Below are positions 1 through 64,000 of a DNA stretch of 64,000 nt, one piece after another (position 1 is the first letter of the stretch; every line of letters begins with the position of its first letter). The position numbers were made by a program, and so were the translations under genes. Source of the stretch: Leuconostoc holzapfelii. Lineage in GTDB: Bacteria; Bacillota; Bacilli; Lactobacillales; Lactobacillaceae. A model generated the notes under the pieces. It was not told where the DNA came from. It saw nothing but the letters and a program-made list of their open reading frames with translations, and ran no database searches. The stretch is from assembly GCF_012396485.1 (NCBI RefSeq), contig NZ_JAAXPO010000003.1, forward strand, positions 62,001 to 126,000. Direction: 5' to 3'.

Positions 1-347
1 TTATTCAAGTTGTTGTCGATCACCATATTAGCCTTTTTGTGATAGATTATGAGTGCTCGGGTATTATTGAGTCGACGGCTTTTATAGGACTGATTGCATT
101 CTATCCAATATATTCAATCAAGCGTCGTTTTGTACTTGGAATCCTTGGAATCCTATGGTTTTTTATTGCAAATATTGTGCGTTTGTCTATGGTAGCTATC
201 ATGATTTATTTGTTTGGCGATAATATATTTTATTTGGCGCACGCCATTTTGGGCCGCTTATTATTTTACGGCCTAGCGATTCTACTTTACTATCTTGTTT
301 TTACCAAGGGTCAGCTGGTGAATCACATGTTCAAAAAGTTAGGATAA
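1..347 (+). CDS. xrtG: Exosortase family protein XrtG, C-terminal part (5' end outside window)
   Basis: Membrane transpeptidase-like enzyme of the exosortase family. The reading frame is open from base 3 without a start, so the gene begins before the window; the GTG at 39 is internal. The three expected catalytic residues are visible in order: Cys in ECSG (about 53), Arg in NIVRLS (about 180) and His in LAHAILG (about 240), each next to a hydrophobic membrane segment. The next two genes are the partners that normally accompany the Gram-positive XrtG subfamily, which is the main reason for the subfamily call. The natural substrate of XrtG is not known to me. The region is more AT-rich than the purA side. 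A generic exosortase/archaeosortase is the alternative. Confidence 0.85.
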   Translation, partial: IQVVVDHHISLFVIDYECSGIIESTAFIGLIAFYPIYSIKRRFVLGILGILWFFIANIVRLSMVAIMIYLFGDNIFYLAHAILGRLLFYGLAILLYYLVFTKGQLVNHMFKKLG

Positions 348-350
348 TCT

Positions 351-1691
351 ATGGCACTTTATTTTCATCAATTTATTTATCAAATTGGCTTTTGGTTTAC
401 TTGGTTGTTGATACCAATTGTCGTCGAAATTATACCCGCTGTGAGTCATGCATTGACGTTGCAACACACTGTTAAGGCAAGTAAACAGTATCAGGTGCCA
501 TTAAAAATGCCAATGATTTCGATTGTATTGCCAGTTTATAACTCTGAGAAGACGCTATATCAATGTATTGCATCTATTGCTACGTCCTCATATCCAAAAC
601 AGCTGATTCAAATTATTGTAGCAAACAACCATAGTACAGATAATAGTTTTCAAGTCTTTCATCAGGCGCAAGCGAATTTTCCAGATTTACGGTTACAGTG
701 GATGAATACAGATGCTGGAAAAGCAAGAGCGCTGAATGCAGCAATATATAATAGTATGGGTTCCTATGTCATGAATTTAGATACAGATGGCTGGCTCGAA
801 CGAGAAGCATTACTTAATATGGTCCTTTATTTTGAAAATAATAGCCAAATTGATGCCGCCACTGGGACAATTCTAACCCAAAAAGAAGCTATTGCAGCAA
901 CACACAAAAAGGGATTGAAGTTGTTGCAACGCAATGAGTACTTTGAATATGCACAAGCTTTTTTGTCAGGCAGAAGTATTGAGAGTCAAAATGATCGATT
1001 ATTTACAATGTCAGGTGCTTTTTCGGCTTTTCGTAGAGAGGTTTTAGTACAAACCTATATGTATAATGTCGATACAATTGGTGAAGATACCGATATGATC
1101 TTTCAATTGCGTTATCGCCTTGGTAAAAGAATTGGTTTTGTTGTGGATGCAATTTTTTATGTTGAACCAATTTCTGGTCTTGAAGAGTTGTATCTTCAGC
1201 GGCAAAGATGGCAGCGCGGACAAATTGAGGTTGCCCAAAACTTCCTTCAAAAGAAACTTAATGTCAATCAAATCTTTAGTAATTTTATGATTGGGCGTTT
1301 AATGGTGGATCATACGTTTGTTTTTCCACGATTGATTTGGATGATTGGGTTAGGCATGCTGGTTTACTTGGGGTATTCCCCAATTGTGGTTAGTCTATCG
1401 CTTGTGATGATGTATCTTCTGTATGTGTTATTTGGATTGCTTAACTATTTAAGTTCGATGCAGTTATTGAAAAAGTTTGATGAGGAACGGCTGTATTATC
1501 GTAAGCAATGGCCACTGATTCTAACATTACCGCTTTATAATGGTATAAACACCGCGATTCGCTTAGTGGGAATTATCAATGCGATGACAAGCCGTGCGAA
1601 TTGGCAAACCAAAAAATTTAGCGTAGAAATCGCTGAGATTAAGGCAATTATATTTTCAGACTTTACGTTGAAAAAGAAAGGTAAAAAATAG
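351..1691 (+). CDS. Exosortase G-associated membrane glycosyltransferase (GT2)
   Basis: Family 2 processive-type glycosyltransferase of 446 residues. An N-terminal membrane segment (about 10-30) precedes a GT-A domain with the acidic motif NLDTDGWL (near 147) and the QxxRW motif (QRQRW, near 285), which is typical of enzymes that build or extrude polysaccharides. Three or more hydrophobic segments follow (about 325-375 and 395-420). It starts three bases after the xrtG stop, so the two are translationally linked. The family TIGR03111 is described as associated with the exosortase G system. The sugar donor and acceptor cannot be told from sequence. It might glycosylate a protein processed by XrtG or make a surface polymer; that is inference. 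Confidence 0.85.
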   Translation: MALYFHQFIYQIGFWFTWLLIPIVVEIIPAVSHALTLQHTVKASKQYQVPLKMPMISIVLPVYNSEKTLYQCIASIATSSYPKQLIQIIVANNHSTDNSFQVFHQAQANFPDLRLQWMNTDAGKARALNAAIYNSMGSYVMNLDTDGWLEREALLNMVLYFENNSQIDAATGTILTQKEAIAATHKKGLKLLQRNEYFEYAQAFLSGRSIESQNDRLFTMSGAFSAFRREVLVQTYMYNVDTIGEDTDMIFQLRYRLGKRIGFVVDAIFYVEPISGLEELYLQRQRWQRGQIEVAQNFLQKKLNVNQIFSNFMIGRLMVDHTFVFPRLIWMIGLGMLVYLGYSPIVVSLSLVMMYLLYVLFGLLNYLSSMQLLKKFDEERLYYRKQWPLILTLPLYNGINTAIRLVGIINAMTSRANWQTKKFSVEIAEIKAIIFSDFTLKKKGKK

Positions 1692-1694
1692 GCA

Positions 1695-2075
1695 ATGAAT
1701 CAAAAAGTTTTTACGTATAAGTTACGTACTTTTATTAATGCGAGTCATGCTGTGCGATGGCAAGGTGTGCAGGGCGCGGAACATCCGCACACATGGGAAT
1801 TAATTTTAGATATTCGGCCTGTAGGTGGACAGTTTGATTTAAAATTTGAGGATATTGAGGCGGTTATCGCAGATAGTGTTGCGCCGTTTCATGGACAATT
1901 TCTCAATGAAGTGCCACCGTTTGATCAACTTGTGCCAACACTGGAAAACTTTGCGGAGCAATTGTTTGACCTGTTATCAGAAGCCTTAGAAAAGATATCT
2001 TGTCAACTACACGACTTGTCAGTGGGTGAGTCACCCACACGTTATTATAGTGTGGCAATTAATCCTGAAAAATAG
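1695..2075 (+). CDS. 6-pyruvoyl-tetrahydropterin synthase-related protein of the exosortase G locus
   Basis: Small 126-residue protein of the 6-pyruvoyl-tetrahydropterin synthase/QueD fold. The zinc-binding histidines of that fold are present: His18 in NASHAVRW and His30 and His32 in EHPHTW. It begins three bases after the glycosyltransferase stop, completing a three-gene unit with xrtG. In other bacteria this related family (TIGR03112) is found with XrtG; no pterin pathway gene is nearby, so a role in folate or queuosine synthesis is unlikely here. The actual reaction is unknown. A strong terminator follows directly, so it closes the operon. Confidence 0.8.
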   Translation: MNQKVFTYKLRTFINASHAVRWQGVQGAEHPHTWELILDIRPVGGQFDLKFEDIEAVIADSVAPFHGQFLNEVPPFDQLVPTLENFAEQLFDLLSEALEKISCQLHDLSVGESPTRYYSVAINPEK

Positions 2076-2086
2076 GCCATTCTAAG

Positions 2087-2124
2087 CCAAAATAAAAAAG
2101 CTGAATCCAGCTTTTTTATTTTGG
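2087..2124 (+). terminator. Rho-independent terminator, bidirectional
   Basis: A 17-bp perfect stem (CCAAAATAAAAAAGCTG and its complement) with loop AATC; A and T runs on the two flanks let it end transcription from either side. It closes the exosortase operon. Confidence 0.9.
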
Positions 2125-2168
2125 CGATCTTTTTTGTGAAATTTACACTATCGTTGTGTTGCCTTGTA

Positions 2169-2177
2169 TGGTAAAAT
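2169..2177 (+). promoter_or_regulatory. Promoter of purA, extended -10
   Basis: TGG followed by TAAAAT forms an extended -10 element. No good -35 is seen. Transcription would start near 2184, giving a leader of about 175 bases before purA. Confidence 0.5.
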
Positions 2178-2204
2178 GATTAAGTAAAAGGCGTTGTAAT
2201 CCAT

Positions 2205-2217
2205 AATGTTCGTGTTT
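2205..2217 (-). promoter_or_regulatory. Possible PurBox
   Basis: On the minus strand the sequence reads AAACACGAACATT, one mismatch from the PurR box AWWWCCGAACWWT. It lies about 30 bases downstream of the -10. I did not find a second, oppositely oriented box at the usual distance, so PurR control is only suggested. Confidence 0.4.
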
Positions 2218-2230
2218 TACTAAAAAATAA

Positions 2231-2325
2231 AATGGACATCCGCAGAGGGACACTCACGGATAGGCGCAAACAAATCATGCCGATTTTGAATCACATGATT
2301 TTCTCCGACAAACCTATCCCGTCTG
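2231..2325 (+). promoter_or_regulatory. Structured 5' leader of purA (candidate cis-acting RNA)
   Basis: Several helices are visible. GGATAGG (2258-2264) pairs perfectly with CCTATCC (2313-2319). Inside it AAATCATG (2272-2279) pairs with CATGATTT (2294-2301), with a smaller GATT/AATC pairing at the tip. ATCCG (2238-2242) can instead pair with CGGAT (2257-2261), which overlaps the outer helix and so competes with it. Mutually exclusive helices are what a switch needs. It matches no riboswitch class I know by heart. Confidence 0.5.
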
Positions 2326-2358
2326 AAAGCAGCTGTTGGTGTACTAGGAGAAAAATAT

Positions 2359-3642
2359 ATGTCTGGTGTAATTGTTGTCGGTTCGCAATGGGGCGATGAA
2401 GGTAAAGGAAAGATTGTTGACTTTTTTGCGGAAAATGCAGATGCTGTTGTCCGCTATCAGGGTGGTAACAACGCGGGTCACACAATTTGGCATGGCGACA
2501 CAAAGTTTGAATTGTCAGCTTTGCCTTCTGGTATCCTTACTGAGGGACAACTCGCAATTATTGGGAACGGTGTTGTGGTGAACCCAGAAGCATTGTTGGC
2601 AGAAATTACTGAAGTACAATCAAAGGGTATTGCAATTGATAATTTGCGTATTTCAAATCGCGCCCATGTAATTATGCCATACCACATTGCGTTGGATAAG
2701 GCAGCGGAATCATCATCAAACAACCGGATCGGGACAACCAAGAAGGGCATTGGACCAGCGTATACAGATAAGATTTCTCGTGTCGGGATTCGCGTAGCTG
2801 ACTTGGTTGATCCAGAAGTTTTTGCTAAGTTACTCAAAGAATATTTGCCATTCAAAAATGCGCAATTGACAAAGTTGTACGGTGAAGAAGCGCTTGATTA
2901 TGACACAATTTATTCAACGTATGTTGAATATGGCCGTCAATTAGCGCCTTATGTCACAGACACTTCTTATTTATTAGGCCAATTAATGGCGGACAACAAG
3001 CGGGTCGTGTTTGAAGGGGCGCAAGGCATTATGCTTGATGTCGATCATGGCACATATCCTTATGTTACCAGTTCAAACCCAACAGCAGGTGGCGTGATGA
3101 ATGGAGCTGGTGTAGGGCCGAAGCAAGTACAAGACGTGGTTGGCGTGATTAAAGCCTACACGTCACGTGTTGGCGAAGGGCCATTCCCGACTGAATTGCA
3201 CGATGATATTGCTGATCATATTCGCGAAGTGGGGCATGAGTACGGTGTTGTGACAAAGCGTCCACGTCGTATTGGTTGGTTGGATGCCGTGGCTTTACGT
3301 CACGCCGTTCAAGTTTCTGGTTTGACAAAGTTGGCGATCAACTCACTAGACGTTTTGTCTGGTTTGAAAGAACTAAAGATTGCCACATCATACACATATA
3401 AGGGTGAAGAAATTCACCATTTCCCAGCATCTGATACTTGGTTTGAAGGGCTTGATGTTAATTTTGAAACCTTACCTGGTTGGGATGAAGATATCACTGG
3501 CGTGCAAACATTTGATGAATTGCCAGCCAATGCACAAAGCTATTTGAAGCGTATTTCAGAATTATTGTCGGTTGAATTGTTGAGCTTTGCAGTTGGCCCA
3601 AAGCCAGAAGAAACGCACTTGATGAGTGATGTTTGGCAATAA
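2359..3642 (+). CDS. purA: Adenylosuccinate synthetase
   Basis: Cytoplasmic enzyme that joins IMP and aspartate using GTP, the first step from IMP to AMP. The 427-residue length is normal for the family. The N-terminal motif [11 protein letters not shown] holds the catalytic Asp and phosphate loop, followed by the NNAGHT stretch with the catalytic His; the GTP-binding NSLDVLSGL and C-terminal [10 protein letters not shown] stretches are also present. A clear AGGAG ribosome site precedes the ATG. It stands alone behind its own promoter and long leader; the purB gene, often a neighbour, is not in the window. Confidence 0.97.
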
Positions 3643-3668
3643 CGGTCTCCGTATCTGAGGTGAAAATT

Positions 3669-4181
3669 ATGGCAGTAAAAGTTGGCGATTTATTGTTCAT
3701 CAAAAATCAACATGAACCAATGGATGAAGCGATTGCAGCGGCAACAGGCAGTTATGTGCATGTTGGTATCGCTTTGGATGCGCAAACAGTGATTCATGCA
3801 AGCCCACGTTATGGGGTGGCGGTTCAAGGGTTGATGCAATTTCAAGCTGAATTTGGTCGACCAGATGTTTATCGGCCACAAATTGATGACGTGACTGATG
3901 TCATTGCCCGAGCGAAAACTTATGTTGGGCAACCCTATAATGCCACTTTTTATCCCGATGGTGACGGGCTTTATTGTTCCCAATTGGTTGAAGTGGCTTT
4001 TGGGGAGTTGATACGATTTGCACCACAACCACTACGTTTTCATGATGCCACGCATGAGATTTCAACCTATTGGCAAGGCTATTATGATAAATTAGGGGTT
4101 GCAGTCCCAGTTGGCCAGCCCGGGTCTAATCCCGAGGCGATGGCCAAATCACCACAGCTAACTTTTATTGGCACGCTATAA
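3669..4181 (+). CDS. Permuted NlpC/P60 (YiiX-like) cysteine amidase-family protein
   Basis: A 170-residue protein with the circularly permuted papain-like arrangement seen in the YiiX/DUF830 group: a His in YVHVGIAL (His31) comes first and a Cys in GLYCSQLVEVAF (Cys103) later. Such proteins are thought to hydrolyse amide or lipid-peptide bonds, but the substrate of this branch is unknown. I chose the ATG at 3669 because GAGG sits at the right distance before it; an earlier in-frame start would overlap purA. There is no signal peptide, so it is probably cytoplasmic. It is 26 bases behind purA and may be co-transcribed; the following terminator ends the unit. Confidence 0.75.
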   Translation: MAVKVGDLLFIKNQHEPMDEAIAAATGSYVHVGIALDAQTVIHASPRYGVAVQGLMQFQAEFGRPDVYRPQIDDVTDVIARAKTYVGQPYNATFYPDGDGLYCSQLVEVAFGELIRFAPQPLRFHDATHEISTYWQGYYDKLGVAVPVGQPGSNPEAMAKSPQLTFIGTL

Positions 4182-4214
4182 AAAGCACGTTCTCAAACGA
4201 GAACGTGCTTTTCT
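4181..4214. terminator. Bidirectional terminator between the yiiX-like gene and clpE
   Basis: Perfect stem CACGTTCTC/GAGAACGTG with A-run upstream and T-run downstream; it serves the two convergent genes. Confidence 0.9.
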
Positions 4215-6280
4215 TATGCCTTAACGTAGGCTTCTTCGGAAATAACAATTTGCTTGGTTTCAGCATTTAAATCAGCATACAAATTGGTACTTTCTGGATG
4301 TAACAGATAGTAATCAGCCAGTTGATCGGCGATTTGATCTTGTATGACACGACGCAATGGTCGTGCCCCTAAAGCCGGGTTATATCCTAACTTGGCAAGT
4401 TGTTGCTTGGCAGCGTCACTGACCGTTACGTGGAGTTGATTATCCGCCAAATTAGCGTTCATATCCGCTAATAACAAATCAACAATTGTCAAAAGGTGAT
4501 CTTGCGTCAAGGGATTGAATTCCACAATGTCATCAAAACGATTTAAGAATTCTGGGCGGAAATAATTTTCCAAACGTTGGAGTAATTTACTTTGCGCATC
4601 CACTTGGCTGAATCCCATTGGCGTATTGCCCGTGTCGGTTGAGCCGGCGTTTGACGTCATAATAATGACTGTATCTTTAAAGCTCACCACATGACCCTGG
4701 GCATCAGTCAAACGGCCATCATCCAAAATTTGTAAGAACATATTCATCACATCAGGATGTGCCTTTTCCACTTCGTCAATAAGGACCAGTGAATAAGGTC
4801 GGCGACGAACTTGTTCAGTGAGTTGACCAGCTTCTTCATAGCCGACATAACCAGCCGGGGCCCCAATCATTTTAGAAACTGCGTGCTTTTCCATGTATTC
4901 TGACATGTCAAAGCGAATCAAAGCGTCTTTACTGCCAAACATTTCTTTGGCCAGTTGCTTGGCTAATTCAGTTTTCCCCACCCCAGTTGGGCCGACAAAG
5001 AGGAACGAACCGATTGGTCGACCTGACTTGGTTAGTCCAATGCGATTACGGCGGATGGCCTTGGCCACGGTCTGGACGGCCGCATCTTGACCAATGACAT
5101 GGGCATTGAGTTGCGCATCGAGTTCTCGCAGCTGGTTGGCTTCGTTAGCCTTCAAGTCACCAACGGGAATCTCTGTTTTATCCTCAATGATCGTTAAAAT
5201 ATCTTTTTCAGTAATGTCTTGCGGCTTGAACATTTCTGGATGGGCTTCGACTTGGGCTTTTTGCGATTCAAGTTGGTTGACTTGATCGCGCCAATAACTC
5301 GCTTTTTCAAAATCTTCCTTATCAATGGCAGCTTGTTTGAGTTGGTCAGCGGAATCAATTTTGGCTTGAATCGCTTTTGGATCCGCGATTTTCATGGCTA
5401 AATTCTTCCGTGAGCCTGCTTCATCAATCAGGTCGATGGCCTTATCGGGTAAGAAACGTTCCGGCAAGTAACGGTCAGAGAGTGAGACGGCCGCTGCAAT
5501 TGCTTCGTCGGTGTAGTGAACGTGATGATAAGCTTCATAGCGTGTTTGAATGCCAGATAAAATTTTAATGGTTGCTTCAGTAGTTGGTTCGTTAACTTGG
5601 ACTGGTTGGAAACGCCGAGCAATCGCGCCATCTTTTTCGATTTTACGGTACTCGTTTAACGTTGTGGCGCCAATCAGTTGGAATTCACCGCGTGCTAACG
5701 CCGGTTTTAAAATATTACCAGCATCCATGCCGCCTTCGGCATTGCCAGCACCCATGATTTCATGCACTTCGTCAATAAACAAAATGATCTCATCATTTTC
5801 CGCAACTTCTTGCATCAATTGGCGCATACGTGCTTCAAACTGGCCGCGCATGGCAGTGCCTTGTACCAGGGCAGACATGTCCAGGCGAATAATTTCCTTG
5901 GCTTGTAGTTTTTCAGGGACTTTGTTGGCCACAATGGCTTGGGCTAACCCTTCGACCACAGCTGTTTTACCCACACCGGGTTCCCCGATGAGGACAGGAT
6001 TGTTTTTAGTTCGGCGATTCAAAATCTCGATGGTGCGCGCAATCTCGTTGTCCCGACCGATGACGGGGTCGAGCTTCCCGTCACGTGCTTGTTGTGTGAG
6101 ATTAATCCCGAACTCATCAAGTAAGGTTGGTCGCTGGTTTTGTTTATCTTTTTTATTTTTTTGTTGGGCGCCAGCATTGGCTTGTTGGCTGTTTTGCGCG
6201 GCTTGCATTTGTTCATTCATGGCGCGCATCATATCGTCAAAATTAATATTGTTAAATCCAAATGGGTCTTGTGATGCCAT
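4214..6280 (-). CDS. clpE: ClpE-type AAA+ unfoldase lacking the N-terminal zinc finger
   Basis: Hsp100/Clp ATPase of 688 residues with two AAA+ modules: Walker A at 99-106 (GEPGVGKT) and 430-437 (GPTGVGKT), Walker B ILFIDE near 167 and LVLIDE near 499. A short UVR-like coiled coil lies at about 320-345. The tripeptide MGF at 555-557 is in the position where ClpC/ClpE carry the ClpP-docking loop, so it can probably feed ClpP. ClpE proteins normally start with a four-cysteine zinc finger; here the first 50 residues are instead Gln/Asn-rich ([15 protein letters not shown]), reminiscent of ClpL. The sequence body fits ClpE better than ClpL or ClpC. Transcribed away from the CIRCE element, so heat-inducible through HrcA. 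Confidence 0.85.
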
Positions 6281-6333
6281 AATAATCAGCGTATCTCAAA
6301 GCACGCGAGATACATTTCCTTTCTATAACATGT

Positions 6334-6362
6334 CTATAGTATAACAGGTCAAGATTAAATTG
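6334..6362 (-). promoter_or_regulatory. Promoter of clpE
   Basis: On the minus strand TTGCAA and TATACT are separated by 17 bases. It lies directly next to the CIRCE element. Confidence 0.6.
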
Positions 6363-6371
6363 CAATTAAAA

Positions 6372-6398
6372 TTAGCACTCGTTTATATAGAGTGCTAA
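6372..6398. promoter_or_regulatory. CIRCE operator (HrcA binding site)
   Basis: TTAGCACTC, nine spacer bases, GAGTGCTAA: a perfect match to the CIRCE consensus. The symmetry extends outwards to 6364-6406. It lies between the -10/-35 of clpE and the -10 (TATAAT, 6412-6417) of the divergent small gene, so HrcA should control both. Confidence 0.95.
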
Positions 6399-6434
6399 TT
6401 TTAATTTGTTGTATAATAGACTGGAGGTGACAAC

Positions 6435-6608
6435 ATGGATTACGAAACATTATTAAAGGCATTACGCGATGGTGAAATTGACCAAATCGAGATTACACCT
6501 GAAAATTTTCCGGCTTTTCAAAAAGTTTGGCGTGATTTCCCATCACAAAATCGTGTGCGCGGGATTGCGGGCAAAGCAGGGCACATTAAATACGTTCGCG
6601 CAAATTAA
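6435..6608 (+). CDS. Small conserved-looking protein of 57 residues under CIRCE control
   Basis: Short gene with strong signals: TATAAT at 6412-6417, GGAGG at 6423-6427, ATG at 6435, stop at 6608. The product starts MDYETLLKALRDGEIDQIEI and ends in a basic tail (GKAGHIKYVRAN). No membrane segment, cysteine or signal peptide. The composition (acidic helix first, basic C-terminus) is that of a real small soluble protein, and I recall similar small proteins of unknown role in lactobacilli. Its promoter overlaps the CIRCE element, so it is probably heat-induced together with clpE; it could be an adaptor or chaperone helper, but that is a guess from position alone. Confidence 0.75.
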   Translation: MDYETLLKALRDGEIDQIEITPENFPAFQKVWRDFPSQNRVRGIAGKAGHIKYVRAN

Positions 6609-6632
6609 TCGCAACACATTCACATTTTATGC

Positions 6633-6638
6633 TACAAT
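6633..6638 (+). promoter_or_regulatory. -10 element upstream of mreB
   Basis: TACAAT preceded by TGC (extended -10), about 68 bases before the mreB start. No convincing -35. Confidence 0.45.
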
Positions 6639-6705
6639 ACTATAAGTTAAGCATAAAATATCGTGCGTATTTTTCATTATTAAAGAAGTACAAAGGGGCA
6701 GCATC

Positions 6706-7713
6706 GTGGCATTTTCATTTGGACAACGAAACGTTGGTATCGATCTAGGTACAGCCAATACATATGTATATATTGAAGGACGCGGCATTGTGTTGCGAGA
6801 ACCTTCTGTCGTTGCACGGAACACGCAAACCAATGAAGTGGTTGCAGTTGGCTCAGAAGCCAAAGATATGCTTGGTCGGACGCCGGCAAGTATTGCTGCG
6901 ATTCGGCCAATGCGTGATGGGGTCATTGCTGATTATGATACAACGGTCGCAATGATTCGTTATTATTTGCAAAAAGCACTGGGTGGCCGTATTGGCAAAC
7001 CTTATGTGACGATTGGTGTGCCGGCAGGGGTTACAGCTGTTGAACGTCGTGCCGTGATTGATGCTGCACGTGTGGCAGGTGCCCGTGATGCGTATGTGAT
7101 TGAAGAGCCTTTTGCAGCAGCTGTTGGTGCTGGTTTACCAGTGATGGATCCAACGGGTTCAATGATTGTCGACATGGGGGGTGGCACAACAGATGTAGCC
7201 ACGATTTCATTGGGTGGCATTGTTTCAAGTCGTTCAATTCGCATTGCTGGGGATAAGTTGGACGAAGCCATTGCTAACTTTGTTCGCAACAAGTACAATG
7301 TCACAATTGGTGAACCTACTGCCGAACGATTAAAGATTGAAATTGGGGCAGCCTCACTTGAGTTAGCCCGTACATTGCCAGACGCTTCAGTACGTGGCCG
7401 TGATTTATTAACAGGCTTGCCTAAAACAATTGATGTGTCTGCAGAAGATGTGGCGTTAGCTATTCAAGAACCCGTTCAAGAAATTGTGGCGGCCATTCGT
7501 GAAACGTTGGAATCAACGCAACCAGAAATCGCTGCTGATGTGATCGACCATGGGATGGTTTTGACTGGCGGTGGTGCAGTCTTGCGTGATTTTGACAAGA
7601 TGATTCAAGAAGCCACAAAGGTGCCAGTTTTGATTGCCAATGAACCAATGGACGCCGTTGCCATTGGGACTGGTGAAGCGTTAAAGTCAATTGATGTGAT
7701 GCGACAAGGTTAA
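6706..7713 (+). CDS. mreB: Rod shape-determining protein MreB
   Basis: Bacterial actin that forms membrane-associated filaments guiding lateral wall synthesis. The 335-residue sequence has the actin-fold nucleotide motifs: [12 protein letters not shown] at the N-terminus (phosphate 1), [13 protein letters not shown] near 148-160 (phosphate 2) and the adenosine motif LTGGGAVL near 285. It starts at GTG 6706, preceded by AAAGGGGC. mreC and mreD follow, the classic order, but a hairpin with a T-run separates mreB from mreC and should lower expression of the later two. Confidence 0.97.
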
Positions 7714-7737
7714 AACAGCGGTCACATCGTGTACACT

Positions 7738-7768
7738 AGCGTAGCGCTTGCGCTGCGCTTTTATTTTT
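7738..7768 (+). terminator. Hairpin with T-run between mreB and mreC
   Basis: AGCGTAGCGC can pair with GCGCTGCGCT (one G-U pair, very small loop), followed by TTTTATTTTT. Probably a partial terminator that adjusts the MreB to MreCD ratio. Confidence 0.65.
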
Positions 7769-7786
7769 AAACAAGGGGACAACAAA

Positions 7787-8644
7787 ATGCGTAAACTATT
7801 TTCATCACGCGCAGTTGTAACAATGATTATTGCTTTTATTGTGATTGTTGGGTTAATTGCTGGCTCAAACTGGTGGGCAAAGCGGACAAATACACCACCG
7901 TTTATTCAGCGCTTTGGCAATGATTTAGCTGGAGGGTTCAGTCGTGTCATTGCTGTGCCGACCACTGCAATCGGGCGTACAGCAAATAGTATTGGTAACT
8001 TACTGAATACTTTTGAAGAGAATCAGGCGTTAAAAGCAAAAATCGACGAATTTGCTCAAGATAAAGTGCGTTTACAAACCGTTGAAGAAGAAAACAAAGA
8101 GCTGAAAAAACAATTAAAACTTGAAGCCACGTTGACAGATTATAAAACGGTCTCTGCAGTGACAATCAGTCGGTCACCAACGACTTGGCAATCACAGCTC
8201 GTGATTAATAAAGGCTCAAAATCTGGATTGAAAAAAGGGATGCCAGTGCTTGCTGGTTCGGGCATTATTGGCCGCATTAGCGAAGTCAATACGACCAATG
8301 CCAAAGTGGCATTGGTTTCTGATACGAGTGAAGATGCCAACCGCTTTGCTATTACCATTAAGGGCGGCAAGGGGGATGTCAACGGGATTGTGACGGATTT
8401 CGACCGTGAATCGAACCAATTAATCATGGGACAGGTGACCTCGGATAATGAGATCAAGGCCGGAGATCTTGTCGAAACGTCTGGTTTGGGTGGCGTGATT
8501 CCGTCAGGCCTTTACGTTGGTAAAGTGGCGAAAGTGACGAAGGATGACTATGGTTTGTCAAAGCGAATCTATATTGAACCAGCGGCTGACTTAGGCAATA
8601 TCACGACTGTGGTGGTTGCCGTGTCAGAGATTGGAGCGCAATAA
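7787..8644 (+). CDS. mreC: Rod shape-determining protein MreC
   Basis: Bitopic membrane protein that links MreB filaments to the extracellular wall synthases. 285 residues: cytoplasmic tip, one membrane segment (about 11-30), a coiled coil (about 70-110, heptads with many Glu/Lys) and then the beta-rich extracellular domain with the characteristic VINKGSKSGLKKGMPV and GLYVGKV stretches. I start it at ATG 7787, preceded by AAGGGGA; a longer in-frame start at 7748 would lie inside the upstream hairpin. Its TAA shares a base with the ATG of mreD. Confidence 0.95.
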   Translation: MRKLFSSRAVVTMIIAFIVIVGLIAGSNWWAKRTNTPPFIQRFGNDLAGGFSRVIAVPTTAIGRTANSIGNLLNTFEENQALKAKIDEFAQDKVRLQTVEEENKELKKQLKLEATLTDYKTVSAVTISRSPTTWQSQLVINKGSKSGLKKGMPVLAGSGIIGRISEVNTTNAKVALVSDTSEDANRFAITIKGGKGDVNGIVTDFDRESNQLIMGQVTSDNEIKAGDLVETSGLGGVIPSGLYVGKVAKVTKDDYGLSKRIYIEPAADLGNITTVVVAVSEIGAQ

Positions 8645-9171
8645 TGGCTTTTTGGCAATTAACACGGTTACGTGTCGTCTTTCCAGTGCTTTTATTACTG
8701 TTGCTCTTTGTCGATGGTGATTTGATGTCGGCGATGGGGGCTATTTTTACTGCCTTTCCTTGGCATATTTTGCCAACATTAACCTTGATCTGGTTGTTTT
8801 ATGCTGTGCAGTTTGATGCGGATAGTGAAGTGCCAATCTGGCTTTATACTGCCTTGATTGGTGTGCTTTTCGATATGTACTACACAGGAATTTTTGGGAC
8901 GTATACGGTGGCTTTTTTGGGTGCCGTAGCAGCCATGAAACAAATGCACGCCTACCTAGATGAACGTTTGCTGAGTGGAATGACGTTATTTTTAATTGGC
9001 TTGTTAACGTATTTAGTCATTACCTATGCCGCTGGGTTTATCATTGGCATTGCCAACGTGGGCATGGTATCCTTTTTGCTGTATGAAGTCTTGCCCACGT
9101 TATTGCTCAATTTAGTGATTGCAGCGTTGGCTTATTATCCTGTTTGGTCATTATTTCAATTTTTGCGCTAA
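8644..9171 (+). CDS. mreD: Rod shape-determining protein MreD
   Basis: Integral membrane protein of 175 residues with five to six hydrophobic segments spread over its length and few charged residues, as expected for MreD. The first codon overlaps the mreC stop (TAATG), so translation is coupled. MreD has weak sequence conservation, so the call rests on size, hydrophobicity and its place behind mreC. Confidence 0.92.
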   Translation: MAFWQLTRLRVVFPVLLLLLLFVDGDLMSAMGAIFTAFPWHILPTLTLIWLFYAVQFDADSEVPIWLYTALIGVLFDMYYTGIFGTYTVAFLGAVAAMKQMHAYLDERLLSGMTLFLIGLLTYLVITYAAGFIIGIANVGMVSFLLYEVLPTLLLNLVIAALAYYPVWSLFQFLR

Positions 9172-9175
9172 AGAC

Positions 9176-9203
9176 TTGACAAAACAAAAATATGGCTTAT
9201 ACT
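9176..9203 (+). promoter_or_regulatory. Promoter of the T-box-controlled transporter operon
   Basis: TTGACA (9176-9181), 16 bases, TATACT (9198-9203). Transcription would begin near 9211, just before stem I of the T-box. Confidence 0.75.
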
Positions 9204-9221
9204 AAGTTTTATATTAAAAAA

Positions 9222-9462
9222 CGTTGAGCGGAAGAGTAGACTGACATGATTTTAAGGGAGTTTGCGGGTAGTGCGAGCAAATAGTCGTGTGGGTTGAAAC
9301 ACATCTGCGAGTGTATGATTGAATTCAGTAGGTCATATCGGTTTTGCCCGTTATCGCAAACAGTCTTTTGACTTATTGAGGCATGGCCAGTGATGGCTTT
9401 GCGATAAGAGGTGGCACCGCGGATAACGCCCTCTGGATACATTGTATTCAGAGGGCGTTTTT
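9222..9462 (+). promoter_or_regulatory. T-box riboswitch, complete
   Basis: tRNA-sensing leader with all parts. Stem I: lower stem GCGGA/TCTGC, AGTA S-turn near 9235, AGGGAG bulge (9255-9260), apical T-loop region TTTGC...GCAAA (9261-9281), TTGAA next to the specifier loop around 9294-9303. The T-box core GGTGGCACCGCG (9410-9421) forms the antiterminator (AGAGG/CCTCT) and competes with the terminator CCCTCTG/CAGAGGG plus T-run (9429-9462). The specifier cannot be fixed by eye: ACA (9299-9301), CAC (9300-9302) and AAC (9298-9300) are in the loop. The bulge TGGC pairs best with tRNAs whose discriminator is G, such as Asn, Asp, Ser, Gln or Trp, which would favour AAC (Asn). Confidence 0.93.
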
Positions 9463-9473
9463 GCCACTAAAAA

Positions 9474-9569
9474 AGACTGACAGAGTAGTTTTGCGCGAGC
9501 AAAGCTAGAATCTGAGGTGGCACCACGCTCACGCGTCCTCTTGCATGTTATTTTGCAAGGGGATTTTTT
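9474..9569 (+). promoter_or_regulatory. Second, shortened T-box element in tandem
   Basis: Directly after the first terminator comes another T-box core, GGTGGCACCACG (9517-9528), with antiterminator arms GAGG/CCTC and its own terminator (CCTCTTGCA/TGCAAGGGG plus six T). The upstream part is only about 40 bases and keeps shrunken remnants of stem I: AGAGTAG and TTTTGCGCGAGCAAAG, which resemble the AGTA turn and the apical hairpin of the first copy. The specifier loop appears to be gone. Confidence 0.8.
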
Positions 9570-9611
9570 AGTAGATAAATGTTGGTATTGGCTTATAAAG
9601 AGGAGAGCGAC

Positions 9612-10253
9612 ATGAATTATTTGTTAGAAATTTTGCCCAGTCTAATGTCGGGCTTAAAAATGACCTTAGGTGTTTTTTTTATCACTATCATTGGTTCGGT
9701 ACCGTTAGGCATTATCGTGTCGCTCGGTATGAAATCCCAGTATTTCACCATTCGTTGGTTGATTAACGGATATATTTGGATTATGCGTGGGACGCCGTTA
9801 TTGTTGCAGTTGATCTTTGTCTACTATGGCTTAGGCATGATGGGCATTACCTTCCCACGTTTTGAAGCCGCGGTGATTGCTTTTGTGATTAACTATGCGG
9901 CCTATCTTGCTGAAATTTTCCGAGGTGGCTTACAAGCGATTCCTCGTGGCCAATATGATGCGGCCAAGGTGTTAGGCTTGACACGCACTCAGACTTTTTT
10001 CAAGATTGTCTTACCCCAAGTGATTAAAATTGTTGTGCCATCATTTGGTAACGAAGTGATTAACTTGGTCAAAGATACTTCTTTGGTTTATGTCATTGGG
10101 CTAGGCGATATGTTACGCGCTGGAAATATTGCAGCCAGTCGCGATGTGACGCTTGTACCATATTTGTTAGTCGGCCTTATTTATCTTATGATGACGGCCA
10201 TTGTCACAGTCATGCTGCGTCGCAGCGAAAATCGATTGAATAGGTGGAAATAA
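9612..10253 (+). CDS. Polar amino-acid ABC transporter, permease subunit
   Basis: Inner-membrane subunit of 213 residues of the HisM/GlnP type: five hydrophobic segments and the EAA loop (GLQAIPRGQYDAAKVLGLTRTQ region, about 100-125) that contacts the ATPase. I use ATG 9612 because GAGGAG lies just before it; the longer in-frame start at 9579 falls near the end of the T-box terminator. Three genes in the order permease, ATPase, binding protein follow the T-box, so import of one amino acid is switched on when its tRNA is uncharged. Which amino acid is not certain; Asn is my preferred guess from the T-box bulge. Confidence 0.9.
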   Translation: MNYLLEILPSLMSGLKMTLGVFFITIIGSVPLGIIVSLGMKSQYFTIRWLINGYIWIMRGTPLLLQLIFVYYGLGMMGITFPRFEAAVIAFVINYAAYLAEIFRGGLQAIPRGQYDAAKVLGLTRTQTFFKIVLPQVIKIVVPSFGNEVINLVKDTSLVYVIGLGDMLRAGNIAASRDVTLVPYLLVGLIYLMMTAIVTVMLRRSENRLNRWK

Positions 10254-10256
10254 GCG

Positions 10257-10895
10257 ATGTTAGAAATTAAACAATTAACTAAAACGTATACAACCAACAC
10301 TATTTTTAAAGCGTTAGATTTGACGGTAGCTGATGGCGAAGTATTAAGTATTGTTGGCCCTTCAGGGATTGGTAAAACAACTTTGATTAAAATACTAGCA
10401 GGCCTAGAAACAGCCGATACGGGTGATGTTACGTTGAATGGCGAAAAGTTAGCGATTGATGGGACACGTTCAGATGCTAAGGTAGGCTTAATTTTTCAAG
10501 ATTTTAATCTCTTTCCTAATTATAAGGTCTTAGATAATATCATGTTAGCGCCAATCAACGTGAATAAAGTAGCCCCAGACGTCGCAAAAGCAAAAGCGAC
10601 TGAGTTGCTTGAAACATTGGGGATGGCGGATAAGGGCGATTTATTTCCTTATCAGCTCTCGGGTGGTCAAAAACAACGTGTCGCGATCGCCCGCGCATTG
10701 GCCATGGACCCACAAATTTTGGCGTATGATGAACCAACCAGTGGTCTGGATGAAGCCTCAACGAAACAAGTGGCCGAAGTTGTAAAGACATTGAAGGCTC
10801 AAGGGGTGACACAGATGATTATCACGCATGATCAGCCATTTGCTGAAATGGTATCGGATCGCGTATTTGACTTTGCAACGGAGGTAAAACGCTAA
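10257..10895 (+). CDS. Polar amino-acid ABC transporter, ATP-binding subunit
   Basis: Cytoplasmic ATPase of 212 residues with Walker A GPSGIGKTT (about 35-43), Q-loop LIFQDFNLFP, signature LSGGQKQR (about 133-140), Walker B ILAYDEP and the switch His in IITHDQ. It is slightly shorter than the usual 240 residues of the GlnQ/HisP family, ending soon after the switch His region. It starts three bases after the permease stop and its TAA overlaps the ATG of the binding-protein gene, so all three are coupled. Confidence 0.93.
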   Translation: MLEIKQLTKTYTTNTIFKALDLTVADGEVLSIVGPSGIGKTTLIKILAGLETADTGDVTLNGEKLAIDGTRSDAKVGLIFQDFNLFPNYKVLDNIMLAPINVNKVAPDVAKAKATELLETLGMADKGDLFPYQLSGGQKQRVAIARALAMDPQILAYDEPTSGLDEASTKQVAEVVKTLKAQGVTQMIITHDQPFAEMVSDRVFDFATEVKR

Positions 10896-11749
10896 TGGTG
10901 AGTATGAAAAAGAAAATCATTGTGAATTCATTGGTTGGCCTGCTTTTTCTAGGCGTCGTTGTGTGGGCGATTATTGGGTTAAACAATGGGGCCAAGCGCA
11001 CAGCGCAAGGTGAACAACAAACCACTCAAAATGATGAGTGGGCCCGTATTAAAAAAGCCAAGCAAATTACCATCGGCTTAGATGATACGTTTGTACCAAT
11101 GGGATTCAGGGATAAAAATGGTCAAATTGTTGGTTTTGATGTCGATTTGGCCAATGCTGTTTTTAAAACAATGGGAATTAAAGTCAAGTGGCAACCCATT
11201 GATTGGTCCATGAAAGAAACTGAGCTTAACACGGGTAACATTGATGCCATCTGGAACGGCTACACAGTTACTAGCGCACGAGAAAAGCAAGTGGCTTTCT
11301 CAAAACCTTATCACCAAGCAACACAAGTGCTGGTGACGTTGAAGAAAAACAACATCAATCGCTTCTCAGACATGAAGGATAAAGTCCTTGGCGATCAAAC
11401 GGCGTCAAGTGGTGATGAAGGGTTCAACAAATATCCAAAAGTCTTAAAGCAATACGTTAAAGGGCAACAAGTGGTTGGGTATGATACCTTTGACAAAGCC
11501 TTTAATGATTTAAATGCTGGCCGTATTGATGGGTTATTAATTGATGAAGATTATGCCCGTTATTATGTCGCACACCAACCGAATCCAAAAGATTACACCG
11601 TGACAGTCGGGGCGTTCCCCATTGACCAAACGGCGGTTGGTTTCCGAAAGTCAGATAAGCAACTCCGCCAAGCAGTCGATAACACATTGGCAACCTTTAA
11701 AAAGGATGGCCGTTTGCAACAAATCGAAAAGAAGTGGTTTGCTAATTAA
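10895..11749 (+). CDS. Amino-acid ABC transporter, substrate-binding protein with membrane anchor
   Basis: Extracellular solute-binding protein family 3, 284 residues. After a positively charged start and one hydrophobic segment (about 10-30) the binding domain begins at ITIGLDDTFVPMGFRD and shows the family-3 signature GFDVDLANAVFKTMG. There is no lipobox: no Cys follows the hydrophobic segment, so it is held by a transmembrane anchor rather than lipid, or is released. Two starts are possible, ATG 10895 or ATG 10904. It ends the T-box operon; a terminator follows. Confidence 0.93.
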   Translation: MVSMKKKIIVNSLVGLLFLGVVVWAIIGLNNGAKRTAQGEQQTTQNDEWARIKKAKQITIGLDDTFVPMGFRDKNGQIVGFDVDLANAVFKTMGIKVKWQPIDWSMKETELNTGNIDAIWNGYTVTSAREKQVAFSKPYHQATQVLVTLKKNNINRFSDMKDKVLGDQTASSGDEGFNKYPKVLKQYVKGQQVVGYDTFDKAFNDLNAGRIDGLLIDEDYARYYVAHQPNPKDYTVTVGAFPIDQTAVGFRKSDKQLRQAVDNTLATFKKDGRLQQIEKKWFAN

Positions 11750-11753
11750 ATCT

Positions 11754-11788
11754 AAGAGCCAAAGTGGTATAACGCCCTTGGCTCTTTT
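11754..11788 (+). terminator. Terminator of the amino-acid transporter operon
   Basis: AAGAGCCAA pairs with TTGGCTCTT, followed by TTTT. Confidence 0.8.
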
Positions 11789-11866
11789 CTCATGGCAATC
11801 AATTTTGTCACATTATCTTGAAAAATGTTAAACTAGTAATACTATAGGGAAATGAAGAGGTGAGAG

Positions 11867-13321
11867 ATGCTTAGAGATTCGTTGTGGATAATTATCTTAT
11901 TACTTTTAGTTGTCAACACACTTGGGGCAATTATCACCGTGTTTAGTCAGAAACGAGATATTGCAACAATCTGGGCATGGCTTTTGGTGTTAATTATGCT
12001 ACCCGTCGTTGGCTTTGCCATTTTCTTCTTTGTGGGCAGCCGGATTTCTGACAAGCGTATTTTTCGGTTGCGGACGCAAGAACAACGTGGTTTAGAACAA
12101 ATCGCTGACAATCAACGTCAACAACTCGAAGCCATCGAACAGTTATTGCCGATCCCAGATTCGGCTGCTGAATTGGCAAATCTTTTCTTACGTACGGACG
12201 AAGCCGTCTTGACGCGAGGGAATGCGATTCAAATTTATACCAATGGTGCGGATAAATTTACAGCGATGTTTGACGACATTCGCCAAGCCACCCATCATAT
12301 TCATTTGGAATACTTTACCATTTATGATGACAAAATCGGCAACCAGTTAGTGGACCTACTCACGCAAAAGGCCCGTGAGGGCGTTGAAGTTCGCGTTATT
12401 TTTGATCAATTCGGTTCGCATGGCCAGCATCATGACATGTATAAACGGTTACGTGATGCTGGTGGTGTGGTTGCGCCATTTTTAATGCGAAGTTTCCAAT
12501 TATTGACGGTGCGGTTTAACTTTAGAAATCACCGCAAAATTGCTATCATTGACGGTCAGATTGGTTATATTGGTGGGTTCAACGTGGGCGATCAATACCT
12601 TGGAAAATTTAAAAAGTTTGGGCACTGGCGGGATACACATATCCGGATTGAAGGTGATGCGGTGTTGTCCCTAGAAAGTCGTTTCTTAATGGATTGGAAT
12701 GCCACTGCTGAAGATAATGAATTACTGGTCGACACGGCCGATTATTTTCCGGAAATTAAGCAGTTACCGGGGCGTTCCATGGTGCAAATTGTCTCAAGCG
12801 GCCCTGACAATGATTTAAAACAAATCAAACAAGGGTTCATGCGCATGTTTGCGTCAGCACGGTCAGAGATCACGATTCAAACGCCATACTTTATTCCAGA
12901 TGCTGCCGTACTGGAAACCTTAGAAATTGCAGTGATGTCAGGCGTGCGCGTGCGGCTTATGATTCCAAATAAGCCAGATCATCCCTTTGTTTATCGGGCG
13001 ACCCAGTATTATGCCCAAGAACTACTGGCGATTGGTGCGGAAGTGTATCGCTATGATGGCGGTTTTTTGCATAGTAAAGTGGTGATTATCGATCATGAAA
13101 TTGGCACGGTTGGTTCAGCTAACATGGATATTCGTTCATTTTCGTTGAATTTTGAAGCGAATGCATTTGCATATGACCCAGAATTTGCTGGGCAACTCGA
13201 AGCACTTTTTGAACAAGATATTTTAGATTCAACAAAACTAACAATTGAGGACTTTGAGAACCAGTCATTCTGGATGAACTTTATTCAAAAATTCAGCCGA
13301 CTGTTCTCACCAATACTATGA
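11867..13321 (+). CDS. cls: Cardiolipin synthase
   Basis: Membrane enzyme that makes cardiolipin from two phosphatidylglycerols. 484 residues: two N-terminal membrane segments (about 5-25 and 35-55), then two phospholipase-D domains with the HKD motifs HRKIAIID (about 223) and HSKVVIID (about 402), each followed by the GG or GSAN stretch that completes the active site. It is preceded by GAGGTGAGAG. Its stop overlaps the ATG of the next gene by four bases. Together with pgsA, 3.5 kb downstream, it covers PG to cardiolipin synthesis. Confidence 0.95.
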   Translation: MLRDSLWIIILLLLVVNTLGAIITVFSQKRDIATIWAWLLVLIMLPVVGFAIFFFVGSRISDKRIFRLRTQEQRGLEQIADNQRQQLEAIEQLLPIPDSAAELANLFLRTDEAVLTRGNAIQIYTNGADKFTAMFDDIRQATHHIHLEYFTIYDDKIGNQLVDLLTQKAREGVEVRVIFDQFGSHGQHHDMYKRLRDAGGVVAPFLMRSFQLLTVRFNFRNHRKIAIIDGQIGYIGGFNVGDQYLGKFKKFGHWRDTHIRIEGDAVLSLESRFLMDWNATAEDNELLVDTADYFPEIKQLPGRSMVQIVSSGPDNDLKQIKQGFMRMFASARSEITIQTPYFIPDAAVLETLEIAVMSGVRVRLMIPNKPDHPFVYRATQYYAQELLAIGAEVYRYDGGFLHSKVVIIDHEIGTVGSANMDIRSFSLNFEANAFAYDPEFAGQLEALFEQDILDSTKLTIEDFENQSFWMNFIQKFSRLFSPIL

Positions 13322-14586
13322 AGAAAATACAACTCAAATCGGGTGTCACGCTGGTTATTCGGCCAACCACCCAATTTAAAACGTTACATATCGCTGTTGA
13401 TTTTGCAGCGCCTTTGTTAACGCACAACGTGTCAGCGCGCGCATTAGTGTCTTATTTAACGGCTGTGAGTGCCAGAAACTACCCAGATCAGCAAGCCGTT
13501 GCGCAAAAAACCATTGATTTATACGGCGCACAATATCAAACGGATGTTTTGCGCTTTGGGCAAACACACCACGTACGCTACAGTTTGCAATTGCCAGCAC
13601 CGACTTACATTGATCAGGCAGAACATCTCCTTGGGGATGCTTTTGCTTTTTTGCGTGACATGATTTTTGACCCGTTGGTGACGTCACAGCAATTTGATCA
13701 AGCGACTTTTGACAAAGAACAACAAAGTCTCATCAATGAATTGGCAAGTATATCAGACGATAAACGCCGATATGCCATGCTGAAATTACGCGAATTGAGC
13801 TATAGCGAACCAGCAATGCAGCGTTCCTCATCTGGGGATGTGAGTGGGGTTGAACAGCTCACGGCGGCCACTACCTATGCGGCGTACCAAAATATGATGA
13901 CTTCAGATGCCATCAGTATTGTTGTATTTGGCGACATTGATGAAGCACGTGTGCGGGCTGAACTGGAAAAATGGCCATTGACTGCACGACGTGCGACAAT
14001 GTTACAGCCTTTCTATCGTCAAGGCTTACGCCCACAAACCGTTGAGCAAACGGAGAGGCAAGCAGATATCAACCAGGCCATTTTGACCTTATCGTATCAA
14101 TTGCGTTTAACGCCAGATGATCCGAAACGCTTTACCGCACTGGTGTTCAATGCTTTGTTTGGCGGCTCGCCGGTCTCCAAACTATTTACCGAGATTCGTG
14201 AAAAGGAATCTTTAGCCTATAGTATCTACTCGCGCTGGCAACACGATACGGGTTTTTTAACAGTTGCTGCTGGTCTGGCTGCTGATCAAGTGGCCGAAAC
14301 CGACCGATTAATCCAAGTACAACTGCAAGCCATTCAAGCTGGTAATTTTAGTGCGGCGACGTTGGCAGCCGTGAAGGCCAGTTTAATTAATGATTATTTA
14401 AGCCAACAGGATTCACCAAACAGTGACATCGAGTTGGTCTTCTCACGGCTACTTACTAACCGCCAAACGCATGTCTCAGAATGGGTGGCAGCCATTACAG
14501 CCGTGACGCCAGCTGATGTGGCGGCATTGGCAGACCAAGTAAAACTCCAAGGACGATTTACATTAATGCCAGAGGCAGAAGAATGA
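13318..14586 (+). CDS. ymfF: M16-family peptidase homologue without zinc motif (YmfF-like)
   Basis: 422-residue protein of the insulinase/M16 fold. It lacks the HxxEH zinc-binding motif at the N-terminus, so it should be the non-catalytic half of a pair; the gene behind it has the motif. The C-terminal half shows the REKESLAYSIYSRW stretch usual for the family. In Bacillus the equivalent pair ymfF-ymfH sits before ymfM (rodZ), pgsA and recA-region genes, which is the order here. Overlaps cls by four bases and the next gene by four bases, so all are coupled. Substrate unknown. Confidence 0.88.
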   Translation: MKKIQLKSGVTLVIRPTTQFKTLHIAVDFAAPLLTHNVSARALVSYLTAVSARNYPDQQAVAQKTIDLYGAQYQTDVLRFGQTHHVRYSLQLPAPTYIDQAEHLLGDAFAFLRDMIFDPLVTSQQFDQATFDKEQQSLINELASISDDKRRYAMLKLRELSYSEPAMQRSSSGDVSGVEQLTAATTYAAYQNMMTSDAISIVVFGDIDEARVRAELEKWPLTARRATMLQPFYRQGLRPQTVEQTERQADINQAILTLSYQLRLTPDDPKRFTALVFNALFGGSPVSKLFTEIREKESLAYSIYSRWQHDTGFLTVAAGLAADQVAETDRLIQVQLQAIQAGNFSAATLAAVKASLINDYLSQQDSPNSDIELVFSRLLTNRQTHVSEWVAAITAVTPADVAALADQVKLQGRFTLMPEAEE

Positions 14587-15854
14587 TTGAAAAAAACTAC
14601 CACAAATTAAAAGAAACCGTCTACACCACAACCCTCGATAACGGGTTAACTGTGGTGATGGTCCCAAAGCCGGACTATCATAAAACATTTGCGGTTTTGA
14701 CGACGCCATTTGGAGCTTTGGATCGCCAATTTCAAATCAATGATGAGACGCCGATTGACATTCCATCCGGTACAGCCCATTTTTTAGAACACAAATTATT
14801 TGAAAAAGCACATGAAGATGCTTTTACCCGCTTTGGGGAACTTGGCGCGGATGCCAATGCCTTTACCAATGCCTATCAAACCAGCTATTTGTTTTCGACA
14901 GCACAAAACTTATTACCGGCCTTGACACACTTACTTGATTTTGTCCAAACGCCTTATTTTACCGACCAAACTGTGGCCAAAGAGCAAGGTATCATTGGTC
15001 AAGAAATTCAGATGTATGATGATGATGCGAATTGGGCAGTCTATATGGGGTTGCTCAATCTGATGTACCCTAATTCACCGATGGCTGAAGATATTGCGGG
15101 GACCAAGGACGCCATTGCCCAAATTACGCCGGAATTATTGTATCAAATCCATCGGGCGTTCTATCAACCGAATCAATTAACCTTACAAGTCGTCGGGCAA
15201 TTTGACCCTGACGTTGTCCGGCAACTGATCGTGGATAATCAAGCCGCAAAAAAGATAGAAACTGTCCAGGTCAAGCGGATTGATCAACCAATACCTGATG
15301 GCAAACAAAAAGAAAAGATCGAGAATTTTGATGTTTCCCGGCCAAAAATTGCGTTGGGCTTACGATTGCCCGACTTAGCAGTTGCTGGGCCAGCCGGGAC
15401 GAAATTGACGCTTGCTGCGGATATTTTGGCAGATATTTTGTTTGGAGAGCAGACAGACTGGTATCAAAACCTGTATAATAAAGGTATCATCGATAACGAG
15501 TTTGAAACGTCATTTGATCTCATGCGTGGGTACCAGTTTGTGAGCTTCTTTTCTGAAACAACGGCGTATGATGAGTTAACAGCAGCAATTCAATCACAAA
15601 TTGATCATTACACGACCATCTTACAACATTCAGAGGGCATGTTTGAATCATTACGCCGGGCAACGCTTGGCGAAGGCATTCAGCGGTTGAATGCACTTGA
15701 AAGCATCGCATTACGTGGGGATGATGTGTTGTTTGGAACGAATTTATTTGATAAGGTGATGCTGTTACAAGAGCTGACGTATAGTGATATACTAAATAGT
15801 GCTGAAAAAATATACCAGCATGCGACGTTACAACGTTTCGTGCTAAAAAAATAG
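14583..15854 (+). CDS. ymfH: M16-family zinc peptidase (YmfH-like)
   Basis: 423-residue catalytic partner of the preceding gene. GTAHFLEHKLF contains the inverted zinc motif HxxEH (about 62-66), and the downstream Glu in EQGIIGQEIQMY (about 136-145) is the third ligand. Members of this pair are cytoplasmic peptidases and some have been linked to peptide pheromone processing in other Gram-positives; no such peptide gene is visible here. Coupled to ymfF by a four-base overlap. Confidence 0.9.
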   Translation: MIEKNYHKLKETVYTTTLDNGLTVVMVPKPDYHKTFAVLTTPFGALDRQFQINDETPIDIPSGTAHFLEHKLFEKAHEDAFTRFGELGADANAFTNAYQTSYLFSTAQNLLPALTHLLDFVQTPYFTDQTVAKEQGIIGQEIQMYDDDANWAVYMGLLNLMYPNSPMAEDIAGTKDAIAQITPELLYQIHRAFYQPNQLTLQVVGQFDPDVVRQLIVDNQAAKKIETVQVKRIDQPIPDGKQKEKIENFDVSRPKIALGLRLPDLAVAGPAGTKLTLAADILADILFGEQTDWYQNLYNKGIIDNEFETSFDLMRGYQFVSFFSETTAYDELTAAIQSQIDHYTTILQHSEGMFESLRRATLGEGIQRLNALESIALRGDDVLFGTNLFDKVMLLQELTYSDILNSAEKIYQHATLQRFVLKK

Positions 15855-15860
15855 TATTGG

Positions 15861-16742
15861 ATGATTATGAGTGAAACTTTGACAAATCAAATGGGTGAAC
15901 AGCTAAAGGCTGCTCGCTTGGCGAAAAATTTATCTTTAGACGATGTGCAAGCTGCAACAAAAATTCAAGCACGTTATCTTGAGGCCATTGAAAATAATAA
16001 CCTGAGCATTTTGCCCGGTGATTTTTATGTGCGCGCCTTTATTCGTCAGTATGCGATTGCAGTTGGGTTAAACCCAGACGATTTACTTGGGGAAACGACA
16101 CCACCATCAATTTCTCGTAGTCGTGATTTGAGTCGTGCGCATCGTGATAATGATGGGGTTGTCCGAGCGGGAACAAACCCAAATCCATCACCACGTTCAA
16201 AGTTTTCGGACATGCTGCCAACGGTTTGGCTAGTCTTGCTGATTATGGTTGTTTTAGTGGCAGTCTGGTTTGCCATGACGCACTTAACAAGTGGCAACCA
16301 ACAATCCAGTGATGGCGGCAATGTGTCAGTATCCACATCAACAATCCCAAGTTCGAGCTCGTCAAATTCAAGTGCCAGTCAGTCATCGGCAAAGAAGCCG
16401 GCAGAAAAACCAGCACCAAAGTTGGATCTTGGTACGCCTGAGCAAAATACGGCTTTGCAAACGACCGTATATAATCTAAAGGGTCAAGATACCAAGGAAC
16501 ATACGATCAAAATTACTGGACAAGGGGCCGGCACGAATGTCAAGGTCACCGCTGGGACAGCTGTTTTGACCAATGAGATGGTGACAGCGGATAAAACAAT
16601 TACTGTACCCGCAGGTACTGCCGCTGTGAATGTACAATTTACCAATGTGACCAATGCGGTCATGACTTTTGATGATCAGAAGGTCACCGTGATCGGCTCG
16701 GCTACACCATTTTGGAATGTCTTAATTAATCTCAATAAATAA
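15861..16742 (+). CDS. rodZ: RodZ-like helix-turn-helix membrane protein (YmfM)
   Basis: 293 residues. An N-terminal Xre-type helix-turn-helix of the RodZ type (GEQLKAARLAKNLSLDDVQ, about 10-75) is followed by a Ser/Arg/Asn-rich linker, one membrane segment (about 118-138), a Ser/Lys/Pro-rich extracellular stretch and a C-terminal DUF4115-like beta domain. RodZ connects MreB filaments to the membrane. The weak ribosome site leaves ATG 15861 and ATG 15867 both possible. Seven bases behind ymfH and ten before pgsA. Confidence 0.9.
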   Translation: MIMSETLTNQMGEQLKAARLAKNLSLDDVQAATKIQARYLEAIENNNLSILPGDFYVRAFIRQYAIAVGLNPDDLLGETTPPSISRSRDLSRAHRDNDGVVRAGTNPNPSPRSKFSDMLPTVWLVLLIMVVLVAVWFAMTHLTSGNQQSSDGGNVSVSTSTIPSSSSSNSSASQSSAKKPAEKPAPKLDLGTPEQNTALQTTVYNLKGQDTKEHTIKITGQGAGTNVKVTAGTAVLTNEMVTADKTITVPAGTAAVNVQFTNVTNAVMTFDDQKVTVIGSATPFWNVLINLNK

Positions 16743-16751
16743 GGGGCTACT

Positions 16752-17333
16752 ATGAATCTCCCAAATCAACTCACCGTTTTTCGTATTATTCTTATTCCTG
16801 TTTTTATTTTGGTACTCTCAGTACCACATACTTGGCAAATGCTGAGTGTGGCCGGTGTCATGCTACCGGTGAACTGGCTGATCGCGGCCATTGTCTTTGC
16901 CGTCGCATCATTGACTGATTTTTTGGATGGCCAGATTGCGCGTCGTCAGCATTTAGTGACAAACTTTGGCAAGTTTGCTGATCCGTTAGCGGATAAGCTA
17001 CTGGTCATGACCGCATTAATTTTTTTGACTGGCTTTCAAGTTGTCCCTGCTTGGATGACGGCAGTGATTGTGATTCGCGAACTGGCGATTACTGGCTTAC
17101 GGACACTCATTGTTGAAAATAATGGCCAAGTTTTAGCGGCGCAGATGCCTGGGAAAATCAAAACTTTCTCACAAATGTTTGCGATTTTCTTCCTTTATCT
17201 AAAAGATGTGCCTTTTGTCGCCATGGGCTTGCCAATTGGCGAAATATTACTATGGTTGGCAGTCATCTTTACAATTTATTCTGGTATTGACTATTTCTGG
17301 CAAAATCGTTCCGTCTTTTCAGATGGGCTCTAA
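16752..17333 (+). CDS. pgsA: CDP-diacylglycerol-glycerol-3-phosphate 3-phosphatidyltransferase
   Basis: Membrane enzyme that commits CDP-diacylglycerol to phosphatidylglycerol. 193 residues with four to five hydrophobic segments and the full CDP-alcohol phosphotransferase motif, DGQIAR then G and FADPLAD (about 59-82), carrying all acidic residues. AGGGG lies just before the ATG. Closes the cls-ymfF-ymfH-rodZ-pgsA run; a terminator overlaps its stop. Confidence 0.96.
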   Translation: MNLPNQLTVFRIILIPVFILVLSVPHTWQMLSVAGVMLPVNWLIAAIVFAVASLTDFLDGQIARRQHLVTNFGKFADPLADKLLVMTALIFLTGFQVVPAWMTAVIVIRELAITGLRTLIVENNGQVLAAQMPGKIKTFSQMFAIFFLYLKDVPFVAMGLPIGEILLWLAVIFTIYSGIDYFWQNRSVFSDGL

Positions 17334-17354
17334 AAGCGCGTGAAGCGCTTTTTT
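17332..17354 (+). terminator. Terminator after pgsA
   Basis: AAAAGCGC/GCGCTTTT with loop GTGAA and extra T residues. Confidence 0.88.
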
Positions 17355-17383
17355 CGTATCATCAAATAGGATGCGAACGAAAA

Positions 17384-17397
17384 CGAACAATTGTTCG
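17384..17397. promoter_or_regulatory. LexA (SOS) box of recA
   Basis: CGAACAATTGTTCG is a perfect palindrome matching the Gram-positive LexA/DinR consensus CGAACN4GTTCG. It lies nine bases before the -35. Confidence 0.93.
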
Positions 17398-17405
17398 ATA
17401 AATGC

Positions 17406-17434
17406 TTGCTTTTACCTGGATAAACAGGTACACT
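17406..17434 (+). promoter_or_regulatory. recA promoter
   Basis: TTGCTT, 17 bases, TACACT, directly downstream of the LexA box. Confidence 0.8.
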
Positions 17435-17467
17435 ATTGAGGTAAGATAAAAGGAGTTAGCTGAAAAT

Positions 17468-18613
17468 ATGGTCACAAAAAAGACGACTAAAAAAGATGAT
17501 GCTGAAAGCCAAGCAAGCGGCCGCAAGGCAGCGCTGAATGAAGCATTGAAGCGAATTGAAAAAAACTTCGGAAAAGGGTCAATCATGGTGTTGGGTGACA
17601 ACGCACTGACGCAAGTTGACACTTATCCTTCAGGATCAGTCAAGTTGGATGTTGCCTTAGGTGTGGGCGGCTATCCAAAGGGCCGCATCATTGAAATTTA
17701 CGGGCCAGAATCTTCTGGTAAGACAACCTTGGCGTTACATGCCGTGGCTGAAGTACAAAAAGCGGGTGGGACAGCAGCTTATATTGACGCGGAAAATGCG
17801 TTAGATGTTAAGTACGCCGAAGCACTTGGCGTGCAAAAAGACGAGTTGCTTTTGTCACAGCCAGATACTGGTGAACAAGGTTTAGAAATCGCTGATGCCT
17901 TGGTACAATCTGGTGCGGTGGATATCATTGTCGTTGATTCTGTGGCAGCTTTAGTGCCACGTGCAGAAATTGAAGGCGAAATGGGTGACTCACACGTTGG
18001 CTTGCAGGCACGTTTGATGAGCCAAGCTTTGCGAAAGCTTGCAGGGACTTTGAACCGCACGGGCACGATTGCGATTTTCATCAACCAAATTCGTGAAAAA
18101 ATTGGTGTCATGTTCGGTAATCCAGAGACAACGCCTGGTGGTCGCGCGTTGAAATTCTATTCAACGATTCGTTTAGAAGTTCGGCGTTCAACTCAAATTA
18201 AGGACGGAACAGATGTCACAGGAAACCTGACCAAGGTCAAAGTTGTCAAAAATAAGGTGGCGCCACCATTTAAGGTTGCCGAAGTGGATATTATGTATGG
18301 GAAGGGGATTTCTCAAACAGGAGAAATCTTGGACCTAGGCGCAGAACAAGAAATTATTCGCAAAGCGGGGGCCTTCTACTATTACGGGGATGTCAAAGTT
18401 GGTCAAGGCCGTGAAAAGGCCAAAGAATTCTTGGATGCACCGGAAAATGCCGCCATGCGTCAAGAAATATACGCCAAAGTTCGTAACGCCTTTGGTATTG
18501 GGGATGGCGAATTACCAGAAGATGATGCGGAAGAAGATGTTATTGATTCACCTGAAACCCTGACATTAGTGACAGAAGACGATGATGATTTAACGGATGA
18601 ACCAATTGTATAA
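17468..18613 (+). CDS. recA: Recombinase RecA
   Basis: Strand-exchange and SOS co-protease. 381 residues; Walker A GPESSGKT at 79-86, Walker [13 protein letters not shown] near 150, L2 loop region [20 protein letters not shown]. The N-terminal tail is Lys-rich and the C-terminal tail strongly acidic ([14 protein letters not shown]), as is usual. AAAGGAG precedes the ATG. Regulation by LexA is visible in the promoter. RecA follows pgsA as in many Firmicutes. Confidence 0.98.
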
Positions 18614-18627
18614 ATCCTGTAAAGAAT

Positions 18628-18660
18628 AAATGGAAACGCTAGGGCGTTCCCATTTTTTTT
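18628..18660 (+). terminator. Terminator after recA
   Basis: AATGGAAACGC pairs with GCGTTCCCATT with one mismatch, followed by eight T. Confidence 0.85.
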
Positions 18661-18727
18661 GTTACAATGCAATTAAGCAAACAATTAGAGAGGCAGACAT
18701 CATAATTTAAAAAGATGTGTTGAGACC

Positions 18728-19417
18728 ATGACAAAAATTTTAGTAGTGGATGATGAGGCAGCAATTTCAACGTTATTGAAGTATAACTTGGAAGAGAATA
18801 ATTATGAAGTGATTGTTGCAGAAGATGGGCAAACGGCTTATCAATTAGCGAGTCAGCAGAATTTTGATGCTATTTTGTTAGATCTCATGTTACCTGGCAT
18901 GGACGGGATGACCGTTTTAAAAACCTTGCGACAAGATAAAATCAGTACGCCAGTGATCCTCGTGACGGCAAAAGGGGATGAATTTGATCGGGTGTTTGGT
19001 TTAGAGCTTGGGGCCGATGATTATATCACAAAACCATTTAGCCCACGCGAAGTCGTGGCGCGTTTAAAAGCGGTCTTGCGTCGATCACAAGTGGATCATC
19101 AAGTTTCTGAAGAAGCTGATGTGATTAAAATTCAAAATTTGGTCATTGATGATAACAAGAAAGTCGTCACAAAAGATGATAAGATTTTGACTTTGACACC
19201 GAGAGAATATGAACTGTTATTGTATTTTGCCCAACGCATTGGGCGCGTGATTGATCGCGAGACGATTTTGACGGCGGTGTGGGGTTATGAATTTACCGGT
19301 GAAAGCCGCATGGTGGACATGCATATTAGTAATTTACGCGAAAAAATTGAAGTGAATCCTAAGTCACCAATGTTATTAAAAACGGTGCGAGGCTTTGGCT
19401 ACACGATGGTCGTGTAG
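18728..19417 (+). CDS. phoP: Phosphate response regulator PhoP
   Basis: OmpR/PhoB-class response regulator of 229 residues. The receiver domain has the acidic pair DD at 9-10, the phospho-acceptor Asp in LLDLMLPG (about 53) and the Lys in TKPF (about 102); a winged-helix DNA-binding domain follows, with the LTPREYELL and REKIEVNPKSP stretches. Its Pho role is inferred from the pst genes and the kinase gene downstream. Unusually, phoR is not next to it: a pstS gene with its own control signals comes first. Confidence 0.93.
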   Translation: MTKILVVDDEAAISTLLKYNLEENNYEVIVAEDGQTAYQLASQQNFDAILLDLMLPGMDGMTVLKTLRQDKISTPVILVTAKGDEFDRVFGLELGADDYITKPFSPREVVARLKAVLRRSQVDHQVSEEADVIKIQNLVIDDNKKVVTKDDKILTLTPREYELLLYFAQRIGRVIDRETILTAVWGYEFTGESRMVDMHISNLREKIEVNPKSPMLLKTVRGFGYTMVV

Positions 19418-19432
19418 CTTTGTAAAGGCGGA

Positions 19433-19448
19433 TTTACAATGATTTACA
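19433..19448 (+). promoter_or_regulatory. Probable PhoP-binding repeat upstream of pstS1
   Basis: Two TTTACA units begin 10 bases apart. The second is part of ATTTACATAAC, which occurs again upstream of pstS2 (21974-21984). Bacillus PhoP binds TTHACA repeats. Confidence 0.65.
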
Positions 19449-19595
19449 TAACGATGACAAGTTTATGTCGCATTCTTTGACACAGCGCCAGTAGTATATA
19501 ACTTGTAAACAAGGACTGGCACCCAAGAGCCACTACTACAACCGAGTTTACACTACATACGCTTCAATGAAGCCTTAGACAAGGGAGAATTACTC

Positions 19596-20510
19596 ATGAA
19601 CAAAACAGTTGTCGGTGTTATCGGCGGTGTTGTCGTTATCGCAGCAGGTGTTGCATTGTATGCCAATTCAAATAAGAGCACAACGAAGCAAGACACGCAA
19701 AAAGCAGCCTCATCTTCTTCTAACTTGAGTGGAAAAGTACTTGCTTTAGGTTCAACTGCCTTGCAGCCATTGGCTGAACAAGTGGCAACCTCATTCCAAC
19801 AAAAGAATCCTGGTGTGACAGTGACCGTTCAAGGTGGTGGTTCAGGCGCCGGTTTGAGTCAAGTTGCGAGCGGCTCTGCACAAATTGGTAACTCGGATGT
19901 TTTTGCTGAAGAAAAGTCAGGTGTTGATGCCTCTAAGTTGCAAGACCACAAGGTGGCCGTTGTTGGTATCGCGCCAGTTGTTAACTCAGATGTTCAAGTA
20001 TCAAACTTGTCAAAGACACAATTACGAGACATCTTTACTGGTAAGATTACAAACTGGAAGGATGTTGGCGGTAAGGACGAAAAGATTGTGGTCATTAACC
20101 GTGCCACAGGTTCAGGTACACGTGCTGTCTTTGAAAAGAATGTCTTAGACGGTCAAAATGCGGTGCAAGCAACTGAACAAGATTCAAACGGTACAGTCCA
20201 AAAGATTGTGTCAACCACACCAGGGGCGATTTCATATCTTGCCTTTGCTTACCTAGATGCTTCAGGCATCAAGGCCTTAAATGTTGATAAGGTGACACCT
20301 GATACCAAGAACGTTGAAGATAACGCATGGCCAATCTGGGCATACGAACACATGTATACCAAGGGTGATGCAACTGGTGCCACAAAGGCCTTCTTGGATT
20401 ACTTTACAACAAAGGATGTCCAAAAGACATTGGTACCAAAGCTTGGATATATCGGGTTGACTGACATGAAGGTGACACGCGATGCATCAGGCAAGGTAAC
20501 AAAGAACTAA
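19596..20510 (+). CDS. pstS1: Phosphate ABC transporter substrate-binding protein PstS (first copy)
   Basis: Periplasmic-type phosphate receptor of 304 residues. After one hydrophobic segment (about 5-25) come the phosphate-binding stretches GSTALQPL, GGGSGAGLSQV, IGNSDVFAEE and NRATGSGTRAVFE, which provide the Ser/Thr/Asp/Arg ligands. There is no Cys in the signal region, so no lipidation; it is probably membrane-anchored. GGGAG precedes the ATG. It has its own Pho box and terminator and lies between phoP and phoR, apart from the main pst operon. Confidence 0.95.
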   Translation: MNKTVVGVIGGVVVIAAGVALYANSNKSTTKQDTQKAASSSSNLSGKVLALGSTALQPLAEQVATSFQQKNPGVTVTVQGGGSGAGLSQVASGSAQIGNSDVFAEEKSGVDASKLQDHKVAVVGIAPVVNSDVQVSNLSKTQLRDIFTGKITNWKDVGGKDEKIVVINRATGSGTRAVFEKNVLDGQNAVQATEQDSNGTVQKIVSTTPGAISYLAFAYLDASGIKALNVDKVTPDTKNVEDNAWPIWAYEHMYTKGDATGATKAFLDYFTTKDVQKTLVPKLGYIGLTDMKVTRDASGKVTKN

Positions 20511-20525
20511 TTTAAGTCATTTTTC

Positions 20526-20550
20526 AAAGTCCGCGACCGCGGGCTTTTTT
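20526..20550 (+). terminator. Terminator after pstS1
   Basis: AAAGTCCGCG pairs with CGCGGGCTTT (one G-U pair), then a T-run. A TATGAT -10 for phoR follows at about 20553. Confidence 0.88.
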
Positions 20551-20578
20551 GTTATGATAGAGATATTGGAGTAAGGTG

Positions 20579-21934
20579 ATGACAAAAAAAGTATTTAAAT
20601 ATCTATCATTTTGGTTGGTAATTTTTTTATTTAGCGGCGTTTTGAGTAGCTTATTGCGGTTTACCTTGAAGCAATGGCTGCTCATGATTGGTGTGATGAG
20701 TCTGGCCACTTTTGGGGTAGTTTGGGTAGCAAATTTTTGGGAAAGTCGGCAAAAGCAGGAGTTGAAAGCCATGGAAAATCGCATGGTTTCGACCGTTGCT
20801 GGTGGTGTTCCCCGTGGGGTTTTGGCAGAACCGGATTCGCCATATTATGATTTAATTCGTCAGTTTAACGACATGCAAAACTTTGTCCAACAAGCTCAAC
20901 AAACAGCACAACGCGATGTGACAAATTATCGGTCATTGTTGGCCAGTTTGCCTGTTGGTGTGATCAATATTAATCGTGCGCACACGATTGATGTTTTTAA
21001 TGAGACCGCAGCGGCATTATTAGGGATTCAGCGGCCAGAAACACCAATATCTGAAGGGCTCGTGATTCGCCAGTTTACGTTGTCCGAATTGATTACGCAA
21101 ACGTTTAATTCTCAAAAAAACCAGCAATCAATCTTAAATTTGCAAATTAATGGCGAGATGAAACAATATGAGGTCAGCACCCTTTATCATCAAGGAGACC
21201 TTAAGCACGCCGAGGTGATGATTATTATTTATGATTTGACGTCTGTCTTGCAAGTTGAGCGCATGCAGTCAGATTTTTTGGCGAACGCCTCGCATGAACT
21301 CAAAACGCCACTGACAGCCATCACTGGGTTTATTGAGACGTTGCAAGGTCAAGCTGGCGAAGATCGCGCAACCCGCGAAATGTTTTTAGACATTGTGGCA
21401 CAAGAGGCCAAGCGGCTCTCGTCGCTCGTCAATGATATTTTGTCATTGTCACGTGTGCAACAAAAGCGCGAAGCCGTGCATACTGAATTGGCGATTCATG
21501 ACATGGTCACTGAGCAATGGCAGCACGTCATGCCGCTTGCTACCACAAAATCAGTCACTTTAAGAAATGACGTTGCCGATGATTTTATGATTCGGGGACT
21601 AAAAACGGATGTGGATATGATTTTGCAAAACTTGATTGGCAATGCCGTAAAGTATAACGTTTTTGGCGGTGATATTCATGTGACAGCTTACAAAGACCAT
21701 CAACATTGGCAACTAAACGTCAAAGATACAGGGATTGGGATTCCGACTAACCAACAAACACGGATTTTTGAACGTTTTTACCGAGGAGATGAGTCACGAC
21801 AACGCAAAATTGCGAGTGGCACTGGGCTAGGATTGGCGATTGTCAATGAAATTGTGAACAAACACAACGGTGAAATTAAGGTTCAATCCCAAGTCGCAGT
21901 AGGCACAACGGTTAGCGTGACCTTGCCTTTGTAA
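20579..21934 (+). CDS. phoR: Phosphate sensor histidine kinase PhoR
   Basis: 451-residue membrane kinase. Two membrane segments with almost no extracellular loop (about 8-28 and 34-50), then a linker, a PAS domain (about 110-220), the HisKA dimerisation helix with the phospho-acceptor in NASHELKTPLTA (about 240) and the HATPase domain with N-box NLIGNAVKY, DTGIGIP and GTGLGLAI. ATG 20579 is preferred over GTG 20576 because GGAG is seven bases before it. The tiny extracellular part fits a kinase that reads the Pst transporter through PhoU instead of binding phosphate itself. Confidence 0.93.
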   Translation: MTKKVFKYLSFWLVIFLFSGVLSSLLRFTLKQWLLMIGVMSLATFGVVWVANFWESRQKQELKAMENRMVSTVAGGVPRGVLAEPDSPYYDLIRQFNDMQNFVQQAQQTAQRDVTNYRSLLASLPVGVININRAHTIDVFNETAAALLGIQRPETPISEGLVIRQFTLSELITQTFNSQKNQQSILNLQINGEMKQYEVSTLYHQGDLKHAEVMIIIYDLTSVLQVERMQSDFLANASHELKTPLTAITGFIETLQGQAGEDRATREMFLDIVAQEAKRLSSLVNDILSLSRVQQKREAVHTELAIHDMVTEQWQHVMPLATTKSVTLRNDVADDFMIRGLKTDVDMILQNLIGNAVKYNVFGGDIHVTAYKDHQHWQLNVKDTGIGIPTNQQTRIFERFYRGDESRQRKIASGTGLGLAIVNEIVNKHNGEIKVQSQVAVGTTVSVTLPL

Positions 21935-21952
21935 ATAAATCTTGACACAATC

Positions 21953-21995
21953 TTTACATTCGGCCGCAACGACATTTACATAACTTTAAGATAAT
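21953..21995 (+). promoter_or_regulatory. Probable PhoP box and promoter of pstS2
   Basis: TTTACA at 21953-21958 and at 21975-21980 are 22 bases apart, two helical turns; the second lies in ATTTACATAAC as upstream of pstS1. GATAAT at 21990-21995 can be the -10. Confidence 0.65.
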
Positions 21996-22038
21996 AGGAG
22001 AGTAGTAGTAATGTAGTTAAATCTTGGGAGGCATGAAT

Positions 22039-22920
22039 ATGTCGAAATCACATCGCGGGACGATTGTGTCAACAATTGTCATCGTGGGTCTTATTGCGGC
22101 CATTGGGTCGGGTTACGTGATGCGTGATAAAAGCGCATCAGGCACATCGATTACAGCTGTGGGGTCAACGGCGCTGCAACCGTTCGTCGAAGCGGCCGGT
22201 GAAGAATATACCAAAGCGAACTTGGGCACATTTGTTAACGTCCAAGGGGGCGGCACTGGGACTGGTCTCAGTCAAGTTGCCCAAGGCGCCGTTGACTTAG
22301 GCAATTCAGATGTCTTTGCAGAAGAAAAGCCAGGCATCGATGCAAAGAAACTGGTGGACCATCAAGTCGCAGTTGTCGGCATTGCCCCCTTATTGAATAA
22401 AGAAAATGGGGTGACGCAGTTAACCACACAGCAATTGCGCGATATTTTCACCGGTAAGGTCACCAATTGGCGTCAAATTGGCGGTAAAAATCACAAAGTC
22501 GTGATCATTAACCGTGCAGCTGGGTCAGGGACCCGTGCCACATTTGAAAAGTTCGGGTTGCTAGGCGATAAAAGTATCTCGGCACAAGAACAAGATTCAT
22601 CTGGTATGGTCCGGTCCATTGTTGCCACAACCCCTGGTGCCATATCATATGCGGCCTTTGGTTACATCAACGATACCGTTGTGGCACCAGCAATAGATGG
22701 CGTGAAACCTACCAATGCCAACGTCATGACTGGCCAATACCCTATTTGGTCTTATGAACATGTCTACACGAATGGCCAACCAACCAAACGGGTGGCCAAA
22801 TTCTTGGCATATTTAACCTCAAAAAAGATTCAAAAAACTTTAGTGCCTAAACTAGGCTATATCTCAATTCATGACATGCAAGTCACGCGTCAAGTGAGTG
22901 GCCAAATTACTCAAAAATAA
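22039..22920 (+). CDS. pstS2: Phosphate ABC transporter substrate-binding protein PstS (second copy)
   Basis: 293-residue paralogue of pstS1 with the same phosphate-binding stretches (GSTALQPF, GGGTGTGLSQV, LGNSDVFAEE, NRAAGSGTRATFE). One N-terminal hydrophobic segment and again no lipobox Cys. I start at ATG 22039, seven bases after GGGAGG; two upstream in-frame starts are too close to or overlap that site. It opens the pstS2-C-A-B1-B2-phoU operon. Compared with pstS1 it is more basic near the C-terminus; different affinity is possible but not shown. Confidence 0.94.
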   Translation: MSKSHRGTIVSTIVIVGLIAAIGSGYVMRDKSASGTSITAVGSTALQPFVEAAGEEYTKANLGTFVNVQGGGTGTGLSQVAQGAVDLGNSDVFAEEKPGIDAKKLVDHQVAVVGIAPLLNKENGVTQLTTQQLRDIFTGKVTNWRQIGGKNHKVVIINRAAGSGTRATFEKFGLLGDKSISAQEQDSSGMVRSIVATTPGAISYAAFGYINDTVVAPAIDGVKPTNANVMTGQYPIWSYEHVYTNGQPTKRVAKFLAYLTSKKIQKTLVPKLGYISIHDMQVTRQVSGQITQK

Positions 22921-22999
22921 CACGACCTTACCTATCACGTGTGTGATCGTGAGGCCAATCATCACAATCAGAACAGTATTTGAAATGCAGTAGGTCGTG
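22921..22999 (+). repeat. Long-range stem in the pstS2-pstC gap
   Basis: CACGACCTTAC right after the pstS2 stop pairs, with one bulged T, with GTAGGTCGTG (22990-22999). There is no T-run, so it is more likely an RNA stabiliser or attenuating structure that keeps pstS mRNA higher than pstC than a terminator. Confidence 0.5.
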
Positions 23000-23031
23000 G
23001 TCATACCACAGTTACATGCTTTGGAGATAAA

Positions 23032-23955
23032 ATGGATAACATTACACAGAAGTTGATGCAAAAGTCAGAGTCAACGAAAAAAGATGCCATGGGTCGGGCG
23101 ATTAGTTTGTCAGCCTTAGCCCTGATTGTCATTGTTGTGATTTCAATTTTTGCTTTCGTTATGAGCCGTGGACTCGCAACGTTTTTCCACGATGGGGTCA
23201 GTGTCAAAGATTTCCTTTTTGGCACAACTTGGAACCCATCAGTTGTTGACCCACACACTAAGCAGCCATACATTGGGGCCTTACCAATGATTGTTGGGTC
23301 ATTCTTGGTGACCTTCTTAGCAGCGATTGTGGCCACACCTTTTGCTATTGGTACGTCATTATTTATGACGGAAATTGCCCAAAAGCGTGGGACCAAAATC
23401 ATGCAGCCGGTGATTGAATTATTGGTGGGTATTCCCTCAGTTGTTTACGGATTTATTGGTTTGACGGTTGTCGTACCATTTATCCGGTCAGTATTTGGCG
23501 GTTCCGGTTTCGGCATTTTGTCTGGCACAATTGTTTTGTTCGTCATGATTTTGCCAACAATTACGTCGATGACGGTGGATACGTTAAAGTCAGTGCCACG
23601 CCATTATCGGGAATCAGCGTTAGCTATTGGGGCAACCCGTTGGCAAATGATTTACAAAGTTATCTTACGTGCGGCCACACCTGGCATTTTGACTGCGATT
23701 GTTTTCGGTATGGCCCGTGCCTTCGGTGAAGCTTTGGCAGTGCAAATGGTGATTGGTAATGCGGCGTTAATGCCACAAAACTTGATTTCACCTTCATCAA
23801 CTCTGACGTCAGTTTTGACCATGGGAATTGGTAACACGGTGATGGGATCACTTCAAAATGATGTCTTGTGGACTTTGGCGATGATTCTCTTGCTGATGTC
23901 GCTCGTCTTTAACTTGATTGTACGTGCAATCGGACGTAGAGGAGAATTGAAATAA
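23032..23955 (+). CDS. pstC: Phosphate ABC transporter permease PstC
   Basis: Membrane subunit of 307 residues with six hydrophobic segments: one at about 20-45 before an extracellular loop, then five in the transport domain, including the EAA loop at about 195-215 (ESALAIGATRWQM). The stretch GIPSVVYGFIGL is typical of Pst permeases. TTGGAG precedes the ATG. Its TAA overlaps the pstA ATG by one base. Confidence 0.96.
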   Translation: MDNITQKLMQKSESTKKDAMGRAISLSALALIVIVVISIFAFVMSRGLATFFHDGVSVKDFLFGTTWNPSVVDPHTKQPYIGALPMIVGSFLVTFLAAIVATPFAIGTSLFMTEIAQKRGTKIMQPVIELLVGIPSVVYGFIGLTVVVPFIRSVFGGSGFGILSGTIVLFVMILPTITSMTVDTLKSVPRHYRESALAIGATRWQMIYKVILRAATPGILTAIVFGMARAFGEALAVQMVIGNAALMPQNLISPSSTLTSVLTMGIGNTVMGSLQNDVLWTLAMILLLMSLVFNLIVRAIGRRGELK

Positions 23956-24839
23956 TGAATGCGAAAACTGCTGATAAGCTTGCCACAGGGATCATTTATA
24001 CCATTTCTGGCATTGTTGCCTTGATTTTGGTGGCAATGCTCTCGTTTATTTTAGTTCGTGGTGTGCCACATTTGTCATGGCATTTCTTGACGTCACCGGC
24101 CAAGGCGTTTGAAGCTGGTGGTGGGATTGGCATCCAGTTATTTAATTCTTTCTATTTGCTGTTGTTGACGATGTTAATTAGTTTTCCCATCGCGCTGGCA
24201 GCGGCAATTTATTTAAATGAATATGCGCGCAAAGGACGTTTTACAACGATTGTGCGGACAGCCATTGAAATTTTAAGTTCCTTACCTTCCGTGGTTGTTG
24301 GCTTGTTTGGTTTCTTGTTGTTCGTGGTGAAGTTCCATTTTGGTTTTTCAATTTTATCAGGGGCCATCGCTTTGACCTTTTTCAACCTCCCTTTATTGAC
24401 ACGTTCAATTGAAACAAGTTTGGCACAAATTCCCAACTTACAACGTGAAGCGGGATCAGCGTTAGGTTTGTCCCGTTGGGAAACAGTGATCCATGTTATT
24501 TTGCCAGCAGCCGTCCCATCAATCGTGACGGGGGTTGTTTTGTCTGCGGGTCGTGTATTTGGTGAAGCGGCCGCATTGATTTATACAGCAGGGCAATCAG
24601 CGCCAGCCTTAAACTTTGGTGATTGGAATCCCTTTAACATTTCAAGTCCCTTAAACCCCATGCGTCCAGCTGAAACATTAGCGGTGCATATTTGGAAGAT
24701 TAACTCAGAAGGGATTATGCCCGACGTTAGTGCGGTGTCTGCGGGGGCTTCAGCTGTGCTGATCATTGTTGTCTTGCTATTTAACGTCAGTGCGCGCAAG
24801 TTGGGTGCGATGTTACACAAGAAGCTGACAAGTGCCTAA
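23955..24839 (+). CDS. pstA: Phosphate ABC transporter permease PstA
   Basis: 294-residue partner of PstC with the same membrane pattern (first segment about 15-38, five more in the transport domain) and the EAA-like loop EAGSALGLSRWETV near 172. The LSSLPSVVVGLFGFLLFV stretch corresponds to the PstC one. Coupled to pstC (TAATG). An 80-base gap separates it from pstB1. Confidence 0.96.
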   Translation: MNAKTADKLATGIIYTISGIVALILVAMLSFILVRGVPHLSWHFLTSPAKAFEAGGGIGIQLFNSFYLLLLTMLISFPIALAAAIYLNEYARKGRFTTIVRTAIEILSSLPSVVVGLFGFLLFVVKFHFGFSILSGAIALTFFNLPLLTRSIETSLAQIPNLQREAGSALGLSRWETVIHVILPAAVPSIVTGVVLSAGRVFGEAAALIYTAGQSAPALNFGDWNPFNISSPLNPMRPAETLAVHIWKINSEGIMPDVSAVSAGASAVLIIVVLLFNVSARKLGAMLHKKLTSA

Positions 24840-24919
24840 TGTTAAATGATAAATGCGCGTTGCCTCACAGACAACGACGATGAACTAGAAAACCTGCTCA
24901 CAGGCTTTATGGAGAAAAA

Positions 24920-25759
24920 ATGGCAAATACGATTGATTTAAAACCAGTCAGTGAATTTATTTCTGAAGATGCACCAGCGCGTTATGTTTATGACATGTCA
25001 CCAGAAAAGCATGAAATTGCGCTTTCAACGCATGACTTACAAGTTTACTATGGCGATAATCTGGCGTTGAGTGAAGGTGACTTAGCCTTTGAACGTTATA
25101 AAATTACGAGTTTAATTGGGGCTTCAGGTTCTGGTAAATCGACTTTCTTACGGTCTTTAAACCGGATGAATGATGGCGTGGCGACCGTTAAGGGCAACAT
25201 TACCTATCGCGGTGTTGATATTAATACGAAAGCGATTGATGTCTATGAAATGCGTCGGCATATCGGGATGGTGTTCCAACGACCCAACCCGTTTGCAAAA
25301 TCAATTTATAACAACATTACTTTTGCGTTGACACAACGCGGTGTCACGGACAAACAGGAATTAGATGAAATTGTCGAAACAAGTTTGCGCCAAGCTGCCT
25401 TGTGGGATGAAGTGAAAGATGAGTTAAATAAGTCGGCCTTAGCTTTGTCTGGTGGCCAAGCACAACGTTTGGTTATTGCCCGTGCTTTGGCACTCAAACC
25501 AGATATTTTGCTCCTTGACGAACCATCTAGTGCACTTGATCCGATTTCTTCAGCACAAGTTGAAGATACGTTGCTCGAATTAAAGAATCAATACACCATC
25601 ATTATCGTGACCCACAATATGCAACAAGCGGCGCGTATTAGTGACTATACGGCATTCTTCCACATGGGGAAGGTGATTGAATATGATTTGACACGTAAAA
25701 TTTTCACACGACCAAAAGTTGCACTTACAAATGATTATATTTCGGGGAACTTCGGATGA
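24920..25759 (+). CDS. pstB1: Phosphate ABC transporter ATPase PstB (first copy)
   Basis: 279-residue ATPase with Walker [10 protein letters not shown] (about 72-80), Q-loop MVFQRPNPF, signature LSGGQAQR and Walker [14 protein letters not shown]. The signature has Ala where most PstB have Gln (LSGGQQQR). About 35 extra N-terminal residues precede the usual PstB start. GGAG lies before the ATG. The next gene is a second pstB overlapping by four bases; paired pstB genes are common in lactic acid bacteria. Confidence 0.95.
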
Positions 25760-26526
25760 CAGAGCGGACACAAAAAAATATTCTTGAAACGCGTGATGTG
25801 AAATTATGGTATGGCCAAAAGGAAGCGTTGCATGGGATTAATCTGACTTTTCCTGAAAAAGGCATTACGGCGTTAATTGGCCCCTCAGGTTCTGGTAAAT
25901 CAACGTACTTGCGGGCTTTAAACCGGATGCATGACTTGGAAGATAATATTACCGTGACGGGTACGTTTGACTTCAACGGGACGGATATTTATGCACCCAC
26001 GACGGACACCGTTGATTTACGAAAGCGCATCGGGATGGTGTTCCAACAACCGAACCCTTTCCCATTTTCGATTTATGAAAACGTCATTTTTGGCTTGCGC
26101 TTAGCTGGGGTTAAGGATAAAAACGTCCTAGATGAAGCTGTTGAAAAAGCATTACGTCAGGCTTCGGTGTGGGATGAAGTGAAGGATGATTTGCATAAGT
26201 CTGCCCTCGGTTTGTCGGGTGGTCAGCAACAGCGTGTGTCGATTGCCCGCGTTTTGGCCACGTCGCCGGATCTGCTTTTATTAGATGAGCCAACGTCGGC
26301 CTTGGATCCTGTGTCAAGTCATAATATTGAAGAAACACTGTTGAATTTAAGAAACGATTATGCGATGATTATTGTTACCCATTCGATGTCTCAAGCATCA
26401 CGGCTATCAGATCGCACAGCCTTTTTTCTTAGCGGTAATTTGATTGAAGTAGATGCTACCAAGAACATTTTCTTAAACCCCCAGCGGCAAGAGACGCAGG
26501 ATTATGTTAGTGGCCGTTTTGGCTAA
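25756..26526 (+). CDS. pstB2: Phosphate ABC transporter ATPase PstB (second copy)
   Basis: 256-residue ATPase of standard length with Walker [19 protein letters not shown], signature LSGGQQQR and Walker [14 protein letters not shown]. Overlaps pstB1 by four bases (ATGA). With pstB1 it could form a heterodimer, or each could make its own homodimer with PstCA. Confidence 0.96.
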
Positions 26527-26544
26527 GCAAAAAGGAGAAACAAC

Positions 26545-27219
26545 ATGCGACGTTTATTTGATGAAGAATTAGCAGATCTAGATAATTCATTTACAGAAAT
26601 GGGCATGCTCGTTGCCCAAACCATTCAAAAATCAGTACAATCATTTGTCGATCATGATCGTGAAGGGGCAAAGGCCATTTTGGAAAACGATCATAAGATT
26701 AATGAGCGCGAAGCCGCCATTGAAAAGAAGACGTTTGAAATGATCGCTTTGTACCAACCCGTGACCACTGATTTACGAGAAATTGTCACCATTTTAAAGG
26801 CGGTTTCTGTGCTTGAACGCATGGGGGATCAAGCACGTAACATTGCCAACTCAACCATTCGTGTGAAGGGCACCAAGCATATTGCCAGTGTCGAAAAGGA
26901 ATTAGGCGAAATTGGGGAACAAGTTGCTGCGATGGTTTCACGGGTGATGGATTACTATGTGAAATATGATGCCTTAGGCGCTGAATCGATTGCCGAAGAA
27001 AACCAATCGTGGTCAAACCGTGCGGCTAAAGTGCGTTCAGACTCTGTTAAGGGGATGAAGGACGATGCTGAATTAGTCGATTCTGCCGCTGATTATTTAG
27101 TGATTGCGGGTTATTTGAAGCGGATTGGCGATTACACCATTGATATTGCTGAATGGATTGTCTATAAGCGCACAGGAAAGATTATCGAATTAAACCCTGG
27201 TTATAACTATTTCATCTAA
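26545..27219 (+). CDS. phoU: Phosphate signalling protein PhoU
   Basis: 224-residue cytoplasmic all-helical protein made of two PhoU repeats (about 8-100 and 115-210). The metal-binding-type motifs LERMGDQARNIAN (about 92-104) and LKRIGDYTIDIAEW (about 191-204) are clear. It links the state of the Pst transporter to PhoR. Preceded by AAAGGAG; last gene of the operon, followed by a terminator. Confidence 0.97.
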   Translation: MRRLFDEELADLDNSFTEMGMLVAQTIQKSVQSFVDHDREGAKAILENDHKINEREAAIEKKTFEMIALYQPVTTDLREIVTILKAVSVLERMGDQARNIANSTIRVKGTKHIASVEKELGEIGEQVAAMVSRVMDYYVKYDALGAESIAEENQSWSNRAAKVRSDSVKGMKDDAELVDSAADYLVIAGYLKRIGDYTIDIAEWIVYKRTGKIIELNPGYNYFI

Positions 27220-27263
27220 ATTGTATACGACACAATCGTGAGTAACTTAACCGTTAATAGCAC

Positions 27264-27298
27264 AAAAATGACTGAACACCTTGTTCAGTCATTTTTTG
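27264..27298 (+). terminator. Terminator of the pst-phoU operon
   Basis: AAATGACTGAAC/GTTCAGTCATTT with loop ACCTT and a T-run; A-run on the left side makes it potentially bidirectional. Confidence 0.92.
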
Positions 27299-27320
27299 CT
27301 ACTCATGTCCTTTAAATGTT

Positions 27321-27329
27321 TGGTATAAT
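27321..27329 (+). promoter_or_regulatory. hprK promoter, extended -10
   Basis: TGG then TATAAT (27324-27329), a strong extended -10. The leader to hprK is about 155 bases; it holds two cre-like sites and a CACTCAC/GTGAGTG hairpin (27386-27417). Confidence 0.75.
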
Positions 27330-27334
27330 GTAGG

Positions 27335-27348
27335 TGTTAGCGTTTACT
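27335..27348 (+). promoter_or_regulatory. cre-like site in the hprK leader (weaker)
   Basis: TGTTAGCGTTTACT agrees with TGWAANCGNTNWCA at 12 of 14 positions and begins at about the transcription start. Confidence 0.5.
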
Positions 27349-27370
27349 TATAGGCGCATGAAACCAATGA

Positions 27371-27384
27371 TTAAAGCGCTTACA
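27371..27384 (+). promoter_or_regulatory. cre site in the hprK leader
   Basis: TTAAAGCGCTTACA agrees with the CcpA consensus at 13 of 14 positions, including the AAGCGCTT core. It lies about 40 bases downstream of the probable start, a road-block position. Confidence 0.7.
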
Positions 27385-27489
27385 TCACTCACGCTCTTAT
27401 CCAATTTTTGGTGAGTGTCAAACGTGTTAACATGATCGTTGTGTTGCGCGTGACAGCGGCTTTATCTCTAGCTATAGAAAGAAAATAAC

Positions 27490-28452
27490 ATGGCACAAAA
27501 TTCAGTAACAGTAAAACAATTGGTTGAAAATACTCGGCTAGAAATCGTGGCTGGAAAAGACGACCTTGATCGGCCGATTACAACCGCAGATATTTCCCGG
27601 CCTGGCCTTGAAATGACGGGGTATTTTAATTACTATGCACCTGAACGTGTGCAGCTTTTAGGTATCACAGAAACCTCGTTTTCAGAACGCATGGGCCACG
27701 ATGAGTTGCTCATGGTTTATCGCCGGATGGCCGATTCAGCCACACCAGCTTTTGTGGTCTCAACAGGGTTGCCGATTAGTGATGAATTGAAACAGGCGGC
27801 CGAAGAAGCCCATATTCCGATTTTGACATCGACATTGACGTCATCACGGATTTTATCGAACATGACGTATTATTTAGGCGGGCAGTTAGCACCGCGAGAG
27901 AACGTTCATGGGGTCTTAATTGATGTTCATGGCTTAGGGGTCTTGATTACTGGAGATGCCGGTATTGGTAAGACTGAAGCGGCGTTGGAATTAATTCAAC
28001 AAGATAAGGCACGCTTAGTTGCCGATGATCGCGTGGATATTTATCAAGAAGATGAAGAACGCTTGATTGGTGAACCAAATGATGTGTTACGGAATATGAT
28101 GGAAGTGCGTGGCGTTGGCATCATTGATGTTCAGCAAGTTTATGGCGCAGTTTCGGTCCGATCACACGCCACCATCGCTTTGAATATTCATTTGTCAAAC
28201 GGCAAAATTGGCGAAGCAAACTTTGACCGCTTAGGCAACGATAACGATACGCTCGAAATTCTTGGTGTGAAGATCAAGCGGATGGTTGTCCCAGTGACCC
28301 CCGGCCGAAATACTGCCAGTGTGATTGATGCCGCAGCAGTTAAGTTCCGCACGGCCAACATGGGCATTGACGCCCTGAAAACATTGGAGGCACGCATGTC
28401 TGCTGAAATGGTAAAGAATGAGCAGAAAGATTTGGAGAATAAACATGACTAA
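27490..28452 (+). CDS. hprK: HPr kinase/phosphorylase
   Basis: Regulatory enzyme of carbon catabolite repression that phosphorylates or dephosphorylates Ser46 of HPr. 320 residues; the N-terminal domain (1-125) is followed by the catalytic domain with His140 in NVHG, Walker A GDAGIGKT (155-162; Thr replaces the usual Ser) and the HPrK signature MEVRGVGIIDVQQ (about 204-216). The C-terminus runs 8 bases into gpsA. The usual neighbour lgt between hprK and gpsA is absent. Confidence 0.97.
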   Translation: MAQNSVTVKQLVENTRLEIVAGKDDLDRPITTADISRPGLEMTGYFNYYAPERVQLLGITETSFSERMGHDELLMVYRRMADSATPAFVVSTGLPISDELKQAAEEAHIPILTSTLTSSRILSNMTYYLGGQLAPRENVHGVLIDVHGLGVLITGDAGIGKTEAALELIQQDKARLVADDRVDIYQEDEERLIGEPNDVLRNMMEVRGVGIIDVQQVYGAVSVRSHATIALNIHLSNGKIGEANFDRLGNDNDTLEILGVKIKRMVVPVTPGRNTASVIDAAAVKFRTANMGIDALKTLEARMSAEMVKNEQKDLENKHD

Positions 28453-29455
28453 AATTGCCGTCCTTGGCGCTGGCTCTTGGGGTACAGCTTTAGCCAACAC
28501 AGCAGCGGAAAATGGCCATGATGTCCGTTTGTGGACCCACAACCCCGACCAAGCAGTGGAAATTAATGCGCAACACACGAACCACAAATACTTACCAGAG
28601 GCAATCCTGACACCAGCATTGGTGGCAACAAGTGATATGGCAGCGGCCGTTTCAGCCGTCGACATTGTCTTGAGTGTGGTCCCTACCAAAGCTGTCCGAG
28701 AAGTGGCACAACAACTCGCTGATGTCTTGACAGCACAACAGCACACCGTTATTTTAGCGCATGCGACAAAGGGGCTAGAACAAGGAACTTACAAACGGAT
28801 TTCTGAAATGTTAGCTGAAGAAGTGCCAGCGCACTTGCGATCAGCGTTGGTAGTGGTCTCTGGCCCATCCCATGCTGAAGATGTGATCCGTCATGATTTA
28901 ACAGCCGTATCAATTGGCAGTGCTGATGAACAAGCTGCGCAGTTGTTGCAAACTGTCCTCTCGAATCAAACTTTTCGGGCGTATACGAACCATGATTTGT
29001 TAGGATCAGAACTGTTTGCCGCGCTTAAAAATATTGTGGCGATTGGCTCTGGGGCGCTCATTGGCCTCGGTTATGGGGCGAATGCCCAAGCCGCACTGTT
29101 AACACGCAGCCTAGTGGAGATGCGGGCGCTTGGGTTAGCCATGGGTGCCAAGGAAGCAACGCTTTATGAGCTTGCCGGAATTGGTGATTTGATTGTGACG
29201 GGCATGTCACCTAATTCGCGGAATTATCGCGCTGGTATGGGACTTGGGCAAGGAAAAACGCTCGACCAAGTTACCGCGGACATGGGCATGGTGATTGAAG
29301 GGGTGAATACGACTAAAGCCGTCTATGATTTCGCTCAAACCTACCAGGTAGACATGCCCATCACTACGGCGATTTACCAAGTATTGTATGAGTCTAAGCC
29401 ATTGGCGCAAGCCATCGCAGACCTCATGGCGCGGCCATTGAAATCTGAAGATTAA
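28445..29455 (+). CDS. gpsA: Glycerol-3-phosphate dehydrogenase [NAD(P)+]
   Basis: Makes sn-glycerol-3-phosphate from dihydroxyacetone phosphate for phospholipid and teichoic acid synthesis. 336 residues; nucleotide-binding [10 protein letters not shown] at the start, [11 protein letters not shown] in the middle, catalytic Lys in [11 protein letters not shown] (about 190) and the [12 protein letters not shown] stretch. ATG 28445 follows GGAG and overlaps the end of hprK by eight bases. Confidence 0.96.
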
Positions 29456-29471
29456 AGTCATCACAACGTGT

Positions 29472-29477
29472 TATAAT
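29472..29477 (+). promoter_or_regulatory. -10 element of galU
   Basis: TATAAT, 28 bases before the chosen galU start. An ATG that overlaps this box (29476) would lie upstream of the transcription start and is therefore not used. Confidence 0.6.
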
Positions 29478-29505
29478 GATAAAAAATGAAAGTGAGTTAA
29501 AAATT

Positions 29506-30378
29506 ATGAAACCAGTACGTAAGGCAATTATTCCGGCAGCAGGACTTGGGACCCGCTTCTTACCTGCCACCAAGGCTTTGGCTAAGGAAATGTTGCCAAT
29601 TGTCGATACGCCAACGATTGAATATATTGTGCGTGAAGCCATTGCCTCAGGCATTGAAGAAATCGTCATTGTTGACGGTAAGTCAAAGCGTTCAATCGAA
29701 GATCATTTTGACTCAAACCCTGAACTTGAAAACAACTTGCGCGATAAGGGTAAGAATGAACTCCTTAAGATTGTGCAAGAAACAACGGATATTAATATGT
29801 ACTTTATTCGTCAATCACACCCAAAGGGGCTTGGTGACGCCGTTTTGACAGCCAAGGCCTTTATTGGTGACGAACCATTTGTCGTGTTGCTTGGTGATGA
29901 CTTGATGGAAGATAAAGTGCCTTTGACAAAACAATTGATTGACCGCTACGAAGAGACAGGTGAATCAACCTTAGCTGTGATGAAAGTGCCTCATGACCAA
30001 GTCTCGGAATATGGTGTGATTGATCCTGCAGCGGAAGCATCTGATGGGCTATACCGTGTCAAGACGTTCGTCGAAAAGCCAAAGCCAGAAGACGCACCAT
30101 CAGATTTGGCAATTATTGGCCGTTACTTGCTGACACCAGAAATTTTTGAAGAACTTGAAAACACGAAGCCGGGTAAGGGCAATGAAATTCAGTTGACTGA
30201 CGCCATTGACTCATTGAACAATCGCCAACACGTTTACGCCCATGAATTTAAGGGCAATCGTTATGATATTGGCTCAAAGATTGGTTTCTTAGAAACTAAT
30301 ATTGAATTTGGTTTGAAGCACCCACAAACAAAAGACGAATTGCGTGCCTACATTAAGGAACTTGCTGCCAAGTTGTAA
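29506..30378 (+). CDS. galU: UTP-glucose-1-phosphate uridylyltransferase
   Basis: Makes UDP-glucose from glucose-1-phosphate and UTP, the sugar donor for lipoteichoic acid anchors and exopolysaccharides. 290 residues; the N-terminal [19 protein letters not shown] is the nucleotide-binding loop, with GLGDAV and [11 protein letters not shown] further on. It uses the product of the sucrose phosphorylase 3 kb downstream, a likely metabolic link. No clear terminator before trxB. Confidence 0.97.
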
Positions 30379-30456
30379 TTTGCAAATTATGCCACAATTC
30401 CCAGTGATTCGTGTACAATAGAATTAACAAAAAGTAAGTGAAATGAGGGCGATACA

Positions 30457-31410
30457 TTGACAGAATATAAAGAATATGATGTTGTCATTATCGGTGCCGG
30501 TCCTGCGGGGATGACGGCAGCAACGTATGCTTCCCGCGCGAACCTATCCGTTTTAATGTTGGATCGGGGGATTTATGGCGGCCAAATGAACAATACCGCT
30601 GAAGTGGAAAATTATCCAGGCTTTGATTCGATTCTAGGACCAGACTTAGCTGAAAAAATGTATGCTTCGTCAACGCAATTTGGTGCGGAATATGGCTTTG
30701 GCAATGTTGAAAGTGTTGCCCTGGATGGCGATGATAAGCTGATTCATACCGATATGGGTAGCTACAAAGCCAAAGCCATCATTATCGCCACAGGTTCTGA
30801 ACACATTCATTTGGGTAAAGATGGGGAAGAAGACTATCAGGGCCGTGGCGTGAGTTATTGTGCTGTCTGCGATGGCGCCTTTTTCCGTAATGAAGATGTT
30901 GTCGTCGTTGGTGGCGGTGATTCTGCCATTGAAGAAGGCCTTTATTTGACGAATCTTGCAAAGTCAGTCACTGTCTTGCACCGGCGTGATAAGTTACGTG
31001 CGCAACAAATCATTCAAGACCGTGCTTTTGCCAATGACAAAATGGCATTTAGTTGGCATACAGAAGTGGTCGCAATTACTGGCGACGGTGACAAGGTCAC
31101 GGGCCTTGATGTGATGAACAACCAGACGCAAGAAGTGTCACACATTGATGCGAGTGGTGTGTTTATCTATGTTGGGCTGAAAGCGAACACCCAAGGTTTT
31201 GAAAACTTAAATATTACCAATGATGAAGGTTGGATTATCACGGACGAACGCATGCAAACGACGATTCCAGGTGTATTTGCCATCGGCGATGTCCGCGCAA
31301 AGGATCTTCGTCAAATTACTACAGCAGTAGGAGACGGTGGCATTGCGGGTCAAGGGGTGTATGATTACATCAGCCAATTAGCCGCAACGCAAACATCTAC
31401 GGTAAACTAA
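30457..31410 (+). CDS. trxB: Thioredoxin reductase
   Basis: NADPH-dependent flavoenzyme keeping thioredoxin reduced. 317 residues; FAD-binding GAGPAGMTAA (13-22), redox-active Cys135 and Cys138 in SYCAVCDG, NADPH-binding GGGDSAIEEG (about 152) and the C-terminal FAD motif FAIGDVR. Starts with TTG, seven bases after GAGGG; no ATG is near enough. Ends with a terminator. Confidence 0.96.
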   Translation: MTEYKEYDVVIIGAGPAGMTAATYASRANLSVLMLDRGIYGGQMNNTAEVENYPGFDSILGPDLAEKMYASSTQFGAEYGFGNVESVALDGDDKLIHTDMGSYKAKAIIIATGSEHIHLGKDGEEDYQGRGVSYCAVCDGAFFRNEDVVVVGGGDSAIEEGLYLTNLAKSVTVLHRRDKLRAQQIIQDRAFANDKMAFSWHTEVVAITGDGDKVTGLDVMNNQTQEVSHIDASGVFIYVGLKANTQGFENLNITNDEGWIITDERMQTTIPGVFAIGDVRAKDLRQITTAVGDGGIAGQGVYDYISQLAATQTSTVN

Positions 31411-31442
31411 AAGCAAATTTGTACATAAATTTGCTTTTTTTT
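31409..31442 (+). terminator. Terminator after trxB
   Basis: AAAGCAAATTT/AAATTTGCTTT with a long T-run. Confidence 0.92.
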
Positions 31443-31514
31443 GTTGTCTAAAATTGAAAAAAATATGAGCCGCTATTTTCTCATAAAAAAACCGTGAAGT
31501 TAAGGGTATAAACA

Positions 31515-31562
31515 ATGTAAAATAATGTAACTTTCTGAAAGTAAATCAGGTAAATTTTACAT
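31515..31562. repeat. Nested inverted repeats upstream of the MFS/sucrose promoter
   Basis: ATGTAAAAT (31515-31523) and ATTTTACAT (31554-31562) are perfect inverted arms. Between them lies the shorter palindrome ACTTTCTGAAAGT (31530-31542). Together they end 12 bases before the -35, a typical place for an activator. Confidence 0.6.
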
Positions 31563-31573
31563 TTGAAAAACGT

Positions 31574-31602
31574 TTGACAATTAGAAAATGAGATATTATA
31601 AT
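31574..31602 (+). promoter_or_regulatory. Consensus promoter for the MFS/sucrose phosphorylase genes
   Basis: TTGACA, 17 bases, TATAAT: a perfect sigma-A promoter, the strongest in the window by eye. Confidence 0.85.
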
Positions 31603-31653
31603 CATTTGTGTTGAAGTGCACAAGACAATATCGCTACTTTTAAGTTAAAAAAG

Positions 31654-31663
31654 GAACCGGTTC
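31654..31663. promoter_or_regulatory. Possible LacI-family operator
   Basis: GAACCGGTTC, a 10-bp palindrome with the central CCGG typical of LacI/MalR-type sugar repressors. It lies about 50 bases after the strong -10 and directly before a second TATAAT (31664-31669). Confidence 0.5.
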
Positions 31664-31684
31664 TATAATATTGAGGAGATTGTG

Positions 31685-32884
31685 ATGCAAAGTCAGGATA
31701 AATGGCTAACAAAAGTTGCCTTTTTAAGTATTTCATTCATGTTGACCAGCGCCTATGCGATTAATGGGGCCTTGCCTCAAATGACGCGGGCACTGGGTGT
31801 TACGGCAACACAAGCACAAGCATTGGCAACAACACCGTCCATTGTTGTGACCGTGTTTGTCTTACTCAGTGCGTTCATTGCCGCGAAATTAGGCGACAAG
31901 AAAACAATTGCATTGGGCATGTTGCTCGTTGGTTTTGCTGGGGTGGTCCCATTTTTCATCTCATCTTATCCCGTCATTTTAGTATCGCGAATGGTACTTG
32001 GCGCTGGATTTGGTATTTTTAACTCGTTGGCTGTTTCGATGATTGCCGTGATGTATCAAGGGCAAACGCGTGCGACGATGTTAGGCTGGCGTGCTGCGGT
32101 GGAACAAATTGGCCAGGCGGTCTTGACCTTTATTGCCGGCCTCTTGTTGAATTTAGGGTGGCATGCGACATTTTTGGTCTATCTCTTAGCTTTTCCAATT
32201 TTATATTTGTTCTACCTACGGGTGCCAGATACGTCAGAAATGTTGGCGCATGATCAGGGATCAGAAAAGGTCGCTGATGCAAAACCAGTACAACAAGCCA
32301 CAAAGATTAGTCCAACCGTGGGTGTGTTAGCATTATTTGCAGCCTTTCTGGTGATTGACTACATGGCGATTCAATTAAGCTTTCCGTTCATGGCGCAGCG
32401 TCTTGGCGTCAATGGTCTCATCGTGTCGACCATTTTGTCACTCATGTTAGTGGCTGCGATGCTTGGGGGTATTGTGTATGGCGCCATTCAAAAGTTGTTT
32501 GGTCGATTCACGTTACAAGTTGGGTTAGTCCTAATGGCGTTATCCAACTTCCTGGTCGCCTTTTCAAATCAGAATTTCATGCTACTTACTGTTGGGGTAT
32601 TGTTGATTGGTTTCCCGATGCAATTAATTTCCCCATTCATTTTTAGCCAATTACCACAATTGGCACCACTTAAAAAGCAACCATTGGTCACATCGATTAT
32701 TTTGATTGGCTTTAACGTGGGCGTGTTTATTGAACCGTTTATCATTGCAATGCTGTCGGGTTGGTTAGGAAATCAAACCAATAATGCTGCGTCAGCGGCT
32801 TATACCACGATGCCACTTTTGGCAGTGACTTTACTTGTACTTGCAGTTGTGACAGGCTTTACGAACCGACAGAAAAGTCGTTAA
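31685..32884 (+). CDS. Major facilitator superfamily transporter
   Basis: 399-residue membrane protein with about 12 hydrophobic segments and the MFS loop 2-3 motif in a variant form (AAKLGDKKTIALG, near 60-75). A central loop at about 180-205 is polar. Substrate not predictable; its promoter and palindromic operator, and the sucrose phosphorylase gene behind it, suggest a sugar or sugar-linked solute, but drug-efflux type relatives are equally possible. ATG 31685 is preferred over GTG 31682 from the GGAG spacing. Confidence 0.88.
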   Translation: MQSQDKWLTKVAFLSISFMLTSAYAINGALPQMTRALGVTATQAQALATTPSIVVTVFVLLSAFIAAKLGDKKTIALGMLLVGFAGVVPFFISSYPVILVSRMVLGAGFGIFNSLAVSMIAVMYQGQTRATMLGWRAAVEQIGQAVLTFIAGLLLNLGWHATFLVYLLAFPILYLFYLRVPDTSEMLAHDQGSEKVADAKPVQQATKISPTVGVLALFAAFLVIDYMAIQLSFPFMAQRLGVNGLIVSTILSLMLVAAMLGGIVYGAIQKLFGRFTLQVGLVLMALSNFLVAFSNQNFMLLTVGVLLIGFPMQLISPFIFSQLPQLAPLKKQPLVTSIILIGFNVGVFIEPFIIAMLSGWLGNQTNNAASAAYTTMPLLAVTLLVLAVVTGFTNRQKSR

Positions 32885-32967
32885 TCAGTGAATATTTGCG
32901 CCAGATCGCGGCGCGTTAGAAGTAGCGCAAAAAAGTTAAATTGATAGGATTTAAAAGGAGAACCCTC

Positions 32968-34422
32968 ATGAAAAAGCTCACCAATGAAGCGATGCTCATC
33001 ACATATGCCGACTCACTTGGTAAAAACTTGAAAGAATTAGATCACGTGTTGTCAAATGAATTGGCTGGTGTCGTTGGTGGTGTCCACGTTTTGCCATTCT
33101 TCCCATCAACAGGCGATCGCGGCTTTGCCCCTGAAGAATATGAAACAGTTGACCCAGCATTTGGTGATTGGGCAGACATCGATAAGTTAGCAGAAAAGTA
33201 CTACTTGATGTTTGACTTTATGTTGAACCACATTTCACCCCAATCAAAGTACTTCCAAGACTTCTTAGAAAAGAAGGAAGATTCAGAATACTATGACATG
33301 TTCTTGAAGTATTCGGAATTCTGGCCAGAAAACCGCCCAACCGCTGAAGATATTGATTTGATTTACAAGCGTAAGGACAAGGCACCATTTGCCCCTGTGA
33401 CATTTGCAGACGGCACAACGGATCAAGTTTGGAACACGTTTGGTGACCAACAAATGGATCTTGACGTGACTAAGGCCGTGACCAAGCAGTTCATTAAAGA
33501 CTCATTGATTAACCTTGCCCGCCACGGGGCATCAGTGATTCGTTTGGATGCCTTTGCTTATGCCATCAAGAAGTTGGATACAAACGACTTCTTCGTTGAA
33601 CCAGAAATCTGGGACGTTTTGAACGACGTGCGTGAAATTTTGGCAGCCGAAGGATCTGAAGTTTTGCCTGAAATCCATGAACACTACAAGATCGTGCGTA
33701 AGATTACCGAACACGACATGTACTCATATGACTTTGCATTGCCATTGATTACGCTATACTCACTTTATTCAGGAAAGACGAACCGTTTGGCTGACTGGTT
33801 GCGTCAAAGCCCAATGAAGCAATTTACAACATTAGATACCCACGATGGTATTGGGGTTGTGGATGCCAAGGACTTGTTGACCCAAGAAGAAACTGACTTT
33901 ACCACAGAAGAAATGTACAAGGTTGGGGCTAATGTGAAGAAGATCTTCTCATCAGCAGCCTACAACAACTTGGATATTTATCAAATCAACACAACTTACT
34001 ATTCAGCCTTGGGTAATGACGATGCAGCATATCTCTTAGCCCGTGCTGCCCAAATCTTTGCGCCAGGTATCCCACAAGTGTATTATGTCGGCTTGTTGGC
34101 TGGTGAAAATGATATTGAATTGCTAGAAAGTTCAAAAGAAGGGCGCAACATTAACCGCCATTACTATGACTTAGATGAAATTGCGGCAACCGTTCAACGC
34201 CCAGTGGTGGCTAACTTGTTTACATTGCTTCGTTTCCGTAACACGAGTGCCGCCTTTGACCTTGAAGGCCAGATCACTGTTGAGAATGCCAACGACAATG
34301 ATTTGCAGGTCACACGAACATCAGCTGATGGGCAAACGACTGCTGTATTGACGGCGAACTTTGCCACAAAGCAATTCACGGTAACAGAAAACGGTCAAGA
34401 AATTTTTGCCACTCAAGCTTAA
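32968..34422 (+). CDS. gtfA: Sucrose phosphorylase
   Basis: Cytoplasmic GH13 enzyme that splits sucrose with phosphate into glucose-1-phosphate and fructose. 484 residues, close in sequence to the Leuconostoc enzyme as I remember it ([18 protein letters not shown] near 38-55; [20 protein letters not shown]). Catalytic Asp194 in IRLDAFAYA and Glu235 in LPEIHEHY are present; the Asp of TLDTHDG is the third carboxylate. ATG 32968 follows AAAGGAGA. The pathway continues with phosphoglucomutase (35187) or galU for glucose-1-phosphate and the fru genes for fructose. Confidence 0.96.
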
Positions 34423-34428
34423 TGCAAA

Positions 34429-34450
34429 CAAAGCGCTTCGGCGCTTTTTT
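34429..34450 (+). terminator. Terminator after gtfA
   Basis: AAGCGC-TTCG-GCGCTT with a UUCG tetraloop and T-run. Confidence 0.92.
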
Positions 34451-34484
34451 AGTATATAATAGAGGCAAACAAAAGGGCGTATCT

Positions 34485-35141
34485 ATGATCATACTAGCAT
34501 CTACTTTTTCACAAACGATTTCACATATTTTGTCGGCAGACCAAGCCTTCTCATTGACGAAGTTTTTGGTGATGTTTCTGTTAATTTTTATTGAAACGGC
34601 GGGGATTATTACTGGGTTCATCCCAGGCGATACCATTTTAACGTCGGTTGGCAGTGTGGCAGGATTGCATCATAATTTATGGGAATTGTTTGCTGATGGG
34701 GTGATTTTTGGGGTGGCCTCGCTATGCGGGGATGCTGTGAATTACTGGTTTGGTGGCTTTTTAACCCAGCAAATTGGTAAAATTCCAGTGCTTAAAAAGT
34801 ATTTAGACGGTGGGCTAATTGATCGTTTGGCCGTTGATTTTCATCCCAAACGCTGGTTGCTCTTTGTGGTGTTAGGTCGGTTTTTACCTTTTATTCGCGT
34901 GGCCGTGCCATTATTGGCACATCGCTTAGGCTTACCATTTGTCACTTATCTTAAAATGGCAGCCTTTGCGAGTTTTTTATGGGCGTTTACAATTACAGCG
35001 TTTGGCTATTTTATTGGGCATTTGGCTATCCCACACAGTGCCTTAATCATTGGTCTGATTGGCTTAGTCATTTTGCTACTGGTTGGTCTTAGGTCACCCA
35101 AGTTGCGCCAAGCCGTGATTAACTTATTTGTTCGGAAATGA
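34485..35141 (+). CDS. DedA family membrane protein
   Basis: 218 residues, five to six hydrophobic segments, with the DedA/SNARE-associated core: ETAGIITGFIPGDTIL (about 36-50, holding the Glu and the FxPGD motif) and the Arg stretch GRFLPFIRVAVPLLAH (about 130-145). DedA proteins flip phospholipids or undecaprenyl phosphate in several bacteria. An upstream in-frame start would lie across the gtfA terminator, so ATG 34485 (after AAAAGGG) is used. Confidence 0.9.
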   Translation: MIILASTFSQTISHILSADQAFSLTKFLVMFLLIFIETAGIITGFIPGDTILTSVGSVAGLHHNLWELFADGVIFGVASLCGDAVNYWFGGFLTQQIGKIPVLKKYLDGGLIDRLAVDFHPKRWLLFVVLGRFLPFIRVAVPLLAHRLGLPFVTYLKMAAFASFLWAFTITAFGYFIGHLAIPHSALIIGLIGLVILLLVGLRSPKLRQAVINLFVRK

Positions 35142-35186
35142 GTTGATTTTGTTATAATGAGATTAGACAATTTATAGGAGAAAATC

Positions 35187-36887
35187 ATGAGTTATCAAGA
35201 AGCTTTAGCACAGTGGCAGGCAGCAGATTTGCCTGAATATTTGGCCCAGGATCTTGCCGCTTATACACCAGAAGAACAAGAAGAGGCGTTCTATCAAAAC
35301 CTAAGTTTTGGTACTGCGGGCATGCGTGGTATTCTAGGGGCTGGCACGAACCGCATGAATATCTTTACTGTGCGACAAGTAACTGAAGCGTTGGCACGCT
35401 ATATTGCCTCACAAGGCGAAGCTGCCAAGGCACGTGGGGTCGTGATTAGTTTTGATTCGCGTCATTTTTCACCGGAATTTGCAGCGGATGCTGCCAAAGT
35501 TTTGTCGGCCCACCAGATTAAGGCTTATTTGTTTAGTAGCTTACGCCCAACGCCAGAGCTTTCTTTTGCGGTCCGCGAACTGGGGACATTTGCAGGAATC
35601 ATGATTACCGCATCGCACAACCCAAAGCAATATAACGGCTATAAAGTTTATGGCGAAGATGGCGGGCAAATGGTGCCAGATGCCGTCGATGCCGTGGTGA
35701 ATGAATTAGCTGGCATCACTGATATTTTCAATATTGCCTTAGATGAATCAAAGACATATGTGGAAGTGATTGATACCACTTTGGATAACAAGTATTTGGC
35801 CGAAATGAAGGCCGTGACTGTTGACCCAGCCTTGGTGGCAAAAGAAGGGCAGTCATTGAAATTTGTCTATTCACCATTGCATGGGACGGGCCAATACATT
35901 GGTGAAAAAGCATTGCAACAAGCAGGCTTTACGAACTATACAATCGTCAAAGAGCAAGCCGTGATTGACGGGGATTTTCCAACGGTGAAAAAGCCCAATC
36001 CAGAAGACGCCGCTGCACTAGAAATGGCAATTGCCTATGCGAAGCAAGAAGGCGCTGATGCTGTCGTGGCTACTGATCCTGATGCGGACCGGATGGGGGC
36101 TGCGGTGAAGTTGGCCGATGGCACGTTCCAAGTCTTGACGGGGAACCAAATTGCTGCCGTTTTGGTGAACTATTTGCTCACTGCTAAGCAAAATACGAAC
36201 ACATTGCCTGACAATGGCGCCATTGTCACATCAATTGTGTCGTCACGTTTTGCTTCAAAGATCGCTGAAAGCTTTGGTGTCACAACTGCCGATGTGCTGA
36301 CAGGCTTTAAATACATTGCAGCGACGATTGATCAGTACGAAGCCACGCAGGAAAAGACTTTCTTGTTCGGTTTTGAAGAAAGTTTTGGTTATTTGGTGAA
36401 GCCTTTTGCTCACGATAAGGATGCGATTCAAGCTTTGGTCTTATTTGCCGAAGTTGCTGCTTATTATAAGTCTCAAGGGCAAACATTTGCCGATGGGCTA
36501 CAAACGTTGTTTGAAAAGTATGGCTATTTTGAAGAAAAGACGATTAGTTTAGACTTTCCAGGGGTTCATGGCAATGATGATATGGCCAAGATTATTGCCA
36601 AGTTCCGTGAACATCAACCCGAAGCAATTGGCGGGGTAGCAGTCCGTCGTGTGCAAGACTTTGCCACCGGGCTAGAAACTGACGCCGACGGGCAAGTCAC
36701 TACTTTGACACAACCCAAAGCAAATGTTTTGAAATATTGGTTAGCGGACGGTTCATGGGTGGCTGTGCGCCCATCAGGCACTGAACCAAAGTTAAAGTTC
36801 TATATTGGGGTCGAATCGGATTCACAAGCGGCCTCTCAAGCAAAAATTGATGTCATGACCCAGGACTTGATGACTTATACGAAGTAA
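35187..36887 (+). CDS. pgcA: Phosphoglucomutase (alpha-D-phosphohexomutase)
   Basis: Interconverts glucose-1-phosphate and glucose-6-phosphate. 566 residues, the length of the PgcA/PGM2-like group. Phosphoserine loop TASHNPKQYNGYKVYG (about 140-155), metal-binding loop ATDPDADRMG (about 295-304), sugar-specificity loop GFEESFGYL and the C-terminal phosphate-binding RPSGTEPKLKFY. TAGGAGA precedes the ATG. It is 45 bases behind the DedA gene and completes the route from sucrose phosphorylase to glycolysis. Confidence 0.95.
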   Translation: MSYQEALAQWQAADLPEYLAQDLAAYTPEEQEEAFYQNLSFGTAGMRGILGAGTNRMNIFTVRQVTEALARYIASQGEAAKARGVVISFDSRHFSPEFAADAAKVLSAHQIKAYLFSSLRPTPELSFAVRELGTFAGIMITASHNPKQYNGYKVYGEDGGQMVPDAVDAVVNELAGITDIFNIALDESKTYVEVIDTTLDNKYLAEMKAVTVDPALVAKEGQSLKFVYSPLHGTGQYIGEKALQQAGFTNYTIVKEQAVIDGDFPTVKKPNPEDAAALEMAIAYAKQEGADAVVATDPDADRMGAAVKLADGTFQVLTGNQIAAVLVNYLLTAKQNTNTLPDNGAIVTSIVSSRFASKIAESFGVTTADVLTGFKYIAATIDQYEATQEKTFLFGFEESFGYLVKPFAHDKDAIQALVLFAEVAAYYKSQGQTFADGLQTLFEKYGYFEEKTISLDFPGVHGNDDMAKIIAKFREHQPEAIGGVAVRRVQDFATGLETDADGQVTTLTQPKANVLKYWLADGSWVAVRPSGTEPKLKFYIGVESDSQAASQAKIDVMTQDLMTYTK

Positions 36888-36913
36888 GGCTAGACAAGCC
36901 ATTGAAATTTTGC

Positions 36914-37000
36914 TATACTGGGAAAAGCCGTAAGGCATATTAACGATAATCCGCTGTGCGTTTAGCCTAAGGGCAAGTGTAAGATTGTCGACTAGGAGAA
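36914..37000 (+). promoter_or_regulatory. rplS promoter and hairpin-rich leader
   Basis: TGC then TATACT (36914-36919) is an extended -10. The leader of about 80 bases forms three short hairpins: GCC-GTAA-GGC, ATTA-ACGA-TAAT and GCC-TAAG-GGC. Low-GC Gram-positives have an L19 leader RNA at this place; I cannot confirm the match. Confidence 0.45.
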
Positions 37001-37006
37001 TGACCA

Positions 37007-37366
37007 ATGCGTCAAAACAGTATTTTAGAAAACATTACATCAGCACAATTGCGTTCTGATATCCCTGACTTCCGCGCTGGTGACACTGTTAAGGTGTTCG
37101 CTAAGATCGTCGAAGGTTCACGTGAACGTATCCAATTGTTTGAAGGCGTTGTCATCAAGCGTAAGGGTACTGGTATTCAAGCAACATATACAGTACGTAA
37201 GATCTCATCTGGTGTTGGTGTGGAACGTACATTCCCATTGCACTCACCACGTGTAGACAAGATTGAAGTTGTACGCTTCGGTGCCGTTCGTCGTGCCAAG
37301 TTGTACTACCTACGTGCATTGCAAGGCAAGGCTGCACGTATCAAGGAACGTCGTCGCGACGTATAA
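37007..37366 (+). CDS. rplS: 50S ribosomal protein L19
   Basis: 119 residues, normal length. The family sequence is unmistakable: [49 protein letters not shown] and the C-terminal [21 protein letters not shown]19 sits at the subunit interface. GGAGAA before the ATG; followed by a terminator, so it is transcribed alone. Its usual neighbour trmD and the S16 gene (rpsP, 58055) are elsewhere. Confidence 0.98.
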
Positions 37367-37377
37367 GCCGATTAAAG

Positions 37378-37399
37378 ACACCAGTAGGTGTTTTTTTTT
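37378..37399 (+). terminator. Terminator after rplS
   Basis: ACACC-AGT-AGGTGT with nine T. Confidence 0.88.
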
Positions 37400-37531
37400 G
37401 TGGTCAAAAAGCCGATTTGGTGGGACATTTGTGCCGAGGAGACATGGGAAAATAACATGAGATATGTAGCTGTCATCTAGGTGTAATATAATAGCAAAAG
37501 TTGTGATATATCAAAAAATCTCATGAAGGTA

Positions 37532-37537
37532 TATAAT
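37532..37537 (+). promoter_or_regulatory. -10 element of the small RNA
   Basis: TATAAT; a start 7-9 bases later coincides with the first hairpin of the RNA. Another TATAAT at 37487-37492 could drive a longer form. Neither has a good -35. Confidence 0.6.
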
Positions 37538-37543
37538 TAAAAC

Positions 37544-37676
37544 ATACTCAAAGATATTTGAGTTTCATTACTCCCCTAGTAATGTTTCAATCAGCCCCCC
37601 CAATTACTGATTGATAAATCGATAACTTCGGTTATCACCCCCTGACCATTGCCCTCTTCGGTCAGGGGCTTTTTTT
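37544..37676 (+). ncRNA. Candidate small regulatory RNA with C-rich loops
   Basis: About 130 bases without an open frame, made of five successive perfect hairpins: ACTCAAA/TTTGAGT (37546-37563), CATTACT/AGTAATG with loop CCCCT, TCAATCAG/CTGATTGA with seven C in the loop, GATAAC-TTCG-GTTATC, and CCCCTGACC/GGTCAGGGG with GCCCTC in the loop, followed by seven T as terminator. Single-stranded C-runs in loops are the hallmark of Gram-positive sRNAs that pair with G-rich ribosome sites (LhrC, RsaE and csRNA types). It lies between rplS and dinB with its own -10. I do not recognise it as a named RNA. Confidence 0.82.
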
Positions 37677-37733
37677 ATGACGTGATGTTATGGCACACGA
37701 ACCAATGTTCGCTGGATGTGATAAAATAGTGGT

Positions 37734-38819
37734 ATGACAGAGTTTTTATTGACAACTGATACACGAAAAATTCTCCATGTTGATATTGACGCCTTTTATG
37801 CGCAAGTTGAGATGCGTGATAATCCAGCATTACGGCAACAGCCATTGATCATTTCTCGTGATCCTGCGGAAACTGGTGGGCGTGGGGTGGTTACGACAGC
37901 CAACTATGTCGCGCGGCAACTGGGAGTCCATTCGGCTATGCGTTCAGCAGAAGCTCGTCGATTAGCCCCAAACGGTATTTTTATCACGCCTAATTTTGAA
38001 AAATATAAAGCCATTTCGAAACAAATTCATGATATTTTTCGACGTGTCACACCAAAAATTGAACCTGTCGCCTTTGATGAAGCTTACTTAGATGTATCAG
38101 ATGCGCAACAGACTGGCGCGATGCTGGCGGCGCAACTCCGGCATGAAATCTACCGCCAAACGCGGTTGACAAGTTCGGTTGGGGTGTCACACAATAAGCT
38201 TCTCGCCAAGCTTGGTTCTGAGTTCAATAAACCTAATGGGGTCACCGTGATTACCCCGGAAAACATGCTTGCTTTTTTAGACAAGTTACCGATTAGGGCA
38301 TTTCGCGGCGTTGGAGAGAAAACCTATGAGAAAATGCTTGCGCTGGACATCCACGATGGGGCGACCCTCAGAACTGTGCCACGTGAGACTTTAGTGGCAC
38401 AATTTGGTAAGATGGGGGAACACCTTTATTGGCAGGCACGTGGGGTGCATTTTGGCGAAGTCAAATGGCAGCGCCAACAGCAATCGGTTGGGAAAGAAGA
38501 AACGTTTGCCGTGTTTTTGCATCACGACGCCGCGGTACACGCGGAATTTAAAAAATTGGCCATAGGGATGATCACGGCCTTAAAAAACCGCCAGCTTGTC
38601 GGCCGCACGTTAAATATTAAGATTCGTGATGACACCTTTCATACTACCACGCGGGCGATTACCCAAGCAGCACCTTGGGAACTTTCAGAGGAGCGCATTG
38701 TCAATGCAGCGCAAACAATTTTTGACGAGGTGGTGACCGCACCCTATGCGATTCGGTTGTTGGGCTTATCGATGAGTAATTTACAATCCAGTGGTTTTGA
38801 AGAAATGACCTTGTTTTAA
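37734..38819 (+). CDS. dinB: DNA polymerase IV (Y-family)
   Basis: Error-prone translesion polymerase of 361 residues. Palm motifs ILHVDIDAFYAQVE at the N-terminus and the catalytic pair in PVAFDEAYLDVS (about 101-112); SVGVSHNKLLAKLGSEFNKPNG (about 150) contacts the incoming base. The C-terminal little-finger domain is complete and ends in a short tail (EEMTLF) resembling a clamp-binding motif. I see no LexA box in front. The start at 37734 has only a weak ribosome site. Confidence 0.95.
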   Translation: MTEFLLTTDTRKILHVDIDAFYAQVEMRDNPALRQQPLIISRDPAETGGRGVVTTANYVARQLGVHSAMRSAEARRLAPNGIFITPNFEKYKAISKQIHDIFRRVTPKIEPVAFDEAYLDVSDAQQTGAMLAAQLRHEIYRQTRLTSSVGVSHNKLLAKLGSEFNKPNGVTVITPENMLAFLDKLPIRAFRGVGEKTYEKMLALDIHDGATLRTVPRETLVAQFGKMGEHLYWQARGVHFGEVKWQRQQQSVGKEETFAVFLHHDAAVHAEFKKLAIGMITALKNRQLVGRTLNIKIRDDTFHTTTRAITQAAPWELSEERIVNAAQTIFDEVVTAPYAIRLLGLSMSNLQSSGFEEMTLF

Positions 38820-38879
38820 ACATGGTATACTAGTAACAGATGGATTCACGATAAAACGAGAAAGATAAAAGATAGCTGT

Positions 38880-39872
38880 ATGTCAGTCATTGAAGAACAA
38901 ATTTTAGCACAAATCAAGCGTTATGAAACGATTATTATTCACCGCCACCAGCGGCCTGATCCTGATGCCTTCGGCTCACAATTAGGCTTGAAAGCAATTT
39001 TAGAAGCGAGTTTTCCAGAAAAGAAGATTTATGCCGTTGGGAAGGCGGTGCCTGGATTAGCCTGGATGAGTGAAGACGACGAATTTATGGATGAAGTCCC
39101 TGATAAGGCTTACCGTGATGCTTTGGTCATTGTCGTCGATACGGCTAATGCCCCACGCATTGATGATCAACGTTGGCCTAATGGGCTAGAGATGATCAAA
39201 ATTGATCATCATCCAAACGATGAACCTTATGGCGATTGGCAATGGGTTGAAGCAGGCAAGTCGGCAACCAGCACCATGATCTATGAATTTTATGAAGCAT
39301 TAAAAGACCAAGGGCTGGTCATGACTGCCAAAGCAGCTCGGCTATTGTATATCGGGATTGTTGGTGACACTGGCCGTTTTATGTACAGCATGGATAAAGA
39401 AACATTCCGAGTTGTCTCTGAGTTATTTGGCTACCCGTTTGACTATGAAGCAGTCTTGCATCATATGTCCACAATTTCGGAAAATGCAGCGAAGTTGTCA
39501 GGTTATGTTTTGCAAAACTTGACGATTTTACCTTCTGGTTTTGCTTATTTAGTTTTGAGCAAGACTTTACTTGAAGAATTTAATTTGCAAGATTCAGGGA
39601 CAGCATTTGTGGTGCCGTTGCCTGCGACAATCGATAAGGTGAAAGCTTGGGCGATTTTTGAAGAGCAAGATGAAGGCAATTATCGTGTCCGTTTACGCTC
39701 ACGTAGCATTGTCATTAACAAAATTGCCAACCAGTTCGAAGGTGGTGGCCACCCAATGGCTTCAGGTGCTTGGGCCCAAACACCACAAGACATTGAGCGT
39801 TTGATTAACATATTAGATACCGCTTTGCTAGCGCAAAATGGTGTTTCAGAAGACGGCTCAGGCACGAACTGA
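38880..39872 (+). CDS. nrnA: Bifunctional oligoribonuclease/pAp phosphatase NrnA-like (DHH family)
   Basis: 330-residue DHH/DHHA1 phosphoesterase. Motif I HQRPDPDAFGSQ (about 23-34), motif II with VVDTAN, the DHH motif in IKIDHHPND (about 105-113) and the C-terminal DHHA1 glycine motif GGGHPMASGA. NrnA degrades nano-RNA and dephosphorylates 3'-phosphoadenosine-5'-phosphate. It could also act on c-di-AMP breakdown products (pApA). Ends 24 bases before the helicase gene; probably co-transcribed with it. Confidence 0.92.
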   Translation: MSVIEEQILAQIKRYETIIIHRHQRPDPDAFGSQLGLKAILEASFPEKKIYAVGKAVPGLAWMSEDDEFMDEVPDKAYRDALVIVVDTANAPRIDDQRWPNGLEMIKIDHHPNDEPYGDWQWVEAGKSATSTMIYEFYEALKDQGLVMTAKAARLLYIGIVGDTGRFMYSMDKETFRVVSELFGYPFDYEAVLHHMSTISENAAKLSGYVLQNLTILPSGFAYLVLSKTLLEEFNLQDSGTAFVVPLPATIDKVKAWAIFEEQDEGNYRVRLRSRSIVINKIANQFEGGGHPMASGAWAQTPQDIERLINILDTALLAQNGVSEDGSGTN

Positions 39873-39896
39873 GTCAAGTGAAAGTAGAGAAAATTG

Positions 39897-41264
39897 ATGG
39901 CAGAAATTGCAAACCAATTTGGACAATTTAATTTAAAACCAGAAATCATTACCGCACTGACAAAAATTGGCTTTACCCAGCCAACAGCTGTCCAAGCGAA
40001 GTTGATTCCAGCTGTTTTACAAGGCAAGGATGTGGTCGGTCAATCACAGACTGGTTCTGGGAAAACACACACTTTTTTGATTCCAATTTTGAATCAACTT
40101 GAACAAAAGAAACAATACGTGCAAGCGGTGATTACGACACCATCACGTGAATTGGCTGCCCAAATTACCAAGGCTGCTAAAACGTTTGCCCAGCAGGTGA
40201 ACGCAGATATTACGGTGGCTGAGTATGTTGGTGGCACGGACAAGTTGCGTCAAATCAAGCAACTGGAAAATAGCCAACCGCAACTTGTGATTGGCACACC
40301 AGGTCGGATTAAAGATTTGGTCGCATCCGGTGCCTTGAAGCTGCATGCCGTTCACACTATGGTGGTCGATGAAGCCGACATGACGCTTGATATGGGCTTC
40401 TTAAATGAAGTTGATTATATTGCAGGCGCGATGCCAGAAGACTTGCAAACCCTAGTCTTTAGTGCGACAATGCCAGAAAAGCTTAAGCCATTCTTGAAAA
40501 AGTACATGGATAATCCACGCTTTGAAGCTATTCCAGTATCAACGGTTATTGCTGATACAATTGACAATTGGTTATTGGCGACAAAGTCTAAGGACAAAAA
40601 TGATGTCATTTATCAAGTGCTGACAACTGGGAATCCGTATTTAGCCTTGGTATTTGCCAATACCAAAGAACGCGCCAAGGAGATTGCGTCGAATTTGCGT
40701 GGCCGTGGGTTAAAAGTGGCTGAAATTCATGGTGATATTGAACCACGTGAACGTCGCCGCGTGATGAAAGCCATTCAAAACTTGGAGTTCCAATATGTTG
40801 TTGCAACTGATTTGGCGGCCCGAGGGATTGATATTGAAGGGGTATCTCATGTCATTAACGATGATATTCCGGCAGAATTAGAGTTCTTTGTGCATCGTGT
40901 CGGTCGGACTGGTCGTAACGGGATGCCAGGGCTGGCAATTACCTTATATGGTCCAGATGAAGAAGCCGAAGTTGCTGAATTAGAAGCGCTTGGGATTGAC
41001 TTTAAGGCCATGCAACTCAAAAATGATGAATTTGTCCCTGTCAAGGATCGTCGTGCACGAACACAACGTGTGGCGACAACCAAGAAGTTAGACCCTACCA
41101 TGATTGGTATGGTGAAAAAGAAGAAAAAGACGGTGAAGCCTGGTTACAAGCGTCGCATTAAGTCAGCCATTCAACGGAAAAACCAAATGGATCGCCGTAT
41201 TTCTAAACGTGAAGAAATGCGTGCGGTGCGTAAGGCGAACAAGAAGCGTGGCGAATCACAATAA
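39897..41264 (+). CDS. cshB: DEAD-box RNA helicase (CshB-like)
   Basis: 455-residue RNA helicase with Q motif (FTQPTAVQAKLIP), motif I SQTGSGKT (about 49-56), motif II VDEAD (about 154), motif III SAT and motif VI HRVGRTGRNG. The C-terminal tail of about 75 residues is very basic (VKKKKKTVKPGYKRRIK), typical for RNA binding. CshB-type helicases help ribosome assembly and cold growth. ATG 39897 is preferred over TTG 39894. Confidence 0.93.
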   Translation: MAEIANQFGQFNLKPEIITALTKIGFTQPTAVQAKLIPAVLQGKDVVGQSQTGSGKTHTFLIPILNQLEQKKQYVQAVITTPSRELAAQITKAAKTFAQQVNADITVAEYVGGTDKLRQIKQLENSQPQLVIGTPGRIKDLVASGALKLHAVHTMVVDEADMTLDMGFLNEVDYIAGAMPEDLQTLVFSATMPEKLKPFLKKYMDNPRFEAIPVSTVIADTIDNWLLATKSKDKNDVIYQVLTTGNPYLALVFANTKERAKEIASNLRGRGLKVAEIHGDIEPRERRRVMKAIQNLEFQYVVATDLAARGIDIEGVSHVINDDIPAELEFFVHRVGRTGRNGMPGLAITLYGPDEEAEVAELEALGIDFKAMQLKNDEFVPVKDRRARTQRVATTKKLDPTMIGMVKKKKKTVKPGYKRRIKSAIQRKNQMDRRISKREEMRAVRKANKKRGESQ

Positions 41265-41267
41265 TTT

Positions 41268-41310
41268 AAAAAGCATGCCGCAATGGGGTTACCCGCGCGC
41301 CATGCTTTTT
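41268..41310. terminator. Bidirectional terminator between cshB and the DUF915 gene
   Basis: AAAAGCATG pairs with CATGCTTTT; A-run left, T-run right. It overlaps the stop of the minus-strand gene. Confidence 0.85.
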
Positions 41311-42136
41311 ATTTTTGAATTAATTTTTTATCGGGGTGAATGACTTTTGTTTGAATGAGATTCACAACTTCGGGGTTTTCTGGCAAGCTAGAATGCTCAG
41401 CATTGTCCCCAGAAACCGTAATTTGGGTGTAAGATCTGACTTTATTTTGATAGATATATTTACCAGCCAAAACACTTTCAACGGGTACAATACCATCATC
41501 GGTATAATCTTCAGTGCCCGCAACGGAATACATATCTAAATTGCTAGGGAGATGATTATTGCTTGCAATCAAATCATTTAACATTTCTGTGCGGCGCTGC
41601 AGCGACGTTTCGGAAAAATTAAACGGCGTGCCAAGCGTCATGAGGGTTGCAATATTAAATGATGACGAATCATAATCTTGTTCTAAATAGTTCGTCCAAA
41701 CTAAGCCGCCATTTGAATGGCCGACCGCAGAAAAGTGACGGAAATGATATCGATTTTGTAAGGCGGAGAGTGCGGTGTTGAGCCATTTTGTTTGCCGTTT
41801 GATATTGCTGTAGCCATCATCGTTATCTTGAAAGCCAACGACGATAAAAGGCTGTCGGTCTTGCGGGTTCAGTTTGCCGTGGAATTCTAACTGATTATTC
41901 TTATTGACCTGCACTTTTAAAATGCTGTGTACGGGACCGCTAGCATTTAATTCCTTAAAAAGATCATCAAAGCGATTAATCGTTGCACTTGATCCGGGCA
42001 CAAAGATGATTGGCGCCATCCGAGAATTTTGAAGTTTGGCTTCTTTATCACTGGATTGGGCAATGTTTTGGTGAGCGAAAAAACCAAGCACGATGAGCAT
42101 TAGGAGGCTTAATAATAAGAGGAGCTTATTTTTCAT
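41309..42136 (-). CDS. DUF915 alpha/beta hydrolase, secreted or membrane-anchored
   Basis: 275 residues. An N-terminal signal or anchor segment (about 3-22, very Leu-rich) is followed by an alpha/beta-hydrolase fold: oxyanion strand APIIFVPGSSAT (about 41-52), nucleophile elbow GHSNGG (about 139-144), Asp in the DDGIVPVES stretch and a C-terminal His (NAEHSSLPENP). This is the catalytic Ser-Asp-His order of the DUF915 group found in lactobacilli; substrates are unknown, lipase or acyl-esterase activity is plausible. The gene starts inside the last codons of the EIIC gene (11-base overlap), so the two are co-expressed. Confidence 0.88.
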   Translation of the reverse strand: MKNKLLLLLSLLMLIVLGFFAHQNIAQSSDKEAKLQNSRMAPIIFVPGSSATINRFDDLFKELNASGPVHSILKVQVNKNNQLEFHGKLNPQDRQPFIVVGFQDNDDGYSNIKRQTKWLNTALSALQNRYHFRHFSAVGHSNGGLVWTNYLEQDYDSSSFNIATLMTLGTPFNFSETSLQRRTEMLNDLIASNNHLPSNLDMYSVAGTEDYTDDGIVPVESVLAGKYIYQNKVRSYTQITVSGDNAEHSSLPENPEVVNLIQTKVIHPDKKLIQK

Positions 42137-43337
42137 GCGGTACCTCCAAGGTGATATGAGATAAGAAAGGACGATAAATCAGGACAGACAGGGCAAAAAT
42201 GACAACTGTCACGATGGTCGCTCGAATGGGCGTTGGACTCGCAATTGAAGGTAAGAGAATATTGGGCAACCCATCGGGTGCGACAAAAACAATGGGTTGG
42301 ATAAAATGTGTCCAAATTGCCAAATAACTCAGCACGAGACTCATTAAATTAACCAAGATCATTGGGATGATAAATAACGGATTAAAAAATAACGGGAGGC
42401 CGACAAAAAGAATATAGCTGCTATCAAATAAACTTGGGAGCCAAGAAATTCTTGCGATGTGACGTTGTTGTTTGGAGGCAGAAAATAATAGCAGCAGGCA
42501 GATGGCTAAGGTGTTTCCTACACCGCCAAACAAAGTAAAGGCGCCATACGTTGTGTAGACATTTTCGGGTGTGGGCAAAGCACTTTGACCAGTGGATAAG
42601 AAAGCGTGTAAATTACTGCTGACCCCGTACATGTTTGGCGAGGGGGCTGCTAATTCAGGTGGCAAGGTTACGCCAAGTAAGTAAAGGAGCGGCGCCACCG
42701 TTGTCATGATGAGCAAGCCAAGGGCGGTCGCAAAAAATTTCTGCGTCCAAATGTCAGATAAGAAAAATTCGAACACGTGTTGGCGAAAGATTTGGTGTAA
42801 AAAGAGGCTGATAATGATTATCATGCCAGACCAGATTAAATAAGGTAGACTATAGGGATTTGAAGCGTGGTAGTGCGCACAATATTGATGATAAGCATAA
42901 CTACTAAATAATGTGATAAGGGTGATCACAAAGTATTGGGTCATACTAAAGATGGGAGCTTGCGTTTTGTCGCCAAAAAATAAAAAAACTGCCAGACAGT
43001 TTGTAAGCAATGGCAAGCTTGTATCGCGATGCCCCAAGTGGGTTAAATATTGATAAGTCAAAGCTGCAACAAAAATCAAGACCGCGGCGACGTCAGCAAG
43101 CGATAAAAAAGTTACCATATAAGCAAAAAATGTTTTAAAAGGGGCGGGATTGATTTTAAATAATTTGACGATTAAGGCATTGGGCGCTAGAATGAGTTTA
43201 ATCGCGAGCCGTAAATAGATGTCCACAGCAATCACGGGCATGGCTTGTTGTAAGGCGGTGACCAAACTTTGAAAAGCTGGGCGCCGCCAGAGCTTTGATT
43301 CCCAATGATGCGATAAATTAACGAAGTAGGTGAGCAT
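42126..43337 (-). CDS. Orphan PTS EIIC permease, lactose/cellobiose type (divergent)
   Basis: 403-residue membrane protein with about ten hydrophobic segments. The C-terminal part keeps the EIIC pattern: GGVGNTLA (about 285), then LLLFSASKQQRHIARISWLPSLF and GLPLFFNPLFIIP, which line up with CelB-type permeases. No EIIA or EIIB gene is beside it and no fused domain. ATG 43337 follows GGAG at the right spacing, and is used rather than an ATG 39 bases earlier. Either it borrows EIIB from another locus or it works without phosphorylation. The partner gene is a hydrolase, an unusual combination. Confidence 0.8.
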   Translation of the reverse strand: MLTYFVNLSHHWESKLWRRPAFQSLVTALQQAMPVIAVDIYLRLAIKLILAPNALIVKLFKINPAPFKTFFAYMVTFLSLADVAAVLIFVAALTYQYLTHLGHRDTSLPLLTNCLAVFLFFGDKTQAPIFSMTQYFVITLITLFSSYAYHQYCAHYHASNPYSLPYLIWSGMIIIISLFLHQIFRQHVFEFFLSDIWTQKFFATALGLLIMTTVAPLLYLLGVTLPPELAAPSPNMYGVSSNLHAFLSTGQSALPTPENVYTTYGAFTLFGGVGNTLAICLLLLFSASKQQRHIARISWLPSLFDSSYILFVGLPLFFNPLFIIPMILVNLMSLVLSYLAIWTHFIQPIVFVAPDGLPNILLPSIASPTPIRATIVTVVIFALSVLIYRPFLSHITLEVPHEK

Positions 43338-43400
43338 AGGATCTCCATAATGGCACAAAAGGTGCGATTGTAACATTTTGCTACAATATTGACACGATTA

Positions 43401-43409
43401 TGTTATAAT
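43401..43409 (+). promoter_or_regulatory. dlt operon promoter, extended -10
   Basis: TGT then TATAAT (43404-43409). A leader of about 70 bases precedes dltX. Confidence 0.6.
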
Positions 43410-43484
43410 TAACTCGATATTTTTGTGTGTCAGGGACTGTCATACTATGTTGATTATACATGAAAATCACAAATGCGGGGTAAC

Positions 43485-43631
43485 GTGAAATTGATTAAAC
43501 AGTTTTTTCAACGTCCGGTTGTAAATTTTATTAGTCGGACGCTATTTTATTTTAGTATCATTTTGATGCTTGTCTACCTATACAGCTATTCAGGTGTCGG
43601 GCAAGGTCACTTCATTTATAACGAATTTTAA
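43485..43631 (+). CDS. dltX: Teichoic acid D-Ala incorporation-associated protein DltX
   Basis: 48-residue membrane peptide starting at GTG 43485 (GGGG just before it). One hydrophobic segment (about 19-34) and the conserved C-terminal end FIYNEF, the part of DltX shown in lactobacilli to be essential for D-alanylation. It is 15 bases before dltA, its standard place. Too small to be found by length-limited gene callers. An in-frame ATG at 43473 is less likely because it has no ribosome site. Confidence 0.93.
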   Translation: MKLIKQFFQRPVVNFISRTLFYFSIILMLVYLYSYSGVGQGHFIYNEF

Positions 43632-43646
43632 TTTAGGATATTACAC

Positions 43647-45179
43647 ATGATTATTGAAAATGTCATCGCGACGATTGATGAAATTGCAACCACACATGGT
43701 GACCATGTCGCATACGACGAACTCGGGGTGACCCATTCTTATTCGGATTTGAAGCAAGCTTCAGACCGAATTGCAGCTTATATCACGAACCATCATCTCG
43801 CCACCGGTGCGCCGATTATGATTTATGGCGGCCAACAATTTGAGATGATTGCCAGTTTTTTGGGGAGTGTGAAGTCAGGGCATGCTTATGTGCCAGTGGA
43901 TGTCAACTCAGCTGATGAACGTTTGATTGATATTATTGAGATCGGTCAACCAGCTTTGGTCATTGCAGTAGATGATTTACCAATTGAAATCACAGACGTG
44001 CCCGTGGTCACACCGGCACAATTAGCAGAGATTTTGGCAACACCAGTCGACTTTAGCCTGACACAACCAGTGTCAGGCGATGATAATTTCTACATTATCT
44101 TTACCTCAGGGACAACAGGGAAGCCAAAAGGGGTGCAAATTTCTCACACGAACTTGCTCAGTTTTGCTAACTGGATGTTGGGGGATGATTTTGCTTGGCA
44201 GACTGGCAGCAATGTGTTGTCACAACCACCTTATTCATTTGACTTGTCAGTGATGGATTGGGTACCGACATTGTTGTCAAAGGGGACGTTGAAGGCTTTG
44301 CCTAAGGCGACAGCCGATGATTTTAAGACACTTTTCCAAACTTTACCTACTTTAGCTTTGAACAAATGGGTGTCAACGCCATCATTTGCTGACGTGGCTT
44401 TGTTAGATCCTGAATTCACGCAAGTCAACCACCCGAATTTGGATACCTTCCTTTTCTGTGGTGAAGTGTTAACTAAAACAACGGCTGAAAAACTTTTGGC
44501 ACGTTTCCCCAAGGCTAAAATTTTTAACACATACGGCCCAACAGAAGCAACAGTTGCGGTCACGGGGTTACCTATTACCAATGACATTATTGCCAATTAT
44601 GACAAAATGCCTATTGGATATGCTAACGCAGACACTCAAATTATTATTCAAGATCCTGATGGGGTGGTGTTGCCTGATGGTCAAGCCGGTGAAATTGTCA
44701 TTGCTGGGCCATCTGTCTCCAAGGGTTATTTGAATAACCCAGAAAAAACTGCCAGTGCCTTTACAACAGTTGATGGGCAGCAAGCCTATCGTACAGGTGA
44801 TTTGGCGACACGTGATGCGGATGGTTTGCTCCATTATAAAGGGCGCAGTGATTTCCAGATTAAATTGCATGGCTTCCGTATCGAATTAGAAGAAGTGGCC
44901 CAACAGTTGCAACAAAGCCAATGGGTTGAGCAGGCTGTAGCTGTCCCACGCTACGATGCAGATGGCAAGGTGAAGCAATTATTGGCCATTCTTGTAGCCA
45001 AAGAAAATGACTTTGACAAGCCAATTTTGTTAACAAATGCCATCAAAGCAGAACTTGAAAACATCATGATGCCGTACATGATGCCAGGTCGGTTTATGTA
45101 TCGAGAAAGTATGCCATTAACGCCAAATGGTAAAATTGACCTCAAAGGATTGATAGCTGAGGTGAATGGTAATGCTTAA
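43647..45179 (+). CDS. dltA: D-alanine-D-alanyl carrier protein ligase
   Basis: Adenylates D-Ala and loads it onto DltC. 510 residues, AMP-binding fold: P-loop IIFTSGTTGKPKGV (about 150-163), NTYGPTEATV (about 294), YRTGD (about 375) and the catalytic Lys in PNGKIDLKGL at the end. TTTAGGA precedes the ATG. First enzyme of the dlt operon, which puts D-Ala on teichoic acids and lowers the negative charge of the wall. Confidence 0.97.
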   Translation: MIIENVIATIDEIATTHGDHVAYDELGVTHSYSDLKQASDRIAAYITNHHLATGAPIMIYGGQQFEMIASFLGSVKSGHAYVPVDVNSADERLIDIIEIGQPALVIAVDDLPIEITDVPVVTPAQLAEILATPVDFSLTQPVSGDDNFYIIFTSGTTGKPKGVQISHTNLLSFANWMLGDDFAWQTGSNVLSQPPYSFDLSVMDWVPTLLSKGTLKALPKATADDFKTLFQTLPTLALNKWVSTPSFADVALLDPEFTQVNHPNLDTFLFCGEVLTKTTAEKLLARFPKAKIFNTYGPTEATVAVTGLPITNDIIANYDKMPIGYANADTQIIIQDPDGVVLPDGQAGEIVIAGPSVSKGYLNNPEKTASAFTTVDGQQAYRTGDLATRDADGLLHYKGRSDFQIKLHGFRIELEEVAQQLQQSQWVEQAVAVPRYDADGKVKQLLAILVAKENDFDKPILLTNAIKAELENIMMPYMMPGRFMYRESMPLTPNGKIDLKGLIAEVNGNA

Positions 45180-46380
45180 TTTACAGCCGTATGCTGACCC
45201 AAAATATTTTGTGTTTTTGTTGCTAGCTTTGGCGCCGCTGGCCATTGGGTTATACTTTGGGAAACGGTTTGTCTGGTATGAGGTTGTGGTCTCTTTGGCC
45301 TTCATCATCTTGATGTTTGATGGCAAGAAGTATCACGAAGGTTTTGCCATCATTGGCTATATGATTTGGCAATGGTTGCTGGTGTGGGGCTACACGCTGT
45401 ATCGTCAAAAGGCTAATCGTGGCAGTGTATTTTATGTCGCCACAGCGTTGGCTATTTTACCGTTATTTTTGGTCAAGTTAGCCCCAGCAGCACATTGGAC
45501 ACATGTGTCGACCTTACTTGGCTTTATGGGCATTTCGTATTTGACATTCCGCTCGGTGGGGATGATTTTAGAAACGCGTGATGGGTCCATTAAATCATTT
45601 GATCCTTGGCTATTTTTACGGTTTATGCTGTTCATGCCGACAATTTCGTCAGGGCCAATTGACCGCTACCGCCGCTTTACCAAAGATATTACAACGGTAC
45701 CAACCCGTGAAAAATACCTTGAAATGCTTGAAAAAGCAGTTTGGTACTTTTTCCTAGGCTTCCTATATAAGTTTGTTTTGGCCTATATTTTTGGCACATT
45801 ACTTTTGCCACAAGTTGAAAGCTTTGCTTTAGCAGCCGGTAGTATTCATCATGGTTGGACTTGGTGGTTAATTCCAGTGATGTACTCGTATGGGTTAGAC
45901 TTGTTCTTTGACTTTGCGGGCTATTCATTATTCGCTGTGGCGACAAGTTACGTGATGGGCATTGCCTTGCCAATGAACTTTGATAAGCCATTCTTATCTA
46001 AAAACTTGAAAGAATTCTGGAACCGTTGGCACATGACGCTGTCATTTTGGTTCCGTGATTATATCTTCATGCGATTAGTTTTCCTCATGATGAAGAAGAA
46101 GTGGTTTAAGAGCAAGGTCACGGTATCAAACTTGGCCTATATTGCCAACATGCTCATCATGGGCTTCTGGCATGGAATTACATGGTACTATATCACTTAT
46201 GGCTTGTTCCATGGGGTTGGGCTGGTAATCAATGATGCTTGGTTGCGTTACAAAAAGAAGCATCATGTCCCACATAATAAATTCACAGAAGGTTTGGCAA
46301 TTTTCATTACATTTAATGTTGTCATGGTAAGCTTCTTACTATTTAGTGGATTTTTAGACAAATTATGGTTTAAACCATAA
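45172..46380 (+). CDS. dltB: D-alanyl transfer protein DltB (MBOAT)
   Basis: 402-residue membrane acyltransferase with about 11 hydrophobic segments. The MBOAT core has FWNRWHMTLSFWFRDYIF and the catalytic His in MGFWHGITWYY. It passes D-Ala from DltC across the membrane towards DltD. ATG 45172 is preferred over ATG 45166 for spacing from GAGG; it overlaps the dltA stop by eight bases. Confidence 0.96.
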   Translation: MLNLQPYADPKYFVFLLLALAPLAIGLYFGKRFVWYEVVVSLAFIILMFDGKKYHEGFAIIGYMIWQWLLVWGYTLYRQKANRGSVFYVATALAILPLFLVKLAPAAHWTHVSTLLGFMGISYLTFRSVGMILETRDGSIKSFDPWLFLRFMLFMPTISSGPIDRYRRFTKDITTVPTREKYLEMLEKAVWYFFLGFLYKFVLAYIFGTLLLPQVESFALAAGSIHHGWTWWLIPVMYSYGLDLFFDFAGYSLFAVATSYVMGIALPMNFDKPFLSKNLKEFWNRWHMTLSFWFRDYIFMRLVFLMMKKKWFKSKVTVSNLAYIANMLIMGFWHGITWYYITYGLFHGVGLVINDAWLRYKKKHHVPHNKFTEGLAIFITFNVVMVSFLLFSGFLDKLWFKP

Positions 46381-46405
46381 GGATTAAAAGAAAGAGGAAA
46401 TAATC

Positions 46406-46642
46406 ATGGCAGTAAAAGAAGAAGTAATCGATATTTTAAACACAATTATTGGCGAAGATATCTCAGACCAAATGGATGAAGACTTTTTTGACAATGGCTT
46501 GCTTGATTCAATGGCCACTGTTGAATTATTGTTGGATCTTGAAGGCAAGTTTGATATTCAAGCACCAGTATCAGAATTTAACCGTGAAGAATGGAATACA
46601 CCCAATAAAGTGATTGCCAAGGTTGAATCATTAATCGGGTAA
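46406..46642 (+). CDS. dltC: D-alanyl carrier protein DltC
   Basis: 78-residue acyl-carrier-type protein; the phosphopantetheine attachment Ser35 lies in GLLDSMATVELL. Strongly acidic as expected. AGAGGAAA precedes the ATG. Carries D-Ala as a thioester from DltA to DltB. Confidence 0.97.
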   Translation: MAVKEEVIDILNTIIGEDISDQMDEDFFDNGLLDSMATVELLLDLEGKFDIQAPVSEFNREEWNTPNKVIAKVESLIG

Positions 46643-46647
46643 AAATC

Positions 46648-47931
46648 ATGAAAAAACGGGGACTTTGGTGGATTTTTGGGCCAGTAGTGATTGCATTTGT
46701 ACTGGTAGGCGCATTGTTTTTAGCGCCATTTTCCCTCAACCACTTTTCAAAAAAAGATGTGCGTGACGCATCGGTTTCGTTTTCAAAAAATGTGTATAAA
46801 GGCGAGACAATGAAAACGGCGGCTTTTAGTGACACATCTAAGCGATATGTACCGTTTTTTGGTTCGAGTGAGTTATTGCGTTTAGATACGATGCATCCAT
46901 CGATGCTTGCAAACAAGTATCATCGTAATTATCAACCATTTTTGCTGGGGCAAGCCGGAACGGAATCATTGCTTCATTATTTAAGCATGCAAGAAATGTT
47001 GCCTGCTTTGCATAAGAAGCAAGTAGTGTTTGTGATTTCACAGCAATGGTTTGTGAAGAAGCATGCCAATGGTGCTTTCCCAATCTTCTACTCACCATTG
47101 CAGACAGTGGATTGGTTGCGCAATATTAAGCAAATCTCACCAACGGATCGTTATGTTGCTGGCCAATTACTCAAGCAACCGCAAATCAAAGATAATGGGT
47201 TGTATGCCAAGATGGTGACGAAAATTAGTGAGAATCAACCACTTTCCGGTGCTGATTTGAGTGTTTTGGCCGTGCGGCATCGCATGTTGCTACGCGAAGA
47301 CGAGTTGTTTTCTAATTTCTCAAGCTCAAAGAATTGGCGGAAGTATGTTCGGCCAGCCATGGCGAAATTACCAGCACGTGATGATAATGGGGCTCTGTTT
47401 AAAGAAGCCACCAAAATTGCGCAATCGGAAACGACGAATAATCCATTTAAAATTAAGGATTCATTCTACCGTTCACGCATTCAGATGAGCTTAAAGCGAT
47501 TGGCTGGTTCACAAACAAAGTTTGACTATCGGCAATCCGTTGAATATGCTGATTTCCAGGCAGTTCTTGCGGAATTTGCACGTCAACACACGGATGTATT
47601 GTTCGTGATTCAACCAGTCAATCAGCGTTGGGCGAAGTATACTGGTTTGAGTGATAAGATGTATTACCAAAGTGTGGATAAGGTTAAAAAACAATTGACC
47701 TCACAGGGTTTTAACCAAATTGCTGACTTGTCACATGATGGGGCGGAAAACTACTTCATGCAAGATACGATTCATCTTGGTTGGAATGGTTGGGTCACCG
47801 CTGATGAAAAAATCAAACCATTCATGGCTAAAGGATACAAGCCAACCAATTACCACATCAATAATAATTATTTGTCAAAGGACTGGCAGAATTTAATGCC
47901 AACACCTGAAAACTTGCAACAATTCAAATAA
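46648..47931 (+). CDS. dltD: D-alanyl-lipoteichoic acid biosynthesis protein DltD
   Basis: 427 residues; one N-terminal membrane segment (about 8-28) and an extracellular SGNH-like domain: FFGSSELLRLD carries the Ser, and the Asp/His pair lies in the late QDTIHLGWNGW stretch. It transfers D-Ala onto lipoteichoic acid outside the cell. Starts five bases after dltC. Operon ends in a perfect palindromic terminator. Confidence 0.96.
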   Translation: MKKRGLWWIFGPVVIAFVLVGALFLAPFSLNHFSKKDVRDASVSFSKNVYKGETMKTAAFSDTSKRYVPFFGSSELLRLDTMHPSMLANKYHRNYQPFLLGQAGTESLLHYLSMQEMLPALHKKQVVFVISQQWFVKKHANGAFPIFYSPLQTVDWLRNIKQISPTDRYVAGQLLKQPQIKDNGLYAKMVTKISENQPLSGADLSVLAVRHRMLLREDELFSNFSSSKNWRKYVRPAMAKLPARDDNGALFKEATKIAQSETTNNPFKIKDSFYRSRIQMSLKRLAGSQTKFDYRQSVEYADFQAVLAEFARQHTDVLFVIQPVNQRWAKYTGLSDKMYYQSVDKVKKQLTSQGFNQIADLSHDGAENYFMQDTIHLGWNGWVTADEKIKPFMAKGYKPTNYHINNNYLSKDWQNLMPTPENLQQFK

Positions 47932-47965
47932 AAAAGTGACGCACCCGCGGGTGCGTCACTTTTTT
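47930..47965. terminator. Perfect bidirectional terminator between dltD and the yslB-like gene
   Basis: An 18-base arm (AAAAAAGTGACGCACCCG) and its exact complement, abutting without spacer bases. Serves both converging genes. Confidence 0.95.
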
Positions 47966-47966
47966 A

Positions 47967-48686
47967 TTATGAGAAGGGTGATTGTGAATCTGTTGTGGAG
48001 GTTGTGGGGACATTGAAGGGATCAATGCTTTCCTCCTCAGACAAGGCACTTAAATTGCTTTGTTCTTCTTGAGGAAGTGCGATGTCATCGAATTTAAAGG
48101 CCAATAGCGAATCCGTAATTGACTGTTCGCGAGAGATCGCGCTGTCCGCACGCACCTCAATCAAGTTGGCTTGCTCCATACTTTCATGAGTCTGCTTCAG
48201 GAATGATTCACGGGCAGCCACGCGTTGTTTCATGTCCGAAACATCAACGGTTTCATTCAAGTCAGTGACAACCTCAAAGTTAACGCCTTCATTCTTTTTA
48301 CCAAGTTTGAATGTCGCTTCGGCAATCGCACCGGTCTGTAGTTCAAGTTGTTGTGCCAAAAAACCAGCTTCTAAGCTAAAATCTGCGTTTCGGCTGAGCG
48401 CCAATCGCTGTTGCACCAAATCACCGGTCAACGTCCAGCGTTGGTTCTTGCTGTCTTGAGAAGCAATTTCTAACTGGCCAAAGCCAGCGTTGTCGAAGAA
48501 TTCAACAACAGATGACAAGGCATCAAAGGGGAATTGACGGGCAATTTCTTTACCAGCCCAATAAAGGATGTGAGGATAGTCTTCTTGCAAAAGATTTTGT
48601 AGTAAACCATCGCGTAAAAGTGTCAATGCAAAACTGTTAACTTGGAAATTTGTTTGTAAAATCTTATCGTAATCGTTGATATTCAT
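47967..48686 (-). CDS. DUF2507 protein (YslB-like) with C-terminal extension
   Basis: 239 residues. The first 150 match the DUF2507/YslB pattern I know from Bacillus and lactobacilli: a start like LLRDGLLQNLL, then ILYWAGKEIARQFP and FFDNAGFGQLE. In Bacillus yslB lies beside the glutamate racemase gene, as here, though in this window it is divergent from murI. The C-terminal 85 residues are an acidic, Ser/Thr-rich, Gln-rich extension predicted to be partly coiled and partly disordered, beyond the usual length of about 150. Function unknown. Confidence 0.8.
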   Translation of the reverse strand: MNINDYDKILQTNFQVNSFALTLLRDGLLQNLLQEDYPHILYWAGKEIARQFPFDALSSVVEFFDNAGFGQLEIASQDSKNQRWTLTGDLVQQRLALSRNADFSLEAGFLAQQLELQTGAIAEATFKLGKKNEGVNFEVVTDLNETVDVSDMKQRVAARESFLKQTHESMEQANLIEVRADSAISREQSITDSLLAFKFDDIALPQEEQSNLSALSEEESIDPFNVPTTSTTDSQSPFS

Positions 48687-48776
48687 GAGCCCGTCTAAAC
48701 CTTTCAGACTTTTATTATACCAAACTTTGCGGGCGAAAAACTTGCATTCTCTGTTTTTAAGGGCATAATTATAGAT

Positions 48777-49622
48777 ATGAATAAAAATAATCCAATTGGT
48801 TTTGTTGATTCTGGTGTCGGCGGCCTGACTGTTGTCAAAGCGGCCCAGAACCAGCTACCACATGAACAATTTGTCTTTATTGGCGATACCGCACGCATGC
48901 CGTATGGTCCTCGCCCAGCCCAAGAAGTCATTGATTATACCTTTCAAATGGCAGAATTTTTATTGGCTGAAAAACAAATCAAATTACTCGTCATTGCTTG
49001 TAATACAGCGACGGCACGTGCTTTGCCGCAATTACAAGCCAAACTCCCTATCCCAGTGATTGGTGTGATCGCACCCGGTGCACGCGCTGCGGCCAATGCC
49101 ACTAAAAATCGTCAAATCGGTGTGATTGCGACGCAAGGGACAGTGACTTCAGGGGCCTATCAAGCAGCAATTACCGACTTTCGCCCAGATGTTGCCGTCG
49201 CCCAACAAGCCGAACCAGAATTTGTACAGATCGTTGAAGCAAATCAAGCTAGTACTCAGGCCACACAGGCATTAGTTGCCAAACATTTGGCACCATTAAC
49301 AGCGCAAGGTATTGATACATTGGTGCTTGGTTGCACACATTTTCCACTGTTAACGCCCGCTATTCAAGCTGCGGTTGGACCAACCGTCCAGTTAGTGGAT
49401 GCCGGCCGTGAAACGGTACAGGTAATTATTGAGACATTGACTAACCAGGGCTTGCTGACAGGCGTGACCCATCAGCATGCCAACGATGTCTTTTATACGA
49501 CAAAAGACCCTGAGACCTTTAGCACGATTGCTACCGCATGGTTGGCGCGCGAAGATGCCTTAGATGTGCGCCATTTAGCGATTGTGGGGGACAAGCATGC
49601 ACAACATTTGGAGGAAAACTAA
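48777..49622 (+). CDS. murI: Glutamate racemase
   Basis: Supplies D-glutamate for peptidoglycan. 281 residues; substrate loop FVDSGVGGLTV, catalytic Cys75 in IACNTATA and second Cys (about 186) in LGCTHFPLL. It lies head to head with the DUF2507 gene and overlaps nothing; rdgB begins one base after its stop, as in many Firmicutes. Confidence 0.97.
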   Translation: MNKNNPIGFVDSGVGGLTVVKAAQNQLPHEQFVFIGDTARMPYGPRPAQEVIDYTFQMAEFLLAEKQIKLLVIACNTATARALPQLQAKLPIPVIGVIAPGARAAANATKNRQIGVIATQGTVTSGAYQAAITDFRPDVAVAQQAEPEFVQIVEANQASTQATQALVAKHLAPLTAQGIDTLVLGCTHFPLLTPAIQAAVGPTVQLVDAGRETVQVIIETLTNQGLLTGVTHQHANDVFYTTKDPETFSTIATAWLAREDALDVRHLAIVGDKHAQHLEEN

Positions 49623-50237
49623 ATGCCTAGAATTATTTTGGCCAGTAATAACGCCCATAAAATCACCGAATTAGAGGCGATTTTAGCAGCCAGCCACATT
49701 GATTTACCTGTGGTACCAATGCGTGCATTAGGTGAGGCAGTACCTGAAATTATTGAAGACGGTGCTACTTTTGAAGCCAATGCGACTAAAAAAGCACTGA
49801 CCATTGCGTCATTAGCACCGGATGATTTTGTCTTAGCTGATGATTCAGGGTTGTGCATTGATGCGCTAAACGGTGAGCCAGGGGTCTATTCAGCGCGTTA
49901 TGCCGGCGATCACGATGACGCGGCGAACATTAGCAAAGTGTTAGCTAAATTAGGCACCACTACGCATCGTGATGCACAATTTCATAGTGTCTTGGTGTTA
50001 GCTGGCCCGGGACGCCCTAACTTGGTGGCAAAGGGTGAAGTGGCTGGCGTCATCACGATGACCAGACAGGGTGAAGCAGGCTTTGGCTACGACCCCATTT
50101 TTTTGGTACCACAATTTAACAAGACATTTGCGGAATTAACTGCTGATGAAAAGAATCAAGTCAGTCATCGGGGCCTTGCGCTTCAAGCACTGGCTAAACA
50201 ATTGCCAGCTTGGCTGAAAGGGGAATCACACAATTGA
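49623..50237 (+). CDS. rdgB: XTP/dITP diphosphatase
   Basis: House-cleaning Ham1/RdgB pyrophosphatase of 204 residues that removes deaminated purine triphosphates. Visible motifs: ILASNNAHKITE at the start, LADDSGLCIDAL (about 75), GFGYDPIFLVP (about 150) and VSHRGLA near the end. Begins directly after murI, with the ribosome site GGAGGA inside murI. Confidence 0.97.
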   Translation: MPRIILASNNAHKITELEAILAASHIDLPVVPMRALGEAVPEIIEDGATFEANATKKALTIASLAPDDFVLADDSGLCIDALNGEPGVYSARYAGDHDDAANISKVLAKLGTTTHRDAQFHSVLVLAGPGRPNLVAKGEVAGVITMTRQGEAGFGYDPIFLVPQFNKTFAELTADEKNQVSHRGLALQALAKQLPAWLKGESHN

Positions 50238-50255
50238 CAGGATTGTGTGGCGAAT

Positions 50256-50795
50256 ATGATGGCAAAATTTTTAATTGTTTCAGATACCCACGGTGATCGT
50301 GACATCATTGCTGACATTTTTGATCACTGGCGTGACGCGGTTGATGGGCTATTTTATAATGGGGATTCAGAATTATCAGCCAACGATGACGTCTTTGATG
50401 GGGTGTCAACCGTAATTGGAAATATGGATGATGACCCAGAGTTTGTGGCAGCTCGGGCCACAACGCTTGCTGGGGTCACTTTTTTCCAAACCCACGGTCA
50501 TCTCTATCAAGCAACCCAATTTAACGCATGGGCTAATCTCAAGCTGATGGCAGCGGCAGCACATGATGCCCATGCCCAAGTCGCATTATTCGGGCATACC
50601 CATCTTGAAGGTGCTGTGATGTTTGAGGATGTTTTGTTTATCAATCCCGGCTCAATTCGTCTGCCCAAAGGGCCACACGCTGATTTGGGTGGCACTTATG
50701 CGGTGCTCACGGTAACGGATCAGGCCTATCAAGTGCGGTTTTATAATCGCGTCCATCAACTTTTGCCACAACTCTCAGTTGACGTCCCGCGATAA
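50256..50795 (+). CDS. Metallophosphoesterase, YfcE/YsnB type
   Basis: About 179 residues of the MJ0936/YfcE family: metal ligands in [23 protein letters not shown] (Asn with Asp where most have His), TFFQTHGH and FGHTHLEG. These are small cytoplasmic phosphodiesterases of uncertain natural substrate. It follows rdgB, again as in Bacillus (ysnA-ysnB). The exact start is uncertain: ATG 50256, ATG 50259 or GTG 50247. Confidence 0.9.
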
Positions 50796-50839
50796 AAGGT
50801 CGGGTCAATTACGCGATTAAACGTGGTAAAATGATACTT

Positions 50840-51898
50840 ATGGCAAATGCAGATAACCCACAATTTAATCAATGGTATGAAGAAACCACCGATGCGGATC
50901 GCTTAATTCGTGATGCTGCCGCTAACCAAGCTGAGCAGCACGATGAATTGTCATTGCGGCCGCAATTTTTGCGTGAATATATCGGGCAAACAGCTTTAAA
51001 AGAAGAACTGTCCGTTTATATTGCGGCCGCCAAGCAACGACAAGAAGCTTTAGACCACGTCTTATTGTTTGGCCCACCAGGCTTAGGGAAGACCACCTTG
51101 GCCATGATTATCGCCAATGAAATGGGTGTGCATATCAAGACAACTTCGGGTCCAGCCATTGAAAAGCCCGGAGACTTGGTGGCGTTATTAAATGAACTGG
51201 AACCCGGTGATATTTTGTTTATTGATGAAATTCATCGCTTACCGACAAACATTGAAGAAATTATGTACTCGGCAATGGAAGATTATTTTGTCGATATTAT
51301 GGTTGGCCAAGGACCAACTGCACGAGCCGTTCATTTTCCGCTGCCGCCATTTACCTTAATTGGTGCCACGACACGACCTGGGATGTTGTCCAAGCCGCTC
51401 CGTGATCGCTTTGGTATTATTAATGCGATGGTATATTATACACCGTCGGAGTTGCAGGAAATCGTTGTACGTTCGTCAGATATTTTCCAAGCACCCATTA
51501 AACCCGAAGGGGCCTATGAGGTAGCGTTGCGTTCACGGGGGACGCCACGTATTGCCAACCGACTTTTAAAGCGGGTGCGTGATTTTGCCCAAGTACAAGG
51601 AATGGCTGCCATTGATCAGGCGATTGTGACGGTGGCATTAGATAAACTGCGAGTAGATAATCGTGGGCTTGATGAAACGGATCATAAGTTTTTGGGGACC
51701 ATGATCGCTTACTATAACGGTGGACCAGTGGGCTTGAACACCATTGCGGCCAACATCGGCGAAGAAGCCGAAACGTTAGAATCAATGGTTGAACCTTACT
51801 TATTGCAAATTGGCTTTTTGCAGCGCACACCACGTGGCCGAGTGGTAACACCGGCCGCCTATGCCCACTTGAATGAACCTTATCCAGAGGAAAAATAA
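50840..51898 (+). CDS. ruvB: Holliday junction helicase motor RuvB
   Basis: 352 residues. AAA+ motor of branch migration: Walker [10 protein letters not shown] (about 72-80), Walker [10 protein letters not shown] (about 125), sensor ATTRPG, arginine-finger region and a C-terminal winged helix ([19 protein letters not shown]). The start ATG 50840 is chosen by alignment memory; ATG 50831 adds three residues. The partner ruvA is not adjacent but 2 kb further on, behind queA. Its stop overlaps the next start. Confidence 0.97.
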
Positions 51899-52755
51899 TG
51901 GATTTTATCATTTCAGATACCCATTTTAATCATGAAAAAATCTTGTATTTTGACAAGTCAAGAGAAGCATCACTGCAGGCATTGGGCATTTCACCAACTG
52001 TTTCAGAGATGAATGCTTATCTTGAGAAGACGTGGAATGAGACGGTATCTGATGCAGATACGGTTTATTTTCTAGGTGATTTGGGGATGTTTCGCAAGAA
52101 GCAAGATTTTGTCGCCCAACTGTCGCGGTTGAATGGACAAAAGGTCTTTTTTAAAGGCAATCATGATCATTCGGATCAAATTAAGGCGGCGCTAAAAGCA
52201 CCGGAAACCCGACTCATCGCTTATGAACCAACGGCCAAAGCGTTGAAAATCAACGGTATTCAAGTGTGGTTGAGCCATTATGCCGTTGATTTGCCCTATC
52301 CAATCTTGTCTGTGCATGGGCACATTCATGAGGCGGAATATCAACGCGATGGCATGGTAAATTTGTCACTGGATTCAGCCTTGATGCAAACGCGGCCCTT
52401 CGGGCAACCCATTAGCTTTGATGAACTCACGCCGCACTTACAGGCACGCTTAGCAGCCATTGAGACAAGTTATCAAATTGAATCCGAAAACAAGCGCTTT
52501 GACCGACAAGTGGAACGAGCCTTTGACGAAACGATTACAATCAATAAACCAACGGCGACCCAGCGGCATGAATTGGCCTTGTTAGTAGCCCATCTCAACG
52601 CCAATGGCCTCACGTATGCGTATGTCTTAGAGAAGTTCAATATCCCCAACGAAAACAAAGTATTAACAGCAGCAGAAAAAGAAAAAGTTGCCCAAACCGG
52701 TTTTGAATTTGAAAAAACAACCGGTATGAGCGGTAATACAGGTGGAAATAGATGA
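51898..52755 (+). CDS. Calcineurin-like metallophosphoesterase inserted between ruvB and queA
   Basis: 285 residues. The first half is a metallophosphoesterase with [30 protein letters not shown] and VHGHIHE, i.e. all metal motifs. The second half (about 170-285) is helical and charged, without a family I recognise. Overlaps ruvB by one base (TAATG) and queA by four (ATGA), so it is firmly embedded in the operon. Role unknown; nucleotide or protein phosphatase and RNA-end processing are all possible. Confidence 0.85.
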
Positions 52756-53813
52756 CAGCACAACCTTACCAATTAGCAGATTTTGATTACGATTTGCCCG
52801 AATCCTTGATTGCCCAGACGCCCTTAAAGCAACGTGATGCGTCACGGCTTTTGGTGTTAGATGCCGATACGGGCGCGTATGAAGATAAGCATTTTTACGA
52901 CATTTTAGATTATGTTGAACCCGGGGATGCCATTGTGATGAACAATTCCCGCGTGCTACCCGCACGTTTGCACGGGGCACGGCCAGAAACTGGTGGCCAC
53001 GCGGAGGTTTTGCTGTTACGCCAAGATCATGGTGATGTCTGGGAAACTTTGGTAAAGCCCGCCAAAAAGTCACCGATTGGCTCAACGATTGTGTTTGGGG
53101 ATGACATCAACAACCCCATCATGACCGCAACCGTTGTCGGTGAATTGGAACACGGCGGTCGTTACATCGAATTCCACTATGATGGCATTTTCATGGAATT
53201 ACTCGAAAAGCTGGGGGAAATGCCATTGCCACCATACATTAAAGAAAAGCTTGACGATCAAGAACGCTATCAAACGGTGTATTCAAAGGTTGACGGCTCA
53301 GCTGCAGCCCCAACAGCTGGCTTGCACTGGACACCAGAATTATTGGATAAAGTGCGTGCCAAAGGCGTTCAAACCGTTGAATTGACGCTCCATGTCGGTT
53401 TAGGGACTTTCCGACCAGTCGAAGAAGAAAATATTGAAGATCACAAGATGCACTCCGAATTCTACCAACTCACACAAGAAGCGGCCGATACGTTGAATGC
53501 AGTGCATGCTAACGGTGGGCGGATTATTGCCACCGGTACGACGTCTATTCGGACACTTGAAACGATTGGGTCAAAGTTTGAAGGACATTTGCAAGCTGAT
53601 TCAGGCTGGACGGATATCTTTATTAAGCCCGGTTATCAGTGGACCACGGTCGATGCGTTCATCACGAACTTCCATTTGCCAAAGTCAACCTTGGTGATGC
53701 TGGTGGCCGCCTTTACGGGTCGTGACCATATTTTAAAGGCGTATGAACACGCCGTGGCTGATCAATATCGTTTCTTCAGCTTTGGTGATGCGATGTTTGT
53801 CAAGCGCGGCTAA
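52752..53813 (+). CDS. queA: S-adenosylmethionine:tRNA ribosyltransferase-isomerase
   Basis: 353 residues, standard length. Late queuosine step: transfers the ribosyl part of SAM to preQ1-modified tRNA. Conserved stretches: [59 protein letters not shown] and [17 protein letters not shown]. The tgt gene that normally follows is not here. Overlaps the phosphoesterase gene by four bases. Confidence 0.97.
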
Positions 53814-53849
53814 GCGCATGCCGGTGGGCGAATTAGAAGGAGTGGGCGA

Positions 53850-54440
53850 GTGTACGAATACATCAATGGGTTAATTACTAATATTTATCCAGCATATCTT
53901 GTGATTTGCGATCGCAGTGGGGTGGGCTATAAGCTCTATGTGGCCAATCCGTATCGTTTTGAACAAAATGTGGAATCGCACGTTTATATTGAACAAATTG
54001 TGCGGGAAAATGAAATCACGTTGTACGGCTTTATTGACGAAAACGAAAAGATTCTATTCAATAAATTGTTAAATGTCTCAGGCATTGGCCCAAAGAGTGC
54101 GTTAGCAATCATCGCAAGCGATGACGCGCAAGGGCTGGTTCAGGCGGTAGCAAATGATGATGCCACCTACTTAACGCAGTTCCCAGGTGTTGGGAAGAAG
54201 ACAGCCCAACAAATTGTATTAGATTTGAAGGGAAAGTTGGATGATTTGGCTGTGTCAGCTGGTTTGACGCCAAGCAATGCGCAGCCAACGACCAACCCAG
54301 CCTTGACTGATGCGCTGGCCGCTTTGACGTCACTTGGCTATAGTGCCAAAGAAATTGCCAAGATTGAAACGCAGTTGGCCACAACCCAAGATACGACTGA
54401 TGGCTACATTCGCGCGGCCTTAAAATTATTAGTCAACTAA
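53850..54440 (+). CDS. ruvA: Holliday junction branch migration protein RuvA
   Basis: 196 residues with the three RuvA domains: N-terminal OB fold (MYEYINGLITNIYPAYLVI), helix-hairpin-helix region (VSGIGPKSALAII and FPGVGKKTAQQIVLDLKGKL, about 71-128) and the C-terminal RuvB-binding domain (ALTSLGYSAKEI). Starts at GTG 53850, seven bases after AAGGAG. It comes after queA, the reverse of the usual ruvA-ruvB-queA order. Confidence 0.96.
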   Translation: MYEYINGLITNIYPAYLVICDRSGVGYKLYVANPYRFEQNVESHVYIEQIVRENEITLYGFIDENEKILFNKLLNVSGIGPKSALAIIASDDAQGLVQAVANDDATYLTQFPGVGKKTAQQIVLDLKGKLDDLAVSAGLTPSNAQPTTNPALTDALAALTSLGYSAKEIAKIETQLATTQDTTDGYIRAALKLLVN

Positions 54441-54469
54441 AAAAACACTTCCTTGTGAAGTGTTTTTTT
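54439..54469. terminator. Bidirectional terminator between ruvA and the deoxynucleoside kinase
   Basis: AACACTTC/GAAGTGTT flanked by A- and T-runs, loop CTTGT. Confidence 0.9.
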
Positions 54470-55100
54470 AGCGGATTGCTTGTAAAGCGGTTTCGATTTG
54501 GTTTAAGATAATGGCTTGGTTTTCAGGCATTTCCAAATCATAAGTTTGTAGGTCAATTTTAAGTTTTGGTGAGGCGTCGTAGGCTTCAAACCAATCACGA
54601 TAGGCTGACCAAATCCGGAAATAATACTGACGTAATTCATCATTGTCGTCAAATTGTTCGTAATCACGGCCGCGCTTTTTGATACGATACAAGATGGTTT
54701 CAAAATCTGTTTCGGCATACACTAACAAGTCGGGTGCCTTTTTTGGCAGTTTCTGCAATTCGGCCATCATGTTGTCGAGTAATTGTGTGTAGACTTCCAT
54801 TTCAGCATCCGTGATGTTGCCATCTTTGTGATTTTCAGCTGTGAAAAGGGCATCTTCGTAGATTGACCGGTCAAGGACGTTATTATCGTCGGCCAAAGCT
54901 TGCTTAATCATGTCAAAGCGACGGTTCAGGAAGTAAATTTGCAATAAGAAACCGTATTGCTTTGGATCCGAATAATATAGTGGCAAGACTGGATTGTCGC
55001 CCACAGGTTCGTAAAATGCTTTTGTGCCAAAATGTTCAGCGATCAAGCTCGTTAAGGTCGTTTTACCAACGCCAATCATGCCTGCTGTAATAATCACCAT
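54468..55100 (-). CDS. Deoxynucleoside kinase (dGK/dAK type)
   Basis: 210 residues of the deoxynucleoside monophosphate-forming kinase family. P-loop GMIGVGKTTL (about 7-16), the YEPV stretch, DRSIYEDALF (about 78, with the catalytic DRS-type motif) and the lid IKKRGRDYE. It salvages deoxyadenosine or deoxyguanosine; lactobacilli often depend on such salvage. ATG 55100 follows GGAGG at five bases. The mscL gene lies upstream on the same strand with a likely terminator between. Confidence 0.92.
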   Translation of the reverse strand: MVIITAGMIGVGKTTLTSLIAEHFGTKAFYEPVGDNPVLPLYYSDPKQYGFLLQIYFLNRRFDMIKQALADDNNVLDRSIYEDALFTAENHKDGNITDAEMEVYTQLLDNMMAELQKLPKKAPDLLVYAETDFETILYRIKKRGRDYEQFDDNDELRQYYFRIWSAYRDWFEAYDASPKLKIDLQTYDLEMPENQAIILNQIETALQAIR

Positions 55101-55137
55101 GACAACCTCCAATTATTTAGTAACCTATTAACTATAC

Positions 55138-55181
55138 AAAAAAAACGCCCAAACAACAAGTGACGTTGTCGAGCGTATTGA
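55138..55181 (-). terminator. Probable terminator of mscL
   Basis: On the minus strand ACGCTCGACAAC pairs imperfectly with GTTGTTTGGGCGT, followed by eight T. Confidence 0.65.
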
Positions 55182-55197
55182 TGACAAAAAACGAACG

Positions 55198-55578
55198 TTA
55201 TGCCTTTTTTTGTGCTTCCAAGAGATCGCGAATCTCTGTTAAAATTTCCAATTCAGGGTTCACGACAGCGGCTTCTTCCTTGTTTGAACGGAACAAGCGG
55301 TTGACGATCTTAACCAACATAAATACCACGAAAGCAATGATGATGAAGTTGATCACATCATTTAAGAAAGCACCGTATTTAAAGGTCAATTGCTTGGTAA
55401 TCACCAATTGCAAGTTCTTCAAATCTGATGTCCCACCAGTGAAGAAGCTAATGATTGGCGTAATCAAGTTGTTCGTCAGTGACTTAACCAATGCTGTGAA
55501 AGCACCACCGATGATCACGGCGACTGCCAAGTCAAGCACGTTCCCACGCATGATAAATGTCTTAAATTCTGATAACAT
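55198..55578 (-). CDS. mscL: Large-conductance mechanosensitive channel
   Basis: 126-residue emergency valve against osmotic downshock. N-terminal helix [27 protein letters not shown] region is the gating helix TM1; second membrane segment at about 72-95 ([15 protein letters not shown]); a charged cytoplasmic helix ends the protein. No in-frame alternative start exists because a stop lies 8 codons upstream. The ribosome site next to the ATG is poor; a good one lies 48 bases away beyond a hairpin (see the separate entry). Confidence 0.96.
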
Positions 55579-55587
55579 AGCCTGTTT

Positions 55588-55632
55588 GTGTGCAAGCCAT
55601 TATCCAAATGACGCTTGTGCACACATCTCCTT
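55588..55632 (-). promoter_or_regulatory. Hairpin between a strong ribosome site and the mscL start
   Basis: On the minus strand AAGGAG (55632-55627) is followed by GTGTGCACAAGC and GCTTGCACAC, which pair with a two-base bulge (55624-55588). If folded, the AAGGAG is brought to about 11 bases from the mscL ATG. Confidence 0.55.
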
Positions 55633-55804
55633 TCTTCCTTATATCATTATTCTACCTGAAGAAAATAATATTACAACAAAAGAAAACTAAATATTTAGAA
55701 CATAATACGAATGTTATGAGAAGCAATTATTAGAATTCGTGTTTTTTCATGAAAATTACCAGTAGGCATGATAAAATATACGTAATTGTTTAGAGGAGAA
55801 AATT

Positions 55805-55996
55805 ATGACAGACAAAGACCAATTGGCAGCCTGGCATGAACAGTTAATTGCCATCATTAAAGACGTTAATACCCCACATACTTTGGGTGGGATTACGAAT
55901 GAAGCCAACCGCGTACATGACTCACGTTTGGCGCGCCGTGCGCTAGATCATTTGATTGTGTTGAGTGAAGAAATCAACGCTGCGCGACAAAAGTAA
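55805..55996 (+). CDS. Small hypothetical protein, 63 residues
   Basis: Starts at ATG 55805 after AGAGGAG, with a TAAAAT-like -10 about 30 bases earlier. The product is hydrophilic, helical (AWHEQLIAIIKDVN, ALDHLIVLSEEINAARQK) with no Cys and no membrane segment. I do not recognise a family. It is 21 bases before a pair of membrane PH-domain genes and probably transcribed with them. Good gene signals make it real, function unknown. Confidence 0.75.
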   Translation: MTDKDQLAAWHEQLIAIIKDVNTPHTLGGITNEANRVHDSRLARRALDHLIVLSEEINAARQK

Positions 55997-56017
55997 GATC
56001 AGCAGGGGGGCTGTGAT

Positions 56018-56509
56018 ATGATACCAACAAATGCTAAAAGTTTACCGCAGGCGGCCAAGAAAGTGTGGGCCGTCCAAGCGATTTTGGTGATGGGCATAGT
56101 GGTGTTGGCTGATATTTGCATGAATAGTTTATTTCAATCACATTGGTCTCATGCCGTTATGACGGCGATCAATGTGATTTTTTGTGCCATTTTGGCACTG
56201 GCTATAGGCCGTCTGCTATGCATTCCATACTACTATCGTTACCATAAGTATCTCTTGACACCGGATGCCGTCACCATTTACCGTGGGTTTTTCTTACGAA
56301 AAACGGAAACCATGCCAGTGAATCGGATTCAAAATGTGGATACCGAGCAAGGGCCAATTCTACAATACTTTCATTTACAAAATGTCGTGATTGTCACCGC
56401 TGCGCATAACTTTAAAATTGAAACCATTTCTGAAGATGTCGCGCAAACACTTCGTGACCAATTAATTGCGGCGGCAAGGCAAGCGCGCGAGGTTGACGCT
56501 GATGACTAA
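56018..56509 (+). CDS. Membrane protein with bacterial PH domain (YdbS-like, DUF304)
   Basis: 163 residues: two N-terminal membrane segments (about 17-37 and 47-68) and a bPH2 domain (about 80-155) with the typical RYHKYLLTPDAVTIYRGFF and PVNRIQNVDTEQGPI stretches. In Bacillus the equivalent ydbS-ydbT pair lies together and has been linked to resistance against antimicrobial peptides; that is the basis of the family call, not proof of role. The next gene overlaps it by eight bases. Confidence 0.88.
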   Translation: MIPTNAKSLPQAAKKVWAVQAILVMGIVVLADICMNSLFQSHWSHAVMTAINVIFCAILALAIGRLLCIPYYYRYHKYLLTPDAVTIYRGFFLRKTETMPVNRIQNVDTEQGPILQYFHLQNVVIVTAAHNFKIETISEDVAQTLRDQLIAAARQAREVDADD

Positions 56510-57965
56510 ACCCATGCGCCAGTCAAAATTTGCCGTGTTTGCGATGGTTGGGCAGACAGTGAAGGAGCTATTTTTGCCGTTTATATTTTTTGCTATGCAG
56601 GGCGATCATACTTTCAGTCGAAAGTTATGGTGGCTGGCCGGCTTTCTGTTGGTCTCCTTTATTTTTGGTGTGCTGAGGTGGTTTTTCTTTACCTATGACT
56701 TGAACGCACACGAAATTACTGTCAATCAGGGGGTTTTTGTGAAGCGTCATGCGCATGTGCCATTTGAACGCATTCAAACACTCACAAAGACCCAACCTGT
56801 GCTGTTTCAACCGTTTGGCGTTTACCAAGTGCGGCTGGAAACCTCTGGAGAAAAAGATGACCAATTAACTTTTAATGCCTTGACGCCGGCGCAAATTGAT
56901 ACGATTGCCCGCTACCGACAAGCCGCACAAACCAAAGTTAGCGAAACGTTGATTGATACTAAGCAACCGCAAGTGCGTGCCACTTACCATATTAATCAAC
57001 AAGAACTGGTGCGCTATGCCTTGACATCTTTTGGCAGTCTGGGGATTATGGGGGTGATTTTCACCATATTATCTGAAGTGAGCAATCATCTGCCTCAGCA
57101 TGTGATGATGGGCTTGGATGGTTGGCTACGTGGCGGGAGTGTGATGTTTTATGCCACACTAGCCGCCGGGGTTATCTTGGTTGGTATGGGTGTTGCCTTT
57201 ATTAAAATTTATAATCAATATTATGGTTTCACGTTAACGCGCGTGGGGCAACACTTGGCGATTGCCCGCGGTTTGTTCACAAAGCACACCATGCAATTAC
57301 GGACGACACGCGTACAAGCTGTCCAGTTGGAACAGTCGTTGTTACGGCGGGCGTTGCATTTACAGACCGTGAGTGTCCTCTTGGCTTCAGCAAATCAATC
57401 AGAAAAAAATGACACGCATCAAAACGTTCTCATGCCCGTTGTCCAATCTGGTCAAGTGGCCGAAGTTATTCAGCCTTTCTTACCAACGTTACAGATACCG
57501 ACATTAAAGCGGGCGGCGACAGTGCGACATGCGCTGCGCTATCAAATGCAATATGCAGTGATGTGGGCCTTGGGGATGTTTGGTTTGTTGTTGATTGCAA
57601 ACTGGCTGATGGCTACCTATTTACATTTTGCTGCTGGATTTGTGTGGCTGGTTGGCTTAGCCGGCAGTCTGGTGGTGATTTGGAGTATATCGGGTTGGCT
57701 ATGTATCACGGATCAGCGCTTGACGATCGCTGATGATATGCTGGCAATTCAGATAACGCCTTGGTTTACCAAGCGCCAATATTATGTTCGTCGCGATAAA
57801 ATCCAAGGGGTACGGGCGACACAAAGTCTCTTTATGGCACGCCACCAAGCCCAGCACTTACAGGTCGTGGTGCGGCACGGCGACAGTGCCACATATATCA
57901 AGTTGCGCTACTTGCAAGCTGATGTCGTAGCCCAAGTGAATCGTTGGTTAATTGATGTCAAGTAA
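56502..57965 (+). CDS. Membrane protein with repeated bacterial PH domains (YdbT-like)
   Basis: 487 residues with three bPH2-type units, each introduced by membrane segments: about 15-60 then HEITVNQGVFVKRHAHVPFERIQT, about 175-240 then LTRVGQHLAIARGLF, and about 355-410 then LTIADDMLAIQITPWFTKRQYYVRRDKIQGV. This is the layout of YdbT, partner of YdbS. ATG 56502 lies inside the end of the preceding gene; ATG 56514 is an alternative. The two proteins are expected to form one membrane complex. Confidence 0.88.
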   Translation: MTKPMRQSKFAVFAMVGQTVKELFLPFIFFAMQGDHTFSRKLWWLAGFLLVSFIFGVLRWFFFTYDLNAHEITVNQGVFVKRHAHVPFERIQTLTKTQPVLFQPFGVYQVRLETSGEKDDQLTFNALTPAQIDTIARYRQAAQTKVSETLIDTKQPQVRATYHINQQELVRYALTSFGSLGIMGVIFTILSEVSNHLPQHVMMGLDGWLRGGSVMFYATLAAGVILVGMGVAFIKIYNQYYGFTLTRVGQHLAIARGLFTKHTMQLRTTRVQAVQLEQSLLRRALHLQTVSVLLASANQSEKNDTHQNVLMPVVQSGQVAEVIQPFLPTLQIPTLKRAATVRHALRYQMQYAVMWALGMFGLLLIANWLMATYLHFAAGFVWLVGLAGSLVVIWSISGWLCITDQRLTIADDMLAIQITPWFTKRQYYVRRDKIQGVRATQSLFMARHQAQHLQVVVRHGDSATYIKLRYLQADVVAQVNRWLIDVK

Positions 57966-57971
57966 AAACAC

Positions 57972-58000
57972 TTGACATGGCTGGTGAATCGTGGCATACT
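57972..58000 (+). promoter_or_regulatory. rpsP promoter
   Basis: TTGACA, 17 bases, CATACT, then a purine-rich leader to the rpsP ribosome site GGAGG. Confidence 0.85.
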
Positions 58001-58054
58001 AGATAAGTAAATTAAAGTGCAAAAAGCACATAAGAAATTTGGAGGACATTACAT

Positions 58055-58468
58055 ATGTCAGTTAAGATCCGTTTGAAGCGCATGGGTGCCAAGAAGCGTC
58101 CTTTCTACCGTGTTGTTATCGCTGATTCACGTTCACCTCGTGATGGCCGTTTCATCGAAACAGTGGGTACATACAACCCAATCTCACAACCAGCAGAAAT
58201 CAAGTTGGATGAAGCAAAGATTTTGACATGGTTGAGCAATGGTGCACAACCATCAGATACTGTTCGCAACTTGTTGAGCAACGCTGGTATTTTGGCAAAG
58301 CATGCCGAAGCTAAGTCAGGTAAGAAGTCAGCTTCTGAAAAGCCTGCTGCTGCATCAGCAAAGCCAACTGAAAAGAACACTGTTGCCGAAATCAAGGCTT
58401 ACTTGGATGCCCAAGGCACAGAATATGCTTCATCAGCTAAGAAGGCTGATTTGTTGGCATTGGTATAA
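58055..58468 (+). CDS. rpsP: 30S ribosomal protein S16 with an extra C-terminal domain
   Basis: The first 80-85 residues are ordinary S16 ([34 protein letters not shown], then GTYNPIS and [12 protein letters not shown]). S16 is usually about 80-90 residues long; here 137. After a Lys/Ala/Ser-rich linker (about 92-110) the tail reads like a small SAP or HeH nucleic-acid-binding fold: [16 protein letters not shown] and [14 protein letters not shown] before the ATG. It is transcribed alone and ends in a terminator. Confidence 0.96.
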
Positions 58469-58479
58469 ACCATATCTTT

Positions 58480-58508
58480 TAAACCGCAACTGAGGTTGCG
58501 GTTTTTTT
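58480..58508 (+). terminator. Terminator after rpsP
   Basis: AAACCGCAAC/GTTGCGGTTT with loop TGAG and a T-run. Confidence 0.92.
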
Positions 58509-58599
58509 GTGCTTTGCATCCGATGATAAATCCGCTATAATGAAACTGTCCAAAGTTGGGAGCGCTTTCTTTAACTTTGATGATAATGGAGACTGTCAC

Positions 58600-59196
58600 A
58601 TGGGAACAAAACCAAAGCTGTTTTTAGATATGGATAATGTATTAGTCGATACGTTGCCGATATTAAATACGATTGATACTCGCCAGCTACAAGTCGATAA
58701 GCCTGACCAAATTCCAGGTGTTTTTCGTCATTTACCACCGATGCCAGGTGCCGTTCAAGCCATCACTGATTTGGCAGCAGACTATGAATTACACATTCTA
58801 TCGACCGCACCTTGGCAAAATCCGAGTGCATGGCAGGATAAACTGTTGTGGCTGGCAGAATATTTTGGTGATGGGGTGGATAGCCCGTTTTATAAGCGGG
58901 TCACTTTAACGCACGACAAGGGTTTGGTGCATGCTGGGGGTGGTCTTTTGATTGATGATCGACCATATCATGGCGCAAGCCAATGGCTTGATGACCAGAC
59001 GGATAGCCTCTGGTTACAATATGGCCATGATCCGCGTTTGGTGTGGACTGGCGAACTAGTGCCTTATTTAAAGAACGTGGCGCACATTTTTGAGACAACG
59101 AATCAACTCCGTCAGAGTGCCGAACAAGTTGCCGCAACTGCAACATATGAATTGCACGGCGCAACTGACCAATTTGAAAAAGCCCATTGGGAATAA
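58600..59196 (+). CDS. 5'(3')-deoxyribonucleotidase-type HAD phosphatase
   Basis: 198 residues, NT5C family of the HAD superfamily. Motif I LFLDMDNVLVD (Asp nucleophile and Asp+2), motif II LSTAPW (Thr in place), a Lys in KRVTLTHDKG and motif IV LLIDDRPYHG. These enzymes remove phosphate from (deoxy)nucleoside monophosphates. ATG 58600 follows GGAG at eight bases; an upstream in-frame start at 58507 lies in the rpsP terminator. The C-terminal 40 residues are an additional helix. Confidence 0.88.
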   Translation: MGTKPKLFLDMDNVLVDTLPILNTIDTRQLQVDKPDQIPGVFRHLPPMPGAVQAITDLAADYELHILSTAPWQNPSAWQDKLLWLAEYFGDGVDSPFYKRVTLTHDKGLVHAGGGLLIDDRPYHGASQWLDDQTDSLWLQYGHDPRLVWTGELVPYLKNVAHIFETTNQLRQSAEQVAATATYELHGATDQFEKAHWE

Positions 59197-59200
59197 ATGC

Positions 59201-59227
59201 AAGCAATCACTTTGGTGATTGCTTTTT
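59201..59227 (+). terminator. Terminator after the nucleotidase gene
   Basis: AAGCAATCAC/GTGATTGCTT with loop TTTG and a T-run. Confidence 0.88.
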
Positions 59228-59263
59228 ATTTGGTGTCATGTGAACGAAAGTGATATAAAAAGG

Positions 59264-59292
59264 TTGCAAAAAATTGCAAAAGCGGTTATGAT
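59264..59292 (+). promoter_or_regulatory. fru operon promoter
   Basis: TTGCAA, 17 bases, TATGAT. A second TTGCAA lies 10 bases after the first (59274-59279), inside the spacer; the repeat may be part of a repressor site. Confidence 0.65.
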
Positions 59293-59301
59293 TAGCGCAT
59301 A

Positions 59302-59315
59302 AGAAAGCGCTTACA
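59302..59315 (+). promoter_or_regulatory. cre site of the fru operon
   Basis: AGAAAGCGCTTACA matches the CcpA consensus at 13 of 14 positions; it lies just after the probable transcription start, a repressing position. Confidence 0.75.
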
Positions 59316-59332
59316 TTTTGTGAGGACAAGAT

Positions 59333-60094
59333 ATGATTGTCGAAGAAAGAAAGCAACGGCTACTCGAAATTATTCAAAAAAGACAGTTTGTTTCCCTGCA
59401 AGACTTAAAACGTGCAACGCAAACCTCCATATCAACGGTTCGACGGGATTTGGTGGCTTTAGCAGCACAAGGGATGGTGCGACGCGTGCATGGCGGGGTT
59501 GAATTCATAGTCCGTGATCGGGATCAGCTGACGGTGAAAGAACGACGAACGATTTATCAAGCAGATAAGCAAGCGATTGCTAAGCGCGCAGCGGCCCAAC
59601 TTCAGGGCGGTGAAATGATTTTTTTAGATGCTGGGACAACGACCGGCGAACTCATTGCCTATTTGGCTGGCATCAAGCCGGCGGTGACCGTGGTGACGAA
59701 TTCAGTCCATCATGCCGCGCAGTTATCGGATTTGATGATTCCGGTCATGATTATTGGCGGTCAGGTGAAACAAACCACCGATGCCGTGATTGGGGCCGCG
59801 GCGGTTAACCAGATTAATCACCTTGTTTTTCAAACCAGTTTTATCGGGGCGGATAGTCTATCCGTTGAATTTGGCTTGACCACCCCTGATTTGGAAGAAG
59901 CGGTGATTAAGCAAGCCGTTGTCGTTCGGTCAAAAACAAGTTACGTGTTAGCTGATGCAAGCAAGTTGGCAACGGCTTCGTTTGCCAAAGCTGTTGATTT
60001 GTCGCAAGTGACGTTGATAACGACACGCTTGACTGCTGCACAAAGCCAGTCATTACGTGCTGTCATGCCAGTCATTGAAGCAGAGGAGAACTAA
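59333..60094 (+). CDS. fruR: Fructose operon repressor, DeoR family
   Basis: 253 residues: N-terminal DeoR helix-turn-helix (ERKQRLLEIIQKRQFVSLQDL ... TSISTVRRDLVALAAQG, about 5-55) and a sugar-phosphate sensor domain with LDAGTTTGELIAYL (about 98). It probably senses fructose-1-phosphate and represses the operon. GAGGACA precedes the ATG. Its stop overlaps the fruK start by one base. Confidence 0.93.
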   Translation: MIVEERKQRLLEIIQKRQFVSLQDLKRATQTSISTVRRDLVALAAQGMVRRVHGGVEFIVRDRDQLTVKERRTIYQADKQAIAKRAAAQLQGGEMIFLDAGTTTGELIAYLAGIKPAVTVVTNSVHHAAQLSDLMIPVMIIGGQVKQTTDAVIGAAAVNQINHLVFQTSFIGADSLSVEFGLTTPDLEEAVIKQAVVVRSKTSYVLADASKLATASFAKAVDLSQVTLITTRLTAAQSQSLRAVMPVIEAEEN

Positions 60095-61005
60095 TGATCT
60101 ATACCGTCACATTAAATCCATCGCTGGACTATATTACCCGTGTCCCTGAACTAAGCTTAGGTGAAACCAATCGCGCCACGTCACAACAATTATTTCCCGG
60201 CGGGAAGGGGATTAACGTCAGTCGGCTCCTTAGTCATTTAGGCATTGAAAATACAGCCTTGGGCTTTCTAGGTGGTTTTACTGGGACGCACTTGCAAGCC
60301 ACCTTAAACGAGCCGCATCTCCGGCAAGATTTTACCGCAATTGCCGGCGAGACGCGCATTAATCTCAAAATTAAAGCGCAAGTGGAGACAGAGATTAACG
60401 CCACTGGGCCAGCCATTACGACTGACGAGTTAACGATTTTTCTCCAGCAGTTTGCACAATTGACCGCTGATGATTTAGTGATTTTATCAGGAAGTATCCC
60501 TAAAAGCCTCGACCACGACATTTACCAACAAATTATTGGTCAAATTACCGCGCAGCAAGCACGCTTTGTGATTGATACGACGGGAGAACAATTGCAAGCA
60601 GCCCTGCAGAAGCAGCCGTTACTCGTCAAACCCAACCGCCAAGAACTGGCCCAGTTGTACCAAGTGCCGCTAACGACGCGCGCCTCAATTCAAAAGTGGG
60701 GGCATCATTTATTAGCTGCCGGGGCGCAACACGCCATCGTTTCCCTTGCGGGAGCTGGTGCGGTGTTACTCACCCCAACCGGCGATTACTTTGCCGCCCC
60801 CGTGGCCGGGCAGGTGAAAAATTCAACTGGGGCGGGGGATTCGATGATTGCCGGGTTTGTCGGTACTTGGTTAGCGTCAGGCGATGTGGTTGAAAGTTTT
60901 AAGGTCGCCGTTGCAAGTGGGACGGCCACAGCATTTAGTGAAGATATTGCCACAAAGGCAATGATTGAAACCATTTATGAACAAGTTCGTGTTACAACAA
61001 TATGA
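60094..61005 (+). CDS. fruK: 1-phosphofructokinase
   Basis: 303-residue PfkB-family kinase turning fructose-1-phosphate into fructose-1,6-bisphosphate. N-terminal TVTLNPSLDYI and GGKGINVSRLL bind the sugar phosphate; the C-terminal NSTGAGDSMIAGFVG is the PfkB signature 2 with the catalytic Asp. Tagatose-6-phosphate kinases look similar, but the neighbours fruR and fruA settle the call. Coupled to fruR (TAATG). Confidence 0.95.
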   Translation: MIYTVTLNPSLDYITRVPELSLGETNRATSQQLFPGGKGINVSRLLSHLGIENTALGFLGGFTGTHLQATLNEPHLRQDFTAIAGETRINLKIKAQVETEINATGPAITTDELTIFLQQFAQLTADDLVILSGSIPKSLDHDIYQQIIGQITAQQARFVIDTTGEQLQAALQKQPLLVKPNRQELAQLYQVPLTTRASIQKWGHHLLAAGAQHAIVSLAGAGAVLLTPTGDYFAAPVAGQVKNSTGAGDSMIAGFVGTWLASGDVVESFKVAVASGTATAFSEDIATKAMIETIYEQVRVTTI

Positions 61006-61021
61006 TATGTGAGGAAACATC

Positions 61022-62935
61022 ATGAAAATCAGCGAATTGTTACGTCCTGACGTGATGGTTTTGGATCTCCAAGCCACCACCAAGCAAGCAGCCTTTGAGG
61101 AAATGATTGACCGCCTATATGCTGCGGGTTGCATTTCCGATCGAGCGGCATTTATGCAAGGTATCCTAGCGCGTGAAGCGCAGACGACCACTGGATTAGG
61201 GGATGGCATTGCCATGCCACATGCAAAAAATAGCGCTGTCAAGTTACCAACTGTCGCGTTTGCGCGCTCGACCCAAGGGGTTGCGTATGACGCGATGGAT
61301 GGGCAACCGGTGCACTTGTTATTTATGATTGCCGTGCCTGCTGATGCGAATAATACCCATCTTGAAGCGCTGGCCAGTCTCTCTCGTTACTTGCTGCAAG
61401 ATGGCTTTATGGCAAAGTTGCAAGCTGCTGCCACACCAGACGACGTGGTGAAGTTGTTTACCACTCAGGAGATGGTGCATGGTCATGTGACCGTTGATGA
61501 TGATGCGCCATTTTTGGTGGCAGTTACTGCTTGTACCACGGGCATCGCCCACACGTATATGGCCGAAGAAGCGTTGAAAAAGCAAGCCGAGCAACGCGGT
61601 GTCCGCATCAAAGTGGAGACGAACGGGGCGAGTGGCGTGGGGAACCGGTTAAGTGATGCCGATATTGCGGCCGCCCAAGGCGTGATTATCGCTGCGGATA
61701 AAAATGTGGCGATGGCGCGTTTTGATGGCAAGCCATTAATTAATCGGCCCGTGGCTGATGGCATACGTCAACCAGATGCACTGATTTCGTTGGCTTTAGA
61801 TTCCCAGGCGCCAATCTATCATAGCGACGAGCCAGCCCAAAGCACAGCGGAAACACCAAAGTCTGTCGGAAAAGCTTTTTATCGCCATTTGATGAGTGGT
61901 GTGTCAAGCATGTTACCCTTTGTGATTGGTGGCGGAATTGCCATTGCCTTTGCCTTCTTGATTGACCAAAGTTTAGGCGTGCCAAAGGATATGTTATCAA
62001 GTCTGGGAACGTATCATCCCATCGCTGCCTTCTTCAAGCAAATTGGTGGCGCTGCCTTTGGCTTCATGTTGCCAGTTCTGGCTGGTTATATCGCCTTTTC
62101 AATCGCTGAAAAGCCTGGGTTAGTGGCTGGTTTTGTCGCCGGTGCGTTAGCGGCCAATGGGTATAACTTCTACAATGTGGGCTTAGATGCGAAGCATTTG
62201 CCCATTCCATCAGGCTTTTTAGGGGCCTTGGTTGGTGGTTTCCTAGCGGGTGGTATCATGCTGCTCCTCAAGAAGCTCTTTAATGGCTTACCTAAGTCGC
62301 TGGATGGCATTAAGTCAATTTTGTTCTATCCTTTGTTGGGCGTGTTGCTGACGGGCTTTGCGATGTTGTTTATCAACATTCCCATGTCAGATATTAATTC
62401 TGGTCTGAACCACTTCTTGTCGAGCTTGAGTGGCACCAACGCCGTCTTACTGGGCATCATTTTAGGTGGGATGATGGCGGTTGATATGGGTGGCCCAATC
62501 AATAAAGCCGCTTATGTCTTTGGGACTGGCACGTTGGCTGCGACGGTAGCAAGTGGTGGGTCAAACATTATGGCGGCCGTGATGGCAGGTGGCATGGTAC
62601 CACCACTAGCGGTCTTTGTCGCCACGCTTTTGTTCAAGCACAAGTTCGACCAACAAGAACGCCAAGCAGGGTTAACCAACATTGTCATGGGCTTGTCCTT
62701 TATTACGGAAGGTGCCATTCCTTTTGCCGCTGCGGACCCAGCGCGTGCCATCCCAAGCTTCATGGTGGGATCAGCAGTGGCAGGTGGTTTGGTGGGGTTG
62801 ACTGGTATCAAGTTGCTGGCGCCTCACGGGGGCATCTTCGTGATTGCCTTGACGAGTTCGCCTTTATTGTACCTGCTCTTTATTGCCATTGGCGCCGTGA
62901 TTTCTGGGGTGATCTTTGGTTTGTTGAAGAAATAA
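61022..62935 (+). CDS. fruA: PTS fructose transporter EIIABC
   Basis: 637-residue fused permease. Domain order: EIIA (about 1-145) with the phospho-His in GDGIAMPHAKN (about 66), EIIB (about 160-255) with the phospho-Cys in VTACTTGIAHTYMAEE and EIIC (about 290-637) with nine or so membrane segments. Takes up fructose as fructose-1-phosphate. GAGGAAAC precedes the ATG. It also serves the fructose released by the sucrose phosphorylase only indirectly, as that sugar is already inside the cell. Confidence 0.97.
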   Translation: MKISELLRPDVMVLDLQATTKQAAFEEMIDRLYAAGCISDRAAFMQGILAREAQTTTGLGDGIAMPHAKNSAVKLPTVAFARSTQGVAYDAMDGQPVHLLFMIAVPADANNTHLEALASLSRYLLQDGFMAKLQAAATPDDVVKLFTTQEMVHGHVTVDDDAPFLVAVTACTTGIAHTYMAEEALKKQAEQRGVRIKVETNGASGVGNRLSDADIAAAQGVIIAADKNVAMARFDGKPLINRPVADGIRQPDALISLALDSQAPIYHSDEPAQSTAETPKSVGKAFYRHLMSGVSSMLPFVIGGGIAIAFAFLIDQSLGVPKDMLSSLGTYHPIAAFFKQIGGAAFGFMLPVLAGYIAFSIAEKPGLVAGFVAGALAANGYNFYNVGLDAKHLPIPSGFLGALVGGFLAGGIMLLLKKLFNGLPKSLDGIKSILFYPLLGVLLTGFAMLFINIPMSDINSGLNHFLSSLSGTNAVLLGIILGGMMAVDMGGPINKAAYVFGTGTLAATVASGGSNIMAAVMAGGMVPPLAVFVATLLFKHKFDQQERQAGLTNIVMGLSFITEGAIPFAAADPARAIPSFMVGSAVAGGLVGLTGIKLLAPHGGIFVIALTSSPLLYLLFIAIGAVISGVIFGLLKK

Positions 62936-62954
62936 TTTGACTAACGGGATATCT

Positions 62955-62990
62955 AAAGAGATGATTTTGAAAATCAAAATCATCTCTTTT
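62955..62990. terminator. Terminator of the fru operon
   Basis: A 15-bp perfect stem (AAAGAGATGATTTTG) with loop AAAAT and a T-run; symmetric, so possibly bidirectional. Confidence 0.92.
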
Positions 62991-63062
62991 CGTTTGGAGT
63001 TAGATAAGATTGAATTAGTTTATATGGTATAGTTTAAATATCAAATTTTAGGAGTATTTATA

Positions 63063-64000
63063 ATGAGGAGAATTTATGGTGTAGATATTGCACGTATAAT
63101 GGCAATGTTTATGGTGGTTGTAGTCCATAATCTTAATCAAGGTGGTGTTTTGAAAAACACCACCACAACGATTGGCTTTCTTTCAGCAAATGAGTTATTT
63201 AATTTAGTAATAGTTGCGGTTAATATTTTCGCATTGATTACAGGTTTTGTTTATTCAGGAAAAGGGATTAGACTTAATCGGATTTTAGGCCTTTATTTTG
63301 AGGTACTGTTTTTATCGATATCCTCTCTTGCAATATATACCATATTTTTTGGGGTACCCAAAAATATAGATATTGCAAAGTCAATATTACCGCTGTTAAG
63401 TGGGGAATACTGGTATTTTAATGCATATGTTGGTTTTGTTATCGTTGAACCATTATTGCGATATGGCATAAATAAATTGAGCAGAACTACTTTATTGCGT
63501 ATCGTTGTTATCATGCTGCTTTTTTCTGGTACTGTGGGATTCACAGATAGTCGAATTTTACAAGTGGGATACTCAACTGAATGGCTTATCACACTTTTTG
63601 TTGCAGGCGTTGTGATAAAAAAATATTCTACCGAAATTGCAAAAATAAATAACAGTATATTAATTATTATTGTTGTTGGAATGTCACTTGTGAGTTTACT
63701 TGCAGAATTTGTACTGCGAGCCCATGTACTACGTATAGCATCGTATACATCGCCTATAGTCATCGTGCAGTCTTTAGCAATTTTCATACTTTTCACGAGA
63801 ATTGAAGTAAAGAATCCGATATTCCAAAAGATACTCTTATTTTTGTCGCCGCTTTCGTTTGGCGTTTATATTCTTGACACCTCAATTTTCTTTTACGGCT
63901 ACATCTTAAAAGATTTATTTAAAGATATAACTCGTAATTTTCCTATAGTGGTAACATTATTAATTGTGATTTTGAGTTCTGTTATGTTTTTTGCATGTTT
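63063..64000 (+). CDS. Membrane acyltransferase family 3 protein, cut by the right edge
   Basis: An open frame of 312 codons from ATG 63063 to the end of the window without a stop; AGGAG precedes the start. The N-terminal MRRIYGVDIARIMAMFMVVVVH is the classic start of acyltransferase-3 (OafA/WecH-type) proteins, with the catalytic His at residue 22, and about nine hydrophobic segments follow. These enzymes put acetyl or succinyl groups on surface sugars. The gene is clearly more AT-rich than fruA next to it and uses ATA, AGA and TTA codons more often, which suggests the border of an acquired surface-polysaccharide region. Confidence 0.88.
   Translation, partial: MRRIYGVDIARIMAMFMVVVVHNLNQGGVLKNTTTTIGFLSANELFNLVIVAVNIFALITGFVYSGKGIRLNRILGLYFEVLFLSISSLAIYTIFFGVPKNIDIAKSILPLLSGEYWYFNAYVGFVIVEPLLRYGINKLSRTTLLRIVVIMLLFSGTVGFTDSRILQVGYSTEWLITLFVAGVVIKKYSTEIAKINNSILIIIVVGMSLVSLLAEFVLRAHVLRIASYTSPIVIVQSLAIFILFTRIEVKNPIFQKILLFLSPLSFGVYILDTSIFFYGYILKDLFKDITRNFPIVVTLLIVILSSVMFFAC

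Follow-up and report, generated by a model that had tools for sequence, protein, structure and literature searches.

A predicted C-rich small RNA gene of Leuconostoc, a candidate member of a probably two-component-controlled family in lactic acid bacteria and enterococci

Between rplS and dinB of Leuconostoc holzapfelii lies what looks like a free-standing small regulatory RNA gene, positions 37543-37676 of the 64-kb stretch of DNA analysed here (the window, to whose positions all coordinates refer; L-, G- and g-numbers denote loci, genomes and genera respectively). The gene and its conservation are well supported. The RNA appears to represent, in Leuconostoc, an old family that lactic acid bacteria share with enterococci and that is for the most part uncatalogued, and we give a probability of about 0.7 to the reading that it is an OmpR-type-controlled small RNA of a Lactobacillaceae/Enterococcaceae family that masks ribosome sites with C-rich loops. 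Within this reading, computation supports the gene, its fold, its conservation with compensating changes, and the conservation of the loops and of the promoter repeat, whereas we infer which regulator acts, under what stress the gene is induced and that target mRNAs are repressed at their ribosome sites. An earlier note on this DNA had pointed to the locus; the present analysis adds a direct repeat (37471-37487) and shows how widely the element is conserved.

The element lies on the + strand, as do all features given below, within the 367-nt gap between rplS (37007-37366) and dinB (37734-38819). A terminator-like hairpin behind rplS (37374-37395) separates that gene from the small RNA gene. 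A gap-free alignment of the 75 nt preceding the start, covering all 20 Leuconostoc and g8 sequences, brought out a direct repeat, TGTCAT-N5-TGTAAT, at 37471-37487; this repeat has a period of 11 bp and is a response-regulator-type box. Weaker third and fourth half-sites, AGCAAA and TGATAT, are visible by eye in the same alignment and the same 11-bp phase (37493-37509). A -10 box, as reported in the earlier note, is present; the box in use is most likely TATAAT at 37532-37537 and not the TATAAT-like string near 37487, judging from the alignment, because the conserved block begins 5 nt downstream and this spacing is kept across the 20 loci. Four of its six columns are invariant in 11 representative rows. 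The start of the ∼134-nt RNA is predicted from this box. On the + strand of the gap no consensus -35/-10 pair was listed, the two promoter-like sites both being on the - strand; together with the separate terminator-like hairpin of rplS, this fits an activated promoter.

The predicted RNA folds into five stable hairpins. H1 (37546-37563; fold and inverted repeats) is A/U-rich. H2 (37566-37584), the core hairpin of the family, presents the loop CCCCT (37573-37577) on a stem that is invariant in 19 of 19 aligned rows, and H3 (37587-37614; fold and alignment) presents CCCCCCCAATTA (37595-37606). H4 (37621-37636) has a UUCG-type loop and is free in sequence with its pairing kept, as seen in the alignment and in a hairpin count, whereas H5 (37639-37676) is a 9-bp intrinsic terminator, with a stem-loop at 37639-37668 and the loop ATTGCCCTCTTC (37648-37659), followed by CTTTTTTT. 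The three C-rich loops, those of H2, H3 and H5, are therefore as first described; the count of five hairpins plus a terminator has to be amended, since the fifth hairpin is itself the terminator and there are five in all. The fold of 37487-37700 reaches -55.6 kcal/mol, compared with a mean of -36.7 kcal/mol (sd 4.1) for shuffled sequences (z -4.6), and none of 200 shuffles folded as low. With this fold 4.6 sd below the shuffles and with conservation that includes compensating stem changes, the small-RNA-gene look of the locus is borne out.

A DNA search recovered the element in all 19 Leuconostoc genomes, at one copy per genome, and in genome G025 of another genus; no Leuconostoc copy was found on plasmids or in phages. 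In an alignment of 19 sequences (A2, from which L005 was left out as identical to L004), the H2 stem is invariant and the H3 stem nearly so, while H4 and H5 vary with their pairing kept. Two-sided changes occur in 6 of 36 pairs of A2, against 2.1 in shuffled alignments, and the compensating changes in H4 are supported by their own hairpin count.

Since the element sits between rplS and dinB on their strand, it could in principle act as a dinB leader or attenuator, or form the 3′ end of an rplS transcript. We regard this as very improbable. Besides the terminator-like hairpin that rplS has of its own, the element closes with a terminator 57 nt before dinB, and its neighbours change: when 1.5 kb to each side of 20 loci was surveyed, 13 had it between rplS and dinB, four (L015-L018) had it beside rplS but lacked dinB, and three (L012, L014 and L019) had neither gene. 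Conversely, both genes persist without it. No element was detected between rplS and dinB in two Convivina loci, one further relative and 10 of 11 Fructobacillus loci, where the two genes are 56 to ∼103 nt apart, stop codon included. In g18, discussed below, the element follows htrA in 26 of 28 loci. Collectively, the changing neighbours and the element-free rplS-dinB gaps argue for an independent gene. Two named Leuconostoc dinB loci (L035 and L037) had neither rplS nor the element in the stretch fetched, and the closest named DinB is that of L. lactis (84%). We also considered a small protein, as 10 sequences examined included five (L001, L009, L012, L015 and L020) with a ten-codon frame, M(F/L/H)QS(A/V)PPI(T/V)D, in H2/H3. 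In L002, L011 and L019, however, the reading frame is altered after the C-run, no such frame closes inside the RNA in L004 and L013, and no ribosome site precedes it; a small protein was therefore rejected and the frame judged a by-product of the conserved RNA.

To look beyond the genus, we searched 397 Lactobacillaceae genomes with a covariance model built from the Leuconostoc and G025 sequences (R1). At E ≤ 0.01 it matched 27 genomes, namely the 19 Leuconostoc, G025 and seven of genus g18, which we guess to be Weissella; seven further matches (E 0.013-0.9) were taken as chance. Applied to g18 as a whole, R1 gave a match in 28 of 28 genomes at E ≤ 1, and on reading the sequences all 28 loci carry the core hairpin. 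HtrA is encoded just upstream in 26 of them and was not seen for L229 and L236. Two second matches in g18 (L237 and L238) looked like chance when read, and no g18 copy was found on plasmids. In this genus the stems of H3, H4 and H5 are largely rewritten yet still pair, and the loops CUCCCC, UUCCCCAA and CCCCCUCUU are kept in most copies; the C-rich loop of H3 is missing from L215, L217 and L232, and L232 has no C-run in H2 either.

The rewriting of the g18 stems allowed covariation to be measured. Of the 24 g18 sequences that are distinct (L228-L231 duplicate L227), alignment A5 comprises 17 (L215, L217, L218, L219, L232, L235 and L236, divergent or oddly ended, were left out). Two-sided changes were found in 27 of 50 pairs, against 16.4 in shuffles and 8-14 in slid structures, the structure for this count being taken from folds of the same sequences. 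Likewise, the covariation score was 0.360 compared with 0.203 in shuffles (0 of 500 as high) and 0.08-0.14 in slid controls. Further pair types did not exceed shuffles, 78 of 500 being as high for A5 and 159 of 500 for A2. Because the stems came out misaligned in A4, a joint MAFFT alignment of Leuconostoc with g18, it did not enter the counts. The check for conserved stems with compensating changes suggested in the earlier note was hence positive in A5, in A2 and in the H4 hairpin count.

A second model (R2) was built from g18 sequences only, with E-values from a short calibration that makes them rough. At E ≤ 0.05 its matches covered 95 of the 397 genomes and 12 of the 40 genera; taking the rough E-values at face value, chance would account for ∼20 genomes. 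The 95 comprise 17 of the 19 Leuconostoc (E 5e-9 to 5e-6), G025, 23 of g18 and 54 in nine further Lactobacillaceae genera; the best values were 6e-10 in g19 and 5e-5 in g16. We chose 21 loci from 20 genomes, covering all nine further genera, and on reading each of the 21 carries a core hairpin of the H2 type with ACTyCC; most of them further have another hairpin with a C-loop, then a pyrimidine linker and a terminator. In many lactobacillar copies there is an additional single-stranded linker, TACTC(C)TTT, which is complementary to the consensus ribosome site. Latilactobacillus curvatus has a clear copy.

Lactobacillar cores were then used for a third model (R3; its alignment, A6, holds 19 of 24 core stretches, some of them trimmed). 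At E ≤ 0.01, R3 matched 37 of 395 genomes of the order (∼4 by chance), including 15 outside Lactobacillaceae, Enterococcaceae among them, and it revealed tandem copies: G088 has four, spaced 195 nt apart, and G075 has three. The window copy was not found by R3 at E up to 1, and L019 was found only at E 0.55, so that the most distant members are tied to Leuconostoc indirectly, by way of R2. The chain of relatedness suggested by these sequence searches would run from Leuconostoc through g18 and the lactobacilli to the enterococci. The family is not confined to this lineage, in which the earlier note had tentatively placed it: homologues reach many Lactobacillaceae genera and Enterococcaceae.

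Could the Leuconostoc/g18 RNA and the lactobacillar/enterococcal RNAs be convergent instead of one family? Leuconostoc copies get low scores from R3 or none, C-rich small RNAs are many, and the promoter repeats of the two groups differ in strand. Nevertheless, we hold convergence to be quite unlikely, as R2 joins Leuconostoc, g8, g18, g19 (6e-10), g16 (best 5e-5) and others in one search, albeit with rough E-values, and as a core hairpin of the form CATT..ACTyCyC, a regulator-type repeat and a common order of parts all recur. We favour, with some reserve, one old small RNA family, controlled by two-component systems and common to lactic acid bacteria and enterococci, in which the core CATTnnACTyCyC hairpin was kept while further C-rich or ribosome-site-mimicking modules and the copy number were rebuilt genus by genus, and of which Ref84 (see below) would be the catalogued member. 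Copy number across the relatives ranges from one in Leuconostoc to four in tandem elsewhere, and copies also occur on plasmids.

Similar DNA is present on plasmids of Vagococcus fluvialis (L344), Enterococcus faecalis and E. faecium. A conjugative E. faecium plasmid (L345) shows two tandem copies by eye and received no score from R3 or Rfam; the plasmid search with an L332 copy also counted two Staphylococcus records, which we know by count alone. Near the copy in L344, on the other strand, is a match to SpF66_sRNA (43.8 bits; cut-off 42). Two unannotated fragments with enterococcal copies (L346 and L347) come from records named Enterococcus phage Efs 1-1-1; by eye L347 is near-identical to the E. 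faecalis plasmid DNA of L343, and these 'phage' fragments may be host DNA. Locus L303 of G167 is a second RNA-like stretch of that genome, a divergent one; it carries UUCCC loops and a TATACTCCTTTTGG linker and follows a TTCACA-N5-TTCACA repeat.

The repeat upstream of the RNA is itself conserved. The pattern YGTHAH-N5-YGTMAH occurs on the same strand in 19 of the 20 Leuconostoc/g8 promoters, compared with 0.12 in shuffles (by eye the L. palmae-like L020 lacks it), and in 4 of 27 g18 promoters. Among other Lactobacillaceae, KTHAYA-N5-TTHAYA was found in 31 of 45 distinct upstream regions against 0.3 expected, and in 21 of 28 measured distances it lies 9 nt before a -10-like string; it also occurs in 7 of 28 g18 upstream regions and 4 of 8 from other families, but in none of the 20 Leuconostoc promoters. 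Both patterns were drawn from the data, and for the Leuconostoc one the shuffles were scored with the same pattern. The Leuconostoc repeat differs from the lactobacillar one in orientation, which is opposite, and in place.

How specific are these repeats to the RNA? In ten lactobacillar genomes, exact TTCACA-N5-TTCACA gave 23 sites in seven genomes, 13 of them in G167, against three for the reversed control. Outside G167, 8 of 10 such sites precede a copy of the RNA (six by program, two by eye), and the sites exposed second RNA copies in several genomes. TGTAAY-N5-TGTAAT was not enriched across Leuconostoc, with 28 sites in 11 of 19 genomes and 33 for the reversed control, and a looser pattern gave 12 sites against 8 reversed in the holzapfelii genome itself. 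Two adjacent genes for LysM secreted proteins were seen in 17 Leuconostoc genomes (L170-L186); scored with the strict pattern, WalR-like repeats precede the first of the two genes in 6 of 17 (0.17 in shuffles) and lie inside that gene in 0 of 17. Single repeat sites before exopolysaccharide (EPS) and LysM genes only suggest a regulon.

Direct repeats of this spacing are typical of OmpR-family regulators, and the Eta system is the counterpart of LisRK. The holzapfelii genome encodes seven OmpR-type regulators, one of which is WalR (L105; 403.7 bits against the YycF cut-off of 340). According to the portion of a survey of 19 strains available to us, Cro and Yyc systems are present in all of them and Eta in all but Oenococcus oeni (PMC3040137). 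For lhrC5, the accessible text of PMC4132741 places a LisR-responsive stretch upstream of -53, where positions -55, -57 to -59, -72, -74 and -75 had an effect; if transcription starts at 37543, the Leuconostoc repeat spans about -72 to -56 and resembles that stretch. On account of the type of repeat, the presence of WalR, the distribution of Eta and the lhrC5-like position, we rank a LisR/EtaR-type regulator or WalR first as the most likely candidate.

Naming WalR in preference to a LisR/EtaR-type, CiaR-type or PhoP regulator would be tentative, and we think it somewhat less probable than that another of these is responsible. WalR has an orthologue here (L105), TGTAAT-N5-TGTAAT fits its consensus, and the same kind of repeat precedes a LysM secreted-protein gene in those 6 of 17 upstream regions. 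The lactobacillar TTCACA-N5-TTCACA, however, is a different string on the other strand, and Eta is nearly ubiquitous in the part of the survey cited above (PMC3040137); in addition, the LhrC study, in the sections accessible to us, has LisRK regulate this functional analogue (PMC4132741). Control by PhoP, considered because the pst genes lie ∼16 kb upstream, was not chosen, as the TTTACA-type repeats of the pstS1 promoter are oriented the other way. That region (18728-27219) contains phoP, pstS1, phoR, pstS2 and further genes that complete a pst-phoU-like cluster, most names being assigned by eye, with a pstS gene between phoP and phoR. The 5′ leader of pstS1 (19500-19560) is strongly conserved in the 13 Leuconostoc loci examined, and in most of them reads AACTTGTAAACAAGGA..GGCACCCAAGAGCC..CTACTACAACC..GTTTACA with complementary ends, possibly a structured leader.

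In the mechanism we propose, an OmpR-family two-component response regulator would bind the 11-bp-period repeat upstream of 37543-37676 and switch the small RNA gene on, probably under envelope stress. The C-rich loops of H2, H3 and H5 would then make first contact with the G-rich ribosome-binding sites of several mRNAs and subsequently block their translation. The target mechanism is drawn by analogy: C-rich motifs touching ribosome sites are the mode of LhrC, RsaE, RNAIII, SprD and FsrA in the available part of PMC4132741. Loop complementarity was scored at the 58 translation starts of the window, which had been placed with the help of ribosome sites, a procedure that favours a match. Matches of at least 6 nt to the H2 loop were found at four of 58 starts and at 0 of 58 in each of two controls. 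There was no clear excess for H3 (three starts; 0 and two in controls, 58 each) or for H5 (four starts; three and three in controls, 58 each), and shuffled loops did as well on average match in 28 of 200 (H2), 101 of 200 (H3) and 91 of 200 (H5) cases. Duplex energies of -12 kcal/mol or lower were reached by six of 58 starts and seven of 58 control stretches. As these tests stay near control level, ribosome-site masking is derived from the features of the family, and the multi-target repression put forward in the earlier note stays an analogy.

The strongest pairing seen, -16.7 kcal/mol with the H5 loop, involves the start region of an eps cpsB-like gene of the same genome (G000) outside the window; the best of the 58 window starts reaches -13.5 kcal/mol. 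In three other genomes the gene pairs more weakly and through another loop (G010, -8.9; G011, -12.8; G018, -12.8 kcal/mol). By eye it is the first gene of an apparent EPS operon (L071, ∼1490-1640, contig C12), with a TGTAAT-N5-TGTCAC repeat upstream. Its combination of repeat and strongest pairing makes it a lead as a target.

The weak or negative outcome of the complementarity tests would also fit an RNA that is real and conserved but uses its loops in another role, for example in titrating an RNA-binding protein, and in Leuconostoc neither arm of H2, nor most of either arm of H3, varies at all, which is more than loop contacts would need. We consider such a role unlikely, since in g18 the H3 stem was largely rewritten and the C-rich loop stays in most copies, and since the TACTC(C)TTT linker of many lactobacillar copies is complementary to the consensus ribosome site. 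Masking of ribosome sites hence remains our preferred reading.

In the literature, no base-pairing small RNA of Leuconostoc was found by title among the matches listed; one of these concerned 6S RNA in lactic acid bacteria. A full-text search found no paper on Ref84 with Enterococcus sRNA, the matches listed for the letters of the core hairpin were unrelated by title, and the accessible portions of PMC8186281, PMC13109727 and PMC3616900 held nothing bearing on the question. Two L. casei RNAs from small-RNA sequencing are said, in the part of PMC8220740 at hand, to resemble Enterococcus sRNA families, and earlier detection of single family members is therefore possible. If the family is real across the order, food and probiotic bacteria would gain a counterpart of LhrC and the csRNAs, two-component signalling would be tied to translation control in many lactic acid bacteria, and an isolated Enterococcus entry of Rfam would become part of a wide family.

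A cmscan search of the window and 32 relatives' loci with all 4227 Rfam families, another check that the earlier note had called for, placed no family over the element at its curated cut-off, LhrC and, for the window copy, RsaE included; elsewhere in the searched loci a T-box and a tRNA did reach theirs. A T-box leader (RF00230) occupies 9215-9436 of the window with 103.5 bits. The best sub-threshold match of the window copy, to TarA of Vibrio (RF02537; 27.2 bits, E 0.012, over 37585-37676), was taken as chance or convergence, the gathering score being 80, the phylum distant and only the C-run and terminator alike. Rli32 of Listeria (RF01468; gathering score 100) gave 29.6 bits (E 0.0081) on the lactobacillar L330 and no match for the window copy.

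A catalogued relative nevertheless seems to exist, although it scores below cut-off. Ref84 (Enterococcus sRNA 84, RF02846) is built like the relatives, with a leader, a UUUACUC..GAGUAAA hairpin, a CUCCUUUU linker and a terminator. It aligns over its full length to each of the four tandem copies of L332 (40.7 or 39.8 bits; E 0.0013-0.0018) and end to end to E. faecalis L343 (38.8 bits), which R3 finds weakly (E 0.0098). Its order of parts is seen in both loci, and L343 has the upstream repeat by eye. The relatives score 30.9-40.7 bits, all below the gathering score of 52, and the window copy gave no match to Ref84 up to E 10. Leuconostoc has five hairpins, three C-loops and a repeat of the other orientation, whereas the Ref84 model has two hairpins.

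In the streptococcal csRNAs the repeat keeps a fixed distance to the -10 box. As proposed here for the family, the csRNAs have a two-component repeat before the -10 box and complementarity to translation starts, and like some family members they occur several per genome, but the csRNA box reads NTTAAG-N5-TTTAAG and the motif [A/C]UCCUAAA[A/C] is present in most of them, as described in the part of PMC3091779 available. In the promoter alignment this CiaR box is absent before the -10 (only L020 has TTTAAG-N5-TTAAAG, not beside the -10), and the nonamer is absent from 37543-37676 by reading. The likeness in kind to LhrC and RsaE, which the earlier note had remarked on, holds, C-rich UCCC motifs being typical of both in the accessible text of PMC4132741. 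LhrC of Listeria, according to the same portion of that paper, further has UCCC loop motifs, a two-component drive such as we propose here and, like some lactobacillar and enterococcal members, multiple copies; the Leuconostoc element differs in being single copy, and against the three UCCC sites of LhrC, in loops and single strands, the window copy sets three C-rich loops, with a literal UCCC in H2 only.
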